The notes under the pieces: model-generated
The model's database searches: none
Told to the model about the DNA's origin: nothing
What the model saw: the letters and a program-made list of their open reading frames with translations, nothing else
Position numbers and translations under genes: made by a program
Source of the DNA: Scatolibacter rhodanostii
GTDB taxonomy: Bacteria > Bacillota > Clostridia > Oscillospirales > Acutalibacteraceae
Length of the DNA stretch: 64,000 nucleotides
Direction of reading: 5' to 3'
Assembly: GCF_900197595.1 (NCBI RefSeq)
Contig: NZ_FZLO01000002.1
Location: 186,001-250,000 of the forward strand
Part shown: positions 1 through 64,000 of the stretch, one piece after another
Layout of the letters: each line of letters begins with the position of its first letter
How positions within the stretch are numbered: position 1 is the first letter of the stretch

Positions 1-1043
1 TCTATTTCTGTCAGCTTACCTGCACGAATCCCCAGCAAACGCACTTGCCATCTTTTGTTCTCTTTTTTATATAACTTCCACGCCGTTTCATAAATACTTT
101 GCGAATCACAAATAGAGGGCGAAACGCTGCATTGCCTTTGAAACTCTTCAAAATCTTTGCTGCGAACCGTGATTTGCACTTCGCCACAGCGCCTCTCATG
201 TTTTCGCAATCGGCTGCTCACGCTTTCTGCCAAAGATAAAAGCGCTGTCTGAATGTCCTGCTCTTTACTGATATCTCTGGGCAAAGTGGTACTGTTGCCA
301 ATAGTCTTGACATCCTCTTCTGCATCAATTCTCTCTACTACAGAAGAATCCTCTCCATTTGCTGAAAGCCACAAAGATTCTCCCATTTTGCCAAGCTTCT
401 TTTTCATCCAAACTCTGTCAGAACATGCAATATCCCCTATATTTTTTATTCCATATTGATTCAATATTTTCTTGGTATTTGCCCCCACAAAAAGCAAATT
501 CTCTGTTGCCTGTGGCCAAACAAGCTGCCTATAATTTTCTTTACTAAATACGGTAACCGCATCTGGTTTCTTATAATCACTGCCCAGTTTAGCAAAAGTC
601 TTGGTAAATGAGACACCAATCGACACTGTCAAACCCAACTCCGCTTTCACTCTCTCCCGAATTTCTTCTGCTATCTGCAGACTGTCACCAAAAAGCCGGC
701 CGCTACCACCCACATCTAACCAGCATTCGTCTAAGCCAAAGCTTTCTACACGGTCAGTATAGTTGCTATAAATTTCTTTTGCTTTTTGTGAATAATGCTG
801 ATACCGTTCAAAATGAGGCGAAATCAGTGCCAAGTTCGGACATTTTTTCTGTGCTTGCCAAATTGTCTCTGCGGTCTTTACCCCTGCTTTTTTTGCAAGC
901 ATATTCTTGGCAAGAATAATACCATGGCGGTTTTTCTTGTCACCGGCCACTGCCATCGGTACATTGCGATATTCTGGCGCATATAGACATTCTACCGACG
1001 CATAAAAATTATTCATATCAATATGCAAAATCGGATTCTCCAT
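1..1043 (-). CDS. dinB: DinB-like Y-family DNA polymerase (partial, runs off left edge)
   Basis: Translesion DNA polymerase of the Pol IV/DinB family. The reading frame opens with ATG at 1043 (MENPILHIDMNNFYASVE) and stays open to base 1, about 347 residues, so the C-terminal end is missing. Visible are the first catalytic Asp (D9) in the IDMN motif, the steric-gate aromatic (Y14), and the second acidic pair in FGLDECWLD (D105, E106). An SIGVSFTKTFAKLGSDYKKP segment follows, typical of the palm, and then the little-finger region. The expected role is bypass of damaged bases during the SOS response, which fits the LexA-like box in its promoter. It is divergent from proC. Family assignment is firm; the choice between DinB and another Firmicute UmuC-type subfamily is less certain. 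Confidence 0.93.
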   Translation of the reverse strand, partial: MENPILHIDMNNFYASVECLYAPEYRNVPMAVAGDKKNRHGIILAKNMLAKKAGVKTAETIWQAQKKCPNLALISPHFERYQHYSQKAKEIYSNYTDRVESFGLDECWLDVGGSGRLFGDSLQIAEEIRERVKAELGLTVSIGVSFTKTFAKLGSDYKKPDAVTVFSKENYRQLVWPQATENLLFVGANTKKILNQYGIKNIGDIACSDRVWMKKKLGKMGESLWLSANGEDSSVVERIDAEEDVKTIGNSTTLPRDISKEQDIQTALLSLAESVSSRLRKHERRCGEVQITVRSKDFEEFQRQCSVSPSICDSQSIYETAWKLYKKENKRWQVRLLGIRAGKLTEI

Positions 1044-1073
1044 AATTAGCCCTCTTAAACATTTGTTTGTTTT

Positions 1074-1103
1074 ATTTTATCAAACTTATGTACGGTTTGT
1101 CAA
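1074..1103 (-). promoter_or_regulatory. dinB promoter with embedded LexA/DinR-like box
   Basis: On the minus strand a -35 TTGACA (1098-1103) and -10 TAAAAT (1074-1079) are separated by 18 bases. Between them lies CGTACATAAGTTTG (1081-1094), which matches 11 of 14 positions of the Firmicute LexA consensus CGAACRNRYGTTYC. A repressor bound there would block both core elements. SOS control is inferred from the box and the gene product. Confidence 0.7.
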
Positions 1104-1177
1104 CTCTTTTTCTACTTTTTGGTTTTACAATTTTTTCTTTTTTTGCTGTCATCCCGCTAAAAAGAAAATCATTTTTC

Positions 1178-1206
1178 TTGACTTCTTTTTCATTTGGTTC
1201 TACAAT
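1178..1206 (+). promoter_or_regulatory. proC promoter
   Basis: TTGACT (1178-1183), a 17-base spacer and TACAAT (1201-1206) form a sigma-A-type promoter. It lies 30 bases before the proC start, which has a GAGGTGAC ribosome binding site. Confidence 0.7.
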
Positions 1207-1236
1207 TTAAAGTAATTATTCAAATGAGGTGACAAC

Positions 1237-2031
1237 ATGAAACTTGGATTCATCGGTTGCGGAAATATGGCAAGTGCCATTGTTGGCGGCATTTTAAACA
1301 GTAACCTATGTGCTCCGGCTGATATTACGGCGTCAGATGTGAATGCCGCTGCCAGAGATCAGATAAAAGAAAAATATGGCATTCAAGAAACGTCTGATAA
1401 TAAAGAAGTTGTTTCAGCTTCTGAAATTATCTTCTTGGCTATTAAACCGCAATTTACAGCAAATGTTCTTTCAGAAATTGCTCCTTTTCTTACCTCCAAC
1501 CATCTTTTAATATCCATTGTTGCCGGCAAAGGATTAGATTTTATTGGTGCTTTGGTGGGCAATAATATTCCCGTTATCCGCACGATGCCTAATACCCCTG
1601 CTCTCGTGGGTGAAGCTATGACGGCTCTTTCTCCCAATGAGAATGTCACTCCTGAAATGCTCGAAACTGCACAAAAAATTATTAGCAGCTTTGGCAAATC
1701 AGAAGTTATTCCTGAACATCTCATGCCCGCTGTGGTCGGTGTCAGCGGCAGTTCTCCCGCTTATATTTTTATGCTCATCGAAGCTATGGCTGACTCTGCC
1801 GTTGCAGAAGGTATGCCCCGCAGCCAAGCCTATACTTTTGCAGCACAATCTGTTTTAGGCAGCGCTAAAATGGTACTGGAAAGCGGTATACACCCTGCTG
1901 CCTTGAAAGATATGGTCTGTTCCCCCGCCGGTACCACCATTGAAGCCGTCAAAACGCTGGAAGAAACAGGTATGAGAAGCAGTATTATGAAAGCAGTTCA
2001 TATAAGCGCTGAAAAATCCAGAAACCTATAA
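1237..2031 (+). CDS. proC: Pyrroline-5-carboxylate reductase
   Basis: Catalyses the last step of proline synthesis, reduction of 1-pyrroline-5-carboxylate to proline with NAD(P)H, in the cytosol. The 264-residue protein has the usual family length. It begins with the Rossmann dinucleotide motif GFIGCGNMASAI and contains IRTMPNTPALVGEA in the middle. The C-terminal dimerisation helix region carries VSGSSPAYIFMLIEAMADS and SPAGTTIEAVKTLE, both classic ProC signatures. The ATG at 1237 follows GAGGTGAC by 5 bases. It is a single-gene unit with its own promoter and a downstream hairpin shared with the convergent MFS gene. Confidence 0.97.
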   Translation: MKLGFIGCGNMASAIVGGILNSNLCAPADITASDVNAAARDQIKEKYGIQETSDNKEVVSASEIIFLAIKPQFTANVLSEIAPFLTSNHLLISIVAGKGLDFIGALVGNNIPVIRTMPNTPALVGEAMTALSPNENVTPEMLETAQKIISSFGKSEVIPEHLMPAVVGVSGSSPAYIFMLIEAMADSAVAEGMPRSQAYTFAAQSVLGSAKMVLESGIHPAALKDMVCSPAGTTIEAVKTLEETGMRSSIMKAVHISAEKSRNL

Positions 2032-2056
2032 AACACATTACTTACTTTTTGACAAA

Positions 2057-2093
2057 CAAAAAGGGAACAGAAAATAAATTCCGTTCCCTTTTT
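2057..2093. terminator. Bidirectional terminator between proC and the MFS gene
   Basis: Stem AAAAAGGGAAC paired with GTTCCCTTTTT, loop of about 14 bases. The A-run and T-run on the two sides let it work for both convergent genes. Confidence 0.8.
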
Positions 2094-2120
2094 CTATACT
2101 CAAATGAAGATGGTTCCTTT

Positions 2121-3389
2121 TTATGGTTCAACTTGTATTTCAGGCTCTGGTTCTTTGCTGCGGCTGACCACAAAAATGGCAAGGACGAACATCAAAATAC
2201 CAAAAGCAAAAGGTAAGCGACGGTCTATGCCCGATAATAGACCCGTTAAATAACCAAACGGTGCAGAAAAAGCAATCATTAGCGTTGTCATCAAGGCCAT
2301 AATTCTAGCTCTTTCTCCCTCGTCAACATTTAAAATCAACATAGACTCTTTTCTGGGATATACCAGCGCATTGGCAACAGCATCCATAAAAATATAGACA
2401 ACAATGGTTATAATCTGCCCTTTTGGCGAAACAATTAAAACCGATTGTGCTACAATATAAATGACAAGGCCAATAATCAAAGGTCTTTTAATTTTTGTAA
2501 TTTTATGCTGAAGTCCAAACATAAAGGCAATCATCACAATGGCCTTTATAATGGGAAAGAATGCCAAATATTCCTTTTTTACATCTAGCGTTTCTCCGAC
2601 GTATAAGCCAAAAAAATTATTGCTGATCATGGCTGTGATATACGTAAAAATCATCAAGGCCAGTGTTTGAATGGTAGCCTTATTCTTTAAAAGATTTGGA
2701 ATCACCGTCTTATATTGAAGCAGCATTTTCCCAACCGATACACCCTTCGTCTCTTGTCTGCGAATCTTGCCTTGTCTAGTCTCTGTTGTGTGTCTCCACG
2801 TGATAATATCTTTCACAATCATACTAACCGCAAAGATAAAATACAACACGCGTACAACAGGAACAAGGCTGAATTTTGCCACCAGTACGCCTGAAATAGG
2901 TGCAAAAAACACCGCCATCAAACCGGCAATACTGACCCACGTATAAATGTTAACTGTGTGTCTTTTATCACTGTCTTCCATCAGCAAACATACCCAAGCA
3001 GTTTGATTAATCTGTTCAAAACTGTTCATTAATACTGCTGCTAAAAAGAACCAAAAATTCTGCGAAAAAGCCCAGATAAGGCAAGCTAGTGTCCAACCGA
3101 AAAAATCACCCATAATGGTTGTGTTTTTTCGACCAAGCTTGTCGGTAATAATCCCGCCCATCAGAGAAAAGAACAGTTGCACCACCATAGAAATCGATAA
3201 AATCAATCCAATTTGAACATCTGTAACTCCTAATGAATACATATATAGCGTCGTAAAAGGAGCAATCAGATTAAAAGGGATTCCCCAAAATGGTTCTACC
3301 AAAATAGCTATTTTAGGGTTTCCTTTCAGATGAATCAACATATCAATCAGCGGATGCTGCTTTACTTTTTTTATTATATTTCCACTCAT
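2121..3389 (-). CDS. Major facilitator superfamily transporter
   Basis: Integral membrane protein of about 422 residues with roughly twelve hydrophobic segments, typical of MFS secondary transporters. The loop GGIITDKLGRKNT (about residue 80) is the conserved MFS motif A (GxxxDxxGRR/K) between helices 2 and 3. The substrate cannot be told from the sequence. A start two codons upstream (3395) abuts the GGGGG ribosome binding site directly, whereas the ATG at 3389 sits six bases from it, so 3389 is preferred. The gene converges on proC and shares its terminator. It is transcribed alone, and no regulator or partner enzyme lies next to it that would indicate a substrate. Confidence 0.85.
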   Translation of the reverse strand: MSGNIIKKVKQHPLIDMLIHLKGNPKIAILVEPFWGIPFNLIAPFTTLYMYSLGVTDVQIGLILSISMVVQLFFSLMGGIITDKLGRKNTTIMGDFFGWTLACLIWAFSQNFWFFLAAVLMNSFEQINQTAWVCLLMEDSDKRHTVNIYTWVSIAGLMAVFFAPISGVLVAKFSLVPVVRVLYFIFAVSMIVKDIITWRHTTETRQGKIRRQETKGVSVGKMLLQYKTVIPNLLKNKATIQTLALMIFTYITAMISNNFFGLYVGETLDVKKEYLAFFPIIKAIVMIAFMFGLQHKITKIKRPLIIGLVIYIVAQSVLIVSPKGQIITIVVYIFMDAVANALVYPRKESMLILNVDEGERARIMALMTTLMIAFSAPFGYLTGLLSGIDRRLPFAFGILMFVLAIFVVSRSKEPEPEIQVEP

Positions 3390-3523
3390 ACTCATCCCCC
3401 TTTAAACATACCAGATTATTATACCTGATTTACCCTTATTAGCAAAGAGATATTTTGACTAATTAAATCATATAAAACTGTAAGAATACAACAACACAAC
3501 AAAAATATTAATGGAGGTTTATT

Positions 3524-4030
3524 ATGTCATTTCGTAAGTCAAATGCTGAACAGCTACTTGTTAACCCATTTACCCTCATCAACAAAGATTGGATGCTTGT
3601 GGCAGCCGGCAACAAACAGTCACATAATGCCATGACAGCCAGTTGGGGAGCTTTGGGAGAAATTTGGAATTATTACACCAGCACCATTTATGTACGCCCT
3701 GAACGCTACACATTGGAATTTTTAGACCGTGAAGAATATTATTCACTCTGTTTCTTTGACGAAACTCACCGAAAGACACTAGGCTTTTACGGTTCGCACA
3801 GTGGCCGTGACTGCGACAAAGACAAAGAGACAGGGCTTACACCTGTTTTTGACCAAAAAGCACCTTACTATGAAGAAGCAAAGTTAGTACTTATCTGCCG
3901 CAAATTGTATACGCAGTCGTTTGAAGAAAAAGCCTTTATTAATGCGGATCTCTATACAAAAAATTATAGTAAAGACGGACTCCATCGCATGTTTATCGGT
4001 GAAATCTGCGAAATATTAGTAAAAGAATAA
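3524..4030 (+). CDS. Flavin reductase-like (FMN-binding split-barrel) protein
   Basis: A 168-residue protein of the flavoredoxin/flavin-reductase-like split-barrel fold. The N-terminal segment (LLVNPFTLINKDWMLVAAG) and the NAMTASWGALGEIW stretch resemble the FMN-phosphate-binding region of this family. YVRPERYTLEFL and the YYSLCFFDE strand are also typical. It probably binds FMN and reduces flavin or a small electrophile with NAD(P)H; the true substrate is unknown. The ATG follows GGAGG by six bases. A strong hairpin terminator follows directly, so it is a single-gene unit. A second, only distantly similar member lies at 23540-24115. Confidence 0.8.
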   Translation: MSFRKSNAEQLLVNPFTLINKDWMLVAAGNKQSHNAMTASWGALGEIWNYYTSTIYVRPERYTLEFLDREEYYSLCFFDETHRKTLGFYGSHSGRDCDKDKETGLTPVFDQKAPYYEEAKLVLICRKLYTQSFEEKAFINADLYTKNYSKDGLHRMFIGEICEILVKE

Positions 4031-4043
4031 AATAATTAATGTA

Positions 4044-4086
4044 AGCCTTGTGATTTCTTTTAACATGAAATCACAAGGCTTTTTTT
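4044..4086 (+). terminator. Rho-independent terminator
   Basis: Perfect 13-bp stem AGCCTTGTGATTT / AAATCACAAGGCT with an 11-base loop and a T-run. It closes the flavin-reductase-like gene. Confidence 0.9.
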
Positions 4087-4227
4087 ATTGATATCTATTG
4101 CTAACCTACTAGAGTATCATTATTTTTCTTTATTTTTTTAAAATTTATACACCTTTGTAAACCTGTCCGCATAGACTGGTAAAAATAGTGTTTTTAAATT
4201 TCCACCTTAGTTAATAAAGGAGAATCT

Positions 4228-5301
4228 ATGATGACTATCAGCGTATGTATGATTGTTAAGAACGAAGAAGATGTTCTGGCAAGATGCCTTACCTGTGCCT
4301 CAAAATTTGCTGACGAAATTGTGATTGTTGACACTGGAAGCGATGACAGTAGTAAAGAAATTGCAAAACAGTTCACTGACAAAGTGTATGATTTTGAATG
4401 GATTGAAGATTTTTCTGCTGCCAGAAATTATTCATTTTCTCAGGCTACCCAAGATTTTTGTATGTGGTTGGACGCCGATGATATCATTGAAGACAGTGAA
4501 ATCGAAAAAATCATTGCTTTAAAAGAGACTTTGCCCACAGACGTTAATGTTGTCTACATGAAATACAATACTGGCTTTGATGAAAAAGGAAATGTTTCTT
4601 TTTCTTTTTATCGTGAGCGTTTAATTCGCCGCTCGTGCGGTATGATTTGGCGAGGCGCCGTACATGAAGCTATCAGCAGTATTGGAAAAAGATTGTATAC
4701 AGAAATTGCCATCAGCCATCGTAAACTAAAGAGCAGAGACAATACGCGCAATTTGAGAATTTATGAAAGTGAAATTTCTAAAGGCCATCCCCTTTGTGCT
4801 AGAGATAAATTCTATTATGCCAGAGAGCTTACTTATCACAATCGATATAAAGAAGCTACCCAAGTGTTGGAGGAAGTGTTAGACGACCCCACTGCATGGA
4901 TTGAGAATCAAATTGAAGCTTGCCGTAGCCTTTATATCAGCTATCTTAAATTAAATAACCGCAAAAAGGCTCTTTATTCTCTCTTGAACAGTTTTGAATT
5001 CGATCGTCCCCGTGCCGAAATTTGTTGCGACCTAGGTTCATACTTCATAGAAGAAAAAAAATATGATACTGCTGTATTTTGGTATGAAACAGCCTTATCT
5101 TGCGAACGAAATGATCAATCTGGCGCTTTTATTCTGCCAGACTGCTATGATTTTCAACCCCATCTGCAACTATGTGTCTGCTACTACCGACTAAACAACA
5201 TCGAAAAATCCATTTACCATAATGAGCAAGCTGGCAAGTTAAAACCAGAAAGCCAATCTTATTTGCATAACAAAGCCTTCTTTGATTCTCTAAAACACTA
5301 A
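4228..5301 (+). CDS. Family 2 glycosyltransferase with TPR-like C-terminal region
   Basis: A 357-residue protein. The N-terminal GT-A domain starts ISVCMIVKNEEDVLARCL and carries VDTGSDDSS and the acidic metal-binding motif MWLDADD (about residue 82). These mark a SunS/WaaE-type family 2 glycosyltransferase. From about residue 190 to the end come helical repeats with TPR character (YYARELTYHNRYKEATQVLE and similar). Such proteins transfer a sugar from a nucleotide sugar to a peptide, lipid or another sugar. The acceptor is unknown and no cell-surface operon is nearby. AAGGAG lies six bases before the start; a second ATG follows immediately. It is the last plus-strand gene before the CRISPR array. 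Confidence 0.88.
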   Translation: MMTISVCMIVKNEEDVLARCLTCASKFADEIVIVDTGSDDSSKEIAKQFTDKVYDFEWIEDFSAARNYSFSQATQDFCMWLDADDIIEDSEIEKIIALKETLPTDVNVVYMKYNTGFDEKGNVSFSFYRERLIRRSCGMIWRGAVHEAISSIGKRLYTEIAISHRKLKSRDNTRNLRIYESEISKGHPLCARDKFYYARELTYHNRYKEATQVLEEVLDDPTAWIENQIEACRSLYISYLKLNNRKKALYSLLNSFEFDRPRAEICCDLGSYFIEEKKYDTAVFWYETALSCERNDQSGAFILPDCYDFQPHLQLCVCYYRLNNIEKSIYHNEQAGKLKPESQSYLHNKAFFDSLKH

Positions 5302-5353
5302 AATAAGAAATTTATTTTCGCTACTTATGGTGTTTTCCTTATTATTAATCCGC

Positions 5354-5409
5354 AAAAGACATTTTTATTTTCTTTCACTGGTGTATACGAAAGAGTAAGA
5401 ATGTCTTTT
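5354..5409 (-). terminator. Hairpin at the leader-distal end of the CRISPR array
   Basis: AAAAGACATT (5354-5363) and AATGTCTTTT (5400-5409) are exact inverted repeats, with an inner CTTTC/GAAAG stem. It lies just beyond the last repeat in the direction of array transcription, so it may end the precursor crRNA. The arm closing the hairpin ends in TTTT on the minus strand. Confidence 0.5.
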
Positions 5410-5419
5410 ATTATTGTCA

Positions 5420-8400
5420 ATTCTAATCCACGCTCCCGCGTGGGGAGTGACGGCGTACAGATAATTTTTTGGTATCTGCGCATTATTGTTTCAATCCACA
5501 CTCCCGCGTGGGGAGTGACATTGCGTGTTACAGCGTTTTGGTTTAATGCGCAAAATATTTCAATCCACACTCCCGCGTGGGGAGTGACATGATTGTTAGG
5601 TCGGCACGTTGCAGGACGTTCGAATTTCAATCCACACTCCCGCGTGGGGAGTGACGCAACGCACTGTAAGCGCCGTCTTTTGTTTTTAGCATTTCAATCC
5701 ACACTCCCGTGTGGGGAGTGACCTGTACTTCCGTTGTAAAAAACACCTTTTCTATATTTCAATCCACACTCCCGTGTGGGGAGTGACGCACATTTTGACG
5801 ACATTTTCCATGAGTAGTCAATTTCAATCCACACTCCCGTGTGGGGAGTGACTAAAATCGCCTATGATTGGGATGATTCCATTGTATTTCAATCCACACT
5901 CCCGTGTGGGGAGTGACTTATAAACATAGTAATTATTAAGTCTGTTGCGTTATTTCAATCCACACTCCCGTGTGGGGAGTGACTTTGGGAAGATTTCAAC
6001 GCTGCTTCGGTTCGATTATTTCAATCCACACTCCCGTGTGGGGAGTGACTCTTACTTTTGTAAGATAATAGTTATTTAAAGGGGATTTCAATCCACACTC
6101 CCGTGTGGGGAGTGACGTTGTTTGTGATTTGTTTGATTGAGTCAATTTCAATTTCAATCCACACTCCCGTGTGGGGAGTGACGTTTATTTCTCCTTTGTG
6201 TCGGTGATAACATCATCATTTCAATCCACACTCCCGTGTGGGGAGTGACCTTCGGTTCGATTGAAACAGCAGGAATCCATATTATTTCAATCCACACTCC
6301 CGTGTGGGGAGTGACCGATTACATCTTCTTTATGTGCTACACAGGGCTTAATTTCAATCCACACTCCCGTGTGGGGAGTGACAAGTTGGCCAAGCAACGC
6401 ACGCAGAAAGTTTTTGATTTCAATCCACACTCCCGTGTGGGGAGTGACCAGTTACCCACGCAGACGGCCATACCAGTATTAACATTTCAATCCACACTCC
6501 CGTGTGGGGAGTGACGGCGAGGGGTACAACCCTTACAGACGATAAAGGAGATTTCAATCCACACTCCCGTGTGGGGAGTGACCACTAAAGCTACTTACAG
6601 TTGATATTGTCTTATTATTTCAATCCACACTCCCGTGTGGGGAGTGACGGTTAAATATCCGCCATGTTTGCGGATTGTAGGTATTTCAATCCACACTCCC
6701 GTGTGGGGAGTGACCAAAATGTGCCTATAGGAATACCTATTACAAATATTTCAATCCACACTCCCGTGTGGGGAGTGACACAATGGTTTTCCTTATGAAA
6801 CTACACCAAACAGATTTCAATCCACACTCCCGTGTGGGGAGTGACCTTACAGCGAGCCAGTTCCCACCTATTCAGGCAACAATTTCAATCCACACTCCCG
6901 TGTGGGGAGTGACATTTTATTGATGTGGTGGCATGGAGGAACACAGCTATTTCAATCCACACTCCCGTGTGGGGAGTGACTTATACAGTGTATTAATAGA
7001 AGATAATTTTCCTATTTCAATCCACACTCCCGTGTGGGGAGTGACCAATTAGCGTATTTACTGTAAGTTCTTCTTCAATATTTCAATCCACACTCCCGTG
7101 TGGGGAGTGACCATTAATTCAGACAGCCTTTGTGAAAATGACATAAATTTCAATCCACACTCCCGTGTGGGGAGTGACAAAATCGCCCTTGGGTAGCTGC
7201 AGCACCGTCTAAATTTCAATCCACACTCCCGTGTGGGGAGTGACGCTCCTATGACAGACAGCGAGGAGGGCAATTCTTTATTTCAATCCACACTCCCGTG
7301 TGGGGAGTGACATCAAGCCGTCAGCCGTTTTCCAAAGGCCTAGAATATTTCAATCCACACTCCCGTGTGGGGAGTGACCGGGTGGAGAAATTGCTGATAT
7401 TAAGGCACAAATTATTTCAATCCACACTCCCGTGTGGGGAGTGACGTTTATCACCTATTGATTACAACGGGTTTCCTTATATTTCAATCCACACTCCCGT
7501 GTGGGGAGTGACTGCCATTACCTTAATCTCCTTTTCAAGTAATAAATATTTCAATCCACACTCCCGTGTGGGGAGTGACTTTTAATTCCGATTCTTGCTT
7601 CTTCAGTTTCACAATTTCAATCCACACTCCCGTGTGGGGAGTGACAGCCTAAACCAAGTAAGAAGCCTCCTAAAGGCAATATTTCAATCCACACTCCCGT
7701 GTGGGGAGTGACCACACAAAGAATTATGCTTGACGAGTTTCAAAGCATTTCAATCCACACTCCCGTGTGGGGAGTGACTTTTCAAAACAACCAAGCGTAT
7801 TTAGTTTGGTATATTTCAATCCACACTCCCGTGTGGGGAGTGACTTTTGATTCTGCTTTGACGTATGCAGAGCAGATATTTCAATCCACACTCCCGTGTG
7901 GGGAGTGACCCACCCTCAATATGTGTTTTTATTAGTCTTCCGGATTTCAATCCACACTCCCGTGTGGGGAGTGACACAAAATGTTCCTATTGGTGTGCAA
8001 ATTAATAATATTTCAATCCACACTCCCGTGTGGGGAGTGACCCTACTTCTTGTATCGCTTTAGCAAGCCAAAAAATTTCAATCCACACTCCCGTGTGGGG
8101 AGTGACAACATATCGGTTAATGGGTCGATGCAAAATGTCAATTTCAATCCACACTCCCGTGTGGGGAGTGACTTCAGATAGAAATTACGATAAAACAACA
8201 AAAGGTAATTTCAATCCACACTCCCGTGTGGGGAGTGACACATAATGCAAACATATTTTCATAGCATGTCTTTATTTCAATCCACACTCCCGTGTGGGGA
8301 GTGACTATTTTGAGCGTGGTTGCTTTAGATTCAAAGATTTATTTCAATCCACACTCCCGTGTGGGGAGTGACCCAAGAGATGGATTCAACGGCGGCGTCT

Positions 8401-11400
8401 TCAAATATTTCAATCCACACTCCCGTGTGGGGAGTGACCCGAAATTTACGCAGGAGCAAAACTAGAGCTTACTCATTTCAATCCACACTCCCGTGTGGGG
8501 AGTGACCAGCCTTTCTAACTCTAAATCCATTGCAGGAGGATATTTCAATCCACACTCCCGTGTGGGGAGTGACTGCTAGTGGCTAGGTTTGCTTTTAAAG
8601 CCAGCAAATTTCAATCCACACTCCCGTGTGGGGAGTGACAGCGGGTGTTTTAAAATCTGTTAGCGGTAAAACTATTTCAATCCACACTCCCGTGTGGGGA
8701 GTGACCCGAGAGAAACACGTCAGAAAAAAATTGGTACTATTTCAATCCACACTCCCGTGTGGGGAGTGACTTTGTCAGGCGTGCCGTTGTCGCCTTTTAC
8801 GGCCGATTTCAATCCACACTCCCGTGTGGGGAGTGACCTTGGCAGAGAAAACATTACTTTTATGTCATTTAATTTCAATCCACACTCCCGTGTGGGGAGT
8901 GACTCAGAGCCCTGTTGTTGGCAGGATTTTTGGGAACCATTTCAATCCACACTCCCGTGTGGGGAGTGACCCGGCAAGCCAAGCAATAACACGGGCTTCA
9001 ATCGCCATTTCAATCCACACTCCCGTGTGGGGAGTGACCTTGAGGACACCAGCGACACACTGATGTCTTTTTTATTTCAATCCACACTCCCGTGTGGGGA
9101 GTGACGCGTATCAGCCGAAAAAATAGATACCCATTTAACGATTTCAATCCACACTCCCGTGTGGGGAGTGACGTCTTGCCTAAATCCTGCCTGATTTCCA
9201 GTACCCGACATTTCAATCCACACTCCCGTGTGGGGAGTGACTAGAGCTGATAAAATTGTTGCTGCTGTTACTGACAATTTCAATCCACACTCCCGTGTGG
9301 GGAGTGACATAGTTGTCATCCATAACAATTGCAGTTTCTAACTATTTCAATCCACACTCCCGTGTGGGGAGTGACTTGCCTTGCTCCAGTGTGATTCTTT
9401 GGATAGTTTATTTCAATCCACACTCCCGTGTGGGGAGTGACTTACCATTGCCAACCCTATTTTGCTTGAGTTGAATTTCAATCCACACTCCCGTGTGGGG
9501 AGTGACGTTTTCGGGGACGGCACGGCAGAAGCCTTGCTGACATTTCAATCCACACTCCCGTGTGGGGAGTGACCGCACCGCTGACGTTTCGAAACTAGAC
9601 AAATACATTTCAATCCACACTCCCGTGTGGGGAGTGACCCCATGCTGATTTCATCATAGCAGCACTGCCTTATTTCAATCCACACTCCCGTGTGGGGAGT
9701 GACATCTTCGATACACCGCCAGCGTTCGTTACAAATATTTCAATCCACACTCCCGTGTGGGGAGTGACTGGGCACTGTGGAGAGCCTATGACAGGAGATG
9801 GAGATTTCAATCCACACTCCCGTGTGGGGAGTGACCTGTCCCACAGGGCAAGGCTTTTGTCACGCCTGATATTTCAATCCACACTCCCGTGTGGGGAGTG
9901 ACACCGAATGACAGTGCAGAGTTGAAATGGAATCCATTTCAATCCACACTCCCGTGTGGGGAGTGACTACATGAGCTGGGCGTGATGACCTCTGCCCGAG
10001 TATTTCAATCCACACTCCCGTGTGGGGAGTGACGGTTTATAACTTTATAGGTTATACAGGCACAAAAGATATTTCAATCCACACTCCCGTGTGGGGAGTG
10101 ACTAGATACTCTTCAAAAATATTTAAAAAGCGGAAGGATTTCAATCCACACTCCCGTGTGGGGAGTGACCGTGCAATCACAACGCAAAAGCAAAATGAAA
10201 ACAAATTTCAATCCACACTCCCGTGTGGGGAGTGACGATTAGTTTTTAATGACGATTATTATGACATCGATATTTCAATCCACACTCCCGTGTGGGGAGT
10301 GACATCTTTGCAATCACAATTAGATGTCGCTACCAGCATTTCAATCCACACTCCCGTGTGGGGAGTGACAATCCACACTTTGGAGTATGTGATAGCTGAT
10401 ACAATTTCAATCCACACTCCCGTGTGGGGAGTGACATGTAAATTGTCAACCTGCCAGTTGATAATTTACAGATTTCAATCCACACTCCCGTGTGGGGAGT
10501 GACTTACATCATTCACACACCACACAACCGCCGAGGGTATTTCAATCCACACTCCCGTGTGGGGAGTGACGATTTACATATCCGAGTTTGAGGAGGTGCG
10601 CACATATTTCAATCCACACTCCCGTGTGGGGAGTGACAAATTTAAGCATATCGCAACAACCTGTGGATATGCATTTCAATCCACACTCCCGTGTGGGGAG
10701 TGACAATTATTGCCCGGAGTGTGCGGAGCGGTACCGTAATTTCAATCCACACTCCCGTGTGGGGAGTGACGCTTTTGTGTAGCTTCTCCGTTTTGCCATT
10801 TTGTATTTCAATCCACACTCCCGTGTGGGGAGTGACCTACTGTACAAGTGGTTACAGGTGATATTGACACTATTTCAATCCACACTCCCGTGTGGGGAGT
10901 GACACAATGCCGGAGCTAATAAGCTCTCAATCAAAAATTTCAATCCACACTCCCGTGTGGGGAGTGACTTTCACTTCTTCTCAATGACCCTGTTGCAGCC
11001 AAAAATTTCAATCCACACTCCCGTGTGGGGAGTGACGCGGTTATTGTCACGCCGATACAAAACTCCTGTGATTTCAATCCACACTCCCGTGTGGGGAGTG
11101 ACGCAGCGGTCTTACCTTGGTGACATTGCTGTTGCATTTCAATCCACACTCCCGTGTGGGGAGTGACCGATACAGCACAGAATATGCGATTTAGGCCTAA
11201 AAATTTCAATCCACACTCCCGTGTGGGGAGTGACTGCAAAACAGCGTATTGATGATGCTGCCTACTGGATTTCAATCCACACTCCCGTGTGGGGAGTGAC
11301 CAAATTAGCAATGCCATGAAATATATTTTAGAGGGATTTCAATCCACACTCCCGTGTGGGGAGTGACGATTTTTCTAGGCTTGAAGAAAACAGCTTGGGC

Positions 11401-11704
11401 AAAATTTCAATCCACACTCCCGTGTGGGGAGTGACAAGTATCTGAAGCAATAATAAAATATCAAGAAAAAATTTCAATCCACACTCCCGTGTGGGGAGTG
11501 ACTTCTTGTTGCATCACAATAAATCCGATAGGACAAAATTTCAATCCACACTCCCGTGTGGGGAGTGACATTGCCGATTATTTGGTGGCGCAAGAAGGTG
11601 TTACCATTTCAATCCACACTCCCGTGTGGGGAGTGACACTTGCTGGGGTGTGAGTTCTTGCCCCTCTTCGACATTTCAATCCACACTCCCGTGTGGGGAG
11701 TGAC
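5420..11704 (-). CRISPR. Type I-C CRISPR array, 95 repeats and 94 spacers
   Basis: I counted 95 copies of a 32-bp repeat and 94 spacers of about 33-37 bp. Read in transcribed (minus) sense, the repeat begins GTCACTCCCCACACGG and ends GAGTGTGGATTGAAAT. The stem is ACTCCC/GGGAGT and the 3' end is the ATTGAAAT typical of type I-C. The copies from 5691 to 11704 appear identical. The four at 5420, 5488, 5557 and 5624 carry substitutions. The one at 5420 differs at four positions and the one at 5488 has G as its first plus-strand base. All four have GCG instead of GTG in the loop. Degeneracy at this end, plus the cas2-side leader, shows that the newest spacers are near 11.7 kb and the oldest near 5.4 kb. 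Confidence 0.99.
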
Positions 11705-11872
11705 AGCAAAAAGTTATAATTTTTGCTTGTAAAAATTTAATTTGTTTGTCATATATTTTTAATTTTTTGCTTGTTCAGGTGTAAACTTTCTTTTTAAAGA
11801 TTAATATCCATTTAGAATCAATCAAAAATTGGTGCGAGCCCTCTTGTAATTTATGTTTGCTTATCCTTCGCA
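11705..11872 (-). promoter_or_regulatory. CRISPR leader
   Basis: AT-rich 168-bp stretch between the cas2 stop and the first (newest) repeat. It contains an inverted repeat GTGCGA (11832-11837) / TCGCAC (11868-11873), about 30 bases apart, next to and overlapping the cas2 stop codon. I recall similar GTGCGA-type elements from other type I-C leaders. No clear -35/-10 pair could be picked. By position it should carry the array promoter and the spacer integration signals. Confidence 0.75.
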
Positions 11873-12163
11873 CTAAACCATTAATACACCTTCTGGTTCG
11901 TAACTTGTCTTTGCACCAAAATGTTCAACCTTCGTTTTGTAATTTTTTCCTAGATAATAAAAACGTAGGCTGTCCTTTTCTTGGTCGATGATACTGCAAA
12001 GTTTATGTTGAAGCATTTTGGCCTGTGCTGCATCTAACAGACACTCAAAAACACTATTTTGCACGCGCTGGCCATAATTGACACATTGCTTTGCAATTAG
12101 GCGCAGCCTTCGTCGTCCTGCTGAATCTACTGTATTGACATCATAAGAAATAAGTACCAGCAT
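11873..12163 (-). CDS. cas2: CRISPR-associated endonuclease Cas2 (type I-C)
   Basis: A 96-residue protein, the normal Cas2 length, that forms the Cas1-Cas2 integrase with the neighbouring Cas1. It starts MLVLISYDV, the ferredoxin-like first strand with the conserved Asp, and continues with AKQCVNYGQRVQNSVFECLL, a hallmark of the I-C Cas2 clade. A GTG three codons upstream would lengthen it, but AGGTGG lies five bases before the ATG at 12163, so that start is chosen. The gene follows cas1 with nine bases between the cas1 stop and the chosen ATG, and is last in the cas operon. Confidence 0.97.
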   Translation of the reverse strand: MLVLISYDVNTVDSAGRRRLRLIAKQCVNYGQRVQNSVFECLLDAAQAKMLQHKLCSIIDQEKDSLRFYYLGKNYKTKVEHFGAKTSYEPEGVLMV

Positions 12164-12172
12164 TTCAACCAC

Positions 12173-13204
12173 CTACTTCCACAAAAAAGGAGGATATCCA
12201 TCTAAATCATCTCGCAAATATCTTGCCAGCAATAAGGACTGTACGTACGGTACTAATCCCCATGGAATTTTCTCCTTCAAATAGGGATGCGTTATCGTTT
12301 CTCGTTTTCGCTCTTGCCACGCTTTAATCACGGTTTTTCGTCCCTCATCGGTCATTAGGGTCGCTCCACTCTCTCTATCCTGAAAATCTTTGGCTTTTAT
12401 GATTCTATTATTGATTAAGGTCAGCACAAAGCGATCTGCAAAGCAAGCACGCAATTCCTCCATCAAATCCAATGCCAAAGAGGACCGCCCCGGACGGTCA
12501 CGATGCATAAATCCAACGTAAGAATCTAGTCCTACAGATTCAAGTGCTGCCGCACAATCATTAGCCAGCAAAGAATAAACAAACGAAAGCATGGCGTTCA
12601 TTTTATCTAGGGGAGGTCGTCTGCTTCTTCCTGGAAAATAAAAATTTTCTTTATCATTTAATATCATTTCGTCTAATACTGAAAAATAAGTAGCCGCCGT
12701 TTCTCCTTCTAATCCTCGCAGTGATTCCAAAGTATCCACATTTTGAATTTTAGGCAGCATATCTTGCAATATTCCCGAAGCATTTTGAAGCTTTTCTTTA
12801 TCAATTCTCATGCCATGATCTCGAATAGTTCGCTCAACGCTCCACCTAGCGTTATACACTTTTCCAAATATCATGTTCCTCGCAATACGAGAACTGGCAC
12901 TAACGTCGTCAGCTATTCGGTATTGCGTTCTTCGCAGCAACACATTTCCATTTGATTTACCTACCGCTCGTGCCAAAAAGCGACCATTTGGTGTGCAAAG
13001 GCACAAGTTGATATTGTGCTTGGCACAGGCTCCCATTAGAGAGGGACTAGCACCCGGATACGTAAAAGTGACAATATTTTCTAACGTATGAAGAGGAAAT
13101 CTTGCCAATTCTTTCTTTTCCTGCTGCACAATCACATTTTCTCCGTCAAGGCTCAGATAAGCATCAGGCGTTGTCACAAAAAGCGTGTTGAGAAGTTTCC
13201 TCAT
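12173..13204 (-). CDS. cas1: CRISPR-associated endonuclease Cas1 (type I-C)
   Basis: A 343-residue integrase that inserts new spacers at the leader end. It begins MRKLLNTLFVTTPDAYLSLD, the usual I-C Cas1 N-terminus. The C-terminal helical domain carries LEGETAATYFSVLDEMI with the metal-binding Glu, GFMHRDRPGRSSLALDLMEE with the His, and the following acidic residues. The longer frame reaching 13288 is rejected for two reasons: the ATG at 13204 overlaps the cas4 stop as ATGA, and GGAGG lies seven bases upstream. Translation is therefore probably coupled to cas4. Confidence 0.97.
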   Translation of the reverse strand: MRKLLNTLFVTTPDAYLSLDGENVIVQQEKKELARFPLHTLENIVTFTYPGASPSLMGACAKHNINLCLCTPNGRFLARAVGKSNGNVLLRRTQYRIADDVSASSRIARNMIFGKVYNARWSVERTIRDHGMRIDKEKLQNASGILQDMLPKIQNVDTLESLRGLEGETAATYFSVLDEMILNDKENFYFPGRSRRPPLDKMNAMLSFVYSLLANDCAAALESVGLDSYVGFMHRDRPGRSSLALDLMEELRACFADRFVLTLINNRIIKAKDFQDRESGATLMTDEGRKTVIKAWQERKRETITHPYLKEKIPWGLVPYVQSLLLARYLRDDLDGYPPFLWK

Positions 13205-13869
13205 AGATTTTCCTCCATATAGTCTTTGACAGAACGAATCTTCATAAGAGCCGGCAAGCAAACCTCTTTTAAAGAACAGGCATTGCAAGCTTTTGTTCGT
13301 TTCACTTTTGGTGTATATCCACGCTCGTGCAGCTGGTGCATTTCTTGCAAGGCGTCTTCAATTTCCTGTCTAAGTTCCTTAGTGAATTCCACAGGAAAGC
13401 GGCGCTTTGTCTTACCATAAAACAAAGCACCACGCTCTATTTTGCAGCACAGCATTTCTTCCAGACACATGGCTTGTCCACAAAGCTGTGCTGCATCACA
13501 ATTGTTTTCTTTTGGTTCACCGTTTTTATATTCCACCGGAAAGGGAATCCACAAGCCGTCCAAATCGTGAATGGACACCCCTGCCTCATCACGATGAAAT
13601 TCCACAACATCACATTGACCTGAAACCCCTAAACGACTGGATTTCACACTGATTCCACGGGCTATGACCGTGTTACCTCGTCTTTCTCTGTATGTTTCAT
13701 CGTGAGCACGCTCATGCATAATTTGCCCATCGATGGTACGCAGATTTTCTGCCCAAAGATTCTCAACGTGAATCAAGGCCCACTGCCGCCGACAGAAAAG
13801 AAAATGCTGGAGTCCTGATAACTGCAGAAAATCTTCTTCCGGATAGCCGCTTATTCCATTTGCGTGCAT
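13201..13869 (-). CDS. cas4: CRISPR-associated exonuclease Cas4 (type I-C)
   Basis: A 222-residue RecB-like nuclease with an iron-sulfur cluster that trims prespacers and helps select the PAM side with Cas1-Cas2. The nuclease residues are seen at H52 (GQIMHERAH), D87 (GQCDVVEF) and E113-K115 (PVEYKNGE), followed by the AAQLCGQAMCLEEM helix. Cluster cysteines are C26 (LFCRRQW) and C195, C198 and C204 near the C-terminus. The ATG at 13869 lies inside the last codons of cas7 (19-base overlap), with GAAGGTG just upstream. The overlap points to coupled translation. Confidence 0.96.
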   Translation of the reverse strand: MHANGISGYPEEDFLQLSGLQHFLFCRRQWALIHVENLWAENLRTIDGQIMHERAHDETYRERRGNTVIARGISVKSSRLGVSGQCDVVEFHRDEAGVSIHDLDGLWIPFPVEYKNGEPKENNCDAAQLCGQAMCLEEMLCCKIERGALFYGKTKRRFPVEFTKELRQEIEDALQEMHQLHERGYTPKVKRTKACNACSLKEVCLPALMKIRSVKDYMEENL

Positions 13870-14741
13870 GTCACACCTTCCGGAATCGCTATTTCATCTA
13901 CCGAAATTTCATAGTCACTATAACTGCGTGCTATCTCGACATCTTCTTTGCGTTTAACACTGACCGTCTCAAACAGCTTATAGGCAGGCGCATTGCCAAA
14001 CTCTGAATCATGCTTGAAGATAATCAGCTTCCGAACCGCCATTTTTCCTCTGGCAGCAGAATGGTCATGCTCAAACATATTGAGAATAGCTTGCCACAGC
14101 AGTTCAATATCTTCTTCTGAAAAACCTGTTGTTTTACGGGCCAAATTCGCCGAAACATAGCCCTCACAACGATATAGACCGTAAGGCACAATATATTTAC
14201 GTCCCATTTCTGTTCCCTTTTTTTCAGCATCTTTTTCAGTCGTAATGGCAACACGAGTAATCGTTACCTCCTGTGGAATAACAGGGTCAACAGAGCGGGC
14301 AAAACCAAGCTGCACAGGGCCACGAACTTGTCCGCAATTAAGTGCCGCTTTCACAAAAGTCGTCATAACTGCCCCAAAAGTACGAATATCAAAGAAGTTG
14401 CTGCACATGAAGTCCCTAATTTTTTCGTCGATCTTCTCGTCTTTTTTCTTCTTATCTTTTATGGTTTTATCGTCTGCACCAACATACTCATAGGCTTCTA
14501 AATCACTACGATTAAGCGGCACTTTCTCTTTAATATAAATGCGATAACCGCTTTCTCCCTCTTTCACGGTCTCTACATAATTTCTGATTTTTCTTTTTAA
14601 GCAAACATCTGTTACTAACCCAAAATTGGTTTCGGGGTCGATGCGAGGCATATTGCCTGCGTCGGGGTCACCATTGGGATTTCCGTTCTCCACATCAAAC
14701 AAAATAACAAATTCATATCGATTTTTAATTGCTTCAGACAT
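13851..14741 (-). CDS. cas7: Type I-C Cascade backbone protein Cas7 (Csd2)
   Basis: A 296-residue RAMP protein that polymerises along the crRNA spacer to form the Cascade filament. MSEAIKNRYEFVILFDVENG followed by NPNGDPDAGNMPRIDP is the characteristic Csd2 N-terminus, and DIRTFGAVMT and GQVRGPVQLGFARSVDP are also typical. A longer frame reaches 14786. The ATG at 14741 fits the family start and has AAGGAGG nine bases upstream. It overlaps the end of cas8c by eight bases. The C-terminus runs into cas4. Confidence 0.96.
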   Translation of the reverse strand: MSEAIKNRYEFVILFDVENGNPNGDPDAGNMPRIDPETNFGLVTDVCLKRKIRNYVETVKEGESGYRIYIKEKVPLNRSDLEAYEYVGADDKTIKDKKKKDEKIDEKIRDFMCSNFFDIRTFGAVMTTFVKAALNCGQVRGPVQLGFARSVDPVIPQEVTITRVAITTEKDAEKKGTEMGRKYIVPYGLYRCEGYVSANLARKTTGFSEEDIELLWQAILNMFEHDHSAARGKMAVRKLIIFKHDSEFGNAPAYKLFETVSVKRKEDVEIARSYSDYEISVDEIAIPEGVTCTQME

Positions 14742-15117
14742 TTTCATTTTCCTCCTTGGTTGTTTGGTTTTCATTTTTCTTTTCATAGCGTTTTTGTGTC
14801 TGATGATAATAACCTAGTTGAAAAATACCTTGATCATATAAATTGTGGTGAACCGGATAGCTGTTTGTAATCATCGCCATCAACTCCCCCATTTTTTTAG
14901 ATAAGTTAATTTTAGAGCCAATTTCCAACTTGCGTACATGCTTTTCTGACAAACTGACAATAATGGGGAACACAACAGAGGGCGTTGCACAAGCCGAAGT
15001 AAAATATTTATCCTTGATGGTTGTAACGCCACTTGCTTTATTTTGAATTTCCTCCAACACGGCAAATAACCTTCCTAAAACATAAGGTTGATAGGTTGTT
15101 TGTTCATTTAGTTCCAC
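14734..15117 (-). CDS. cas11c: Cas11c small subunit, from an internal start within cas8c
   Basis: In type I-C systems the small Cascade subunit Cas11c is known to be made by internal translation of cas8c. Here a GTG (15115-15117) in the cas8c frame is preceded by AAGGAGG (15126-15132) at eight bases. The product would be 127 residues, starting (V/M)ELNEQTTYQPYVLGRLFAV, about the size expected for Cas11c. It would share its stop with Cas8c. The ribosome binding site and start are seen directly. Production of the separate protein is inferred from the family. Confidence 0.8.
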   Translation of the reverse strand: MELNEQTTYQPYVLGRLFAVLEEIQNKASGVTTIKDKYFTSACATPSVVFPIIVSLSEKHVRKLEIGSKINLSKKMGELMAMITNSYPVHHNLYDQGIFQLGYYHQTQKRYEKKNENQTTKEENENV

Positions 15118-16494
15118 TGTTAATACCTCCTTGTGATGGTCTATTCTATCTAAATAAGCTTTTATAATGGCCGCGCGCCCTCTAGTTATAGTGCGTTCTG
15201 CGCGAATTCTCAGCTGTGTTTGCTGATAGAGTGTCGACGGATAACGCCCCCCTGTCAAAATGGCTCTGAGCATATCGCCCGACATCTGTGGAGAAGCCAC
15301 TTTTTCTCTTGCATTTTCATTCACAGTTTCACGCAAAAGCGCCCACAAAGGGATATTTTTATAGGTATTTCGATTATCCGGCACCACTTCAATTCTTTTA
15401 TAATGATTTTGTATGTTACGAATCATGCTGCCAAAACTATCACAAAAAAAGAATCTTACTGAAAGTCTGGCGGCATTGGGTGCCAATGACAGCACATAAA
15501 ATCGATTTTTAGGGTTTACTGGACTCCCTTTCCAGTTGACAACTTCTCCATTTGCCACTTTGCCCATTAAGTCATCTAAGTCATTGTCGTCTACTGTGTC
15601 TTGATTTTCTGCTGTATTGTTTGCTCCGTACATATAAGCGCCAAAACACTCTTGGGGCGCTTGCTCCGCATCTTCTGACCAATAGACAAGTGTTGAATCA
15701 CCTATACGCTTAACGTGTTCTCGTTCTGATAAAAGGTGATTTAGAACAGTTGTATAAGCAAAGGCTGCATATTTGCTGACCGGGGCATTATAATTTTGCT
15801 CTCTGCCAAAAGAACAATAGGCCGGAGCATTGAACGACACCAACGCTGCCCCACTTGACTGTGCCCCAGCTACCCCTTTAACAGAAGGATGAGTTGCTGC
15901 TGGAACCCTGCTTTCTCCTGTAATTAAACAAGGCATTTTGTCGCCTGTTTCATCTTGATCATAATACTTTTGCCAAGCCGCCTTTATCTCTTTTTCTTCG
16001 AGCGGATAGTGATTCTGGAAGTAAAAAATAAGATTAACCGAACCCTCTAGCTCTTCTATATAGGGTAGAATAAGTTCATTTTCTCTTGCTTGTGAGGCAT
16101 CCCATGTATTAAAAAATAAGCAAATCGCCTTTGCGTAATCATTATCAAGCTCCGAAAGAATCTCTTGATGCAATTGTTTGGCAGCAGCGAAGCAATCCAA
16201 CACTCTTTGTGGCTTTTCCTTGTCTCCTATGCCTAAAAAATAGGCCGCATTTTCACATAAGAAATTGGAGCTGATTCCCACTGTTTTTTTCACTCGTGCC
16301 GGCAACTCCATTTCTCTTGGTACCATTCTCTTCCCATCTTTACTCTCTGTTTTGAGCGGAAGAATAGAGAGCAGTTGCCCCTCGCTGTCAATTTCGAGTG
16401 CATGCGTGACCTTGACTCTTTCCCAACCCGGTCTGGCAATTTTGCCTTTATCGGCAAGTGCTTCATAATAAGCCACCAGTGATTGCAGTATCAT
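14734..16494 (-). CDS. cas8c: Type I-C Cascade large subunit Cas8c (Csd1)
   Basis: A 586-residue protein that recognises the PAM and starts unwinding of target DNA within the I-C Cascade complex. It begins MILQSLVAYYEALADKGKIA, as Csd1 proteins do, and contains VLSLAPNAARLSVRFFF, a conserved Csd1 stretch. The start overlaps the cas5c stop by four bases (ATGA). The C-terminal 127 residues can also be made alone as Cas11c. Length and neighbours match an intact I-C system. Confidence 0.96.
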   Translation of the reverse strand: MILQSLVAYYEALADKGKIARPGWERVKVTHALEIDSEGQLLSILPLKTESKDGKRMVPREMELPARVKKTVGISSNFLCENAAYFLGIGDKEKPQRVLDCFAAAKQLHQEILSELDNDYAKAICLFFNTWDASQARENELILPYIEELEGSVNLIFYFQNHYPLEEKEIKAAWQKYYDQDETGDKMPCLITGESRVPAATHPSVKGVAGAQSSGAALVSFNAPAYCSFGREQNYNAPVSKYAAFAYTTVLNHLLSEREHVKRIGDSTLVYWSEDAEQAPQECFGAYMYGANNTAENQDTVDDNDLDDLMGKVANGEVVNWKGSPVNPKNRFYVLSLAPNAARLSVRFFFCDSFGSMIRNIQNHYKRIEVVPDNRNTYKNIPLWALLRETVNENAREKVASPQMSGDMLRAILTGGRYPSTLYQQTQLRIRAERTITRGRAAIIKAYLDRIDHHKEVLTVELNEQTTYQPYVLGRLFAVLEEIQNKASGVTTIKDKYFTSACATPSVVFPIIVSLSEKHVRKLEIGSKINLSKKMGELMAMITNSYPVHHNLYDQGIFQLGYYHQTQKRYEKKNENQTTKEENENV

Positions 16495-17144
16495 CGGTAC
16501 ACCTCACAATCTTGTAAATCCAGCACGCCCTTTTGCAGTTGTGCCCGAAAAAACAAAGGCGTTATATTTTGACTGTCACTGTAGTCCATATCGAAAAGCA
16601 TAAATCCTAGGTCGATGTCCTCATGGGGGTAGGCTGTTTCTATATCGCCGCCCTCCCATTTTTTAAAATTGACAGGGAATTCACGAGTACCAAAACAAGG
16701 TTGATGATAACATTGCCCTTTTTCCAATCGCCGTCGCATGATATCGCTGAACTTCCCCTCATTGTCGCTAGGTACTGCTTTATCAGTCATTTCAAAATGC
16801 GCTTCAATGACATAATGCACATTTTGCAAAATCATGGCTGCCCGTTGCTGAATATCATCAGAAGCACTAATAAAGATTGGTTTCTGGCTTCCTTCCATCA
16901 CACTTTTTGCGTTTCTTCCTGATAAAACAGATTTCACCTCATTGCGGCGAACATTGGTAAATTGAATCTTTTCCATCACATAAATTTTATCAATTATCCA
17001 TCTCATACCGGGGTGCCAATAAATTGCTTCTATAATTCCTCTAGCCGCTGAGGGTGTCATCACGTCATAGCTAACACGTTCTACTTTCATTTCAGGTCGA
17101 GAGAAGCACGCATAATCTCCCCAAACCTCTACCTTAACAGACAT
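16491..17144 (-). CDS. cas5c: Type I-C Cas5c (Cas5d), pre-crRNA processing protein, altered active site
   Basis: A 217-residue RAMP protein. In type I-C, which lacks Cas6, Cas5c cuts the repeat RNA and stays on the 5' handle. The N-terminus VKVEVWGDYACFSRPEMKVE and the segment QCYHQPCFGTREFPVNF are typical. In Bacillus halodurans Cas5d the catalytic residues are Y46, K116 and H117. The matching positions here are Y42 (EAIYWHP), K131 and F132 in NEGKFSDIMRRR. The His is thus replaced by Phe (codon TTC). It overlaps cas8c by four bases and follows cas3 closely. Confidence 0.95.
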   Translation of the reverse strand: MSVKVEVWGDYACFSRPEMKVERVSYDVMTPSAARGIIEAIYWHPGMRWIIDKIYVMEKIQFTNVRRNEVKSVLSGRNAKSVMEGSQKPIFISASDDIQQRAAMILQNVHYVIEAHFEMTDKAVPSDNEGKFSDIMRRRLEKGQCYHQPCFGTREFPVNFKKWEGGDIETAYPHEDIDLGFMLFDMDYSDSQNITPLFFRAQLQKGVLDLQDCEVYR

Positions 17145-17160
17145 TCTCTATCACCTCTCA

Positions 17161-19299
17161 TCAAACAATATGTTCTTGACCAAAATTGACTTCAAAAGAA
17201 AGACCGGTTTCTTCTTTATACAATAATATATCGCTGAGAACAGCAGAATCTATTCCTATTTTTTGAATTGCGCCCGAGCGAATCAACTCATTAAAATGCG
17301 GTTGATAAACGCTAACCGCATATTGTCCTGCCTTTCGCAGCAGTCCACGACTCATCATACCATTTTTCAGCAGATTGATAAGCGATTCTCCCTCTTTCCA
17401 AGGAACGTAAACCGTACAGCTGGCTTGCTCAATAAACTGGAATTCATTTGCCACTGTCTCAAACGGCATAGTCCCTTTTTGAATCTCACGTAGAATTTCT
17501 TTTTTATCCAAATCTTTTTCATCTTTCAGCCGATAGTACAAAAAATCAAAATAGGCTTGAATGGCTTCAGGTGAGGAAATATCCTCATAATCGCGCATAA
17601 TACGCTGTGCTGCTGCTACATTCTGCAAAATTTCTTGGGGCGGCTTTTGTTCACTTTCAAAAATATAGACTAATCCTTTTTCCGGTGCTCCTTCGCGATT
17701 ACAGCGCCCACCTGCTTGAATGATAGAATCAAGTCCCGCCAAAGCACGATAAACCACAGGAAAATCTACGTCTACCCCAGCTTCTACTAAGCTAGTTGAA
17801 ATGACTCTGCAAGGCTTGCCCAGTTTCAATCTGTCCCGAATTTCATCAAGAACTTCTCGTCTATGCATCGGACACATCATAGTAGAAAGATGAAAGCAAC
17901 CTTTTCCATCTAGCAAACCGTAAATCTTTTGAGCCTGCCTTTTATTATTGACAATACATAAAACCTGCTTCTGTTCATTTAAACGATACGCTACTTCTTC
18001 ATCAGACAGCGGACCCGCTTTTTTGTACTCTACTCGTTTAAAAAAAAGATACATGTCTGACACATTGGGGCAAAGCTCACGGCTTTCAAACTCGGGGAGC
18101 AATTCTGCAAACAAAGGGGTAAGTGCTGGTTGTGTCGCCGTACACATAATAGCCGAACATCCATAATTTTTGATCAGCTCGGCAACGGCATGAATACAAG
18201 GCTTGAGATAAGGGACTGGAAGCATCTGCGCTTCATCAAAAATAATTACGCTCTCTGCTATATTGTGTAGCTTTCGGCATCGTGAAGGCCGATTGGCATA
18301 TAAAGACTCAAAAAATTGCACTGATGTGGTAATAATAATAGGAGCATCCCAATTTTCGGTAGCAAGATAACGCTTGTCTGTAATTTTCCCGCTTTCATCT
18401 GTGGTATAATCCAAACTGGCATAGTGCGCCACGACGTTTTCCTCACCAAATATTTTTTCAAATACCTTTTGCGTTTGTTCAATGATACTCGTATAGGGAA
18501 TCACATAAATAACTCGCCGTAAACCGTTTTCAAGAGCATGCTTAAGAGCAAAAGCCATAGAGCTGACGGTTTTTCCACCACCTGTCGGCACAGTCAGGCT
18601 AAAAAGCCCTGCTTTTTGACCACTACCCTCTATCAACGCTTTTAGAATTTCACATCGCTTTTGATTTAAAAGCTTATCTGATTTCCACCAAGGGGCAATA
18701 AAGTCGTCTAACTGCATATCCAGTTTTTTTAAACCAGTTCCCTCTAAGCGCTTTTGAGGGTTGTCCTCCATAAAAGCCTCTGTGTCCAAATAATCAGCAT
18801 CTACCAAACAAGAATAAAGCATTCTGGTAAAGAAAAATCCTGTTTGAGCATTAGCCAAAAATCTTTTTGGTATCTCACAGGCCGAAACAGCCAGTTCATT
18901 CTGATAGACACGGTAGTCTTCTATGTCCTCCCCCACTTTGCGCAACATCTTGCCAGCAAAAGTAGGCTCATCTGAGGTTGCCAGCTTAGGGTTCCCTCCA
19001 TTTGGAAGCCCACCATGGTGTCCGGCAATGCAAAACCCTACCGGAACATTTCTTAATTCAAGGCAAGCCACCTGTGCGCCTGCCGTCGAATGGTCTACCC
19101 TTTCATTTGAACCTGTAATTCGCCGCTGAAATTTCAGCGAATATTTCCCTATGTCATGCAAAATCCCGCATAAATACCCTAAATCTGCCGCAGAAAAGGC
19201 TTTTGCAAACTGTGATGCTTTTTCAGCAGTAGCCGTCAAATGATTTAACACACTTTGTTCTCTTTGTCCGTCTTCACTTATATGTGCTAAATATTGCAT
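17161..19299 (-). CDS. cas3: CRISPR-associated helicase-nuclease Cas3 (HD plus helicase)
   Basis: A 712-residue protein that is recruited to Cascade-bound targets and degrades the DNA. The N-terminal HD nuclease shows H20, the H48-D49 pair (GILHDIGKY), H70 and H94-H95. The superfamily 2 helicase follows, with Walker A PTGGGKT (238-244), DEAQ at 355-358 in place of DEAH, TAT (387-389), and QAGGRCNREG as motif VI. All major motifs are intact, so the nuclease-helicase should work. It is the first gene of the cas operon, with GGAGG and GAGGA upstream of the ATG. Confidence 0.96.
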   Translation of the reverse strand: MQYLAHISEDGQREQSVLNHLTATAEKASQFAKAFSAADLGYLCGILHDIGKYSLKFQRRITGSNERVDHSTAGAQVACLELRNVPVGFCIAGHHGGLPNGGNPKLATSDEPTFAGKMLRKVGEDIEDYRVYQNELAVSACEIPKRFLANAQTGFFFTRMLYSCLVDADYLDTEAFMEDNPQKRLEGTGLKKLDMQLDDFIAPWWKSDKLLNQKRCEILKALIEGSGQKAGLFSLTVPTGGGKTVSSMAFALKHALENGLRRVIYVIPYTSIIEQTQKVFEKIFGEENVVAHYASLDYTTDESGKITDKRYLATENWDAPIIITTSVQFFESLYANRPSRCRKLHNIAESVIIFDEAQMLPVPYLKPCIHAVAELIKNYGCSAIMCTATQPALTPLFAELLPEFESRELCPNVSDMYLFFKRVEYKKAGPLSDEEVAYRLNEQKQVLCIVNNKRQAQKIYGLLDGKGCFHLSTMMCPMHRREVLDEIRDRLKLGKPCRVISTSLVEAGVDVDFPVVYRALAGLDSIIQAGGRCNREGAPEKGLVYIFESEQKPPQEILQNVAAAQRIMRDYEDISSPEAIQAYFDFLYYRLKDEKDLDKKEILREIQKGTMPFETVANEFQFIEQASCTVYVPWKEGESLINLLKNGMMSRGLLRKAGQYAVSVYQPHFNELIRSGAIQKIGIDSAVLSDILLYKEETGLSFEVNFGQEHIV

Positions 19300-19576
19300 T
19301 CCTCTTTCCCACCTCCCAATGGGTGTTTTTACTTTTCCGTATTAAATCTGATATTCCCTCTCGACCATTTTAGATACTTACAAAGCATTTTTTAACTTTT
19401 ATATCATTCTTTATTCAAGATATAGAATATCAGTCATTAAAATCATACTACTTCTGTCCATTATTTTCCATAACCAATTTGTAAATAATTTAGAATTTAT
19501 TCAATTTTTACTTTTATTTTTATTGTTTTTACACAATACGACATATTTTGACATTATTTTCTTTTGCCAAAATAAC
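19300..19576 (-). other. Region upstream of the cas operon
   Basis: Very AT-rich stretch with no coding potential. It must carry the promoter of the leftward cas operon, but no convincing -35/-10 pair could be chosen. A short palindrome GATAT-AGA-ATATC lies at about 19419-19431. Confidence 0.4.
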
Positions 19577-19618
19577 AAAAACCGCTAAATTCAAAAATAG
19601 AATTACAGCGGTTTTTTT
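19577..19618. terminator. Terminator downstream of the AraC/lipoprotein gene
   Basis: Imperfect stem ACCGCTAAATTC (19581-19592) / GAATTACAGCGGT (19600-19612), with T-runs available on both strands. It lies 35 bases past the stop of the leftward regulator/lipoprotein gene and separates it from the cas operon. Confidence 0.65.
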
Positions 19619-19652
19619 ATTGTTTAATTAAAGTTTTTGGCAGATTATTTAT

Positions 19653-20633
19653 TTATCCTTTAGCGTTTAGGAGCTGTTCAACCACATTATTTACCATCGC
19701 AGTAGAAGAAGAAATATCAGTATAATACGTAATAGCTGTATCCATAATCAGCACTTTACCGGCACTGACCGCTGGGATAGACTGCCAAACCGCATTAGCC
19801 GCAATACTTTCAGGCACTTCACCTAAATGGAATATGTAATCTCCGCAATAATCTGAAAGCACTTCCATAGAAGGGCCTCCCCAATATTCGCCGGCATCAA
19901 TGATGCTGGTCTGTACGATTTCGGGTGCTTTTATGCCTAATTCTTTATAGAGAATGACACCTAAAGCATGTTTATCTCCTGCCACAGCAATGCTGCTGTC
20001 TGAAACCTGCATAGCAGAAACGGTTGCTTCTCCAAATTCTGCTTCGGCAAGCTTGGCTTTTCCGTCAGCAATGGCATCGTCATACTTTTTGAGTGCCGCT
20101 TTAGCTTCATTTGGTTTACTGAATATTTCACCCATAAACGCGACTCTCTCTTCTGTGGTCATTGTCCCATAAGGAACAAGTACCGTGGGCGCAATTTTTG
20201 AAAGCTCTTCATATTGCTCTTCATTGACAGAAACAATTAAATCAGGTTCCAAAGACATAACTTCTTCCAAATCAAAATCCCATTGCCCCAACTGAGCCGA
20301 ATCTTTTAATTCGTCTTGGAAAACCGAGCCAGGCAGCACTTCTGATACAGCAATAGGAATAACACCTAATGCCACAGCATCGCCCGCCAAATAATGTACA
20401 ATCACTCTTTGAGGATTGGTCGGAATTTCCACATCTCCCTTTACAGTACTGATTATCTTTGTTTCCGCTTCAGCAGGCTCTGCTGCTTCTTTTTCTGAAA
20501 CCTGACTGCTTACTGCTGATGAAGCCTCCGTTTTTGTAGTGCTGCTATTATCTGCTGCCGGTGCACAAGCTGAAAGCAACAACACAAATGACAAAGCTGC
20601 TGCCAAAATGGTTTTACTCTTGAAATTCTGCAT
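19653..20633 (-). CDS. Iron-siderophore ABC transporter substrate-binding lipoprotein (internal start)
   Basis: Nested reading of the C-terminal half of the AraC fusion frame, 326 residues from ATG 20633. The start is preceded by an AAGGTGAAGGGGAAAG stretch that can act as a ribosome binding site. The N-terminus has a charged start, a hydrophobic core and the lipobox LLLSAC. An acidic Ser/Thr-rich linker follows, then TVKGDVEIPTNPQRVIV, the usual first strand of the FecB/FepB family, and the LEPDLIVSVNEEQYEELSKIAPTV-type hinge motif. It would bind ferric siderophore outside the membrane for an ABC importer encoded elsewhere. Whether it is made alone, as part of the fusion, or both is not known. 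Confidence 0.65.
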   Translation of the reverse strand: MQNFKSKTILAAALSFVLLLSACAPAADNSSTTKTEASSAVSSQVSEKEAAEPAEAETKIISTVKGDVEIPTNPQRVIVHYLAGDAVALGVIPIAVSEVLPGSVFQDELKDSAQLGQWDFDLEEVMSLEPDLIVSVNEEQYEELSKIAPTVLVPYGTMTTEERVAFMGEIFSKPNEAKAALKKYDDAIADGKAKLAEAEFGEATVSAMQVSDSSIAVAGDKHALGVILYKELGIKAPEIVQTSIIDAGEYWGGPSMEVLSDYCGDYIFHLGEVPESIAANAVWQSIPAVSAGKVLIMDTAITYYTDISSSTAMVNNVVEQLLNAKG

Positions 20634-21605
20634 GATTAATCTTTCCCCTTCACCTTTGAGTTTTACATAACTAACTTGACTTTTCTCATTATAGGCGAAG
20701 GTTTTGGTGTTGCCAAGGTCATCATCTCTCTTCTGAAGCGACCTGTTCTCTCTATAGGCATTCGGCGGAAACCCTAAATGCTTAGAAAACATGCGCTGCA
20801 AGTTCCTTTCATCCTGAAATCCACAATAATCTGCAATTTGGCGAATAGACGCTTCACTGTTTTGCAGCAAATCCTTTGCTTCTGCTAAACGAATATAAAT
20901 CAGATATTCTTGCGGACTTTTTCCGTTCTGCTGTTTAAATTTTCGATGGAAATGGCTGTAACTAATGCCAAACATCTCACAGATTTCCTGAATGGCTATC
21001 GCTTGGCTATAATTTTCATCCATATATCGTTTCGCCATAGCAATGACATCCGGCTCAAAAATCTGTATGCTTCTTTGCGCAATCTCTTCATAGATTTCAT
21101 ATACAAAGCGATAAAATGCCACCTTACCATAAAACAGATTTAGTGCGGTTGGTCCTTTCCACTTTTCATACATCTTTCTTAACTCTTCTGAGAAAAAAAG
21201 GGGATTTGCCGGCACAAATCCATACTGCTGTTCAAAAGGATTCCTTTTTTTCATGAGCCTTGAAAATTCTCCTCTATGGAAAGCCGGTTCACCCGCTTTA
21301 TATAAAATCAAATAATATTCAAGCCAATCACAATCAGGAGAAATCGAGAGTTCTGTACCCTTTCTGCCATGAAATACGCCAAAACGCTCGATAGCATAAG
21401 AGTGCTTGTCCAAACATACCTCTGCCTTGCCTCCACTGGTATAAAGAAATGTATTTGCCGGCATGATGTAACCGCAAACTGCTTCTTGCCGAGAAATTAA
21501 ATGGTGGCGAATATCTAAAAGCGAGATGGAAGCTCGATTCCAAAGATGAATGGCGTCTGCAAAATCTTCTGTCAAAAAATCCGATGCTTTTTTATCGTTA
21601 TACAT
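19653..21605 (-). CDS. AraC-family regulator fused in frame to a siderophore-binding lipoprotein
   Basis: One 650-residue open frame. Residues 1-185 form an N-terminal sensor region, and residues 186-285 the double helix-turn-helix of AraC regulators (IQEICEMFGISYSHFHRKFK, then IRQIADYCGFQDERNLQRMF). After a linker of about 40 residues comes a complete lipoprotein signal (from M325, lipobox LLLSAC, Cys 347) and a FecB/FepB-type siderophore-binding domain to the end. B. subtilis Btr also joins AraC and siderophore-binding domains, but without a signal peptide. Here the full product would be a membrane-anchored regulator with an outside sensor, or the two halves are made separately. GAGGT lies before the ATG. 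Iron-siderophore control is likely. No permease genes are adjacent. Confidence 0.85.
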   Translation of the reverse strand: MYNDKKASDFLTEDFADAIHLWNRASISLLDIRHHLISRQEAVCGYIMPANTFLYTSGGKAEVCLDKHSYAIERFGVFHGRKGTELSISPDCDWLEYYLILYKAGEPAFHRGEFSRLMKKRNPFEQQYGFVPANPLFFSEELRKMYEKWKGPTALNLFYGKVAFYRFVYEIYEEIAQRSIQIFEPDVIAMAKRYMDENYSQAIAIQEICEMFGISYSHFHRKFKQQNGKSPQEYLIYIRLAEAKDLLQNSEASIRQIADYCGFQDERNLQRMFSKHLGFPPNAYRENRSLQKRDDDLGNTKTFAYNEKSQVSYVKLKGEGERLIMQNFKSKTILAAALSFVLLLSACAPAADNSSTTKTEASSAVSSQVSEKEAAEPAEAETKIISTVKGDVEIPTNPQRVIVHYLAGDAVALGVIPIAVSEVLPGSVFQDELKDSAQLGQWDFDLEEVMSLEPDLIVSVNEEQYEELSKIAPTVLVPYGTMTTEERVAFMGEIFSKPNEAKAALKKYDDAIADGKAKLAEAEFGEATVSAMQVSDSSIAVAGDKHALGVILYKELGIKAPEIVQTSIIDAGEYWGGPSMEVLSDYCGDYIFHLGEVPESIAANAVWQSIPAVSAGKVLIMDTAITYYTDISSSTAMVNNVVEQLLNAKG

Positions 21606-21651
21606 AGAAATACCTCTATTGTTCCCATTAGGTTAACTTAAACTAACTTTC

Positions 21652-21681
21652 ATTATAACATGACACAATATCTTTTCGCAA
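21652..21681 (-). promoter_or_regulatory. Promoter of the AraC/lipoprotein gene
   Basis: Minus-strand -35 TTGCGA (21676-21681), 18-base spacer, and extended -10 TGTTATAAT with TATAAT at 21652-21657. Directly downstream lies GTTAGTTTAAGTTAAC, with repeated GTTA half-sites, which could be an operator for the regulator itself. Confidence 0.65.
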
Positions 21682-21852
21682 TGGGATAGACTTTTCCTGT
21701 TTTGTAATTAAAAGGCAACCTAAATTAAACTATAAGTCTTTTAAAATAGTATACAAATAAATATTATTTACTCACCTAGCAATTAGCTTGTCTTTTATAG
21801 TTCTAAATGGTATGATTTTCATAAAACAAGATTGAATTTTACCACGTGAGGG

Positions 21853-22911
21853 GTGTTCATACTGAACAGAGAAAAAATCATTGCCCTGCGGATGGAACGG
21901 CAATACCTTACTCGCAAGGCAAACGAAGAAGAATATTTAGCATTATATCGTGATTTACAACCTGGTCAAAATGTGTACTGGAATGGCTTTGGTAACCCAC
22001 CAAGCCTGACTTACCGTGCCAACTTTGACGACATCGAATATAATCGAGAACGGCAAAGAATTCATCAGCTTGTAAAAGGGAGATTTGCTGGCGGCAACCT
22101 AGGGTGGATTGTCCCAGAAGATATGGAATTGTTTGCTTGTTTATATCGTAAACCATTGACCAAACCAAACCCTCGTCAATTGGCTCTTTTAGATTTGATT
22201 GAGAACGAAGGGCCGCTGACCATTCAGCAAATGAAAGAATGGATGGGTATGTTAGTGAAAGAAATCACCCCTGCACTGCACCGTTTGCAAGAAGCCTTCT
22301 TGATTTATGAGGACCAAAATGAGGGACAAGCTGACAGAGGCTGGTACCGATTTACGGAGATGTTTCCCGATGTAAATTTAGAAAAATATTCGCGGCAAGC
22401 TGCACTAAAAATTCTGCTTCAACGATTTGCCTATCGCATGGTTTGGTTTGATGCAGAAATGGTAAAATCATATTTTAAACTGCCTCTTAAAGACATAAAA
22501 TTTGCTATAGAATCCTTAAAAACCGAAGACATATTAACAGAGCTAGCTAATGGCTATCTGTTGCAGTCAGACGGCAACCTGCTTGCAACTTACTCGCCTA
22601 TACTCCCTAACTCTGTGTATGCTATGCACCGCAATGATATTCTGGTGAAGTCAAATGAACACTGGCTGAAAGAAAAATATACCCACGGCTATCCAGACAC
22701 CTTATATTATCTGCTGATTAACGGTGAATTTAGAGGAGTTGTTGTTGGCAAATTTCGCTATACTTATGATATCAGAGATGTCATTCTTGATTTACCCAAA
22801 GAGGAAGCAATCCAGCTGAAAGACGAAATTTTGCAAGCTGTTTATCTTTTATGCGGAGAAGAAAATATAGTAGAAAAATATATGGGAGAAGAGTTACTCA
22901 CCAATGCATGA
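21853..22911 (+). CDS. Winged-helix DNA-binding domain protein (YcaQ/AlkZ-related)
   Basis: A 352-residue protein resembling the HTH_42/COG3214 family, which includes AlkZ and YcaQ DNA glycosylases that unhook interstrand crosslinks. The pattern of several winged-helix segments is consistent with that family (for example residues 112-150, LIENEGPLTIQQMKEWMGML). I cannot find the QxQ or QxD catalytic motif of active AlkZ enzymes, so glycosylase activity is doubtful. The start is uncertain. The GTG at 21853 overlaps the GAGGGG ribosome binding site, and no better ATG with a site lies nearby. It is divergent from the AraC/lipoprotein gene. Confidence 0.55.
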   Translation: MFILNREKIIALRMERQYLTRKANEEEYLALYRDLQPGQNVYWNGFGNPPSLTYRANFDDIEYNRERQRIHQLVKGRFAGGNLGWIVPEDMELFACLYRKPLTKPNPRQLALLDLIENEGPLTIQQMKEWMGMLVKEITPALHRLQEAFLIYEDQNEGQADRGWYRFTEMFPDVNLEKYSRQAALKILLQRFAYRMVWFDAEMVKSYFKLPLKDIKFAIESLKTEDILTELANGYLLQSDGNLLATYSPILPNSVYAMHRNDILVKSNEHWLKEKYTHGYPDTLYYLLINGEFRGVVVGKFRYTYDIRDVILDLPKEEAIQLKDEILQAVYLLCGEENIVEKYMGEELLTNA

Positions 22912-23003
22912 TGCTCCTATATCGCATTCATAAATCAGAATTCTAAAAATAGTCTGGATAAGTTTCAGCTTCACCCTATATGGTAATAATGGAGGAAATT
23001 CAA

Positions 23004-23467
23004 ATGAAATATCAAGGCGTTTGTATTGCTGTAAAGGATATCCTCTTTCTAAAAAGTTTTATGAAGATGTATTCGGGCTAGAGGTCTTTCAAGACTATGG
23101 CAGAAATGTTTCTTTCGGTGGATTGTCTTTACAGCAGGACTTTGATTGGCTGCTAGAAATTTCAAAAGACAGCATTTTAGAAAAATCACACAATATGGAG
23201 TTGTACTTTGAAGAAAGCGATTTTGATGGCTTTGTTGCAAAACTAAAACAACGTAATGATATCTGCTATTTAGGCGACGGCATGAAAGAAACTGAATGGG
23301 GACAGCGCTCCATTCGCTTTTACGATTTGGATAGCCACATCATTGAAGTGGGAGAAAACATGAAAATGGTTGTCAAACGGTTTCTTGATTCAGGTCTATC
23401 TATGGAGGAAACTTCTAAGCGTATGGATGTTTCGGTATCTGATTTAACAAAGCTTTTAAATAGTTAA
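23004..23467 (+). pseudogene. Glyoxalase/VOC-family protein gene with a frameshift near codon 13
   Basis: GGAGG lies eight bases before the ATG at 23004, and the first codons read MKYQGVCIAVKDI, the normal start of this vicinal-oxygen-chelate family. The frame then ends in a stop after about 24 codons. The rest of the protein (PLSKKFYEDVFGLEVFQDYG through HIIEVGENMKMVVKRFLDSG) continues in another frame to 23467. A single missing C in the GATATCCTCT stretch would restore one continuous protein of about 154 residues. The fold binds a metal in enzymes that act on glyoxals or antibiotics; the substrate here is unknown. It may be a recent mutation, a sequencing error in a short C-run, or a frameshifting gene. 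Confidence 0.8.
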
Positions 23468-23539
23468 CTTTGCCATTATTGTAAAATAGCTTAGTACCTA
23501 AAAAGCTATCCATTGTTTATTTTATATTGGGAGGCTATT

Positions 23540-24115
23540 ATGGAAAAGATAAATATAACGCCAGACAAAGTTTTTTGTCCTCAACCTATGTACATAATTG
23601 GAACAAAGAATGAGGATGGACAGGCAAATTTCAGTGTGATTACTTGGATAGGATTCAGCTGGAATGACAGCCCTCATATCATGTTGTGTATAGGCGGAAC
23701 AAAGAAAACAAAAGAGAATATTTTGAGAGACAAAGTTTTCTCGGCTAATTTGGTAAGTACCGATATGGTTTGGCTGGCTGATTATTTTGGTTGTACAAAA
23801 GGAAACGAAGGCCAGAAAGACAAAATTCCTTATGAATTTACGTGGGGAGAAAAAGTAGATGTGCCCATTATAGAGCAAAGCAAATGGGTCTTTGAGTGCC
23901 AAGTTAGCAAAGTTGTTGAGCTTACAGATAGCCATATTTTCGTGAGCAAAATAGAAAATATCCAAATTGATAAGCGCTTTGAAAATATGGATTTACAAAT
24001 GATTGATTTAATGCAATTAGACCCGGTTATTTACGCTCCCTATCATTATTTTAGTCTAGGTGAAAAATTAGGCAGTTGTAATGAATGGAATCAGCATTTT
24101 AATTTATCTGAATAG
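23540..24115 (+). CDS. Flavin reductase family protein
   Basis: A 191-residue split-barrel flavoprotein. The segment FCPQPMYIIGTKNEDGQANFSV, followed by ITWIGFSWNDSPHIMLCIGG and KTKENILRDKVFSANLVS, is the classic flavin-reductase-like/flavoredoxin core with an FMN site. It probably transfers electrons from NAD(P)H to flavin or a related acceptor. The start at 23540 is chosen over an upstream alternative at 23513 because GGGAGG lies six bases before it. It stands 72 bases after the frameshifted VOC gene and ends with its own terminator. Confidence 0.85.
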   Translation: MEKINITPDKVFCPQPMYIIGTKNEDGQANFSVITWIGFSWNDSPHIMLCIGGTKKTKENILRDKVFSANLVSTDMVWLADYFGCTKGNEGQKDKIPYEFTWGEKVDVPIIEQSKWVFECQVSKVVELTDSHIFVSKIENIQIDKRFENMDLQMIDLMQLDPVIYAPYHYFSLGEKLGSCNEWNQHFNLSE

Positions 24116-24125
24116 AATCTTTCTT

Positions 24126-24155
24126 GAACTTCTGTAAAAGAAGTTCTTTTTTTTT
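24126..24155 (+). terminator. Rho-independent terminator
   Basis: Stem GAACTTCT / AGAAGTTC with a five-base loop and nine T's, directly after the flavin reductase gene. Confidence 0.9.
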
Positions 24156-24361
24156 GTTTAAATTTTCAATTATTAATGACAAATTGAGTAAAACAAAGAA
24201 ATACACTCCTTTAAAAAAGAAAAGAAAGTATTTTCAATAAAACACATAATTTTTTTATCTTCTATCCATCACTTCTTATTCTTCTTTGCTCTAGAAATTT
24301 TATTTTAACAGTCGTATAATTTTTATAGGGGAAATTTTGATAAAAGGATAAGAGGAAATCT

Positions 24362-25666
24362 ATGCAATACAAATTATACCAGCGCGCCCAAGAGTTTAAA
24401 AACATGTTAAAATCTAAAGCAAGTAGTCTCAGTTTCGAATCGATAGAACAAGAGAAGATTCTTTTCTTGTCTTTTTTTAAGTGGCTTGCTATTTCTCTAT
24501 TTATAGGAATTACAGCCGGATCTGCCGGAGCCTTATTTTCTATCAGCATTCATTTTCTAACAAACCTTAGATTAGCAAATTCTTTTCTAATTTGGTTTCT
24601 TCCGCTAGGGGGTGTTGTGATTGTCTTTTTATATCGGCTTGCCGGAATTAAAAAGCCACAGGGCACTAACTTAATTATTGATGCCATACGCTCTCCAGAA
24701 CCCATTCCACTCTTAATGAGTCCACTCATTTATATCAGCAGTTGCCTAACCCATCTTTTTGGTGGGTCTGCCGGCAGAGAGGGTGCCGCTCTGCAAATAG
24801 GCGGTAGTTTGGGCTATCATGTTGGTAAAGTATTTAAGCTGGATGAAAAAGATTTGCATTTAGCTACCATGTGCGGAATGGCAGCTTGCTTTTCAGCTCT
24901 GTTTGGTACTCCGGTTACTGCCGCCGTATTTGTTATGGAAATCGTAACAATCGGCAGTATGTATTATTCCGCATTGGTTCCCTGTACTATCGCTTCTATT
25001 GTTGGAAAAGTTATTGCAGGATTTTTTGGAATTGCTCCAACTTCTTTTCATGTCAATAACCTGCCGTCATTCGAATTTGTTTCGATTCTGCAAATTATTA
25101 TATTAGCGGCTGCTTGTGCTATTATTAGCTTATTGTTTTGCTTTGTCATGCATAAAGCTAATTCCCTTTATGAAAAATATTTTTCCAATTCTTATATTCG
25201 CATTTTAGTTGGTGCGGGGTTCATTCTCTTATTAACACGCCTAGTAGGCATTGATTATATGGGAATAGGTGAAAACATATTAGAATCTGCTTTTTCCGGA
25301 GTTACTCGCCCCGAATCTTTTTTACTCAAACTGATTTTCACGGCTTTAACGTTGGGAGCCGGTTTCAAAGGAGGAGAAATTGTTCCTGCTTTCTTTGTGG
25401 GGGCTACCTTCGGCAATTTTTTCGGAGGTCTAATCGGTATAGACCCTTCTTTTGCCGCTGCTATTGGATTTCTGTGTGTATTCTGCGGGGTAACAAATTG
25501 CCCTATCAGTACCTTACTATTAAGCTTAGAAGTCTTTGGCGAAAAAGGATTTCTTTTCTACTTCTTAGCCATTGGTGTTAGCTATATGCTGTCTGGTAAT
25601 TCGCGAATTTATGAGAAACAAAAAATCCTCTATGCCAAGCATAAACTTTTATTTCAAGACTACTGA
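24362..25666 (+). CDS. ClC-family anion channel/transporter
   Basis: A 434-residue membrane protein with about ten to eleven hydrophobic segments. The signature GGSAGREGAALQIGG (about residue 140) corresponds to the ClC motif that holds the gating Glu (GREGP in standard members). FGTPVTAAVFVMEI and the late helix GAGFKGGEIVPAFFVGATFG fit the family too. The first selectivity motif, GSGIP in chloride members, is not recognisable; KPQGTNLIIDAI stands in that region. Chloride, fluoride or another anion are therefore all possible. The ATG at 24362 follows AAGAGGAAATCT. It is transcribed alone. Confidence 0.88.
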   Translation: MQYKLYQRAQEFKNMLKSKASSLSFESIEQEKILFLSFFKWLAISLFIGITAGSAGALFSISIHFLTNLRLANSFLIWFLPLGGVVIVFLYRLAGIKKPQGTNLIIDAIRSPEPIPLLMSPLIYISSCLTHLFGGSAGREGAALQIGGSLGYHVGKVFKLDEKDLHLATMCGMAACFSALFGTPVTAAVFVMEIVTIGSMYYSALVPCTIASIVGKVIAGFFGIAPTSFHVNNLPSFEFVSILQIIILAAACAIISLLFCFVMHKANSLYEKYFSNSYIRILVGAGFILLLTRLVGIDYMGIGENILESAFSGVTRPESFLLKLIFTALTLGAGFKGGEIVPAFFVGATFGNFFGGLIGIDPSFAAAIGFLCVFCGVTNCPISTLLLSLEVFGEKGFLFYFLAIGVSYMLSGNSRIYEKQKILYAKHKLLFQDY

Positions 25667-25779
25667 TGTCGTTTGGCTTTCCTTATTTCTCTGAAAACGA
25701 TATTTAAATTGAAAGTGATTCATTTTCTTGCCAAACACTAAATTGATAAAATGATGTAAAAAAATAAACTTATAATTTT

Positions 25780-25822
25780 AAAAGGATGTATCGATAAACT
25801 TTAAACCGATACACCCTTTTTT
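25780..25822. terminator. Bidirectional terminator
   Basis: Stem AAAGGATGTATCG (25781-25793) / CGATACACCCTTT (25807-25819), one mismatch, T-run on the plus side and A-run on the other. It lies between the convergent ClC and DUF1304 genes. Confidence 0.8.
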
Positions 25823-25852
25823 ATGTTTTCTCTAATGTAAATTTATTCTCAT

Positions 25853-26218
25853 CTATTGAGCTACACAAAGTACTATCATAGCAATAATGGCTGGCAATGC
25901 CTGTTTAAAAAAGATTGATTTATTAGAAGTAAGCGCACCAAAGATACCTGCTACGATAACACATCCCAAGAAGAAAGCCGCCATATAAATATTCCATGGT
26001 GCAGTTCGAATGAGCAGTGACCACATAAGCCCTGCCACCAAAAACAGGTTATAAAGCCCTTGATTAGCGGCCATTTCTTTCGTGCTTTTAAGAAAATCAA
26101 TGCTTAGGTGCGGAAACATTTTGGGTCCTCTGCTAGTCCAAGCAAATATCTCTACCCACGCTATAAATAAATGTTCTAATGCAATGATTGCTACAAAAAT
26201 CATACTGACAATTGACAT
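25853..26218 (-). CDS. DUF1304 family membrane protein
   Basis: A 121-residue protein with four hydrophobic segments. The N-terminal ALEHLFIAWVEIFAWTS and the central NQGLYNLFLVAGLMWSLL are the conserved features of DUF1304. Function is unknown. It is the fourth and last gene of the putative MarR-nitroreductase operon, 39 bases after the preceding gene, and may share regulation by the MarR protein. Confidence 0.85.
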   Translation of the reverse strand: MSIVSMIFVAIIALEHLFIAWVEIFAWTSRGPKMFPHLSIDFLKSTKEMAANQGLYNLFLVAGLMWSLLIRTAPWNIYMAAFFLGCVIVAGIFGALTSNKSIFFKQALPAIIAMIVLCVAQ

Positions 26219-26257
26219 CGTTGTTTATCTCCTTTTTTTATTTTATTTATGATTCGA

Positions 26258-27097
26258 TTACACTGCTTTCCAAGAGAAAAGATAGCACATTTGCTCTGGC
26301 TTTTGGATTTTAGGCTCCGATAGTTTTACAAATTGACCGGACAAATCTCTTTCTTGTGCAGCCAAATGAAAGTGGCAGGCGCCGATTCCCACATCCGTTC
26401 GTTGAATATCAATCCCTAATTTATTATCTTTCATAGAACGCATTTCATAAAAATGATAACTGTCCCCATCCTGAACGACTCTCCAAGGCTGCTTATTGGC
26501 GGCAGAGGGTGCAAGTCGCAGCATTTCAAGTGGAAAGGCATATGCGCCAGCCTCATCCTGTGTAAGCGTATGTGAAAAATCGCCTTTAAAAAACATAGTT
26601 TCCCAAGGCAACCGCTGATCGGATTTTGCGATAAAACGGGCCATAGAATCCATCATGCGCCGTTTTTCTTGCGGATATCCAATAGGAGAAATTGCGGGGA
26701 ATAGTTCCCCTTCCTTTAGCTTCATTGCAGCAGCAAAACCACTGCGGTCAAAAGTTCCTCCAAGCCAGCAGGTTCCAAAGCCTAGCGATGTGAGGTATAG
26801 AATTAATTGTTCAAAAGAATAACCTAGGGCTTCCAGTCCCAGTTCTCCCGGAGCAACAGACGCCCCAATAAAATCAGATGCCCCCTTTATCACACCATAG
26901 GTTCCCAGTTTTTCTCCTGATGAAGAGGGTTTGTTTTCTAAAAGATGAAAAGAAACTTCCACAGAAAACGGGTTGTTTAGTTTGGCCATATAATTTTGAA
27001 TTTGCTCTTTTTCACCCGCAGGAATCGGACGTTCTAGATATGAGCGAACGCTCTGTCTTTTTTTTACTGTCTCCTCAACCGAAAAATCCATTTTCAT
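26258..27097 (-). CDS. Nitroreductase family protein (two-half type)
   Basis: A 279-residue FMN-dependent nitroreductase of the double-domain putative TM-nitroreductase type. The N-terminal KKRQSVRSYLERPI motif and the later LRLAPSAANKQPWRVVQDG mark FMN binding. LGYSFEQLILYLTSLGFGTCWLGG resembles the helix and strand of the second half. These enzymes reduce nitro compounds, quinones or other electrophiles using NAD(P)H. AAGGAAG lies eight bases before the ATG. It follows another nitroreductase gene by 18 bases in the same operon. The physiological substrate is unknown. Confidence 0.85.
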   Translation of the reverse strand: MKMDFSVEETVKKRQSVRSYLERPIPAGEKEQIQNYMAKLNNPFSVEVSFHLLENKPSSSGEKLGTYGVIKGASDFIGASVAPGELGLEALGYSFEQLILYLTSLGFGTCWLGGTFDRSGFAAAMKLKEGELFPAISPIGYPQEKRRMMDSMARFIAKSDQRLPWETMFFKGDFSHTLTQDEAGAYAFPLEMLRLAPSAANKQPWRVVQDGDSYHFYEMRSMKDNKLGIDIQRTDVGIGACHFHLAAQERDLSGQFVKLSEPKIQKPEQMCYLFSWKAV

Positions 27098-27115
27098 ACA
27101 ACAACTTCCTTTCCA

Positions 27116-27619
27116 TTACCATTTTTCGTAATGTACACGTTCAGCTTGATAACGGTCTACAAATTGATTTTTTTGCCCGTCCGGATACCCGACCGAAATC
27201 ATTGCGAATGGACGGATATTTTCTGGTAGCGCAAACAGGCTACGAACATTTTCTGTCACAAAATCAGCGGTAGCAACACCAAGCCATACACCGCCAAGGC
27301 CTAAATGAACGGCCTCTAACAGTAGATTTTCTGCCGCTGCGCCCATATCCTGTTCCCAGCCAGTCGGCACCTTCATTTTGCTTTCATCTGCCAAAAGAAC
27401 AAATGTCACAGCAGAGTCTGCAAGATGCTTTGCATAGGGAGAGGTTTCCGCCATCTGTTCCAATCTTGCTTTATCCTGCACGACAATAAATTCCCACGCC
27501 TGCTGATTTGCAGCAGAGGGAGCTTGCATAGCAGCCCTAAGCAGTTTGTCAATTTTTTCAGGCTCTACAGCCTGATTTGTGAATTTTCTAATACTTCTTC
27601 TAATAAAGATTTCTTCCAT
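27116..27619 (-). CDS. Nitroreductase family protein
   Basis: A 167-residue single-domain nitroreductase, the usual family length. It begins MEEIFIRRSIRKFTNQAVEP, followed by AMQAPSAANQQAWEFIVVQD, the phosphate-binding region for FMN. GAAAENLLLEAVHLGLGGVWLGVA supplies the dimer helix. AGGAGG is nine bases upstream. It lies second in the operon after the MarR regulator and before the larger nitroreductase, which suggests both respond to the same toxic electrophile or oxidant signal. The substrate is not known. Confidence 0.9.
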   Translation of the reverse strand: MEEIFIRRSIRKFTNQAVEPEKIDKLLRAAMQAPSAANQQAWEFIVVQDKARLEQMAETSPYAKHLADSAVTFVLLADESKMKVPTGWEQDMGAAAENLLLEAVHLGLGGVWLGVATADFVTENVRSLFALPENIRPFAMISVGYPDGQKNQFVDRYQAERVHYEKW

Positions 27620-27646
27620 AATGCATGACCTCCTATTTATCTTTGT

Positions 27647-28102
27647 TTATTCAGACTTGTTTGTCAGCGCTTCTAACAGCTTTCCGCTCATCTCTAAAAA
27701 TTGCATCATTTCTTCCTGTGTCAAAATATCCTGATAGTCTTTATGCAGTAAGTTCCACGCATCTATAATCAAATCTTGTTGACTCTGCCCTTTCTCAGTT
27801 GACAGCAAACAGACATTTTTGCCTTCCAATTGCTTTGCTACATAACCTTTTCGCTCCAGTTTATCAATCAAGCGAGTAATGGTAGAAGGTGTCAAGTGGA
27901 GCAATTCGCCGACATCTTTTTGTTGCATACTCCCTTTCAGATTGATTATATATAACAGCACCGCATGACTGGGAGATAGACCGGTTTTACTGAAAGCATT
28001 TTCTGCAAGCTTACTAAATTCTCTGGCAAGCTTGGTTATCGAGAAAAACAAGCAGCCATCAAGTCTGCAATTCTGCCGTTCTTTATCTATGTCTTCCTTC
28101 AA
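27647..28102 (-). CDS. MarR-family transcriptional regulator
   Basis: A 151-residue winged-helix repressor. GLSPSHAVLLYIINLKG begins the dimer/DNA-binding region, DVGELLHLTPSTITRLIDKLERKG is the recognition helix and LEGKNVCLLSTEKG the wing. The start is TTG at 28102, six bases after GAGGTG. The longer frame from 28132 would begin inside the operator and has no ribosome binding site. The perfect palindrome overlapping its promoter suggests autorepression. As first gene of a four-gene unit it probably controls the two nitroreductases and the DUF1304 protein. Confidence 0.88.
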   Translation of the reverse strand: MKEDIDKERQNCRLDGCLFFSITKLAREFSKLAENAFSKTGLSPSHAVLLYIINLKGSMQQKDVGELLHLTPSTITRLIDKLERKGYVAKQLEGKNVCLLSTEKGQSQQDLIIDAWNLLHKDYQDILTQEEMMQFLEMSGKLLEALTNKSE

Positions 28103-28118
28103 ATAAATCACCTCATTT

Positions 28119-28160
28119 GTTTGTACATACAAACATATCGCATTCTTGAGTATTTGTCAA
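28119..28160 (-). promoter_or_regulatory. Promoter and palindromic operator of the marR-nitroreductase operon
   Basis: Minus-strand TTGACA (28155-28160), 17-base spacer and TATGTT (28132-28137). The palindrome GTTTGTA-TG-TACAAAC (28119-28134, seven-base perfect arms) overlaps the -10 element. This is the size and placement expected for a MarR dimer site. Confidence 0.8.
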
Positions 28161-28432
28161 TCCTTATTGTTATGTACCTCTGCTAATCATAAAAATTATT
28201 AAACAAATATATTTTAGGTGCTAACCGTGGTTATAATACAAACTTGAACGCAACTTAAAAGATAAACCTAGTTCAAATTTTTTCTATATCGTTTATCTAG
28301 GCTTCTAGACAGGCTGTGGAAATTCTTAATAACCTGTGATATGATAATGTCACAAAATCAAGTTATTTATTATTTGTATTATAAAAGATGAAACATACTT
28401 ACTTCTACGAAAGAAAACGAGGAACGATTATT

Positions 28433-29134
28433 ATGGAACACAGAATATTGCGGTTAACTATAAGCGCACCATTTGGCGATATTGAAAATACGATATACCC
28501 CACCTTACTTTGGGACAAACAAAATATTATTTTGATTGATTGCGGCTTCGTTGGCTCACTCCCCTTGCTTGAAGAAGAATTGTGTCGGTACAATCTCTCA
28601 GTGAATCAACTGACTGGACTTGTGCTCACACATCACGATCATGATCATATGGGGACAGCTGCTGCACTCAAAAAACAAAATCCAAGCATTCAAATATACA
28701 CTTCTGCTGCAGAAGCACCCTATATTTCCGCTCAGGAAAAACCTCTAAGATTACGTCAGGCAGAAGAAATGCAAAAAGCACTCCCGCCAGAACAACAGGC
28801 TTTTGGCAAGGCATTTTGCGAAATGCTTCGTCAAGTCGAGCCAGTTGAGATAGACCATTTGTTGCACGACGGGGATAATTTAGATTGGTGCGGCGGTTGT
28901 CGTGTGGTTGCAACACCAGGTCATACACCCGGTCATATTTCGCTATTTATAGAAGCTGATTCCATTATTATTACCGGTGATGCGATTGCTTTAGAAAACA
29001 ATCAACCTGCTATTGCTAATCCTCAATTTACACTTGATATTGAACAGGCAATGCAATCCATGTCCAGATTATTGTCTATGAAAGCTGACTACTATTACTG
29101 CTACCACGGCGGTGTGTATGTTCTCCCAGCGTAA
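28433..29134 (+). CDS. MBL-fold metallo-hydrolase
   Basis: A 233-residue metallo-beta-lactamase-fold protein. The metal-binding motif HHDHDH (in VLTHHDHDHMGTAA), the later His in ATPGHTPGHISLF and the Asp in IITGDAIALE are all present, so it should bind two metals. Members of this general group hydrolyse lactones, thioesters and similar bonds. The specific substrate is unknown. The ATG at 28433 has GAGGAACG upstream and the start at 28388 does not. It is divergent from the marR operon and ends with a strong hairpin. Confidence 0.88.
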   Translation: MEHRILRLTISAPFGDIENTIYPTLLWDKQNIILIDCGFVGSLPLLEEELCRYNLSVNQLTGLVLTHHDHDHMGTAAALKKQNPSIQIYTSAAEAPYISAQEKPLRLRQAEEMQKALPPEQQAFGKAFCEMLRQVEPVEIDHLLHDGDNLDWCGGCRVVATPGHTPGHISLFIEADSIIITGDAIALENNQPAIANPQFTLDIEQAMQSMSRLLSMKADYYYCYHGGVYVLPA

Positions 29135-29214
29135 TTGATATCTTCGCCAAACTTTGCCTACCTACTCCTTACTATAAAGAATAATAGCATTTACACCTTC
29201 TCTGAAAACGCAAA

Positions 29215-29262
29215 AATAACCGGAAAATGGAGACGTAAGAATACCTCTATTTTCCGGTTATT
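29215..29262 (+). terminator. Long hairpin downstream of the MBL hydrolase gene
   Basis: Perfect 14-bp arms AATAACCGGAAAAT (29215-29228) / ATTTTCCGGTTATT (29249-29262). A T-rich stretch follows a few bases later. The rest of the 29135-29477 gap shows no gene. Confidence 0.65.
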
Positions 29263-29477
29263 AAATAATTGTTTTTTAGTCAATGAACTGAAATCATTTT
29301 TTCCAATACACCGCAAGATGTATCAATAGTAGTAGAGCAAAACAAAGACCTTTCACTCGTTATTCATCGGCAGCAAGTGACTCTATTTACTAAATTGAAA
29401 AAGCAGTCTATCCTTCTGTTTTTAAATCAGGCACAACTGTCCGATATCATTAAACCAGCCTAATCTCTCTAGCATAA

Positions 29478-29819
29478 TTAACTCTCACCGTTCAAATAAT
29501 CAATATACTCATTGCCCCATTGGCAAAGCGCCTGTAAAACCACTTCAAATTTTTTGCCTATTTCACTTAGAGAATACTCCACCTTTGGGGGGATTTGACT
29601 ATATTCTTTTCTTATAATCAGACCCTGATCTTCTAACATTTTTAACTGCCTCGATAAAGTTGTATGCGTCATATTTTCTGGCATTTTTCTTTGAAGTTCA
29701 TTAAAACGTATTGCTGGTTCCAATGATAATAAATACATAATATACATTGACCATTTTCCAGTCAGCACCTTTTGAGAAGTCACATATGGACAAAAGCCAA
29801 ACAGTTCTTTTTTTGACAT
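29478..29819 (-). CDS. HxlR-family transcriptional regulator
   Basis: A 113-residue winged-helix regulator of the HxlR/DUF24 type. Its Cys near the start (FGFCPYVTSQKVLTGKWSM) is the position used by redox- or electrophile-sensing members such as YodB and HypR. FNELQRKMPENMTHTTLSRQLKMLEDQGLI is the recognition region, and PPKVEYSLSEIGKK the wing. It is divergently transcribed from a PNPOx-like gene, which is a common arrangement, so it may control that gene. The inverted repeat just upstream of its start is a candidate binding site. Confidence 0.92.
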   Translation of the reverse strand: MSKKELFGFCPYVTSQKVLTGKWSMYIMYLLSLEPAIRFNELQRKMPENMTHTTLSRQLKMLEDQGLIIRKEYSQIPPKVEYSLSEIGKKFEVVLQALCQWGNEYIDYLNGES

Positions 29820-29823
29820 AATG

Positions 29824-29888
29824 GTATCCTTTCTGATACTGGTCTCGTAAAATATCGTAGTTGATTTATCAATCCTATGCTATATAAT
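29824..29888. promoter_or_regulatory. Divergent regulatory region of the hxlR and PNPOx-like genes
   Basis: For the rightward gene, TTGATT (29861-29866), a 16-base spacer and TATAAT (29883-29888). Next to the HxlR start is an inverted repeat GTATC (29824-29828) / GATAC (29835-29839), spaced by six bases, a possible HxlR-protein site. An ATACC sequence is also found near 29915, after the -10. Confidence 0.55.
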
Positions 29889-29935
29889 GTTTATGTAGTT
29901 AAGAATACCATATAATTTGAAAAGGAGCAATCATC

Positions 29936-30331
29936 ATGAATGAAGTTTTAGTATTTTTAAAAAGCTGCGGAACCTTTTACTTGGCAACTAACGAAGGGGA
30001 TAAACCTCACGTTCGCCCGTTTGGAGCAGTATGTGAATTCGAAGGCAAGCTATACATTGTTACTAACAATCAGAAAAACGTCTACAACCAGATTTTGAAT
30101 AATGCTTGCATAGAAATCTGCGGAATGAACAAAGGGGCATGGCTTCGAGTGGAAGGTAAAGCAATTCATGATGATCGCCGTGAAGCACGACAAGCTATGA
30201 TGGACGCAAACACCGCTGCACTAAGCAGTATGTATACCGTAGATGATAACCTCATGGAAGTCTTATATTTAGAAGAGGCAACCGCAACCTTTTATTCCTT
30301 TACTTCAGAACCTAGAACTGTCAAATTTTGA
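29936..30331 (+). CDS. Pyridoxamine 5'-phosphate oxidase-like FMN-binding protein
   Basis: A 131-residue split-barrel protein. FYLATNEGDKPHVRPFGAV near the N-terminus, then LYIVTNNQKNVYNQIL and IEICGMNKGAWLRVEGKA, are the usual pattern of the small PNPOx-like family. Such proteins bind FMN or F420 and reduce small organic molecules, or store flavin. True PNP oxidase is unlikely at this length. AAAGGAG lies seven to eight bases before the ATG. It is under the divergent hxlR promoter region and followed by a hairpin terminator. Confidence 0.85.
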   Translation: MNEVLVFLKSCGTFYLATNEGDKPHVRPFGAVCEFEGKLYIVTNNQKNVYNQILNNACIEICGMNKGAWLRVEGKAIHDDRREARQAMMDANTAALSSMYTVDDNLMEVLYLEEATATFYSFTSEPRTVKF

Positions 30332-30516
30332 TGCGCAATAGGTAAACTTAATCAATTATTTTATTCCAATACAGCAAGCAAAACAAACTATTTCTTCAGT
30401 ACAGGGCATGTACTTTCCTTTAATCCAATTTTAATATCATGCTATGCCTGTATATAAAAAGTTTTACAAAAAACGCTATTCATTAAACATTCCTCTCATA
30501 TTGCTATATAAAACGC

Positions 30517-30572
30517 AAAAAAGACACTGCTTATACTGGCTTTTAGTTTGCCATAAAATCAGTGTCTTTTTT
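30517..30572 (+). terminator. Hairpin terminator
   Basis: AAAAAAGACACTG (30517-30529) pairs with CAGTGTCTTTTTT (30560-30572), with an inner TGGC/GCCA stem. It lies about 190 bases past the PNPOx-like gene. The stretch between shows no gene. Confidence 0.75.
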
Positions 30573-30703
30573 CATATGCAATTGGTTTATATGGTCTAAT
30601 TTAGTTCTGACTTTTAATACCTCTTAAAAAATATGACTACAATTAGTTCTCTTTATTTCTTAAAAATTGCATTAACAAATCTCACCAATCTATCAATAAG
30701 TAT

Positions 30704-30726
30704 CCCCCGGCATAGCCGGGGGTTTT
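30704..30726 (+). terminator. Short GC-rich hairpin
   Basis: CCCCCGGC / GCCGGGGG with a three-base loop followed by TTTT. Very stable, but with no adjacent plus-strand gene that clearly needs it. It may be a remnant or the edge of a small RNA or mobile element. Confidence 0.6.
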
Positions 30727-30740
30727 CTTCATTACAAAAT

Positions 30741-30774
30741 AAAAAAGGACCTTCACTTTAAAAGTGAAGGTCCT
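30741..30774 (-). terminator. Terminator of the tRNA operon
   Basis: Perfect 14-bp arms AGGACCTTCACTTT / AAAGTGAAGGTCCT, with a T-run on the minus strand (30741-30746). It lies about 50 bases downstream of tRNA-Arg. Confidence 0.85.
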
Positions 30775-30825
30775 CAAAAGGCATGTCTACTGACCTCAAA
30801 GCCAATACTATATTACCTTTTCATG

Positions 30826-30902
30826 TGGCGCGCCAAAAGGGATTCGAACCCCTGGCCTACTGCTTAGAAGGCAGTTGCTCTATCCAGCTGAGCTATTGGC
30901 GC
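30826..30902 (-). tRNA. tRNA-Arg (anticodon UCU)
   Basis: A 77-nt cloverleaf with acceptor stem GCGCCAA/TTGGCGC, discriminator G and an encoded CCA. The anticodon loop CTTCTAA gives UCU, which reads AGA and AGG codons. TTCGAAT is the T loop. Second of two tRNA genes in the unit. Confidence 0.97.
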
Positions 30903-30907
30903 ATAAA

Positions 30908-30930
30908 ATTGAGACCAGAAAGGTCTCAAT
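30908..30930 (-). other. Hairpin between the two tRNA genes
   Basis: Perfect nine-base arms ATTGAGACC / GGTCTCAAT with a five-base loop in the 33-base spacer. Only a short T stretch follows on the minus strand, so it may mark a processing site or a weak terminator. Confidence 0.5.
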
Positions 30931-30935
30931 AAAAA

Positions 30936-31009
30936 TGGAGCGGGTGATGGGAATCGAACCCACACAACCAGCTTGGAAGGCTGGGGTTCTACCACTGAAC
31001 TACACCCGC
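30936..31009 (-). tRNA. tRNA-Gly (anticodon UCC)
   Basis: A 74-nt cloverleaf with acceptor stem GCGGGTG/CACCCGC, discriminator T and an encoded CCA. The anticodon loop CTTCCAA gives UCC, which reads GGA and GGG codons. First gene of the tRNA unit. Confidence 0.97.
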
Positions 31010-31028
31010 ACAACTTGTGACGGATAAT

Positions 31029-31057
31029 ATTATATCATCTCGCCACAATATAGTCAA
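31029..31057 (-). promoter_or_regulatory. tRNA operon promoter
   Basis: Minus-strand TTGACT (31052-31057), 17-base spacer, TATAAT (31029-31034). It lies 20 bases upstream of tRNA-Gly and inside the gap behind the Clp gene, so the tRNAs do not depend on read-through from it. Confidence 0.85.
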
Positions 31058-31076
31058 TACATTTTGTCGATTTAAT

Positions 31077-33362
31077 TTAAAAAGATTCTAAAACTAGTTT
31101 GTCATCTTTCACGTCGATAGCAATGGCGCTGATATTTCCCTCGCCTTTTTCTACAATGAGAGACGCAATTTTGTCTTCTACTTCACGGCGAATATTATTA
31201 CGCAAATCTCTGGCACCGCTTTTTCCACCAATTGACTGTTTGGCAATCTTTTTATACACTTCCTCTGTCGCACGCAGCGCGATTCCCTTTTCATGCAAGG
31301 ATGTCAAATATTCATCAATCATCAGCTTAGCAATCTTTTGATAATCTTCTTCTGTGAGCGGACGGAAAACAATCACTTCGTCAATTCTGCTTAAAAATTC
31401 AGGACGTAAAAACTCATTGAGTGCTTTCATAGCTCTCTCACGACTAATATCTGCCGCTGTTCTGGCAAATCCCAGCGTATTTTCACGTTTTTCACTGCCC
31501 GCATTTGAGGTCATGACAATGACTGTGTTTTCAAAATTCACTGTGCGCCCGTGAGCATCTGTAATTCTTCCCTCATCTAAAATCTGAAGTAAAATATTCA
31601 TGACATCGGGGTGTGCTTTTTCAATTTCATCAAAAAGTAATACAGAGTAAGGACGGCGGCGAACTTTTTCTGTCAGTTGACCTGCTTCATCATAGCCAAC
31701 ATATCCGGGCGGTGAACCAATGATTTTAGAAACTGAATGCTTCTCCATAAACTCAGACATATCTAAACGAATCAACGTTTCAGGGGTATCAAAAAGCTCT
31801 TGAGAAAGCACTCTTACAAGTTCTGTTTTTCCTGTACCAGTTGGCCCTACAAAGATAAATGAGGACGGATGACGTCTAGGGCTAATCTGCACTCTGCTGC
31901 GACGAATGGCAGCAGAAATGGCATTTACAGCCTCTTCTTGCCCAATAATTTTTTGAGACAGAACTTTCTCTAAATCAGCAAGCTTTTTCAGCTCATTCTC
32001 TTCAATTCTAGCAGCCGGAATCCCTGTCCACAGCTCAATAACTTTGGCAAGGTCCTTCTCCTCTACTTCTGCAAATATGCCCTCTTCGTCAAGTGTACTG
32101 ATATTTTCTTCCAAGGTGGCAATGCGGTAATGCGCCTTTGCAAGCTCTTCATAGTTCACTTCTTGACTTTCAGAATTTGTCAGCTTACCCTCATACATTT
32201 TCTCTTTTGCCAAGGCAAACTGCAAATTGTCATACTCTTCTAGCAACTTGTTGCGAAGCGCTGCGCTTGCACAGGCCTCATCTAAAAGGTCAATGGCTTT
32301 ATCTGGCAAATAACGGTCATTGATATAGCGTTCTGCCAAGACAACCATGCGGCGGGCAACTCTATCTGAAACCTTCACACGGTGAAATTCTTCATAGTAA
32401 GTCTTAATGCCCAAAATAATCTCGGTAGCATCTTCAATAGATGGTTCTGCTACTGTTACCGGTTGAAAGCGTCTTTCCAACGCAGCATCTTTCTCGATAT
32501 ACTTGCGATATTCTGCAAAGGTAGTGGCTCCAATAACTTGAATCTCGCCTCTCGACAAAGCCGGCTTCAAAATATTGGCGGCGTTCATACTGCCTTCAGC
32601 ATCACCTGTGCCGACAAGATTATGCACTTCATCGATAAAGAGAATAACATTCCCGTCTGCACGCACTTCGTCAACAAGACCCTTAATGCGGCTCTCAAAT
32701 TGTCCTCTAAATTGTGTTCCGGCTACTAGAGAAGTCAAATCTAACAGCTGAACTTCCTTGCTCTTCAGCCTTGCCGGTACTCTGCCCTCGGCAATGCGAA
32801 TGGCAAGTCCCTCGGCAATAGCCGTTTTACCCACACCAGGCTCACCAATTAGGCAAGGGTTATTTTTTGTTCTGCGAGATAAAATCTGTACCACACGCTC
32901 TACTTCTTTATCACGGCCAACGATAGCGTCTAATTCACCTCGTCTGGCTTTTCCAGTTAAGTCTGTGCAATAGTTTGTAATATGCTTGCGTTTTTTCTTA
33001 TGGACATTTTCTTTCTCCGTTTTTGTTCTGCCACTATATGCATTTTCTCCCGGATTCTTACCCAGCATCATCTCAAGAGGAGGCATGGTAGCGGCACCGC
33101 CCGGCTCAAAGTCATCTTTGTCATCACTTGATTCATCATCATCAGAATCTGCTGTCATGAGCCCCATCATCTGATCCATCTCAGCTGTAGCAGCCTCTAA
33201 CTCTTCTTCTGATATACCCATTTTTTCTATAATATCGTTAACAGGCTTTATTCCTAGTTCTTTCGCACAAACTATACAAAGACCTTGCGTGTTGTTTCCG
33301 TCCATTGAATTGGAAACGAAGACAACGGCAGGTCGCTTTTTACATCTTGTACACATCATCAT
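31077..33362 (-). CDS. ClpE/ClpC-type AAA+ unfoldase, ATP-binding subunit of Clp protease
   Basis: A 761-residue hexameric unfoldase that feeds damaged or tagged proteins to ClpP. The N-terminus carries a zinc finger (C4, C7, C29, C32), as in ClpE. After an acidic linker, the first AAA+ module has Walker A GEPGVGKT (173-180) and [17 protein letters not shown] short middle region leads to the second module, with [12 protein letters not shown] near residue 500. The ClpC-type repeat N-domain is absent, so the ClpE name fits better than ClpC. Start choice among three consecutive ATGs is open. It is downstream of a CDP-alcohol phosphatidyltransferase gene. Confidence 0.93.
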
Positions 33363-33393
33363 ATGTCAAATTTCCCTTTCAAGAGGTTTTGCT

Positions 33394-34047
33394 CTAACTA
33401 ATTCTATTTTTTTTCGATTTTTTCAATTCTTTTGCTCTAATTTCATCAGGTAAGTCAAATTTATACTTCTCATCATCAGAGCGAATTATTTCTAAAAAGA
33501 TTTGGAAATACTGCACGGCGGCATAAAACATAAATATTCCTGTCACCAACAGTAGTATGTTCGATGTTAGCTGAAACATGAACGGCGTCACTTCAAAGAT
33601 AGTACGCATACATACAATGGCAGTCACTGAAACATAAAAGAATGTTGTTGCGACTTTTCCGTACCATCTTGCTGAGGTTGGACGTTTTTTTCTTTTTAAC
33701 AATATAATGGCACCGCACAGCATTAAAAGTTCTTTTACAATAAACAAGATTAATAGCAGCCTGATTTCTGGAATCTTAATCGCTAAACAGATGGCAACGA
33801 CACCTTGTGTAATCTTATCGGCCAGCGGATCAAGCATTTTTCCAAGCTCAGTAATTTGATTAAATTTTCTGGCAATCCATCCGTCAAAAAGGTCTGAAAG
33901 TCCCGAAAGAACAAGTAAAACAACCGCAACTGTTAATTTATCCTTTAAGAAAAAGTAAGCGAAAAAAGGCACCATAATGATTCTGGCCACTGACATTAAA
34001 TTCGGTATTGTAATATTTTTATTTCTCATCTGGCCGCCTTTGGTCAT
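33394..34047 (-). CDS. CDP-alcohol phosphatidyltransferase (PgsA-like)
   Basis: A 217-residue membrane enzyme. The catalytic signature DGWIARKFNQITELG followed by KMLDPLAD matches D-G-x2-A-R-x8-G-x3-D-x3-D exactly. Members transfer a phosphatidyl group from CDP-diacylglycerol to an alcohol. By similarity to PgsA, glycerol-3-phosphate is the likely acceptor, giving phosphatidylglycerol phosphate, but cardiolipin synthase cannot be excluded. AAAGGG lies seven bases before the first ATG; an alternative start six codons later also has a good ribosome binding site. It lies 31 bases ahead of the Clp gene and 41 bases behind cvpA. Confidence 0.88.
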   Translation of the reverse strand: MTKGGQMRNKNITIPNLMSVARIIMVPFFAYFFLKDKLTVAVVLLVLSGLSDLFDGWIARKFNQITELGKMLDPLADKITQGVVAICLAIKIPEIRLLLILFIVKELLMLCGAIILLKRKKRPTSARWYGKVATTFFYVSVTAIVCMRTIFEVTPFMFQLTSNILLLVTGIFMFYAAVQYFQIFLEIIRSDDEKYKFDLPDEIRAKELKKSKKNRIS

Positions 34048-34088
34048 AAAATTTCCCTTTCTATGCTAAAACTTTGCTTTTCAATCTT

Positions 34089-34775
34089 TTATAGAGCAAA
34101 TAAATTTCTAAATGGATTAAAAGAAAAAAACATTTGAGCTATCTTCGATTCATTTGTTACTTTTTGAATTTCTGCCTGCATCTCAAGCGTTAACATGGGT
34201 AGAACCATTTGAAACAACGAAAAAATTGCCCAAGCAAAAACCAATGCTGTTAATAAGTTGAATATTCCTCCAAGTGCCCCATTCACTTCTCGCAAAACAG
34301 GGAACTTGAACACAGCTGAAATCGAATTCACAAGCACACGAACCACAATCATCAAAAGCATAAAAATAACCAAAACTGTCATCACTTTTAACAAACCAAC
34401 CATAATTGGTGCAAAGGCCTGCGCAACAGTTTCTGCCGCTTTGTCAACCTGTGTTGTCATTTGATTACTAAGACTTTCTTGCGTCACACCAAGCTTTTCT
34501 AATGCCCGAATAATAAATTCGGGAAATCCCTCAAACACTTGATACATTTTTTCTTCAGCGGCAGCCTCTGCAAGGCCTTCATTCACTTTTTGCACAATCG
34601 CCGGCCGAAAAAAGGTGTCATAAATCCATTGAGCTGCCATACCGCCCAGCAGTCCCGAGCAAGATGCCGCCACTACTGTTCCAATAAAGCGAAGAGCAGA
34701 ATGTACTAATCCTTTTCGAACACCCCACACAATACAAAGGATAAAAATCACGACTAAAATAATATCTAAAAACAT
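34089..34775 (-). CDS. CvpA family membrane protein
   Basis: A 228-residue protein with four predicted membrane segments. The first (MFLDIILVVIFILCIVWG, followed by VRKGLVHSALRFIG) is the diagnostic CvpA start. A longer periplasmic or cytosolic loop (about residues 55-115) precedes a second hydrophobic pair. CvpA is associated with colicin V secretion and with cell-envelope stability in E. coli; its role in Firmicutes is unsettled. It is the first gene of a unit with the phosphatidyltransferase and probably the Clp gene. Its own promoter lies about 100 bases upstream. Confidence 0.85.
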   Translation of the reverse strand: MFLDIILVVIFILCIVWGVRKGLVHSALRFIGTVVAASCSGLLGGMAAQWIYDTFFRPAIVQKVNEGLAEAAAEEKMYQVFEGFPEFIIRALEKLGVTQESLSNQMTTQVDKAAETVAQAFAPIMVGLLKVMTVLVIFMLLMIVVRVLVNSISAVFKFPVLREVNGALGGIFNLLTALVFAWAIFSLFQMVLPMLTLEMQAEIQKVTNESKIAQMFFSFNPFRNLFAL

Positions 34776-34870
34776 GCTTTTTCTCCTTCACCCATTTCTA
34801 TCAAAGGTATATAAAGGCATCAATTATACTCGCATTTTCACGCTTGATAGCCCCACAAACCTTATCACTA

Positions 34871-34899
34871 AATATAACACAGCTCTTTTATTTTCACAA
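34871..34899 (-). promoter_or_regulatory. cvpA operon promoter
   Basis: Minus-strand TTGTGA (34894-34899), 17-base spacer, TATATT (34871-34876). The 34776-35084 gap otherwise holds only AT-rich sequence and no convincing gene. Confidence 0.65.
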
Positions 34900-35084
34900 G
34901 TCCTATTCCATTCAAAAGGCAAATGTTAAGGTTTCATTAATATTTAAAATGACTATTACAGAGGAAATTGACGATTCATTTTCCCTCGTAACCTCTCTTG
35001 TTAAAAAGGTATCTATTGTCACTCGATTAAAATTCTTATCTTTTTTTGAACCTGTAAATCCATTTTTATGCTCTTTAAAGCGTT

Positions 35085-36362
35085 TTATTGATTGACATCT
35101 AGCTTTTTAATCTCTGATGCACCCAATGTATAGACCTTGCTTTCATTTTCCATCACAATAGCACGAGTGTCACTGCCTACCTCTATTTTCTTCTGTTCTT
35201 GCTGTGTGACACTATCATAAAAATGCATTTCTTCGTTGGTTAATATCCCAAGGGTACTACCGTAGCTAGAGAGTGAGAGGACTCTATTTTCGAGTTCTAT
35301 CGTCTGTGCCTCAACAGCTGAATCATCAATTATCATGACCTTGCCGCTGCCGCCATATTTATATTTTGAAAGTCCCACGAATAGCTTGCCTGAAGACACA
35401 GCATAAGCTGTAAGCTGTTGTTCATCAAAATTATATTCCTGCATTTCTGATTGTTTTGTCGAAAGCCTTGCAGCAAAGTTATCTCCTACTGCCAAAACCT
35501 GACCGGATTCTGACCAAAATAAATCAATGACCATATTATCTTTTAAATCATATTCAAGAACCGGTTCATTCTTGCTAAAATCTAAAATAATTATTTTAGA
35601 ATAAAGAGTACCACCTTCACTGCCTAGTGTACTAACCGCACCCATTGTTCCGGTAGAATTAATCGAAACCGCATTGGCATATCCATCCGCAAACGAAAAC
35701 TTATAGATAAGAGTGCCATCTTTTTTAAGCACTTGCAGCTGGCTAGCATATTCTTCTCCCTGCAGTCCTAAAGCAAAAGTGCCATTCTGGGCAACATCGG
35801 CAAAATAGATTTTGCTGTCTGCTTCTTTTTCAAGTAAAATATCATTTCCTGAACCCAAAAGGTAGCCTTCCAGCCCAGCGTTATAAATCAGATGATAGCC
35901 TCCGGCTGTTTTTAAGGCAGGGTTAGCAAAGCTATGGCGAGTATAAGAGATTTGAGAACCCTCCGAGTCAAGAACTGTTAAAGCCGTATCACTGAGTATG
36001 GCACAATTGCCCAAAGAAGACATAAAGTTTCCTTCTTCTACCTGATTACCTTTAATGGCAACAGGAAACCCCTCTATCACTTCATCACCCTTAAGCTGAT
36101 GCATAAACCATGTTTTAACGTTTTGCGGCTTTAGGTTTTCTCTGTTCAGCCAAACCGCCAAAGCTAAAACAGCGACTGTTAAAATCAACCCAATGCGATA
36201 AACAGCCTTTGGAATTTTTACCGTCTCTTCAACCGAAAAGCGGCTCTTTTTCGGTTCTTCTTCATATTCAATCACAGCAAGTGGTTCGTCAAAATGATTG
36301 GCACTTACCTTTTTTTTTGCAGTTTTGTCCCCTTTTGGTTTCATGTGTTTTGAAGTTTTCAT
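35085..36362 (-). CDS. DUF5711 family membrane-anchored beta-propeller-like protein
   Basis: A 425-residue protein with a basic, polar N-terminal cytosolic part and one membrane segment at about residues 55-70 (VYRIGLILTVAVLALAVWL). A long extracellular region follows with repeated blade-like strands such as KTAGGYHLIYNAGLEGYLLG and NGTFALGLQGEEYASQLQVL. This organisation is the DUF5711 family, seen mostly in Clostridia, with unknown function. It lies between truA and the cvpA unit, 21 bases after the truA stop, so it is probably part of the glmM-truA transcription unit. Confidence 0.8.
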   Translation of the reverse strand: MKTSKHMKPKGDKTAKKKVSANHFDEPLAVIEYEEEPKKSRFSVEETVKIPKAVYRIGLILTVAVLALAVWLNRENLKPQNVKTWFMHQLKGDEVIEGFPVAIKGNQVEEGNFMSSLGNCAILSDTALTVLDSEGSQISYTRHSFANPALKTAGGYHLIYNAGLEGYLLGSGNDILLEKEADSKIYFADVAQNGTFALGLQGEEYASQLQVLKKDGTLIYKFSFADGYANAVSINSTGTMGAVSTLGSEGGTLYSKIIILDFSKNEPVLEYDLKDNMVIDLFWSESGQVLAVGDNFAARLSTKQSEMQEYNFDEQQLTAYAVSSGKLFVGLSKYKYGGSGKVMIIDDSAVEAQTIELENRVLSLSSYGSTLGILTNEEMHFYDSVTQQEQKKIEVGSDTRAIVMENESKVYTLGASEIKKLDVNQ

Positions 36363-36383
36363 TCGTTTCCCTCATTTCCGCCT

Positions 36384-37160
36384 TTATTGAGGCAGAATTT
36401 CAAAATTCGGCATTTCTTCTGCCTTATAAAACACTTTTTGCAGATATAAACCTTCTGGTGGAGCGGTAGGGCCAGCCAGCCCTCGGTCTTTTCCTTCTAT
36501 GATTTTACCGATGTCATCAGGCAGAATCTTGCCCTGCTGCACACGCAGCAACGTGCCAACCATAATTCTGACCATGTTATATAAAAATCCATCTCCGCAA
36601 ACTTCAAAAATCACTTTTTCTTTCTCGCGAAAAACCTTTGCCTGTGTAATCGTTCGTACCAAGTCACCTTTTTCTCGTCTGTCTAATGTACAGAATGAGG
36701 AAAAATCGTGCGTTCCCACATAATAAGACGCCGCCTGCTGCAATACATCTACATCAAGCGGATACCAATAGTGCAGAGCACGATTTTCTAAAAAGGGGTC
36801 TCGAACTGCATTATTCCAGATTTCATACCGATACATTTTTCCTACGCATGAATAGCGAGCATGAAAATCCTCCGGCATTTCCTGGCAATCCAGCACAGCA
36901 ATATCCAAGGGTAAATAGTGGTTGATGGCTGCTATCATTCTTTCAGACGGAATGGGCGAATCTGTTTTTAAACTTAAACAAAACTCTCTGGCATGAACCC
37001 CACTGTCTGTGCGGCTACAGCCCTTTAAATCTGACTCTTTACCTGTCACTTTATAGAGTGCTTTTTGAAATACCTCTTGCACCGCCACGGCATTTTGCTG
37101 AATTTGCCAGCCATGATATTTTTCACCGTTGTAGGCAATTTTCAGTAGCAAATTTCTCAC
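36384..37160 (-). CDS. truA: tRNA pseudouridine(38-40) synthase
   Basis: A 258-residue enzyme that makes pseudouridine at positions 38-40 of the anticodon arm. The catalytic Asp is D52 in CSRTDSGVHA, the universal TruA motif. IAYNGEKYHGWQIQ at the N-terminus and DFSSFC with GDGFLYNMVRIMVGTLL later are all standard. Length is normal. It follows ecfT by 12 bases, the usual Firmicute ecf-truA neighbourhood. Confidence 0.97.
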   Translation of the reverse strand: MRNLLLKIAYNGEKYHGWQIQQNAVAVQEVFQKALYKVTGKESDLKGCSRTDSGVHAREFCLSLKTDSPIPSERMIAAINHYLPLDIAVLDCQEMPEDFHARYSCVGKMYRYEIWNNAVRDPFLENRALHYWYPLDVDVLQQAASYYVGTHDFSSFCTLDRREKGDLVRTITQAKVFREKEKVIFEVCGDGFLYNMVRIMVGTLLRVQQGKILPDDIGKIIEGKDRGLAGPTAPPEGLYLQKVFYKAEEMPNFEILPQ

Positions 37161-37172
37161 AACACACCTCGT

Positions 37173-37988
37173 TTACATCATAAATACAGGTGGAAAAATC
37201 CTGTTTGATAGCAAAAACACGACCAATAAAATCAGCACCAACAAGATGACAAAAAAATCTGATTTCTGCATTTTTAAAATCTTCATTTTTGTGCGGCCTT
37301 CACCGCCATGATAGCATCGGCTCTCCATGGCCGTTGCCAAATCATAAGCCCGGCGAAAAGCAGAGACAAACAGTGGAATCAAAACCGGAATCATCGCCTT
37401 AATACGCTGCACCATACCGCCGCTTTCCATATCGGCACCCCTCGCCTTTTGTGCTTGCATAATTTTATCTGTTTCTTCTAATAAAAGAGGAACAAAACGC
37501 AAGGCAATAGTCATAATCATGGCAAATTCATGCACAGGCACTTTGATATACGTCAGTGGTTTTAAAAGCCGTTCAATCGCATCTGTTAACTGTGTCGGCG
37601 AGGTCGTAAACGTTAGCACCGAGCTTGCCAAAATAAGAGAAATGATTCTGGTAGAAATAAAAACGCTGTTTAAAATACCATTTACTGTAACTTTAAAAAC
37701 CCAAAACTGCGCAATCGGCTCTCCTGTTCCATAAAAAACATTTAGAAGCGAAGTGAACACAACAATAAAGATAACCGCACGAATGCTTTTCAAATAGAGT
37801 TTCACCGGCACTTTTGAAATCAGCATACCGATAAAGATAAAGGCAACTGCCACAGCTAATGAAAGAAAATTTTGCGCCATAAACAGCAGCACAATGGAAA
37901 AAATAGTTAAGCAGATTTTTAGTCTGGGGTCTATCTTATGCATAATTGATTTTCCCGGAAAGAACTGTCCAATGGTAATATCCATCAT
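37173..37988 (-). CDS. ecfT: Energy-coupling factor transporter transmembrane protein EcfT
   Basis: A 271-residue membrane component that couples the two ATPases to interchangeable vitamin-binding S proteins. Several hydrophobic helices are seen. The coupling motif ARG appears in AQKARGADMESGG. The start, FFPGKSIMHKIDPRLKI, is the usual EcfT N-terminus. It overlaps ecfA2 by four bases (ATGA), showing tight coupling. No S component lies next to it, as expected for a shared group-II module. Confidence 0.95.
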   Translation of the reverse strand: MMDITIGQFFPGKSIMHKIDPRLKICLTIFSIVLLFMAQNFLSLAVAVAFIFIGMLISKVPVKLYLKSIRAVIFIVVFTSLLNVFYGTGEPIAQFWVFKVTVNGILNSVFISTRIISLILASSVLTFTTSPTQLTDAIERLLKPLTYIKVPVHEFAMIMTIALRFVPLLLEETDKIMQAQKARGADMESGGMVQRIKAMIPVLIPLFVSAFRRAYDLATAMESRCYHGGEGRTKMKILKMQKSDFFVILLVLILLVVFLLSNRIFPPVFMM

Positions 37989-38845
37989 TTCTGCATTCCC
38001 CCTTGCTGTAAAATTGGCAGAAGCTGACGAACCGCATCATCTACTGTCAATGTAGCAGGGTCTACGGTCAGTCCCATCTCATGCAATTGTTGCATAATTT
38101 TTGTGATTTGCGGCACACGCAAGCCCGCTTTTTCAAGTGACTTTGCCTGAGAAAACACCTTTTTTGTCTCATCAAAAAGCTGTGCTTCGCCTTTGTTCAT
38201 GACAAGAATACGGTCTGCCATTCTTGCTACATCTTCCATACTGTGAGAAACCAGCAAGACGGTATTTCCTCTTTGCTGATGGTACGAGCGAATTTGTGTC
38301 AGCAAAACGTCACGACCTCTTGGGTCAAGTCCGGCCGTAGGTTCGTCCAAAATCAGCACCTCGGGATCCATCGCTATCACGCCGGCAATGGCTGCACGAC
38401 GCTTCTCACCGCCCGATAGTTCAAACGGTGATTTTTCTAATAGCTCGGGTTTAAGACCGGTAAACGCTGCTGCTTCTTCTGCACGTTTCTTCGCTTCTTC
38501 GTCAGAAAGCCCCATATTTTTAGGGCCAAACATAATATCTTTTAAAACTGTTTCTTCAAACAGTTGATATTCTGGATATTGAAAAACCATGCCCACTTTA
38601 AAACGGACATCGCGAATTTTTTTCGGCTCAGCCCAAATGTCTTTGCCGTCTAAAAGAATCTGTCCGCTTGTGGGTTTAATCAAACCATTCAGCAACTGAA
38701 TTAAGGTGGATTTTCCGCTTCCGGTATGCCCGATTAAGCCGACAAACTCCCCTGTTTGAATCTGAATGGATACTTCTTTCACCGCTTCTTTTTCAAACGG
38801 TGTACCGACACTGTATCGGTATGAAAGACCTTTTGTTTCGATCAT
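37985..38845 (-). CDS. ecfA2: Energy-coupling factor transporter ATPase EcfA2
   Basis: A 286-residue ABC ATPase. Walker A is GHTGSGKST, the signature LSGGEKRR and Walker B VLILDEPTAGLD; the Q loop lies in MVFQYPEYQLFEETV, typical of EcfA2. It forms a heterodimer with EcfA1 to power vitamin or metal uptake. It sits 54 bases after ecfA1 and overlaps ecfT. Confidence 0.95.
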   Translation of the reverse strand: MIETKGLSYRYSVGTPFEKEAVKEVSIQIQTGEFVGLIGHTGSGKSTLIQLLNGLIKPTSGQILLDGKDIWAEPKKIRDVRFKVGMVFQYPEYQLFEETVLKDIMFGPKNMGLSDEEAKKRAEEAAAFTGLKPELLEKSPFELSGGEKRRAAIAGVIAMDPEVLILDEPTAGLDPRGRDVLLTQIRSYHQQRGNTVLLVSHSMEDVARMADRILVMNKGEAQLFDETKKVFSQAKSLEKAGLRVPQITKIMQQLHEMGLTVDPATLTVDDAVRQLLPILQQGGMQK

Positions 38846-38899
38846 ATTTCCCGCTCCATATGCCCTTTCAGGCTCTATCCCATTTTGTTGTTTATGGCC

Positions 38900-39748
38900 C
38901 TATTGTATCAGTTCTGCTAACATACGTAGGCCCTCTTCTGTCTCCAACGGCATGTCTGCAACCGGCAAACCGGCACCTTTCAGGCGATACATCAGTTCTG
39001 TGACTTGCGGAACATCCAAATCATGTTTTTTCAAAAACGGAACGTCTGAAAAGATTTCTTTTGGCGTACCGTCTTTTAAAATATGACCGCTGTCCATGAC
39101 AACCACTCTACCCGCCTGTACAGCTTCATCCATATAGTGGGTAATCAAGATAATCGTGATTCCATTTTCACGATTCAGCTTCTGGATAGTTTCCATAACC
39201 TCGGTTCTTCCCCTTGGGTCAAGCATGGCAGTTGGCTCGTCGAGTACAATGCATTTGGGCTCCATGGCGATAATGCCGGCAATGGCAACACGCTGTTTTT
39301 GCCCGCCTGAAAGCTTATGCGGTGCATGTGTGCGATACGCATACATATCTACCGTTTTTAGAGCTTCATCTACACGCTGGCGAATTTCAAGTGGCGGCAC
39401 TCCCAAATTTTCAGGACCGAAAGCCACATCTTCTTCGACAATACCAGCCACCATTTGGTTATCTGGATTTTGCTGCACCAGTCCCACCGCGCTTCTCACT
39501 TCAAACTGCTTTTCTTCGTCAGTAGTCAAAACACCACTTATGGTTATCTTACCTGCTGTTGGCGCCAACATACCATTAAAAAGCTGTGCCATTGTCGATT
39601 TTCCGCAGCCGTTGTGTCCTAAAATGGCTACAAATTCTCCCTGCTCTATCGAAAGGTTAACACCGTCAAGTGCTTCGACAACATTGATTTCATTTGGGTT
39701 ATACGAGAAATGTACATTTTCTACTTCTATAAAAGCCAATTTTCGCAC
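38900..39748 (-). CDS. ecfA1: Energy-coupling factor transporter ATPase EcfA1
   Basis: A 282-residue ABC ATPase with Walker A GHNGCGKST, signature LSGGQKQR and Walker B CIVLDEPTAMLD. VQQNPDNQMVAGIVEEDVAF holds the Q loop, typical of EcfA1. It pairs with EcfA2 in the ECF module. The start lies three bases after the methyltransferase stop. Confidence 0.95.
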   Translation of the reverse strand: MRKLAFIEVENVHFSYNPNEINVVEALDGVNLSIEQGEFVAILGHNGCGKSTMAQLFNGMLAPTAGKITISGVLTTDEEKQFEVRSAVGLVQQNPDNQMVAGIVEEDVAFGPENLGVPPLEIRQRVDEALKTVDMYAYRTHAPHKLSGGQKQRVAIAGIIAMEPKCIVLDEPTAMLDPRGRTEVMETIQKLNRENGITIILITHYMDEAVQAGRVVVMDSGHILKDGTPKEIFSDVPFLKKHDLDVPQVTELMYRLKGAGLPVADMPLETEEGLRMLAELIQ

Positions 39749-39751
39749 CTC

Positions 39752-40612
39752 TTATTTCTGCCAAATCGCTGTACTTCCGCACGGCAGTACCAAGCCTGTT
39801 TCCGTAACAGGCAATCCAATTTCATCTGCTGAAACTTGACCTCCAAAGCGTTTCTGCATCAGAATTGTCAGCAAATATTCCATAACAGCAGGAGAAAGTC
39901 CCGTTGTATATGAATTTAGAATGAAGAATAATGGGTCTTCAGACAGCACCGGTAAACAGGTGTTGACAAGCTCCCAAAGCTGTTCTTCCAGCTTCCAAAC
40001 CTCACCGTTGGGGCCTCTGCCATAAGACGGCGGATCCATAATAATGCCATCATAGTGATTGCCGCGTCTTTGCTCACGCTGCACAAATTTCACGCAGTCA
40101 TCGACAAGCCAGCGCACAGGCTTGTCCGATAGTGAGGAAGCTGCCGCATTTTCTTTTGCCCACTGCACCATGCCTTTAGAGGCATCCACGTGAGTGACTT
40201 CTGCTCCGGCTGCCATACAAGCCAGTGTTGCCGCACCAGTATAGCCAAACAAATTCAGCACCTTAACCGGCCGATTTGCTTGCTTAATCTTATCCATCGC
40301 AAACTGCCAATTGATAGCCTGTTCGGGGAATATGCCCGTGTGTTTAAATCCCATTGGCTTTAAACGAAATGTGAGTTCGTTCCAATGTATCTTCCAAACA
40401 TCCGGTGTTTTTTGCAGCATTTTCCATGCTCCACCGCCTGTACGAGAGCGGTTATACTGTGCATGTGCTTTTTTCCAAAAAGTATTCTTTTTGCCTGAAT
40501 CCCAAATAATTTGAGGGTCGGGACGAATCAGGATGATATCGCCCCAACGCTCTAGCCGTTCCCCGTCACTTGTATCAATCAGTTCGTAATCTTTCCACTG
40601 TGCAGTTCTCAT
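39752..40612 (-). CDS. Class I SAM-dependent methyltransferase (RlmI-like, COG1092)
   Basis: A 286-residue protein. The SAM site is VKVLNLFGYTGAATLACMAAGA, followed by the acidic HVDAS, and the catalytic motif MDPPSYGRGP is that of N6-adenine or 5-methylcytosine-type RNA methyltransferases. Similarity is to the RlmI/RlmK C-terminal domain without a PUA domain. The target is probably rRNA, but this is not shown. It lies between glmM (adjacent, no gap) and ecfA1 (three bases). Confidence 0.85.
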   Translation of the reverse strand: MRTAQWKDYELIDTSDGERLERWGDIILIRPDPQIIWDSGKKNTFWKKAHAQYNRSRTGGGAWKMLQKTPDVWKIHWNELTFRLKPMGFKHTGIFPEQAINWQFAMDKIKQANRPVKVLNLFGYTGAATLACMAAGAEVTHVDASKGMVQWAKENAAASSLSDKPVRWLVDDCVKFVQREQRRGNHYDGIIMDPPSYGRGPNGEVWKLEEQLWELVNTCLPVLSEDPLFFILNSYTTGLSPAVMEYLLTILMQKRFGGQVSADEIGLPVTETGLVLPCGSTAIWQK

Positions 40613-41965
40613 TTATACCAATTCTTCTCCTATTACTTTTGCAACATCGTTTGCCAATCTCTGAATTTGCTCTTCGTCAATACCTTCGACCATAACACGT
40701 AATAGCGGTTCTGTTCCTGACGGACGAACAATTACACGACCGTTTCCAGCAAGCTCTTCTGTTGCCTTGTCTATCGCCGCTTTCACTTTGCGGTCTGTGT
40801 AGAAAGCCAATTTACCTTCAGGCGACACACGAATGTTGATAATGGTCTGCGGATAGCGTTTCATTAAGGAAGCCAGTGAAGAGAGCTTTGCTTCTCTTCT
40901 TTTCACAATGCTCAAAAGCTGTGCCGCTGTGAGCTGTCCATCACCTGTTGTAGCGAAGTCGTGGAATATGACGTGGCCGCTCTGCTCGCCGCCTAAATTG
41001 TAACCATCCAAAAGCATTTCTTCCAACACATAACGGTCGCCAACTTTGGTTGCCTCGAAACGAATTTCATTTTGCTCGCAGAATTTCACAAGACCCAAGT
41101 TGGTCATAATCGTTCCTACTAAGCTATTATGCGCCAATTTGCCACGGCTTTTCATATCCATCGCACAAATTGCCATCATAAAGTCGCCGTCAACAAGCTC
41201 ACCGTTTTCGTCAACAGCCAAACAACGGTCTGCGTCTCCGTCAAAAGCAAAACCGACAGGCAATTTATGCTCTTTTACATATTCAATCAAATCCTCCATA
41301 TGAGTTGAACCACAATTTTCATTGATGTTCACACCGTCTGGCTCTGCATGAAGAATATGTACTTTCGCACCAAGCTCGGTGAAAAGTGTTTCGGCTGATG
41401 CCGACGAAGAACCATTCGCACAGTCAACCGCAATTTCCAGACCCTCAAAGCCAAAATGCACGGTGCTTTTGACGTGATCAATGTAATCTCTAATCGCTGT
41501 ATCAGCAGTAGAGACTGTTCCCAAATTTTCATTGACAGCCATCAGGTGATCAATTTTCTCTTTGCCCAGAATAATATCTTCAATTTCTTCTTCCAATTCA
41601 TCAGGCAGTTTGTAACCTGAACCATTGAAAATCTTGATTCCGTTATATTCAAAAGAGTTATGAGAAGCCGAAATCATAACACCTGCATCTGCTTTATATT
41701 TACCGACAAGGTGAGCAACAGCCGGTGTTGGAACTACGCCAAGCAAAACAACATCGGCACCGATACTGCAAAGACCAGCGGCCAATGCGTGCTCCAGCAT
41801 ATCAGAAGAAATACGAGTGTCTTTACCAATAATGACTTTGGGGTGTTTATTTGATTTGCCTGTGAGAACCTTTGCCGTTGCTCTACCAAGCTGTGTTGCA
41901 AGCTCACATGTTAAATCTTTATTTGCAATTCCTCTCACGCCGTCTGTTCCAAAAAGTCTTCCCAT
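40613..41965 (-). CDS. glmM: Phosphoglucosamine mutase
   Basis: A 450-residue enzyme that converts glucosamine-6-phosphate to glucosamine-1-phosphate for cell-wall precursor synthesis. The phosphorylated Ser is S101 in MISASHNS, the metal site is FAFDGDADRCLAVDE, and the phosphate-binding loop is VRPSGTEPLLRVMVEG. N-terminal GRLFGTDGVRGIAN is the family start. Length is normal. First gene of the unit with the methyltransferase and the ecf genes. Confidence 0.97.
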   Translation of the reverse strand: MGRLFGTDGVRGIANKDLTCELATQLGRATAKVLTGKSNKHPKVIIGKDTRISSDMLEHALAAGLCSIGADVVLLGVVPTPAVAHLVGKYKADAGVMISASHNSFEYNGIKIFNGSGYKLPDELEEEIEDIILGKEKIDHLMAVNENLGTVSTADTAIRDYIDHVKSTVHFGFEGLEIAVDCANGSSSASAETLFTELGAKVHILHAEPDGVNINENCGSTHMEDLIEYVKEHKLPVGFAFDGDADRCLAVDENGELVDGDFMMAICAMDMKSRGKLAHNSLVGTIMTNLGLVKFCEQNEIRFEATKVGDRYVLEEMLLDGYNLGGEQSGHVIFHDFATTGDGQLTAAQLLSIVKRREAKLSSLASLMKRYPQTIINIRVSPEGKLAFYTDRKVKAAIDKATEELAGNGRVIVRPSGTEPLLRVMVEGIDEEQIQRLANDVAKVIGEELV

Positions 41966-42202
41966 AATTTTGATAACCTTTCTGTCTGCTGATTTTCAGC
42001 ACATTGCTTCTGCTGTGCTTCCTGACGCAAACCAATCAGGGGTTTGATTTTATAATTTATGCTAGCCTATGTCTTGATTAAACATAGTATTAAACTTTGT
42101 CTATTCTCATAACTACACTAATATCAAATGGCTGACTGCCCTTGCTGAATAATCTCTCCTCTTTCCATTCACTAAATCTATGTGATTGTTCAAGATTTAA
42201 AA

Positions 42203-43279
42203 TCAGGAAACCGGTTCTCCCCACAGCTTTTGCTGCGGACTCTCTTCATAGCTTTCCGGCACAGGCATATCCAAATGCAAATAAGCCGCTTTGGTAACAC
42301 ATCTTCCTCGAGGGGTTCTGGTTAAAAAGCCAATTTGCATGAGATAGGGTTCGTTGACGTCCTCAATGGTGATTGCTTCTTCACCAATCGCCGCCGCTAA
42401 CGTGTCGATTCCAACAGGACCGCCGCCATAAAACTTGATGATTGCTTCAAGCATTCTGCGGTCACTCGAATCTAAGCCTAACTCGTCAATTTCAAGACGG
42501 TCAAGTGCCACTTTTGCTGTTTGAAATGTCACCACACCCTCGCTCATAACCTGTGCGAAATCTCGCACACGCTTCAATAGGCGGTTGGCAATTCGAGGTG
42601 TTCCTCTGGCACGAGAGGCAAGCTCTAACGCGCCATCAGGTTCCATTTCAATATTCAAAATTTTAGCACTGCGCACAATGATTTTTGCGAGTTCTTCCGG
42701 AGAATATAGCTCTAGCCGCAGCAACACGCCAAATCGATCTCGCAAAGGAGCAGATAGCTGCCCAGCTCTTGTGGTAGCACCCACTAATGTAAAATGCGGC
42801 AACGGCAGATGAATCGAAGTGGCCATTTGCCCTTTTCCGGTGATAATATCCAGTGCATAGTCTTCCATGGCAGGGTAAAGAATTTCTTCTACTGTGCGGG
42901 GCAGACGATGAATTTCATCGACGAACAACACATCGCCCTCGTTTAGATTTGTCAAAAGTGAGGCTAAATCTCCCGGTCTTTCAATGGCAGGGCCACTGGT
43001 AATGCGCATATTTACGCCCATTTCGGCTGCAATAATGCCGGCAAGCGTCGTCTTGCCCAGTCCGGGAGGACCATATAAAAGAACATGGTCAAGCGTTTCT
43101 TTTCTAGATTTTGCCGCTTCAATAAAAATTGACAGATTTTCTTTTACTTTATCCTGTCCAATATATTCACTAAAACTATGCGGTCTCAGTGGATTTTCCA
43201 CTTCAGCGTCTTCAGGATTGTAGTCTGCTTCCATCACGCGGTTTTCAAAATCTGATTCTGAAAAATTGGTATAGTCCAC
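42203..43279 (-). CDS. ruvB: Holliday junction branch migration helicase RuvB
   Basis: A 358-residue AAA+ motor that drives branch migration with RuvA. It has Walker [10 protein letters not shown], Walker [11 protein letters not shown], the sensor [10 protein letters not shown] and the arginine-finger region [16 protein letters not shown]. The C-terminal winged helix carries [19 protein letters not shown]. Length and motifs are complete. It lies 148 bases downstream of ruvA. Confidence 0.98.
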
Positions 43280-43427
43280 CTGTTTTCCCCTTTCTACTAT
43301 TTTTCTCTAATCTAAATCATTGTATTGCTATCCATAAACCCAAAAATATGAATATTGGGTTTTAAATTAGAAACGCTAAATGCAAACCCAAATATTTGTT
43401 GTGTTCTGAGTATTTTTCCATTATGTA

Positions 43428-44030
43428 TTACTGCGCAAAAGATTTCAGAGCTAACCTTACCAGCTCTCCTGTTGGCAAAGAGGAATCTAATTTTCCTACT
43501 GCCATAGAAGCTTCTGATGGAGAATAGCCCAGTGTCACAAGCGCACTGACTGCTTGAGCAGCATGAGAGGACGCCGAAACTGCTCCCTGTGATAATTCTG
43601 TCAAAGAAATACCGCTGGACGCTGACATATCTTTTACTCTGTCTTTCAGCTCCAAAATAATTCTTTGCGCCAGTTTAGGCCCAACACCACTTGCTCTTGT
43701 AAATTGCTTGGCATCTCCAGAAGCCGCTGCCAAAGCAATTTCTTCGGCTGTCAGTTCTGATAAAATCGCCATACCGGCTTTTGGACCTACCCCGTTAATT
43801 GCTGTCAACATTTTGAAACAGTGTTTTTCAGAGAGCGAAGAAAATCCAAATAAATCCAGTGCATCCTCTCGCACATTCAAATGCGTATAAAGAGTAGCTG
43901 TTTCATTTGTTTTCGGCAGTGTTCTTAACGTTTGCATAGAAACAGCACACTGAAAAGCTACGCCTCCCACATCAATAACCGCCATGCCCGGCTCAGTATG
44001 AATTAGCTTTCCTGTTAAGCGATAAAACAT
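43428..44030 (-). CDS. ruvA: Holliday junction branch migration protein RuvA
   Basis: A 200-residue DNA-binding subunit that holds the four-way junction. It begins with the OB fold MFYRLTGKLIHTEPGMAVID. The helix-hairpin-helix motifs are LTAINGVGPKAGMAILSELT and ASGVGPKLAQRIILELKDR. The C-terminal domain that contacts RuvB ends LVRLALKSFAQ. It follows ruvC by 35 bases. Confidence 0.97.
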   Translation of the reverse strand: MFYRLTGKLIHTEPGMAVIDVGGVAFQCAVSMQTLRTLPKTNETATLYTHLNVREDALDLFGFSSLSEKHCFKMLTAINGVGPKAGMAILSELTAEEIALAAASGDAKQFTRASGVGPKLAQRIILELKDRVKDMSASSGISLTELSQGAVSASSHAAQAVSALVTLGYSPSEASMAVGKLDSSLPTGELVRLALKSFAQ

Positions 44031-44065
44031 AACGTCTCCTTATCCTTGTTGATATTCTGAGCTCG

Positions 44066-44575
44066 TCAGCGTGGAGAAAATCCTAAAAGTTGTTGTCTAA
44101 GGCGGGTAGAGGCCGCTTGCCCATGACAAATTGCCATAGCAAGTGCATCCGCTGTATCATCGGGTTTAGGCACCTCTTTCAGACAAAGGGTTCTTCTTGT
44201 AACCTCCATCATTTGCGGTTTTTGTGCTCTACCATATCCCGTTACAGCTGTCTTAATCTGCAGCGGTGTATATTCAAAAATAGGAACACCGGCTTTCACT
44301 GCCGCCAAAAGAATCACTCCTCTGGCTTCTGCTACACCAATTGCCGTTTTTTGGTTGTTCTGAAAAAACAGCTTTTCAATCGACACAGCATCAGGCTGAT
44401 GTTTTTGTAAAATAAAAGAAATACCATCATATATTTTTGCCAATCTAAGATTAAAGTCTTGTTTGGCTTCGGTGGTAATCGCGCCATGCTCTAAAGAACG
44501 ATAGCGACCCGCTTCTTTCAGCACTACACCATATCCCACAATTGCATAGCCAGGGTCGATGCCCAGTATTTTCAA
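44066..44575 (-). CDS. ruvC: Crossover junction endodeoxyribonuclease RuvC
   Basis: A 169-residue Holliday junction resolvase. The catalytic acids are D7 (LGIDPGYAIVGYG), a Glu in AVSIEKLFFQNN, and the two Asp of KPDDTADALAMAICH. Start is TTG at 44575 with AGGAG eight bases before it; no ATG is nearby. It is the first gene of the ruvCAB group, with the repeat cluster upstream. Confidence 0.96.
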   Translation of the reverse strand: MKILGIDPGYAIVGYGVVLKEAGRYRSLEHGAITTEAKQDFNLRLAKIYDGISFILQKHQPDAVSIEKLFFQNNQKTAIGVAEARGVILLAAVKAGVPIFEYTPLQIKTAVTGYGRAQKPQMMEVTRRTLCLKEVPKPDDTADALAMAICHGQAASTRLRQQLLGFSPR

Positions 44576-44649
44576 ACTTTCATCTCCTAAATTCGGTTGT
44601 TATATTCTTAATGAAGCTCTTTAAAAAGTTTCTTATCATCACGCAATGC

Positions 44650-44940
44650 AAAAATAAACAGTAAGGCTTACGACAGGAAGGCACCTCGTGCCGACAATTC
44701 ATTTTTTGCTACCTTCAAACTTGTTTGAAGGTTTTTATCTATAACTCTGTTTTAAAAATGAATGGTGCCGCTTGCGGCAGGAAGGCACCTCGTGCCGACA
44801 ATTCATTTTTGCTACCTTCAAACTTGTTTGAAGGTTTTTATCTATAACTCTGTTTTAAAAATGAATGGTGCCGCTTGCGGCAGGAAGGCACCTCGTGCCG
44901 ACAATTCATTTTTGCTACCTTCAAACTTGTTTGAAGGTTA
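44650..44940. repeat. Three tandem copies of a 103-bp hairpin-rich element
   Basis: Two near-identical copies (from 44750 and 44853, period 103) follow a diverged one (from 44650). A full unit has outer arms AAAAATGAAT / ATTCATTTTT enclosing hairpins TGCCGC-TT-GCGGCA and GGCAC-CTC-GTGCC. A separate perfect stem ACCTTCAAAC-TT-GTTTGAAGGT follows, with T's after it in the first two copies. The diverged copy changes the first inner hairpin to GTAA-GGC-TTAC, so pairing is kept while sequence is not. No protein is encoded. It lies between divergent ruvC and ypeB. Confidence 0.9.
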
Positions 44941-45096
44941 TTATAGCATATTTTACGTTTCTATACAATCAAAAGAAAATCATGAAATTTGCCCCTATGC
45001 CTCCCAAAATAAAAAAATCACAATGAAATGAATTTTTATATGGTAGCGGTACAAACTATAAAAAACAAACGGATATTAAGTCTTTGGAGGCTAACC

Positions 45097-46443
45097 ATGA
45101 AAACTAGAAATAAAATTCGATTAGGTAGCTTTATTGCCGCCGCTATATTGATACTCGGCGGATTTGCCATCCGCAATTATTTTATGCTTGAGCAGAGTAA
45201 AACCGAGCTCGAGTACACATATCGCAGAGCTTTGAACGACCTCAGTAATTCCATTGACGACATGGAATTTACGCTGAAAAAAGCCAGCTACGCCAACACT
45301 CCTACCTTGCGTCATGAGCTTTCTGCCCAACTTTTAGAGCAAAGCAGTGGTGCCAAAACATCTATGTCAGTTTTACCATTTTCAGCTGAAAAGACAGAGA
45401 AAATCTCACGCTTTGTTTCTCAAATCGGTGACTATTCTATGTCTCTCTCTCGTAAAGCCGCTGCTAATATTGAAATTTCTGAGGAAGAAGTGCAAAGCCT
45501 TGTCACCATGCGTGACTACACCGTAAAACTGAGAGATGCCCTGCAAGAAATTCAGGCTCATTTAAGCGCAGAAAAAGCAGCTGTAGGCAAAACCAAACAG
45601 CTTTTGAACAATGTTGATGAAATCGACAACTTACCCTCTTTTGATGACAGCTTAGATGAAATTGCCAAAGAATTCAATGAATTTCCAACCATGCTCTATG
45701 ATGGTCCTTTCTCTGACCATATCTTACAAAAGACTGCTATGTTCTTAGAAGGAAAAGCAGAGATTAGCAAAGAAGAAGCTGCAAAGAAAGCTGCCGCTTT
45801 TTTAAAGTGTGATGTCTCTGAACTGCAAGATGGCGGCACACAAGACAACACGCTTGCCTCTTATGTGTTCAATTATAACAATGACCGAATTCTAATCACA
45901 AAGCTTGGCGGTGAAATTTCATATTTCACGCGCGATTCTGATATTAAAGAAAGAAAACTAGACTATGACCAAGCGATGGCTTCTGCACTAGAATTTTTGA
46001 AATCGCAAGGCATTGAAACCGTAAAAGAAAGTTATTATGTACTAAATGATAACCGTTGCACCATCAATTTTGCCTATACCGCAGAGGGTGAAAACACCGT
46101 TATCTGCTATCCGGACTTGCTCAAAGTGAGCGTTAATCTGGATGATGGCAGCATTGTAGAATATGACCCAATTGGTTATCTGATGAACCATCATGACCGT
46201 GAATTCCCTGCCCCTGCTCTAACCCCCGAACAAGCGCAAGAGAAAGTAAGCTCCTTGCTAACGGTAGAAAGTTACAACCTTGCCATCATCCCTACTGCCG
46301 GTCTCAACGAAATATTTGCTTATGAGTTTGTCTGCAAAGATGATGAAGGAACTGATATTCTCATTTATGTTAATGCAGAAACCGGTATGGAAGAACAGCT
46401 CTTTATTCTCACCTATAGCGACAATGGTGTCTTGGCTGTATAA
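45097..46443 (+). CDS. ypeB: Spore germination protein YpeB
   Basis: A 448-residue protein of the YpeB family, which stabilises the cortex-lytic enzyme SleB in spores and is needed for germination. The N-terminus has one membrane segment (IRLGSFIAAAILILGGFAI). A long helical domain follows to about residue 200, then PepSY-type repeats in the C-terminal half (ISKEEAAKKAAAFL, LTPEQAQEKVSSLL). The start at 45097 has GGAGG seven bases upstream; a longer frame from 45028 does not. sleB, usually just upstream, is absent here; the hairpin repeats occupy that place. Confidence 0.92.
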   Translation: MKTRNKIRLGSFIAAAILILGGFAIRNYFMLEQSKTELEYTYRRALNDLSNSIDDMEFTLKKASYANTPTLRHELSAQLLEQSSGAKTSMSVLPFSAEKTEKISRFVSQIGDYSMSLSRKAAANIEISEEEVQSLVTMRDYTVKLRDALQEIQAHLSAEKAAVGKTKQLLNNVDEIDNLPSFDDSLDEIAKEFNEFPTMLYDGPFSDHILQKTAMFLEGKAEISKEEAAKKAAAFLKCDVSELQDGGTQDNTLASYVFNYNNDRILITKLGGEISYFTRDSDIKERKLDYDQAMASALEFLKSQGIETVKESYYVLNDNRCTINFAYTAEGENTVICYPDLLKVSVNLDDGSIVEYDPIGYLMNHHDREFPAPALTPEQAQEKVSSLLTVESYNLAIIPTAGLNEIFAYEFVCKDDEGTDILIYVNAETGMEEQLFILTYSDNGVLAV

Positions 46444-46483
46444 CGTTTCTCCCCTTATTCCTGATAACTCCCTTAGACAGATG

Positions 46484-46518
46484 AAAAGAACCTCTTGTTT
46501 ATCAAAGAGGTTCTTTTT
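46484..46518. terminator. Bidirectional terminator between ypeB and parC
   Basis: Arms AAAAGAACCTCTT (46484-46496) / AAGAGGTTCTTTT (46505-46517), eight-base loop, T-run on the plus side and A-run on the other. The genes converge on it. Confidence 0.85.
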
Positions 46519-46562
46519 GTGTTTTCAACATTATTTCTGTTTTATGTTGAAAATATACTGTT

Positions 46563-48797
46563 TTAAGAGAGACTCAGTTGTTCTCCCGTTTCTTCATCCG
46601 CAGTAGGCAATGCTCCCAAAGCCGGAATTTTTTTCTTATATCGGCTAGGATTTTGTAAATCCCCCTCCTGATAAAGTGAAACTTTCATTAGACTTTGCCC
46701 TTTTTTCATGGTCATCGCGGCAACACCTTGTGTATTTTTAGTTGTCTTTGGTAAAATAACCGCGGAATGAATGAGAAGCATACGGCCTGAAGAAGCCGTC
46801 AACAAAATGTCACTGTCCTCTTCCATAGCAAGCACACCTACCAACGGCGATTTATCACTATACGCATTTACAAGCTTACGCCTGTTTGTCTTGGTTTGAT
46901 AAGCAGAAAGCTCTACTTTCGCAATCTTTCCATTTTCGAAACAGAACAACAAAAAACCGCTGTAATCTTTGGTCACAACCATCGACATCGCTTTTTCGTC
47001 ATCTTCCATCTGCACTTTTGCCGGAATATATTCTCCCAAAACACTGGCTTTTGTATCAGGAAATTCACTGGCTTTCATTTTGTACACTTTGGCTTTATCC
47101 GAGAAGAATAGCAAATCGGCTGTATTGCTTGTTTCCACCTGCAAAACATGTTCATCGCCCTCTTTTAACTTTTGCTCTCCGCTCATGCGCAGTGACTGCG
47201 GCATAATTTTTTTGAAATAACCTTCTTGACTGAAGAAAACATGCACGGGATAATCGGGAATTTCTTCTGTTATATCAACATCTTCAATCTCGTCTGCATA
47301 AATAATCATGGATTTTCTTGGCTGACCATATTTTTCGGCAACCTCCGTCAATTCCTTGACTATTATATTGTTCACCTTGGTTTTAGAAGAAAGAATACTT
47401 TCTAGCTCTTGAATATCTTTTAACAGATTTTCAATTTCTTGTGTACGCTTGAGAATGTATTCACGATTCAGATGACGTAGTTTAATTTCGGCTACATATT
47501 CAGCTTGAATTTCATCAATTCCAAACCCAATCATCAAATTGGGCACAACTTCTGTTTCTTCATCTGTTTCTCGTACAATGCGAACTGCTTTATCAATGTC
47601 TAACAAAATAGCTTGCAGACCTTCAAGCAAATGGAGTTTTTCTTTCTTCTTTTTTAAGTCAAAATAGGTTCTGCGCTTCACGCACTCAACACGAAACGCT
47701 ATCCATTCCTCTAAGAGTTCAGTCACACCCATAACCTTTGGCATACCGGCAATCAGTACATTAAAGTTGCAAGAAAAACTATCTTCCAAAGCTGTTAGCT
47801 TAAACAGCTTCTGCATGAGTCGGTCTGGTTCTACTCCTCGTTTCAGATCAATCGTAATTTTGAGTCCATCTAAACCAGTTTCATCACGGATATCTGAAAT
47901 TTCCTTTAACTTGCCTTGTTTGACAAGGTCGATGACCTTTTCGACAATGGCTTCTACCGTAGTAGTGGGAGGAATCTGTGTTACATCGATACAATTGGCC
48001 GCTTTATCATAGCTATATCGGCTTCTGACACGAAAGCTTCCCCGCCCTGTTTCATAGATTTTTTCCATAATCTTGCGGTCAAAAATAATTTGTCCGCCGC
48101 CGGGAAAATCGGGTGCCTGCAACACTTCAAACAAATCTGCATCCGGTGTTTTAATCAAATTAATCGTAGCTTTGCAAATTTCAGCCAGATTAAACGGACA
48201 AATCGAACTCGCCATGCCTACCGCGATTCCTGTATTGGCATTGACAAGTACCGTAGGAAAACTTGCCGGCAAAAGAGTCGGTTCTTTCATCTGATTATCA
48301 TAGTTATCCACAAAATCGACAGTATCTTTATCAATATCCCGAAAGAGTTCTTTACAAATCTCATCGAGTTTTGCTTCGGTATAACGAGAAGCTGCCCACG
48401 CCATATCGCGGGAATAAAACTTACCAAAATTACCTTTTGAATCAACAAAAGGATGTAAAAGTGCCTCATATCCCCTTGATAAGCGAACCATGGTGTCATA
48501 AATCGCACTGTCCCCATGCGGGTTCAATTTCATCGTCTGTCCCACAATATTCGCACTTTTGGTTCGGGATGCACTCAGCAAATTCATTTTATACATGGTA
48601 TATAGCAGCTTGCGGTGAGACGGTTTAAACCCGTCAATTTCCGGAATCGCACGTGACATGATAACGCTCATGGCATAGGGCATATAGTTTTCTTCCAGTG
48701 TCTCATTGACACCTTTCTGAACAATTTGACCCGCTCCGTCTATATAGCCATGCACTTTTGATGTTTTGGGTTTTTCTGTATTCTTCCTTCTTGCCAT
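46563..48797 (-). CDS. parC: DNA topoisomerase IV subunit A
   Basis: A 744-residue type II topoisomerase breakage-reunion subunit. The catalytic Tyr is Y139 (SRYTEAKL). The quinolone-resistance region reads LNPHGDSAIYDTMVRLS. AMSVIMSRAIPEIDGFKPSHRK opens the domain and the C-terminal beta-propeller part is short. It decatenates daughter chromosomes together with ParE just upstream. Although GyrA-like, the missing GyrA box and the parE neighbour favour topoisomerase IV. Confidence 0.9.
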   Translation of the reverse strand: MARRKNTEKPKTSKVHGYIDGAGQIVQKGVNETLEENYMPYAMSVIMSRAIPEIDGFKPSHRKLLYTMYKMNLLSASRTKSANIVGQTMKLNPHGDSAIYDTMVRLSRGYEALLHPFVDSKGNFGKFYSRDMAWAASRYTEAKLDEICKELFRDIDKDTVDFVDNYDNQMKEPTLLPASFPTVLVNANTGIAVGMASSICPFNLAEICKATINLIKTPDADLFEVLQAPDFPGGGQIIFDRKIMEKIYETGRGSFRVRSRYSYDKAANCIDVTQIPPTTTVEAIVEKVIDLVKQGKLKEISDIRDETGLDGLKITIDLKRGVEPDRLMQKLFKLTALEDSFSCNFNVLIAGMPKVMGVTELLEEWIAFRVECVKRRTYFDLKKKKEKLHLLEGLQAILLDIDKAVRIVRETDEETEVVPNLMIGFGIDEIQAEYVAEIKLRHLNREYILKRTQEIENLLKDIQELESILSSKTKVNNIIVKELTEVAEKYGQPRKSMIIYADEIEDVDITEEIPDYPVHVFFSQEGYFKKIMPQSLRMSGEQKLKEGDEHVLQVETSNTADLLFFSDKAKVYKMKASEFPDTKASVLGEYIPAKVQMEDDEKAMSMVVTKDYSGFLLFCFENGKIAKVELSAYQTKTNRRKLVNAYSDKSPLVGVLAMEEDSDILLTASSGRMLLIHSAVILPKTTKNTQGVAAMTMKKGQSLMKVSLYQEGDLQNPSRYKKKIPALGALPTADEETGEQLSLS

Positions 48798-48909
48798 TTC
48801 TAACCCCCTCTTTGAGGTTCATTCCCCCAGCTTTTAGCATTTTAGCCTCTTTTTAACAACAGTACTCATTTACGGACAAAAATCTATTGTAACAACTTAT
48901 AAACAAGAT

Positions 48910-50898
48910 TTAAGAAACATCTGCTTGGCTGATATACTTATATCCATTTTCTGCAATATGGTCTTTTCTGCCAGAAAGATCATCGCCCAATAAGATATCA
49001 AAGGTGCGATCTGTTTGCTCTCTTTCAGCTTCGCTATAAACGACTTTAATCAACCTGCGTGTTTTAGGATTCATTGTTGTCAAATTCATCATGTCAGGCT
49101 CGTTTTCGCCTAATCCTTTAGAACGCTGAATTGTAAATTTTTGTCCCTCTAGCTGCTTTAAGAACTTTTCTTTTTCTTCTTCTGTATAGGCAAAATAGGT
49201 GTCGCCTTTGCAGGTGATTTCAAAAAGTGGTGATTCTGCAATATACACCTTACCTTCTTCAATTAACTTAGGGGTCAATCGATACAGCATCGTTAATAGC
49301 AAGGTGCGGATTTGAAACCCATCATAATCAGCATCTGTACAAAGAATAACCTTATCCCAACGAAGGTTGTCCATATCAAATGTCGAAAGATTTTTATTTG
49401 CTTTGCTTTTGACCTGTACTCCACAGCCTAAAACTTTCAGCAAATCCGTAATAATCTCACTTTTAAATATCTTATCATAGTCTGCTTTTAAACAGTTGAG
49501 AATCTTTCCTCGAATCGGCATAATAGCTTGAAAAGAAGGATCTCTCGCCTGTTTACAAGCACCCAAAGCGGAATCCCCTTCCACGATATAAATCTCACGC
49601 TCACTGACATCACGACTGCGGCAGTCAACAAATTTTGCTACTCGACTGGTGATATCCATTTTTCCTGTCAGTTTTGTCTTAAGATTCAGGCGTGTCTTTT
49701 CGGCATCTTCACGACTTCTTTTGTTAATCAACACTTGGCCGCTGATTTTATCGGCTTCCATCGGATTTTCAATAAAATAAATCTCAAGATTGTGCCGCAG
49801 CATTTCTACCATAGCCTCTTGAATACCTTTATTCGTAATCGCTTTTTTAGTCTGATTTTCATAAGAAGTTTGTGTTGAAAAAGATGACATGACTAAAATC
49901 AGGCAGTCCTCGACATCCTGATAAGTAATCTTACTTTCGTTTTTATTGTATTTGCTATTCTGCTTCAAATACGCATCAATTTGATATACAAAAGCATTGC
50001 GCACCGCTTTATCGGGCGCACCGCCATACTCAAGCCAGCTGGAGTTATGATAATATTCTGTTACATGACTGCGGTTCGAAAACGAAACAGCTGCATAAAT
50101 TCTGACATTATAGAGCGACAAATCAGCACGGTCACGTACTTTTTTTTCGCTCTGCCAAAGCTGAACTGGTGTCAGCGAATCTTCTCCCGCTATCTCTTTT
50201 GCGTGGTCTGCAATACCGTTTTCATAGCAGAAATCTGTGTTTTCAAATTCCCCCGGCGCTATTTCATTTAAAAAGTGAAAAGTTAGACCGGCATTGACAA
50301 TAGCCTGTCTTTTCAACACATCCTGAAAATAATCTAAACCAATGTCAATATCTGTGAACACCTTGAGGTCGGGTTTCCAATGAATAATAGAACCTGTATC
50401 TTTTTTCTTATAGGGTTCTTTTTTTAATCCACCGACATTTTCGCCTTCTTCAAAATGAAGACGATAGAGATAGCCGTCACGTCGAATTTCAGCATCCATA
50501 AATTCTGAAGCATACTGGGTAGAACACAAGCCTAAGCCATTCAGTCCAAGAGAATACTCATAGCTTTGCCCGTCATCATTATCAAACTTTCCGCCGGCAT
50601 AAAGTTCACAAAAAAGTAGCTCCCAGTTATATTTTTCTTCATTTGGGTTATAATCAACCGGCATACCTCGGCCATGATCTTCAACTTTAATTGACTTATC
50701 CAGATATCTAGTCACAGAAATTTCGTTTCCATGCCCCTGCCTTGCTTCATCAATAGCATTGGAAAGAATCTCAAAAACAGAATGCTGACAACCGTCAACC
50801 CCGTTTGAACCGAAAATGACACCCGGTCTTTTTCTGACTCTGTCAGCGCCCTTAAGGGAACTGATACTCTCATTGCCGTAGGTCTGTTTTTTTGGCAT
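48910..50898 (-). CDS. parE: DNA topoisomerase IV subunit B
   Basis: A 662-residue ATPase subunit. The ATP site is seen in ILSNAIDEARQG and VEDHGRGMPVD, and a GLNGLGLC stretch follows. The TOPRIM domain has VEGDSALGACKQ and DADYDGFQIRTLLL. AAAGGAAGG lies before the ATG at 50898. A TTG start eight codons upstream (50922) lacks such a site. parC follows 112 bases later. Confidence 0.9.
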   Translation of the reverse strand: MPKKQTYGNESISSLKGADRVRKRPGVIFGSNGVDGCQHSVFEILSNAIDEARQGHGNEISVTRYLDKSIKVEDHGRGMPVDYNPNEEKYNWELLFCELYAGGKFDNDDGQSYEYSLGLNGLGLCSTQYASEFMDAEIRRDGYLYRLHFEEGENVGGLKKEPYKKKDTGSIIHWKPDLKVFTDIDIGLDYFQDVLKRQAIVNAGLTFHFLNEIAPGEFENTDFCYENGIADHAKEIAGEDSLTPVQLWQSEKKVRDRADLSLYNVRIYAAVSFSNRSHVTEYYHNSSWLEYGGAPDKAVRNAFVYQIDAYLKQNSKYNKNESKITYQDVEDCLILVMSSFSTQTSYENQTKKAITNKGIQEAMVEMLRHNLEIYFIENPMEADKISGQVLINKRSREDAEKTRLNLKTKLTGKMDITSRVAKFVDCRSRDVSEREIYIVEGDSALGACKQARDPSFQAIMPIRGKILNCLKADYDKIFKSEIITDLLKVLGCGVQVKSKANKNLSTFDMDNLRWDKVILCTDADYDGFQIRTLLLTMLYRLTPKLIEEGKVYIAESPLFEITCKGDTYFAYTEEEKEKFLKQLEGQKFTIQRSKGLGENEPDMMNLTTMNPKTRRLIKVVYSEAEREQTDRTFDILLGDDLSGRKDHIAENGYKYISQADVS

Positions 50899-51148
50899 GT
50901 AGGCCTTCCTTTCACGAAACAAACTTCTTTCAATTTACTTCTACAAAACAAGATAAAGGGGCTGCCACAAAAGTCAATCTCCCCTTTGCTTTGCGCAAAG
51001 ATTGGATTTTAACCCTGCGGTAACCCTTTTCACTGCATTTTATCAGAGAATTTTCAATACACGCTTGTCGTGATGAAAACCTCCTGTTTTTTCAGCAAGG
51101 TACAAATCCAACTTTCTTTGTGTAGTAGAAAGTTTCATACCGCTGATT

Positions 51149-53041
51149 TTATTCCGAATCAGGCAGATTGTCAAGTTCAGCTTTCTCTTCCGGCAACTCT
51201 TTGCCCTGCATAATGTCTATAAATTCTTGACCAGACATCTTTTCTTTGACAAACAAAGTTTGCGCTACGCGATGTAGCTGATCAATATTGTCAGACAAAA
51301 TTTTCTCTGTTTGCTGATAAGCAGTGGTGACCAAAGAATGAATTTCTTCATCAATCGCAGCCGCCGTGGCATCTGAATAGTTGCTCACATGCCCCATATC
51401 TTTGCCCAAGAAAGGATTGCTTTCATCTGTGCCATACATAATCGTGCCAAGCTTTTCACTCATACCATATTTCACAACCATACTGCGAGCAATCTTGGTT
51501 GCTTTTTCAATATCATTGGAAGCACCCGTTGAAATATCACCGAGAATCAAAGATTCTGCTACGCGACCGCCTAAGAGTGTGATCAAATCTTCTTTCATCT
51601 CTTTGCGTCCCTTATAAGAGCGATCCTCTGTCGGCAAGTTCATCGTATAACCGCCAGCCATGCCAGTCGGAATAATCGAAATCTGATGAACAGGGTCTTG
51701 TGTTTCGCAGTGATAAGAAGCAACAGCATGACCGGCTTCATGATAAGCCGTCAGGTTTTTCTCTTTTTCATTCATAACACGGCTTTTCTTTTCCGGTCCC
51801 ACAACTACCTTAATGGTAGCTTCCTCAATTTCAGGCATGGTAATCGCCTTGCGATTTTTTCTGGCAGAAAGCAGTGCCGCTTCATTCAAAAGATTTTCAA
51901 GGTCAGCTCCGGTAAAACCTGCTGTCGTTTTGGCAACGGTTCTCAAGCTGACATCAGGTGCCAAAGGCTTACCTCTAGAATGTACTTTCAGTATTTCTTC
52001 ACGTCCCTGAATATCGGGATAACCCACCATAATCTGACGGTCAAAACGACCCGGTCGCATCAAAGCAGGGTCTAAAACGTCAGGGCGGTTGGTCGCTGCA
52101 ATCATGATAACGCCTTCGTTTGCGCCAAAGCCATCCATTTCAACCAAAAGCTGATTAAGGGTCTGCTCACGCTCGTCGTGTCCGCCACCAAAACCGGCGC
52201 CACGCTGACGTCCAACTGCATCAATTTCGTCAATAAAAATGATACATGGGCGGTTTTTCTTAGCTTTATCAAATAAATCTCTCACACGAGAAGCACCGAC
52301 ACCAACAAACATCTCCACAAAATCAGAACCTGAAATCGAGAAGAATGGAACACCTGCTTCACCTGCAACGGCTCTAGCCAGCAAAGTTTTACCGGTTCCG
52401 GGAGGGCCTACAAGCAAAACGCCTTTAGGGATTCTAGCACCTAAGGTGTTAAACTTGCCTGGGCTTTTTAAGAACTCTACAATTTCTTTAAGTTCTTCTT
52501 TTTCTTCATCTGCACCGGCCACATCCGCAAAAGTGGTCTTACGTTTTTCATCCGCCATTTGCTTAATTTTGGCCTTGCCAAAATTCATTTGCTTGTCGCC
52601 GCCCATGCTGCTTCCCATTTTACGCATCATCAGCACAGAAATCAACATCAAAGCCACAAACAAAATTAATGTTGGCACAAGGCTCATAAACCAGCTTGTT
52701 TGTGCTGGTCTCAAGACATCCTGCACCATTTTGTTGTCAGGATTCTCTTGGTTATAGCGAGCAATATCGTCTGAAACATCCTCATAAAAAAGGCTGATGT
52801 TAGGCACAACATAAGGAACGGTCTTATCGTCTGTAAGCTTGACAAGCATTTCTCCTGTACCCAAATCAAGCTTATATTCCTTAACTTGGTCAGTCTCAAA
52901 ATAATTGATAATTTCAGAATATTTTTTACTCTCCTGCTGAGGTGCTTGATTCCATAAAAAAACAATCAGCAAAATCAGTGCTAGAGGTATGCCAAGATAC
53001 AGCCCAATATTTCTCAAAATCTTCTTGTTGTCGTTGTTCAA
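51149..53041 (-). CDS. ftsH: ATP-dependent zinc metalloprotease FtsH
   Basis: A 630-residue membrane protease. Two membrane segments (about residues 12-28 and 112-135) flank an outside domain. The AAA+ module has Walker A GPPGTGKT, Walker [16 protein letters not shown] and the pore and second region of homology [20 protein letters not shown]. The zinc motif is HEAGH, in [15 protein letters not shown]. It degrades misassembled membrane proteins. Start is TTG with GGAGG nine bases upstream. It follows hpt, as in many Firmicutes. Confidence 0.98.
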
Positions 53042-53109
53042 GAATATATCCTCCTACCATATTGATATGCCTATTTGTCCCTCACAGCTGATTCTTCACA
53101 ACATTCTCG

Positions 53110-53664
53110 TCAAGAATAAACCTTCGGATCTAAGATACCGACAAACGGCAAATTTCTATATTTTTCATCGAAGTCTAATCCATATCCAACGATAAATTCG
53201 TCTGGAATTTTGGCTCCGATGTAGTTCACATCTACGTCTACTTCACGTCTTTCAGGCTTATCAAAAAGAGTGCAAAGTTGAATGCTTTTTGGGTTTCTCG
53301 ATCTAATAATTTCTAAAAGATAGCTAAGTGTTTTACCACTATCCAAGATATCCTCCACAATTAGGATGTCATATCCTTCAAGATCTATGTCAAGGTCTTT
53401 TACTATTTTTACAACACCGCTTGTCTTCATGCCAGAACCATAACTGGATGTCGCCATAAAATCAATGCGCGCATGAATGTTAATGGAGCGCATAAGATCT
53501 GCCATAAATACAATAGAACCTTTTAAAACACTAACCAAAAGTAAGTTTTTATCTTTATAGTCGCGTGAAATTTCCTGTCCTACTCGTTCTACCATAGCCG
53601 CAATCTGCTTTTCTGTAAAAAGAACCTCTGCGATATCGTCTATCAATTCGTGTTTCTGCACCAT
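53110..53664 (-). CDS. hpt: Hypoxanthine phosphoribosyltransferase
   Basis: A 184-residue purine-salvage enzyme that converts hypoxanthine or guanine plus PRPP to nucleotide. The PRPP-binding motif is ILIVEDILDSGKTLSYLLE, and LLVSVLKGSIVFMADLMRSI and DFMATSSYGSGMKTSG are also family signatures. AAAGGGG precedes the ATG. It lies between tilS and ftsH, a conserved trio. Confidence 0.95.
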   Translation of the reverse strand: MVQKHELIDDIAEVLFTEKQIAAMVERVGQEISRDYKDKNLLLVSVLKGSIVFMADLMRSINIHARIDFMATSSYGSGMKTSGVVKIVKDLDIDLEGYDILIVEDILDSGKTLSYLLEIIRSRNPKSIQLCTLFDKPERREVDVDVNYIGAKIPDEFIVGYGLDFDEKYRNLPFVGILDPKVYS

Positions 53665-53731
53665 AATGAGTGACCCCTTTCCCGGAAATCAGGCAATCAA
53701 ATTTAGCCTTATTATTCACTAAACTTGTCCT

Positions 53732-55069
53732 TCAATCCACCTCTTCAATCCGAACAGTTACTCCATAAAGAGAAGATTCTGTCACTCGAAATTTTTCAGC
53801 TACCCCAATTCCTTCTGCAAAAACAATTTCACCGTCATATTCTAAAATCAACTTTTGATCTCTTTCAAACAGAGGTATTTGCTGTTCATTAAATAGTTTT
53901 TTCAGTGTCTTGGTTACACGCCTGCCTACGGGAATAAATGCATCTCCGGCCCCACGTGAACGAGCTATTAAATTCTCATATATTGTAACACAATCGAACG
54001 AAGAGTTAAATAACAAATTATTAATTTTTTTACTGTTTATTATGTCACAAACAGCGTTTTTTTGCAAGATTAATACCTTACCGTTCGGCAAAAAAGTTTT
54101 TTCGCCGATAACTTTTGTTCTCCATGGTTTTGGTCTTTCCAGTGATTGCACAGAAAGAATGCCCGCGCTGCACTCTACCTTTTTTCCACTTGGAATTGTG
54201 AATCGTTTTCCGTTTTCTAGCAACTCTGCCGCTTGGATAATATGTTGACTGCTCAATCGTCCACTGCCGCTTTCTTCCAAAAATTGCTTCACAGCGCGCT
54301 GTCTAACGGCTGTATGTGCATTTTTCAAAACAGCTGCCGAAAGTCCGCCTTTTACCTTCGCCCTCTCTAGCAACTTATCAGCTTCTGCCTGCATATAGCT
54401 TTCATCTAGTAAAAGCATTTGTGCTGTCGAAGAAACCGACTCAATAAAAGAAGGATTCATTTCTTTCATCAACGGAACCATATGATGTCGGATTCGATTG
54501 CGTGTATAACCATCTGACTGGTTACTGCTGTCCTCTACAAAAGAAAGCTTTTCTTCACGGCAATACTGCTCAATTTCGGCTCGAGAAACCGCTAGCAGCG
54601 GACGGATAATCGCTTCTCTTTGATAAGGAATGCCGCAAAGTCCTGAAAGTGCTGCTCCTTTTGCCAAATTCATAAGAATTGTCTCTGCATTGTCATCGGC
54701 ATTATGAGCGGTTAAAATGCGGTCATTTTCGCTTTTAATGAGGGAATTAAAACACGCATAACGCACATGACGTCCACATTCCTCCAGCCCCATTTTAAGC
54801 TCTTTTGCCTTAGCTGCAATATCTTCCCGAAAAGATTGAAAACGAAGCCCTCGCTGCTGGCAAAATAGCTCAGCAGCAGCTTCGTCACGTTCTGATTCTT
54901 CTGATCTAAGCATATGATTCACATGCACGCACAGAATTCGTTCTTTTGCTATCGTTTCGGAAAGAAAACACACCAAAGCCATTGAGTCAGCGCCGCCAGA
55001 AAAACCCACAATCACATTTCCTTCAGACGGCAGTGCACTTAAATTGGCTAATTCACAGAGCCTACTCAT
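53732..55069 (-). CDS. tilS: tRNA(Ile)-lysidine synthase
   Basis: A 445-residue enzyme that attaches lysine to C34 of the tRNA-Ile that reads AUA. The PP-loop SGGADS (24-29) binds ATP. HNADDNAETILMNLAKGA and the RNRIRHHMVPLM region follow. The C-terminal half is the substrate-recognition domain. The ATG at 55069 overlaps the end of dnaB by eight bases with GAGGT upstream. Essential. Confidence 0.95.
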   Translation of the reverse strand: MSRLCELANLSALPSEGNVIVGFSGGADSMALVCFLSETIAKERILCVHVNHMLRSEESERDEAAAELFCQQRGLRFQSFREDIAAKAKELKMGLEECGRHVRYACFNSLIKSENDRILTAHNADDNAETILMNLAKGAALSGLCGIPYQREAIIRPLLAVSRAEIEQYCREEKLSFVEDSSNQSDGYTRNRIRHHMVPLMKEMNPSFIESVSSTAQMLLLDESYMQAEADKLLERAKVKGGLSAAVLKNAHTAVRQRAVKQFLEESGSGRLSSQHIIQAAELLENGKRFTIPSGKKVECSAGILSVQSLERPKPWRTKVIGEKTFLPNGKVLILQKNAVCDIINSKKINNLLFNSSFDCVTIYENLIARSRGAGDAFIPVGRRVTKTLKKLFNEQQIPLFERDQKLILEYDGEIVFAEGIGVAEKFRVTESSLYGVTVRIEEVD

Positions 55070-56426
55070 GACGAATTACCTCTGATGAAGTAAAACGCAT
55101 GAATTCGCCCTGCCAATGCATCATAACTGTCTTAATCTCACCGTGACGGTTTTTGGCAACAATACATTCAGCACTGTTGGCATCGGCCTCTTCAGCCGGC
55201 GGTTCTCCACCGTTTGAAGCATAATATTCGTCACGATAGAGGAACAAAACAATATCGGCGTCCTGCTCAATAGAACCCGAATCTCTAAGGTCCGACAAAA
55301 CAGGACGATGGTCGGTTCTCTTTTCACTCGCTCTGGCAAGCTGCGAAAGCGCAATAACCGGAACATTGAGTTCTTTTGCCATAATTTTCAGGCTTCGTGT
55401 AATCTCTGAAATTTCCTGCACACGGTTATCAATGCGCTTTGCACTAGACATCAACTGCAAATAGTCAATCATAACAGCATCCACATTTTTCAATCTGCGT
55501 ACCTTGGCTTTGATTTCGGGTACCGTAATACCCGGTGTGTCATCCAAATAAAGCTCTGCTTGCGAGAGTAAATCGCCGCCCTCGACCACGCGAATCCACT
55601 CGCCCTCTGAAAGCTGACCTGTTCTAAGCTTGGTTCCTTCCACTAACGATTCGCTAGAGAGCAAACGAGAAGCAAGCTGCTCTTTTGACATTTCTAAAGA
55701 GAAAAAGGCAACCTTCCTTTTGATTTTCTGACCAATATGTTTGGCGATATTTAAAGCAAAACTGGTTTTTCCCATACCGGGACGAGCTGCCAGAATAATC
55801 AAATCAGAGCGGTTTAAACCGGTAATGGCCTTATCTAAATCACCAATACCGGTTGGCAAAGCTTTATATTGTTCATTATCGGGCGAATTTAGCAAATCTA
55901 AACGGTCAAATGTTTCTAAAAGAATTTCTTTGACGTGCTGAAGCCCTTTCATGTTCTTGCCTTGGCGTATATCGTAAATACGCTGTTCGGCAGAATCCAA
56001 AAGTAAACTTGAATCTTCTGCGCCGCTTGCCGCATCACTCAAGATATTACGAGCCGTTTCCATGAGCGTGCGAATGTCATATTTATCTCTTACTATGCCG
56101 GCATAAATGTGTACATTTGAAATGGAAGGTACAATTTGTGCCAATTGTGTCAAATATACTTTGCCGCTACCTTCGTCAAACGAGCCACTTTCTTTCAAGC
56201 TTTCTAGAACTGTAATGAAATCGATTGGCTGACCCAGAGTGAACTTTTGCAGCATAACTGAGTAAATCAACTTGTTATTGACCGCATAAAAATAATCAGA
56301 ACTCGGTAAAATCTCCATTACTGCCGTAATGGTCTCTGGCTCAAGCAAAATTGCACCCAAAACAGATTGTTCTGCTTCTAAACTAAACGGCATGCCGCCT
56401 GAATTGCCATATTCATTTTCAGCCAT
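55062..56426 (-). CDS. dnaB: Replicative DNA helicase DnaB (DnaC in Bacillus)
   Basis: A 454-residue hexameric helicase. The N-terminal domain begins PFSLEAEQSVLGAILLEPE. The RecA-like core has Walker A ARPGMGKT (214-221), VAFFSLEMSKEQLASRLL and IDYLQLMSS. LSQLARASEKR and LSDLRDSGSIEQDADIVLFL are further family motifs. GGAGGT lies upstream of the ATG. rplI precedes it by 19 bases, the common gdpP-rplI-dnaB arrangement. Confidence 0.97.
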   Translation of the reverse strand: MAENEYGNSGGMPFSLEAEQSVLGAILLEPETITAVMEILPSSDYFYAVNNKLIYSVMLQKFTLGQPIDFITVLESLKESGSFDEGSGKVYLTQLAQIVPSISNVHIYAGIVRDKYDIRTLMETARNILSDAASGAEDSSLLLDSAEQRIYDIRQGKNMKGLQHVKEILLETFDRLDLLNSPDNEQYKALPTGIGDLDKAITGLNRSDLIILAARPGMGKTSFALNIAKHIGQKIKRKVAFFSLEMSKEQLASRLLSSESLVEGTKLRTGQLSEGEWIRVVEGGDLLSQAELYLDDTPGITVPEIKAKVRRLKNVDAVMIDYLQLMSSAKRIDNRVQEISEITRSLKIMAKELNVPVIALSQLARASEKRTDHRPVLSDLRDSGSIEQDADIVLFLYRDEYYASNGGEPPAEEADANSAECIVAKNRHGEIKTVMMHWQGEFMRFTSSEVIRHE

Positions 56427-56445
56427 GACGGCACCTCCTCAGTGA

Positions 56446-56892
56446 TTAAGCTTCGACTACTTCAACCTTTACGCTAGCTGTGATACCGGCATAAAGCTTC
56501 ACTTCGACCATAAAGGTTCCAAAAGTCTTGATTTCAGAAACCAAGCTGACTTTACGCTTGTCCACATCTACGTTAAATTGATTCTTGATTTCGGCTGCGA
56601 CTTCTTTGGCGGTTACAGAACCAAAAAGTTTGCCGCCCTGACCTGCTTTGGCTTGAATTTTGACTGTTTTATCGGTCAAAGCATCTGCCTGTTTTTGAGC
56701 ATTTTCGGTTTCAGTCTTGATTTTATATTCCTGCGATGCCAGCGCATTTTGATACTCGTTCATGGCTTGGGCATTGGCTTCTTTCGCCAATTTTCTGGGC
56801 AGCAGGTAGTTTCTGGCATAGCCGTCTGAAACTTCTACGAGTTCGCCTTTTTTTCCCATCGCTCTTACGTCTTGTAACAAAATAACTTTCAT
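56446..56892 (-). CDS. rplI: 50S ribosomal protein L9
   Basis: A 148-residue ribosomal protein. It begins [20 protein letters not shown] and contains [16 protein letters not shown], the rRNA-binding N-domain. A long helix linker follows, then the C-domain with [20 protein letters not shown]. Length is normal. Between gdpP and dnaB. Confidence 0.98.
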
Positions 56893-56911
56893 GATAATGA
56901 CCTATCCCTTT

Positions 56912-58906
56912 CTAAGCATCTGTGTTGTCTTGTATGGTTACTTCTTTGAGTTTGGCATCTAGTTCTTGAATCAATTTCTCTCTGGCTTCTTTCAGCGTAA
57001 TGTCTTTAAGCTGTGCCCCAGCCATGGTAAAATGGCCGCCCCCGCCGAAAGCTTCTAAAATTAACTGCACATTTACATCGCCTAGGCTGCGTCCTGAAAT
57101 ATTCACATCACTGCCGTTGCGATATAAAACGAAAGAAGCCTTCACGCCTTGAATCGTCAGCAGCTCATCTGCCGCCTGGGCAGCAGCAATGCGAATATCA
57201 CCCTCTGTTTCAGCGGATTCTGCAATAGCACAGGTTTGATAGATTTCAGCATTTGAAACCATCGCCGCTTTCTTTTTATAAGATTCAAAAGAATTGGCAA
57301 ACAGTTTCTTTACTTCTACTGTGTCCGCGCCGCATCGACGCAAAAACGCGGCGGCTTCGAACGTTCTGACACCTGTTTTTAAGACAAAGCTCTTTGTATC
57401 AAGCATAATACCTGCTAAAAGAGCTTGGGCAGCAGCAGGCGAAATAGAGGACGACTTGATGTACTGTACAATTTCAGTGACCATTTCGGCCGCGGAGCTG
57501 GCATACGGTTCATGATAAAAAATCAGGGCCTCTCGGATGTAATTGACCATCATACGGTGGTGGTCGATGACAATTGTACGTTTGGATCTTGTGAGCATTT
57601 CTTCGCTCTCAACAAAAGTCGGCGAATGTGTATCCGTAATGATCAAAAGAGAATGCTCTGTTTGCATTTGCAAGGCTTCTTGCGGGCTGATAAAAACTCT
57701 GTCGTTTTTATAGTAATCTTCTACGGCATCCACCAACTGTCCTGCCAGTGTACGGCTGCGGTCTACCACCACATGAACCGAAACATCCAACCCTTTGGCA
57801 ATCACGGCCCACATACCAACCGCTGAACCAACGCTGTCTAAATCAGAGTTTTTATGTCCCATGATAAACACCTTGTCGCTGGCACGTACATGGTCTGAAA
57901 TCGCTGCCGCAATAACTCTTGTCCGAACCTTATCACGTTTCTCAACGCCTCTTGACAAGCCACCAAAAAATTCGTATGCTCCATCAGACTGCATCACTGC
58001 AACCTGATCACCGCCTCGCCCCAATGCCATATCCAGCGCCTGTCTGGCGAATCGTTCGCTCTCTGCCAAATTGCTAGCCCCTCGACCGACTCCAATCGAA
58101 ACCGTAGCATTCATATTATTGCTGCTCATTATCTTTCTAACTTCATCTAAAACAGCAAAGCGGCGTTTTCTTGCCTGTTCAATTTGGGCATCATACGTTA
58201 CAATCAAATAGCGGCCATTGCTCATCTTTTTCAGAAATCCACCGACCGTATTGTTGCCCCACTCTCTTAAAACGGCATCCACTTCTGCCACAATGCGAGA
58301 TTCCTCTCCGCCCGGTACACCTCTAACCATTTCTTCTCGATTGTCAAAAGCAGCCATACAGACCACAGGTTTCTTCTCCCGATACTCTTTATGTATCTCT
58401 TTATAAAAGGTATCGTCCACGAAATAAAGCACCATATAGCCTTCTGCCTTAGCGCCATAGACCGTATATTGCCTTTCGCCGTATGTAATCGGTGTGCCGG
58501 CATTGCTCAAGATTTGACGAAGGGTTTTCGGATAAATAAACCGCACAATGTTTTCGCCGGCAACCGGAAAACTTGCTCCAAAGCTTTCTCGAAACATTTT
58601 ATTGCACCATGTCACATCACCTTGTGGTGACACGACCGCAAGCGGCAATGCGAAATCCTCCAGTGAAATATCTTCTCTGGCGGCAAGCACTTTTTGTGCT
58701 GTTTTAACGGCCGAACCAACCTTTCTGCGCAGCATCACATCACTGATTGCTACACCTACAATCGCCAAAACAGATACTGTCAGCTCCATGGCAAACAATA
58801 TTTTGTTGTATCGATAGCTCACTAATGACATTCCCAAAAGGGCTGCCGCCATTAGATAAAACAGTGGTGAAATCACCCAAACTCGTTTTTTCAATCTAAT
58901 ACTCAT
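56912..58906 (-). CDS. gdpP: Cyclic di-AMP phosphodiesterase GdpP
   Basis: A 664-residue membrane protein that hydrolyses c-di-AMP. Two N-terminal membrane segments are followed by a PAS-like region (about 80-170) and a degenerate GGDEF-like domain (about 170-310). The DHH phosphoesterase domain contains GHKNSDLDSVGSAVG, and IVIDHHRMMVNYIRE is its DHH motif. GGGGHFTMAGAQ is the DHHA1 motif. The order is that of characterised GdpP proteins. It is first in the rplI-dnaB group. Confidence 0.96.
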   Translation of the reverse strand: MSIRLKKRVWVISPLFYLMAAALLGMSLVSYRYNKILFAMELTVSVLAIVGVAISDVMLRRKVGSAVKTAQKVLAAREDISLEDFALPLAVVSPQGDVTWCNKMFRESFGASFPVAGENIVRFIYPKTLRQILSNAGTPITYGERQYTVYGAKAEGYMVLYFVDDTFYKEIHKEYREKKPVVCMAAFDNREEMVRGVPGGEESRIVAEVDAVLREWGNNTVGGFLKKMSNGRYLIVTYDAQIEQARKRRFAVLDEVRKIMSSNNMNATVSIGVGRGASNLAESERFARQALDMALGRGGDQVAVMQSDGAYEFFGGLSRGVEKRDKVRTRVIAAAISDHVRASDKVFIMGHKNSDLDSVGSAVGMWAVIAKGLDVSVHVVVDRSRTLAGQLVDAVEDYYKNDRVFISPQEALQMQTEHSLLIITDTHSPTFVESEEMLTRSKRTIVIDHHRMMVNYIREALIFYHEPYASSAAEMVTEIVQYIKSSSISPAAAQALLAGIMLDTKSFVLKTGVRTFEAAAFLRRCGADTVEVKKLFANSFESYKKKAAMVSNAEIYQTCAIAESAETEGDIRIAAAQAADELLTIQGVKASFVLYRNGSDVNISGRSLGDVNVQLILEAFGGGGHFTMAGAQLKDITLKEAREKLIQELDAKLKEVTIQDNTDA

Positions 58907-58974
58907 GTCCTTTCCGTTGTTTTACCCCAAAACAATTGTTGAGTATTGCCTATCAAGCCACAGCAGTTTTTCAG

Positions 58975-59021
58975 AAAAAAGCAGGCGGTAAGAGCCCAGA
59001 GTCCTGAAATCCTACCGCCTG
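58975..59021 (-). terminator. Terminator of the ribonuclease J gene
   Basis: Arms CAGGCGGTA (58982-58990) / TACCGCCTG (59013-59021) with a T-run on the minus strand (58975-58980). Confidence 0.85.
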
Positions 59022-59029
59022 TTAAAAGT

Positions 59030-61210
59030 TTAAATCTCCATGATAATTGGTAAAATCATAGGACTTCTCTTTGTTTTTCGATAAAGGAAACGAGAAAGCT
59101 CTTCCTTAATGTTCTGCTTGAGCCCGTTCCACTCTCTCACGCCGGTGTTGGCACACTCTTCAAGAGTATTATACACCAATTTCTGCGCTTCGTCCATGAG
59201 CTTTTCAGATTCTCTGATATAAACGAAACCTCTCGAAACAATATCAGGCCCCGACACCACATGACCGCTCGTTGCGTCAATTGAACAAACTGCAATGATA
59301 ATGCCGTCTTCGGCCAAATGTTTACGATCACGTAAGACTACGTTACCAACGTCGCCCACACCAAGGCCATCCACCATGACAGAACCTGCCTGTACATCAG
59401 GGCCTTTTCTCATATAACCTTCTTGAATCTCTAAGCAATTTCCGATGTTGCCAATGAAAATATTTTTTTCTGGCATGCCCAGTGATTTGGCAATATTGGC
59501 ATGCTTTCTCAAATGTTTAAACTCGCCATGCACCGGTATGAAGAATTTCGGTTTTACAAGAGCCTGCATGATTTTTAGTTCTTCTTGGCAAGCATGACCC
59601 GAAACGTGCACATCGTACATGGACTCGTAAATCACCGTACATTCACGGCGCAAGAGTTCGTCAACAACAGCACCAACCGTTTTTTCATTGCCGGGAATCG
59701 GTCTTGCCGAAATAATGATGAAATCATTCGGTCCAACTTCTACTTGTCTGTGATCAGCAAATGCCATTCGTGACAATGCCGCCATAGGTTCGCCCTGACT
59801 GCCTGTTGTTATCAGTACAATTTCGCCGTTATCATAGCGGTTAATCGTGTTCAAATCAATCAATAGCCCTTCCGGCACATGCAAATAGCCAAGCTCGGTG
59901 GCAATGCCCATGACGTTCAGCATACTACGTCCAGAAAGAGCCACTTTACGTTTATATTTCACCGCACAGTTAATAATCTGCTGCACTCTGCTGATATTGG
60001 AAGCAAAGGTAGCAACAATAATACGTTTTCCTTCTGCCTTGCCAAACAAGGTCTCGAGTGTGTTGCCGACCATCTGCTCGGTTTGTGTATAGCCAGGGCG
60101 TTCTGCGTTGGTCGAGTCGGCCATTAAAGCCAAAACCCCTTCTTCACCCAACTGTGCAAAGCGAGCCAAGTTAATCATTTCTCCCTCTGTGGGAGTAAAA
60201 TCTATTTTGAAGTCACCGGTGTGCACAATCGTACCAGCCGGTGTATGAAGCGCAAGTGAAACGGCATCTGAAATAGAGTGATTGACATGAATCAGCTCAA
60301 TATCAAAGCAACCCAATTTAATATGAGAACCCGGAGGGGTAACGTTCAGTTTTGCCTGATTGAACAAATTATGTTCTTTCAGTTTGCCGCCAATTAAACC
60401 AATTGTCAGCGAAGTAGCGTAAACCGGAACATTAATCTTCTTTAGCAGATAGGCTAAACTTCCGATATGGTCTTCATGTCCGTGAGTGATAACGATACCT
60501 TTAATTTTATCAAAATTTTTCTCTAAGAAAGTGAAATCAGGGATAACAATGTCTACACCATACATGTTTTCGCTTGGGAATGCTAAACCGCAATCTACAA
60601 CCACCATATCTCCGTTGCATTCAAATACCGTGATGTTTTTGCCGATTTCATTCAGACCACCTAAGAAATAAACCTTCACAGCTGGTTTATTAGAAGCCTT
60701 CTGTCCTCTTGGGCGTCTATTGCCTGATTTTTGTGTCTTACCTGCGGTATTTTTATTCTGCGGTTGCGTTCTATTTTCAGACTTTTTCTCAGCTGTGCTT
60801 GTTTTCTTTTCATTTGTTGCCGGTTTATTATTCTGATTTGCTGCTGCTACATTAGGCTGGGTGGCATTACCACGGGGTGTATTGCCCTGAGCTGTACCGG
60901 TTTGTGTCGCATTAGCAGGTCTTCTGTTGTTTCTTCTTGGCTGCGATGGTTTTTGCCCTTGTCCATTGGTTCTGTTGGGTTGAGCATTCTTTTCCTGCCC
61001 ATTCTGCTGGGGTCTTTGTTTTGGTCTCGCTTGTTGTCTTTGTTGTGGTTTTTCCACTGCATTAGCCACAACTTCTTTTTTAGCTTGCTCATGAACCGCA
61101 GTGGTTGCTGAGTCAGCAGAACTAAGCATATAATCCACCTGTTTTTCACTGCTATTAAGCGACGGGGTATGTCGCATTTTATTTATTTTTTTATTGTTGT
61201 TGTCTATCAA
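59030..61210 (-). CDS. rnj: Ribonuclease J with a long disordered N-terminal extension
   Basis: A 726-residue exo/endoribonuclease of the metallo-beta-lactamase/beta-CASP type, central to mRNA decay. The catalytic domain begins near residue 176 (AVKVYFLGGLNEIGKN); the metal motif is HGHEDH (243-248), and DSTNAERPGYT and SGHACQEELKIM lie in the beta-CASP part. Residues 1-175 are low-complexity, rich in Gln, Asn, Arg, Lys and Thr. Usual RNase J is about 555 residues, so the extension is real and in frame. Start is TTG with AGGAGG eight bases upstream. It has a long leader. Confidence 0.95.
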   Translation of the reverse strand: MIDNNNKKINKMRHTPSLNSSEKQVDYMLSSADSATTAVHEQAKKEVVANAVEKPQQRQQARPKQRPQQNGQEKNAQPNRTNGQGQKPSQPRRNNRRPANATQTGTAQGNTPRGNATQPNVAAANQNNKPATNEKKTSTAEKKSENRTQPQNKNTAGKTQKSGNRRPRGQKASNKPAVKVYFLGGLNEIGKNITVFECNGDMVVVDCGLAFPSENMYGVDIVIPDFTFLEKNFDKIKGIVITHGHEDHIGSLAYLLKKINVPVYATSLTIGLIGGKLKEHNLFNQAKLNVTPPGSHIKLGCFDIELIHVNHSISDAVSLALHTPAGTIVHTGDFKIDFTPTEGEMINLARFAQLGEEGVLALMADSTNAERPGYTQTEQMVGNTLETLFGKAEGKRIIVATFASNISRVQQIINCAVKYKRKVALSGRSMLNVMGIATELGYLHVPEGLLIDLNTINRYDNGEIVLITTGSQGEPMAALSRMAFADHRQVEVGPNDFIIISARPIPGNEKTVGAVVDELLRRECTVIYESMYDVHVSGHACQEELKIMQALVKPKFFIPVHGEFKHLRKHANIAKSLGMPEKNIFIGNIGNCLEIQEGYMRKGPDVQAGSVMVDGLGVGDVGNVVLRDRKHLAEDGIIIAVCSIDATSGHVVSGPDIVSRGFVYIRESEKLMDEAQKLVYNTLEECANTGVREWNGLKQNIKEELSRFLYRKTKRSPMILPIIMEI

Positions 61211-61574
61211 TCAAATTTCCTCCTAAAATGTTTTTATGTACTATTAATTTATCTGTCCGCTGTTATGCTGTATAGTCCGTAACCCATTTTCCTGAATATA
61301 AAAATAACAAAATAGACACAAAGAAAATCTCTGTGCATCATTTTGCTTCCATATAGAGTTCAGTTAACCTCGTTGACCGCTGTGTCGGCAACAAAGCACT
61401 TTGTCATGACAATCTATTTTAGTAAAATAAAAATAAATCTTGTCAAACATCTCTCAGGTATCTATCAAAAGGCGGCAAATACCGCTAAAAGCCAAAATAA
61501 AGTGAGAACTATTTATATAAACCGTAAAGACGGATTAACCTAGCCATTATCAACTTGAAAATAATATTATTACT
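61211..61574 (-). other. Long 5' untranslated region of rnj
   Basis: No gene fits in this stretch. If the promoter at 61575-61603 is used, the leader is about 360 bases. It contains a hairpin ACAAAG-TG-CTTTGT near 61400 and a second TTGACA at about 61441-61446 that might serve an internal promoter. Confidence 0.5.
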
Positions 61575-61603
61575 ATTTTACCTTTTACCCTAATGAATGT
61601 CAA
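61575..61603 (-). promoter_or_regulatory. rnj promoter
   Basis: Minus-strand TTGACA (61598-61603), 17-base spacer, TAAAAT (61575-61580), a near-consensus sigma-A promoter. Confidence 0.75.
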
Positions 61604-61652
61604 GCCACCATTTGTCACGCAAACCAATTTGCGCAAGCTTTGAAGAAAAAAT

Positions 61653-61680
61653 TTGCAAACGTAACGCAACCTGTTATACT
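61653..61680 (+). promoter_or_regulatory. Cysteine desulfurase promoter
   Basis: TTGCAA (61653-61658), 16-base spacer, TATACT (61675-61680), 34 bases before the start codon. Confidence 0.6.
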
Positions 61681-61714
61681 ATAAAAAGAATCTACTAGAA
61701 AGGTCTTTATTATC

Positions 61715-62872
61715 ATGAGTCATAATGATTTCATTTATGCAGACAATGCTGCCACAACTGCTGTTCTTCCTGCCGTTGCTGATGCCATGCTGCCTTTTTT
61801 TACCGAAATTTACGGAAACGCTTCTTCCCCTTATGAGATTGGCAGAAGAGCTAAATCCGCTTTAGAAAACGCCCGAGCCGAAATTGCTCATTGTTTTGGC
61901 TGTGATGCTGCTGAAATTTTCTTTACTTCAGGTGGTACCGAAAGCAACAATTGGGCCATTCAAAGTATTATGAAGCAAAAATCTAAAGAGAGTAAAACGC
62001 ATATAATTACCAGCCAAATTGAACACCACTCTATTTTAAGAGTTTGTCAGGAGTGGGAAAAAGAGGGCGGTACTGTTACCTATCTGCCCGTTGATAAAAA
62101 CGGTTTAGTTAACCCCGCTGATGTTGAAAAGAGCATTCGTGGAAATACTGCTCTTGTGTCTATTATGGCGGCCAACAATGAAATCGGTACTCTTCAGCCT
62201 CTTCAAGAAATCGGAGGTATCTGTCGTAGTCACAATGTCCTTTTTCATACTGACGCTGTGCAGGCTGTGGGGCATCTTCCGATCAACCCTCATGATATCC
62301 CTGTCGATTTATTTTCCTTTTCTGCTCATAAATTTCACGGTCCTAAAGGAATCGGAGGGCTTTATGTCAACCGTTCTGTCAATCTTCCTCCCCTTCTTTT
62401 CGGTGGCGAACAAGAACGTGCGAAACGGCCCGGCACCCAAAATGTTGCCGCCGCTGTAGGGCTTTCTACGGCCTTATCGCTTGCTTGCCAAGAAATGACG
62501 GAAAGAAATGAAAAAATCAGAAAATTACGTGATTTGCTCATTGAGAATGTGCTTAAAATTCCAGGCAGTTCCTTAAACGGAGACCCGAATCAGCGTTTGC
62601 CCGGCAACGCTAATTTCTGCTTTGAGGGCATTGAGGGTGAATCACTTCTCTTAATGATGGACATGCACAATATTTATTGTTCCTCCGGCTCTGCTTGCAC
62701 CAGCGGTGCCACTGACCCCAGCCATGTAATCTTGGCATTGGGTGTGCCGAAAGACCTCGCGCGTAGTTCGGTGCGCATAAGCCTGAGCCACCTAAACACA
62801 GAGGAAGATGTTAGGCAAATTATCTCGGTACTTGAAGAAGCGATTAGCCGTTTACGGCGTCTGCGTCCTTAA
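61715..62872 (+). CDS. Cysteine desulfurase (NifS/IscS-like)
   Basis: A 385-residue PLP enzyme that removes sulfur from cysteine for iron-sulfur clusters or tRNA thiolation. The N-terminus FIYADNAATTAVLPAVADAM is typical. The PLP Lys is in FSFSAHKFHGPKG and the catalytic Cys in CSSGSACTSG. GGTESNNWAIQ and HTDAVQAVGHLP bind the cofactor. It is not beside thiI or iscU here, so whether it serves tRNA 4-thiouridine or clusters is unknown. It ends with a strong terminator. Confidence 0.93.
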   Translation: MSHNDFIYADNAATTAVLPAVADAMLPFFTEIYGNASSPYEIGRRAKSALENARAEIAHCFGCDAAEIFFTSGGTESNNWAIQSIMKQKSKESKTHIITSQIEHHSILRVCQEWEKEGGTVTYLPVDKNGLVNPADVEKSIRGNTALVSIMAANNEIGTLQPLQEIGGICRSHNVLFHTDAVQAVGHLPINPHDIPVDLFSFSAHKFHGPKGIGGLYVNRSVNLPPLLFGGEQERAKRPGTQNVAAAVGLSTALSLACQEMTERNEKIRKLRDLLIENVLKIPGSSLNGDPNQRLPGNANFCFEGIEGESLLLMMDMHNIYCSSGSACTSGATDPSHVILALGVPKDLARSSVRISLSHLNTEEDVRQIISVLEEAISRLRRLRP

Positions 62873-62901
62873 ATGGCTATTGACAATTTCATAAAAAAGA
62901 G

Positions 62902-62938
62902 GATAGAGAAAGGCTGTGGGTGCCTTTCTCTATCTTTA
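62902..62938 (+). terminator. Rho-independent terminator
   Basis: Arms GATAGAGAAAGGC (62902-62914) / GCCTTTCTCTATC (62922-62934), seven-base loop, then TTT, directly after the cysteine desulfurase gene. Confidence 0.9.
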
Positions 62939-63082
62939 TAATGATCAAAACTTTGCCTTCAAAAGCTCCCCAATAATTCATCTTTGCGCCTTTTGGTATA
63001 GTACCTTTGAAAACAAAGCTTTGCTTGCTTTTAGTATGAGTTGTTCTTCGAATTTTATACTTTTGCTTTAAAGCTAAGAACA

Positions 63083-63850
63083 CTATTTTTCTGCGAGCAT
63101 AAAAAATCGGGGAAAACGAAAAATAATTTTTCCGTCTTGTTGAGCAGGATATGCCCGCTTCACTTTTTCAAAAACTTGTTTCTGAAATTCATCCGCTAGT
63201 TCGCTGGAAAGAGATTGAATATAAGGACGCAGTCCTGTTCCACGATACCAATCCATAATTGCTTCGTGATTCTCCATAATGTGAAAATAGGTGGTCTGCC
63301 AAAGAGTAAATGACTCTGCACAGACGTTAAAAATATCATAATAATCGTTTTGCGCTAAGTTATGAAAAATTTTTGGTTCGTCAATTTTGTCTGCCCATTC
63401 TTTCTTTTTCACAAGATTCATAATGATTTTTTGAATTGGCTCTTCTTCATTCATTGGTGTTTGAATTGCTAAAATTCCGCCTTTTTTCAGACATTTCATC
63501 ATATTAGGGATGAGCAACTTGTGATTTTGTATCCACTGAATACAAGCATTGGAGAAGACAACATCAAAGTCTGTACCTAATTTGGTCAAATCATCTGATG
63601 CATTAAAGACACGAAAAAAAGTTTTTTTATCCGTTTGACACGCTTGTTCAATCATCTCAGGAGAACTATCAATTCCCAAAATTTCAGCGTCTGGATATTT
63701 TTTTCTTAAAACAGCGGTACTGTTTCCAGGGCCACATCCAATATCCAAAATCTTCTTTGGTTTTGCAACATCAATTTCATTTGCCAAATCTCTTGCCGGC
63801 TTTGTCCGTTCTTTTTCAAACTTTAAATATTGTTCCGAATTCCAATTCAT
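63083..63850 (-). CDS. SAM-dependent methyltransferase, trans-aconitate methyltransferase-like
   Basis: A 255-residue methyltransferase. It begins MNWNSEQYLKFEKERTKPAR, and the SAM site is KILDIGCGPGNSTAVLRKKY with LGIDSSPEMIEQA after it, as in Tam. WIQNHKLLIPNMMKCLKKGG is the usual core. Trans-aconitate as substrate is inferred from overall resemblance only. The start at 63850 has AAGGAG upstream; an upstream start at 63880 does not. About 120 bases beyond it, to the window end, show no gene. Confidence 0.85.
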   Translation of the reverse strand: MNWNSEQYLKFEKERTKPARDLANEIDVAKPKKILDIGCGPGNSTAVLRKKYPDAEILGIDSSPEMIEQACQTDKKTFFRVFNASDDLTKLGTDFDVVFSNACIQWIQNHKLLIPNMMKCLKKGGILAIQTPMNEEEPIQKIIMNLVKKKEWADKIDEPKIFHNLAQNDYYDIFNVCAESFTLWQTTYFHIMENHEAIMDWYRGTGLRPYIQSLSSELADEFQKQVFEKVKRAYPAQQDGKIIFRFPRFFMLAEK

Positions 63851-64000
63851 TCTATCCTTCTCCTTACCAAGTAAAAGCACTATTTTTTCTGTTTCATCTA
63901 TTCTACACTAATGCTCTAACATTCTTTATCCTTCTATTCACAAAACAAACTTTTAATGAAAATCCACTCTATCTCCAAATCAAAACTTATTTCAGAATAT

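Follow-up and report, generated by a model that had tools for sequence, protein, structure and literature searches.

Two spacers of a type I-C CRISPR array, spacers 9 and 13 (A9 and A13), overlap end to end by 13 identical bases, and we consider it very probable that both come from neighbouring sites of one phage minor-capsid gene and were acquired by ordinary uptake from a phage related to a prophage resident in the same genome. The array lies in a 64,000-nucleotide stretch of a Scatolibacter rhodanostii contig, referred to here as the window; other contigs of the genome are designated C3, C7, C9 and C12. The overlap itself is confirmed, exact over its 13 bases, and it places a TTC triplet (crRNA sense) beside the spacer 9 protospacer. 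When overlapping spacers are read against diverged prophages of the same genome, a protospacer-adjacent motif (PAM) becomes checkable, and part of a phage that has not been sequenced can be recognised where searches of phage collections fail.

The CRISPR-Cas Locus and Its Arrays

The window array is part of a type I-C locus (Table 1). Interference and adaptation genes stand in one minus-strand run, cas3-cas5-cas8c-cas7-cas4-cas1-cas2, and all seven score above the cut-offs of their own family models; cas1, cas5, cas7 and cas8c match I-C models, and every match to TIGR01863, TIGR01876 and TIGR02589 (Cas8c/Csd1, Cas5c and Cas7/Csd2) lies above the curated cut-off. Repeats of 32 bp and spacers of about 33-37 bp are typical of type I-C, and these are the sizes found here. 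Type I-C systems are not known to have a Cas6, the transcript being cut by Cas5c, and Cas6 is none of the seven genes in this cas run. The repeat reads ATTTCAATCCACACTCCCGTGTGGGGAGTGAC, from which four copies at the low-coordinate end deviate. The crRNA sense of the array is probably the minus strand, judging by the repeat orientation usual in type I-C and by the cas genes. The leader presumably lies in the stretch separating the array from cas2, as suggested by its position and by the degenerate repeats at the opposite end; with the leader at the high-coordinate end, low-numbered spacers would be the older ones.

A second array, on contig C3 (C3:267066-270752; L017:3067-6753), has 56 repeats and 55 spacers, designated B, with a repeat that differs at two bases. 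It contains exact duplicate spacers, B30 being identical to B32 and B31 to B33 (a duplicated two-spacer block) and B45 to B47. When either array was compared with its own genome, no perfect spacer match outside the arrays was listed.

Table 1. Coordinates in the window of the CRISPR-Cas locus and of the spacers discussed.
Feature	Position	Strand	Remarks
CRISPR array	5420..11704	-	95 repeats of 32 bp, 94 spacers of 33-37 bp
Spacer 7 (A7)	5853..5885	-	C9:3574-3606 (portal gene), 30/33, flank TTT, mismatches 3, 7 and 8 from PAM
Spacer 9 (A9)	5984..6017	-	Probably the older of the pair; prophage match C9:4803-4836, 24/34
13-nt overlap within spacer 9	6005..6017	-	PAM-proximal end of the spacer 9 protospacer
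Spacer 13 (A13)	6250..6283	-	Probably the newer of the pair; prophage match C9:4824-4857, 24/34
13-nt overlap within spacer 13	6250..6262	-	Identical 13 bases
GAA (TTC in crRNA sense)	6263..6265	-	Triplet beside the spacer 9 protospacer, preserved within spacer 13
Spacer 33 (A33)	7580..7613	-	C9:4828-4861, 28/34, flank TTC; same minor-capsid spot, opposite strand
Spacer 45 (A45)	8373..8406	-	C9:4009-4042, 32/34, flank TTT, mismatches 1 and 4 from PAM
Spacer 49 (A49)	8640..8673	-	13-nt overlap with B25 of the second array; recorded flank TTT
Presumed leader side	11705..11872	-	Stretch separating the array from cas2
cas2	11876..12163	-	TIGR01573
cas1 (type I-C)	12173..13288	-	TIGR03640
cas4	13201..13869	-	Family model match
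cas7/csd2	13851..14786	-	TIGR02589
cas8c/csd1	14734..16494	-	TIGR01863
cas5c	16491..17144	-	TIGR01876
cas3 (HD and helicase)	17161..19299	-	Family model match

Two Spacers That Overlap End to End

Spacer 9 ends, and spacer 13 begins, with the same 13 bases, CTTCGGTTCGATT, at exactly the coordinates given in an earlier sequence-only reading of the window, and in the 2.7 Mb genome this 13-mer has two sites only, those in the two spacers. That reading had also joined the two spacers and found GAA right after spacer 9, which in crRNA sense is TTC immediately 5' of the protospacer; the join bears this out. Its rough estimate that chance would produce such a match in fewer than one of 1000 cases is close to correct, though only for matches arranged end to end: under independent bases, 0.0004 end overlaps of exactly 13 nt are expected among 94 spacers, and the longest end overlap reached at least 13 in 2 of 2000 first-order Markov sets. 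A 13-mer common to two spacers at any place appeared in 242 of the 2000 simulated sets, or about 12%. The runner-up end-to-end overlap among the 94 spacers is 10 nt, between spacers 6 and 20 on opposite strands, and it gives no PAM information because the PAM-distal ends of both are what overlaps.

The Joined Sequence in Related Prophages

Searching the array against its own genome revealed a prophage at the start of contig C9, with genes for terminase, portal, minor capsid, scaffold, capsid, tail and lysin. The 55-base join aligns without gaps to C9:4803-4857 at 40/55 identities, distributed as 16/21 in the spacer-9-only part, 8/13 in the overlap and 16/21 in the spacer-13-only part, and the prophage, too, has GAA at the place predicted after the spacer 9 site. 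This site forms the end of the capsid domain (about residues 343-360) of a Phage_min_cap2 protein, which aligns to almost the full profile of Phage minor capsid protein 2 (Pfam PF06152).

The same protein (L015:3776-5377) differs from that family in an additional C-terminal Ntox50 toxin domain (PF15542, residues 438-528), making it a capsid-toxin fusion; a search for the minor-capsid protein in its own genome gave one match, on C9.

Relatives were collected through four prophage genes, among the matches listed, and the resulting scan comprised 212 loci and 2.78 Mb. The join reached at least 33/55 in 14 of these loci and the reversed join in none. At 34/55 or better there were 10 of the 212 loci, comprising seven distinct sequences including the prophage, and all of them at the same position of the minor-capsid gene. 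Four loci at 33/55 (L034, L148 and L227, which share one sequence, and L164) had their matches at positions elsewhere and were set aside as noise.

Read in frame, the join encodes an open peptide, WEDFNAASVRLKQQESI, and many homologues there resemble, by eye, ExFNxxSVKLKQQExxLKDF. Scored with a matrix of 66 homologue segments, the joined peptide attains 29.9 bits, compared with 28.8 for the prophage, and ranks first of 45,979 peptides made from joins of window spacers; compared directly with the prophage segment, it comes top of 106,468 (score 55; the best with neither spacer scored 32). Because the motif SVRLKQQE spans the junction, the peptide score is a test of the join itself. The proposal that both spacers were cut from one contiguous phage sequence is thus supported through relatives (the prophage alignment, the ten loci and the peptide), but the phage itself was not found.

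Searches for the Source Phage

The 55-base join had no credible match in 50,697 phage records and 72,556 plasmid records, and exact and back-translated patterns of the join and its parts returned no source in IMG/VR, where the peptide patterns VRLKQQESI and that of the B25/A49 peptide (see below) likewise had no match. The 42-base core was absent, at up to three mismatches, from 98 genomes, its own genome among them, and the back-translated VRLKQQESI pattern, run over 398 genomes of the family, matched the array itself and nothing else. A phage with both protospacers exact was found in none of the phage, plasmid, IMG/VR and family-genome searches. The sequence-only reading had proposed to look for a phage match over the whole length of the join, and neither the phage collections nor the IMG/VR patterns yielded one; with the source phage not found, the join is confirmed in relatives only.

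The same reading held that a phage match to one spacer that fails to continue into the other would speak against the join. Formally, MT835654.1 is such a match, since it covers query bases 22-50 and does not run on into spacer 9, but with an E-value of about 1 and 29/55 identities over the whole length we take it to be chance and reject it as a match to spacer 13. The one IMG/VR contig matched by the back-translated capsid peptide was also discarded: the match is on the other strand, and the phage region around it has neither a spacer match nor a join match. The A45 peptide had a sole match in IMG/VR, a record carrying the resident prophage's own gene.

Further Overlaps between Spacers

Spacer 49 shares 13 nt end to end with B25, a spacer of the second array, in the arrangement seen for A9 and A13; among the 146 distinct spacers, 0.0014 overlaps of at least 13 nt are expected. 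Joined, the two give 35/55 identities with the C9 prophage and 38/55 with another prophage, on contig C7. The C9 DNA match is weak: reversed joins elsewhere reach 34, the spacer-49-only part matches at 11/21, and spacer 49 alone matches C9 best at another place. The A49/B25 case rests on the peptide, AGVLKSVSGKTKINMDTG versus TGILKAVNGKSEINLDTG, which is the best of 49,926 controls (score 66; the best with neither spacer scored 30).

The triplet before spacer 49 is TTT in B25 and TTC in both resident prophages, where it corresponds to a glutamate codon. Either an escape variant was recorded, A49 going back to a phage with TTC and B25 to a variant whose PAM had changed, or the system tolerates TTT. 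The fuller form of the former, in which A49 came from a TTC phage and B25 later from a TTT variant (glutamate to lysine), 21 bp off on the same strand, so that a PAM escape stands recorded, is a tentative reading that we judge plausible but short of probable. If it were true, this record, together with a prophage lacking the PAM at its closest protospacers, would make both sides of the arms race readable without the phage, and should the TTT of A49/B25 record an escape, PAM tolerance in type I-C could be tested in this genome, whose host group is probably Oscillospirales, judging by the hosts of the prophage relatives.

A third, diverged overlap, between B9 and B4 (12/16), records TTC. We rejected a 9-nt overlap between A45 and B6: about 0.3 overlaps of at least 9 nt are expected among the 146 distinct spacers, the triplet is TCC, and the B6-only part is without a prophage match (both by eye). 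The 21-bp offset common to the two 13-nt pairs was also dismissed as a measuring rule, two cases being too few.

The Protospacer-Adjacent Motif

For the whole set of 149 spacers, we tallied the triplet 5' of the best match outside the arrays at 74% identity or more, which 19 spacers possess. TTC occurs seven times, TTT three times, CTC twice and seven other triplets once each; at the prophage TTC rate of 0.018, the binomial probability of 7/19 is 2e-8. Several of the 19 are probably chance, given that reversed window spacers yield 10 matches at 72% and two at 75%. At 70%, reversed window spacers show TTC in 0 of 30 cases, a weak control in which about half a TTC is expected. Spacer 54 (8971-9006) matches three Ca. 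Heliusvirales human-gut phages at 32-33/36 with the flanks TTC, CTC and TTC, the best of them at 33/36 with TTC. At the flank of spacer 13 itself, homologues have AAA, GAA and other triplets; with flanks so mixed, the PAM of spacer 13 is only predicted, and TTC would be the triplet expected beside its protospacer.

In excerpts from PMC7913775 and PMC8482600, TTC is the canonical type I-C PAM, an excerpt from PMC5071653 gives the PAM as GAA downstream, and the part of the PAM catalogue seen in PMC8482600 includes TTT for one I-C entry (Lachnoclostridium). The claim that the A9/A13 overlap reveals TTC as the PAM of this I-C locus stands in part. The pair, the prophage flank and TTC as the commonest flank of the 19 matches all agree with it, but one overlap alone cannot fix a PAM, as A49/B25 warns: this other overlap of the genome, just as long, records TTT.

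Origin of the Pair

In the source that we favour, a single phage related to the C9 prophage, the target would be the end of a minor-capsid gene of the Phage_min_cap2 family, and the spacer 9 protospacer would be followed by GAAACAGCAG... in the phage genome. The newer spacer, 13, would then hold the PAM of spacer 9 and the first 13 bases of its protospacer, both unchanged. Uptake, whether naive or primed, would have used adjacent TTC sites at a distance of 21 bp, in a phage group from which this cell has taken many spacers. Here, we infer the order of acquisition, the identity of the source and actual interference. In random draws of TTC sites over 19.7 kb, some pair of spacers overlaps on the same strand by 9 nt or more with P of 0.14, 0.24 and 0.46 for 15, 20 and 30 spacers, respectively; with many spacers from one phage group and a random choice of TTC sites, overlaps are thus unsurprising and call for no special mechanism. 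Since the PAM and 13 bases of spacer 9 stand unchanged inside spacer 13, the latter would not derive from a phage that had escaped from spacer 9 at this place.

The alternative that fares best is that the spacers come from two distinct, related phages, encountered on separate occasions, which happened to be identical over the 13 bases, with this region of the gene being resampled across the phage family. Variant sampling does occur, as the 12/16 overlap of B9 and B4 indicates, and spacer 33 derives from a different variant at this very spot, read on the opposite strand (28/34 to the prophage); however, the 13 shared bases are identical although the prophage differs at 5 of the 13, an identity unexpected between distant variants, and we regard two phages as an unlikely source that still deserves some weight. 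A little less likely again is primed acquisition, in which spacer 9, bound to the phage, would have steered the Cas machinery towards the nearby site of spacer 13. The newer spacer does adjoin the older one on the same strand, and priming has been reported for a type I-C system (excerpt from PMC5071653), but the intact PAM and first 13 bases of spacer 9 give no hint of an escape, for which priming would be required, and random choice of TTC sites already gives such overlaps fairly often; priming of the uptake of spacer 13 is possible and not needed. Coincidence between unrelated spacers, in whose favour one can cite 13-mers shared at any position in the simulated sets, has next to no probability left, because end-to-end geometry is so rare in those sets, because the spacer-9-only and spacer-13-only parts fall on the prophage precisely as far apart as predicted, which contradicts it, and because the joined peptide ranks first among controls.

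Spacers against the Resident Prophages

At 70% identity or more, 15 of the 149 spacers match the 19.7-kb C9 prophage region, compared with 0 of 149 reversed spacers and a mean of 0.3 for shuffled ones. The three closest matches, A45, A7 and B23 of the second array (30/34, flank GAT), are without TTC, which is kept in six of the other nine in a set of twelve matches. This is consistent with survival of the prophage through lack of the PAM at its near-matching protospacers, although three cases are few. Mismatches of A45, A7 and A33 cluster near the PAM (permutation probability 5e-6, computed post hoc for three chosen spacers); the value becomes 0.003 when B23, with PAM-distal mismatches, is added, and a weak 0.048 over 11 matches, from which the weak twelfth match, B7, is omitted. 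The verdict on the A9/A13 overlap is independent of this seed-clustering test.

The second prophage, on contig C7, has terminase, portal, Mu F-like and tape-measure genes. At C7 16,812-16,933 (L245), the B23 site is found again (30/34, flank GAT), as is the B25/A49 site (38/55).

Comparison with Known Systems

Overlapping I-C spacers with escape have already been published, and A9/A13 is a new, well-supported instance of such overlap. PMC5071653 describes overlapping I-C spacer pairs of Legionella pneumophila against the element LME-1, read as repeated challenge with PAM or seed escape; both there and here, I-C spacers fall on overlapping stretches of one mobile element. In Legionella the element has been identified and the target of the older spacer carries mutations, whereas here the source phage was not found and the older target has its TTC and 13 bases intact, with neither PAM nor seed mutated in A9/A13. 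In Sulfolobus, contigs were assembled from overlapping spacers to read the source and the PAM (excerpt from PMC3468723); those were many fresh laboratory spacers with a CCN PAM, unlike the natural array and the TTC described here, and in the same excerpt the authors call overlapping spacers rare in natural Sulfolobus loci.

The P. aeruginosa type I-C system (PMC7913775) and the catalogue in PMC8482600, as excerpted, share with the present locus the genes of the subtype and the dominant TTC flank; compared with P. aeruginosa, TTT (3/19) and CTC (2/19) flanks occur here besides TTC. Escape positions reported there are +2 and +3 from the PAM, and the mismatches of A45, A7 and A33 lie nearby.

Other Features of the Arrays

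A small array remnant with degenerate repeats lies at about 77,060-77,207 of contig C12 (L018:3061-3208), just upstream of a gene that we take to encode release factor 2. On the same contig, spacer 23 (6914-6948) has a host chromosomal match (C12:74007-74041, 27/35, flank CTC) beside what is presumably the gene for ribosomal protein S6; we assume that the site may belong to a host ssb resembling a phage ssb. Spacer 75 (10370-10403) starts with AATCCACACT, ten bases that are also in the repeat, which may be either chance or the mark of a spacer taken from repeat-like sequence. Spacer 76 (10436-10471) is, by eye, nearly its own reverse complement, and this near-palindrome may accordingly derive from dyad-symmetric DNA, for example that of a terminator or a binding site.
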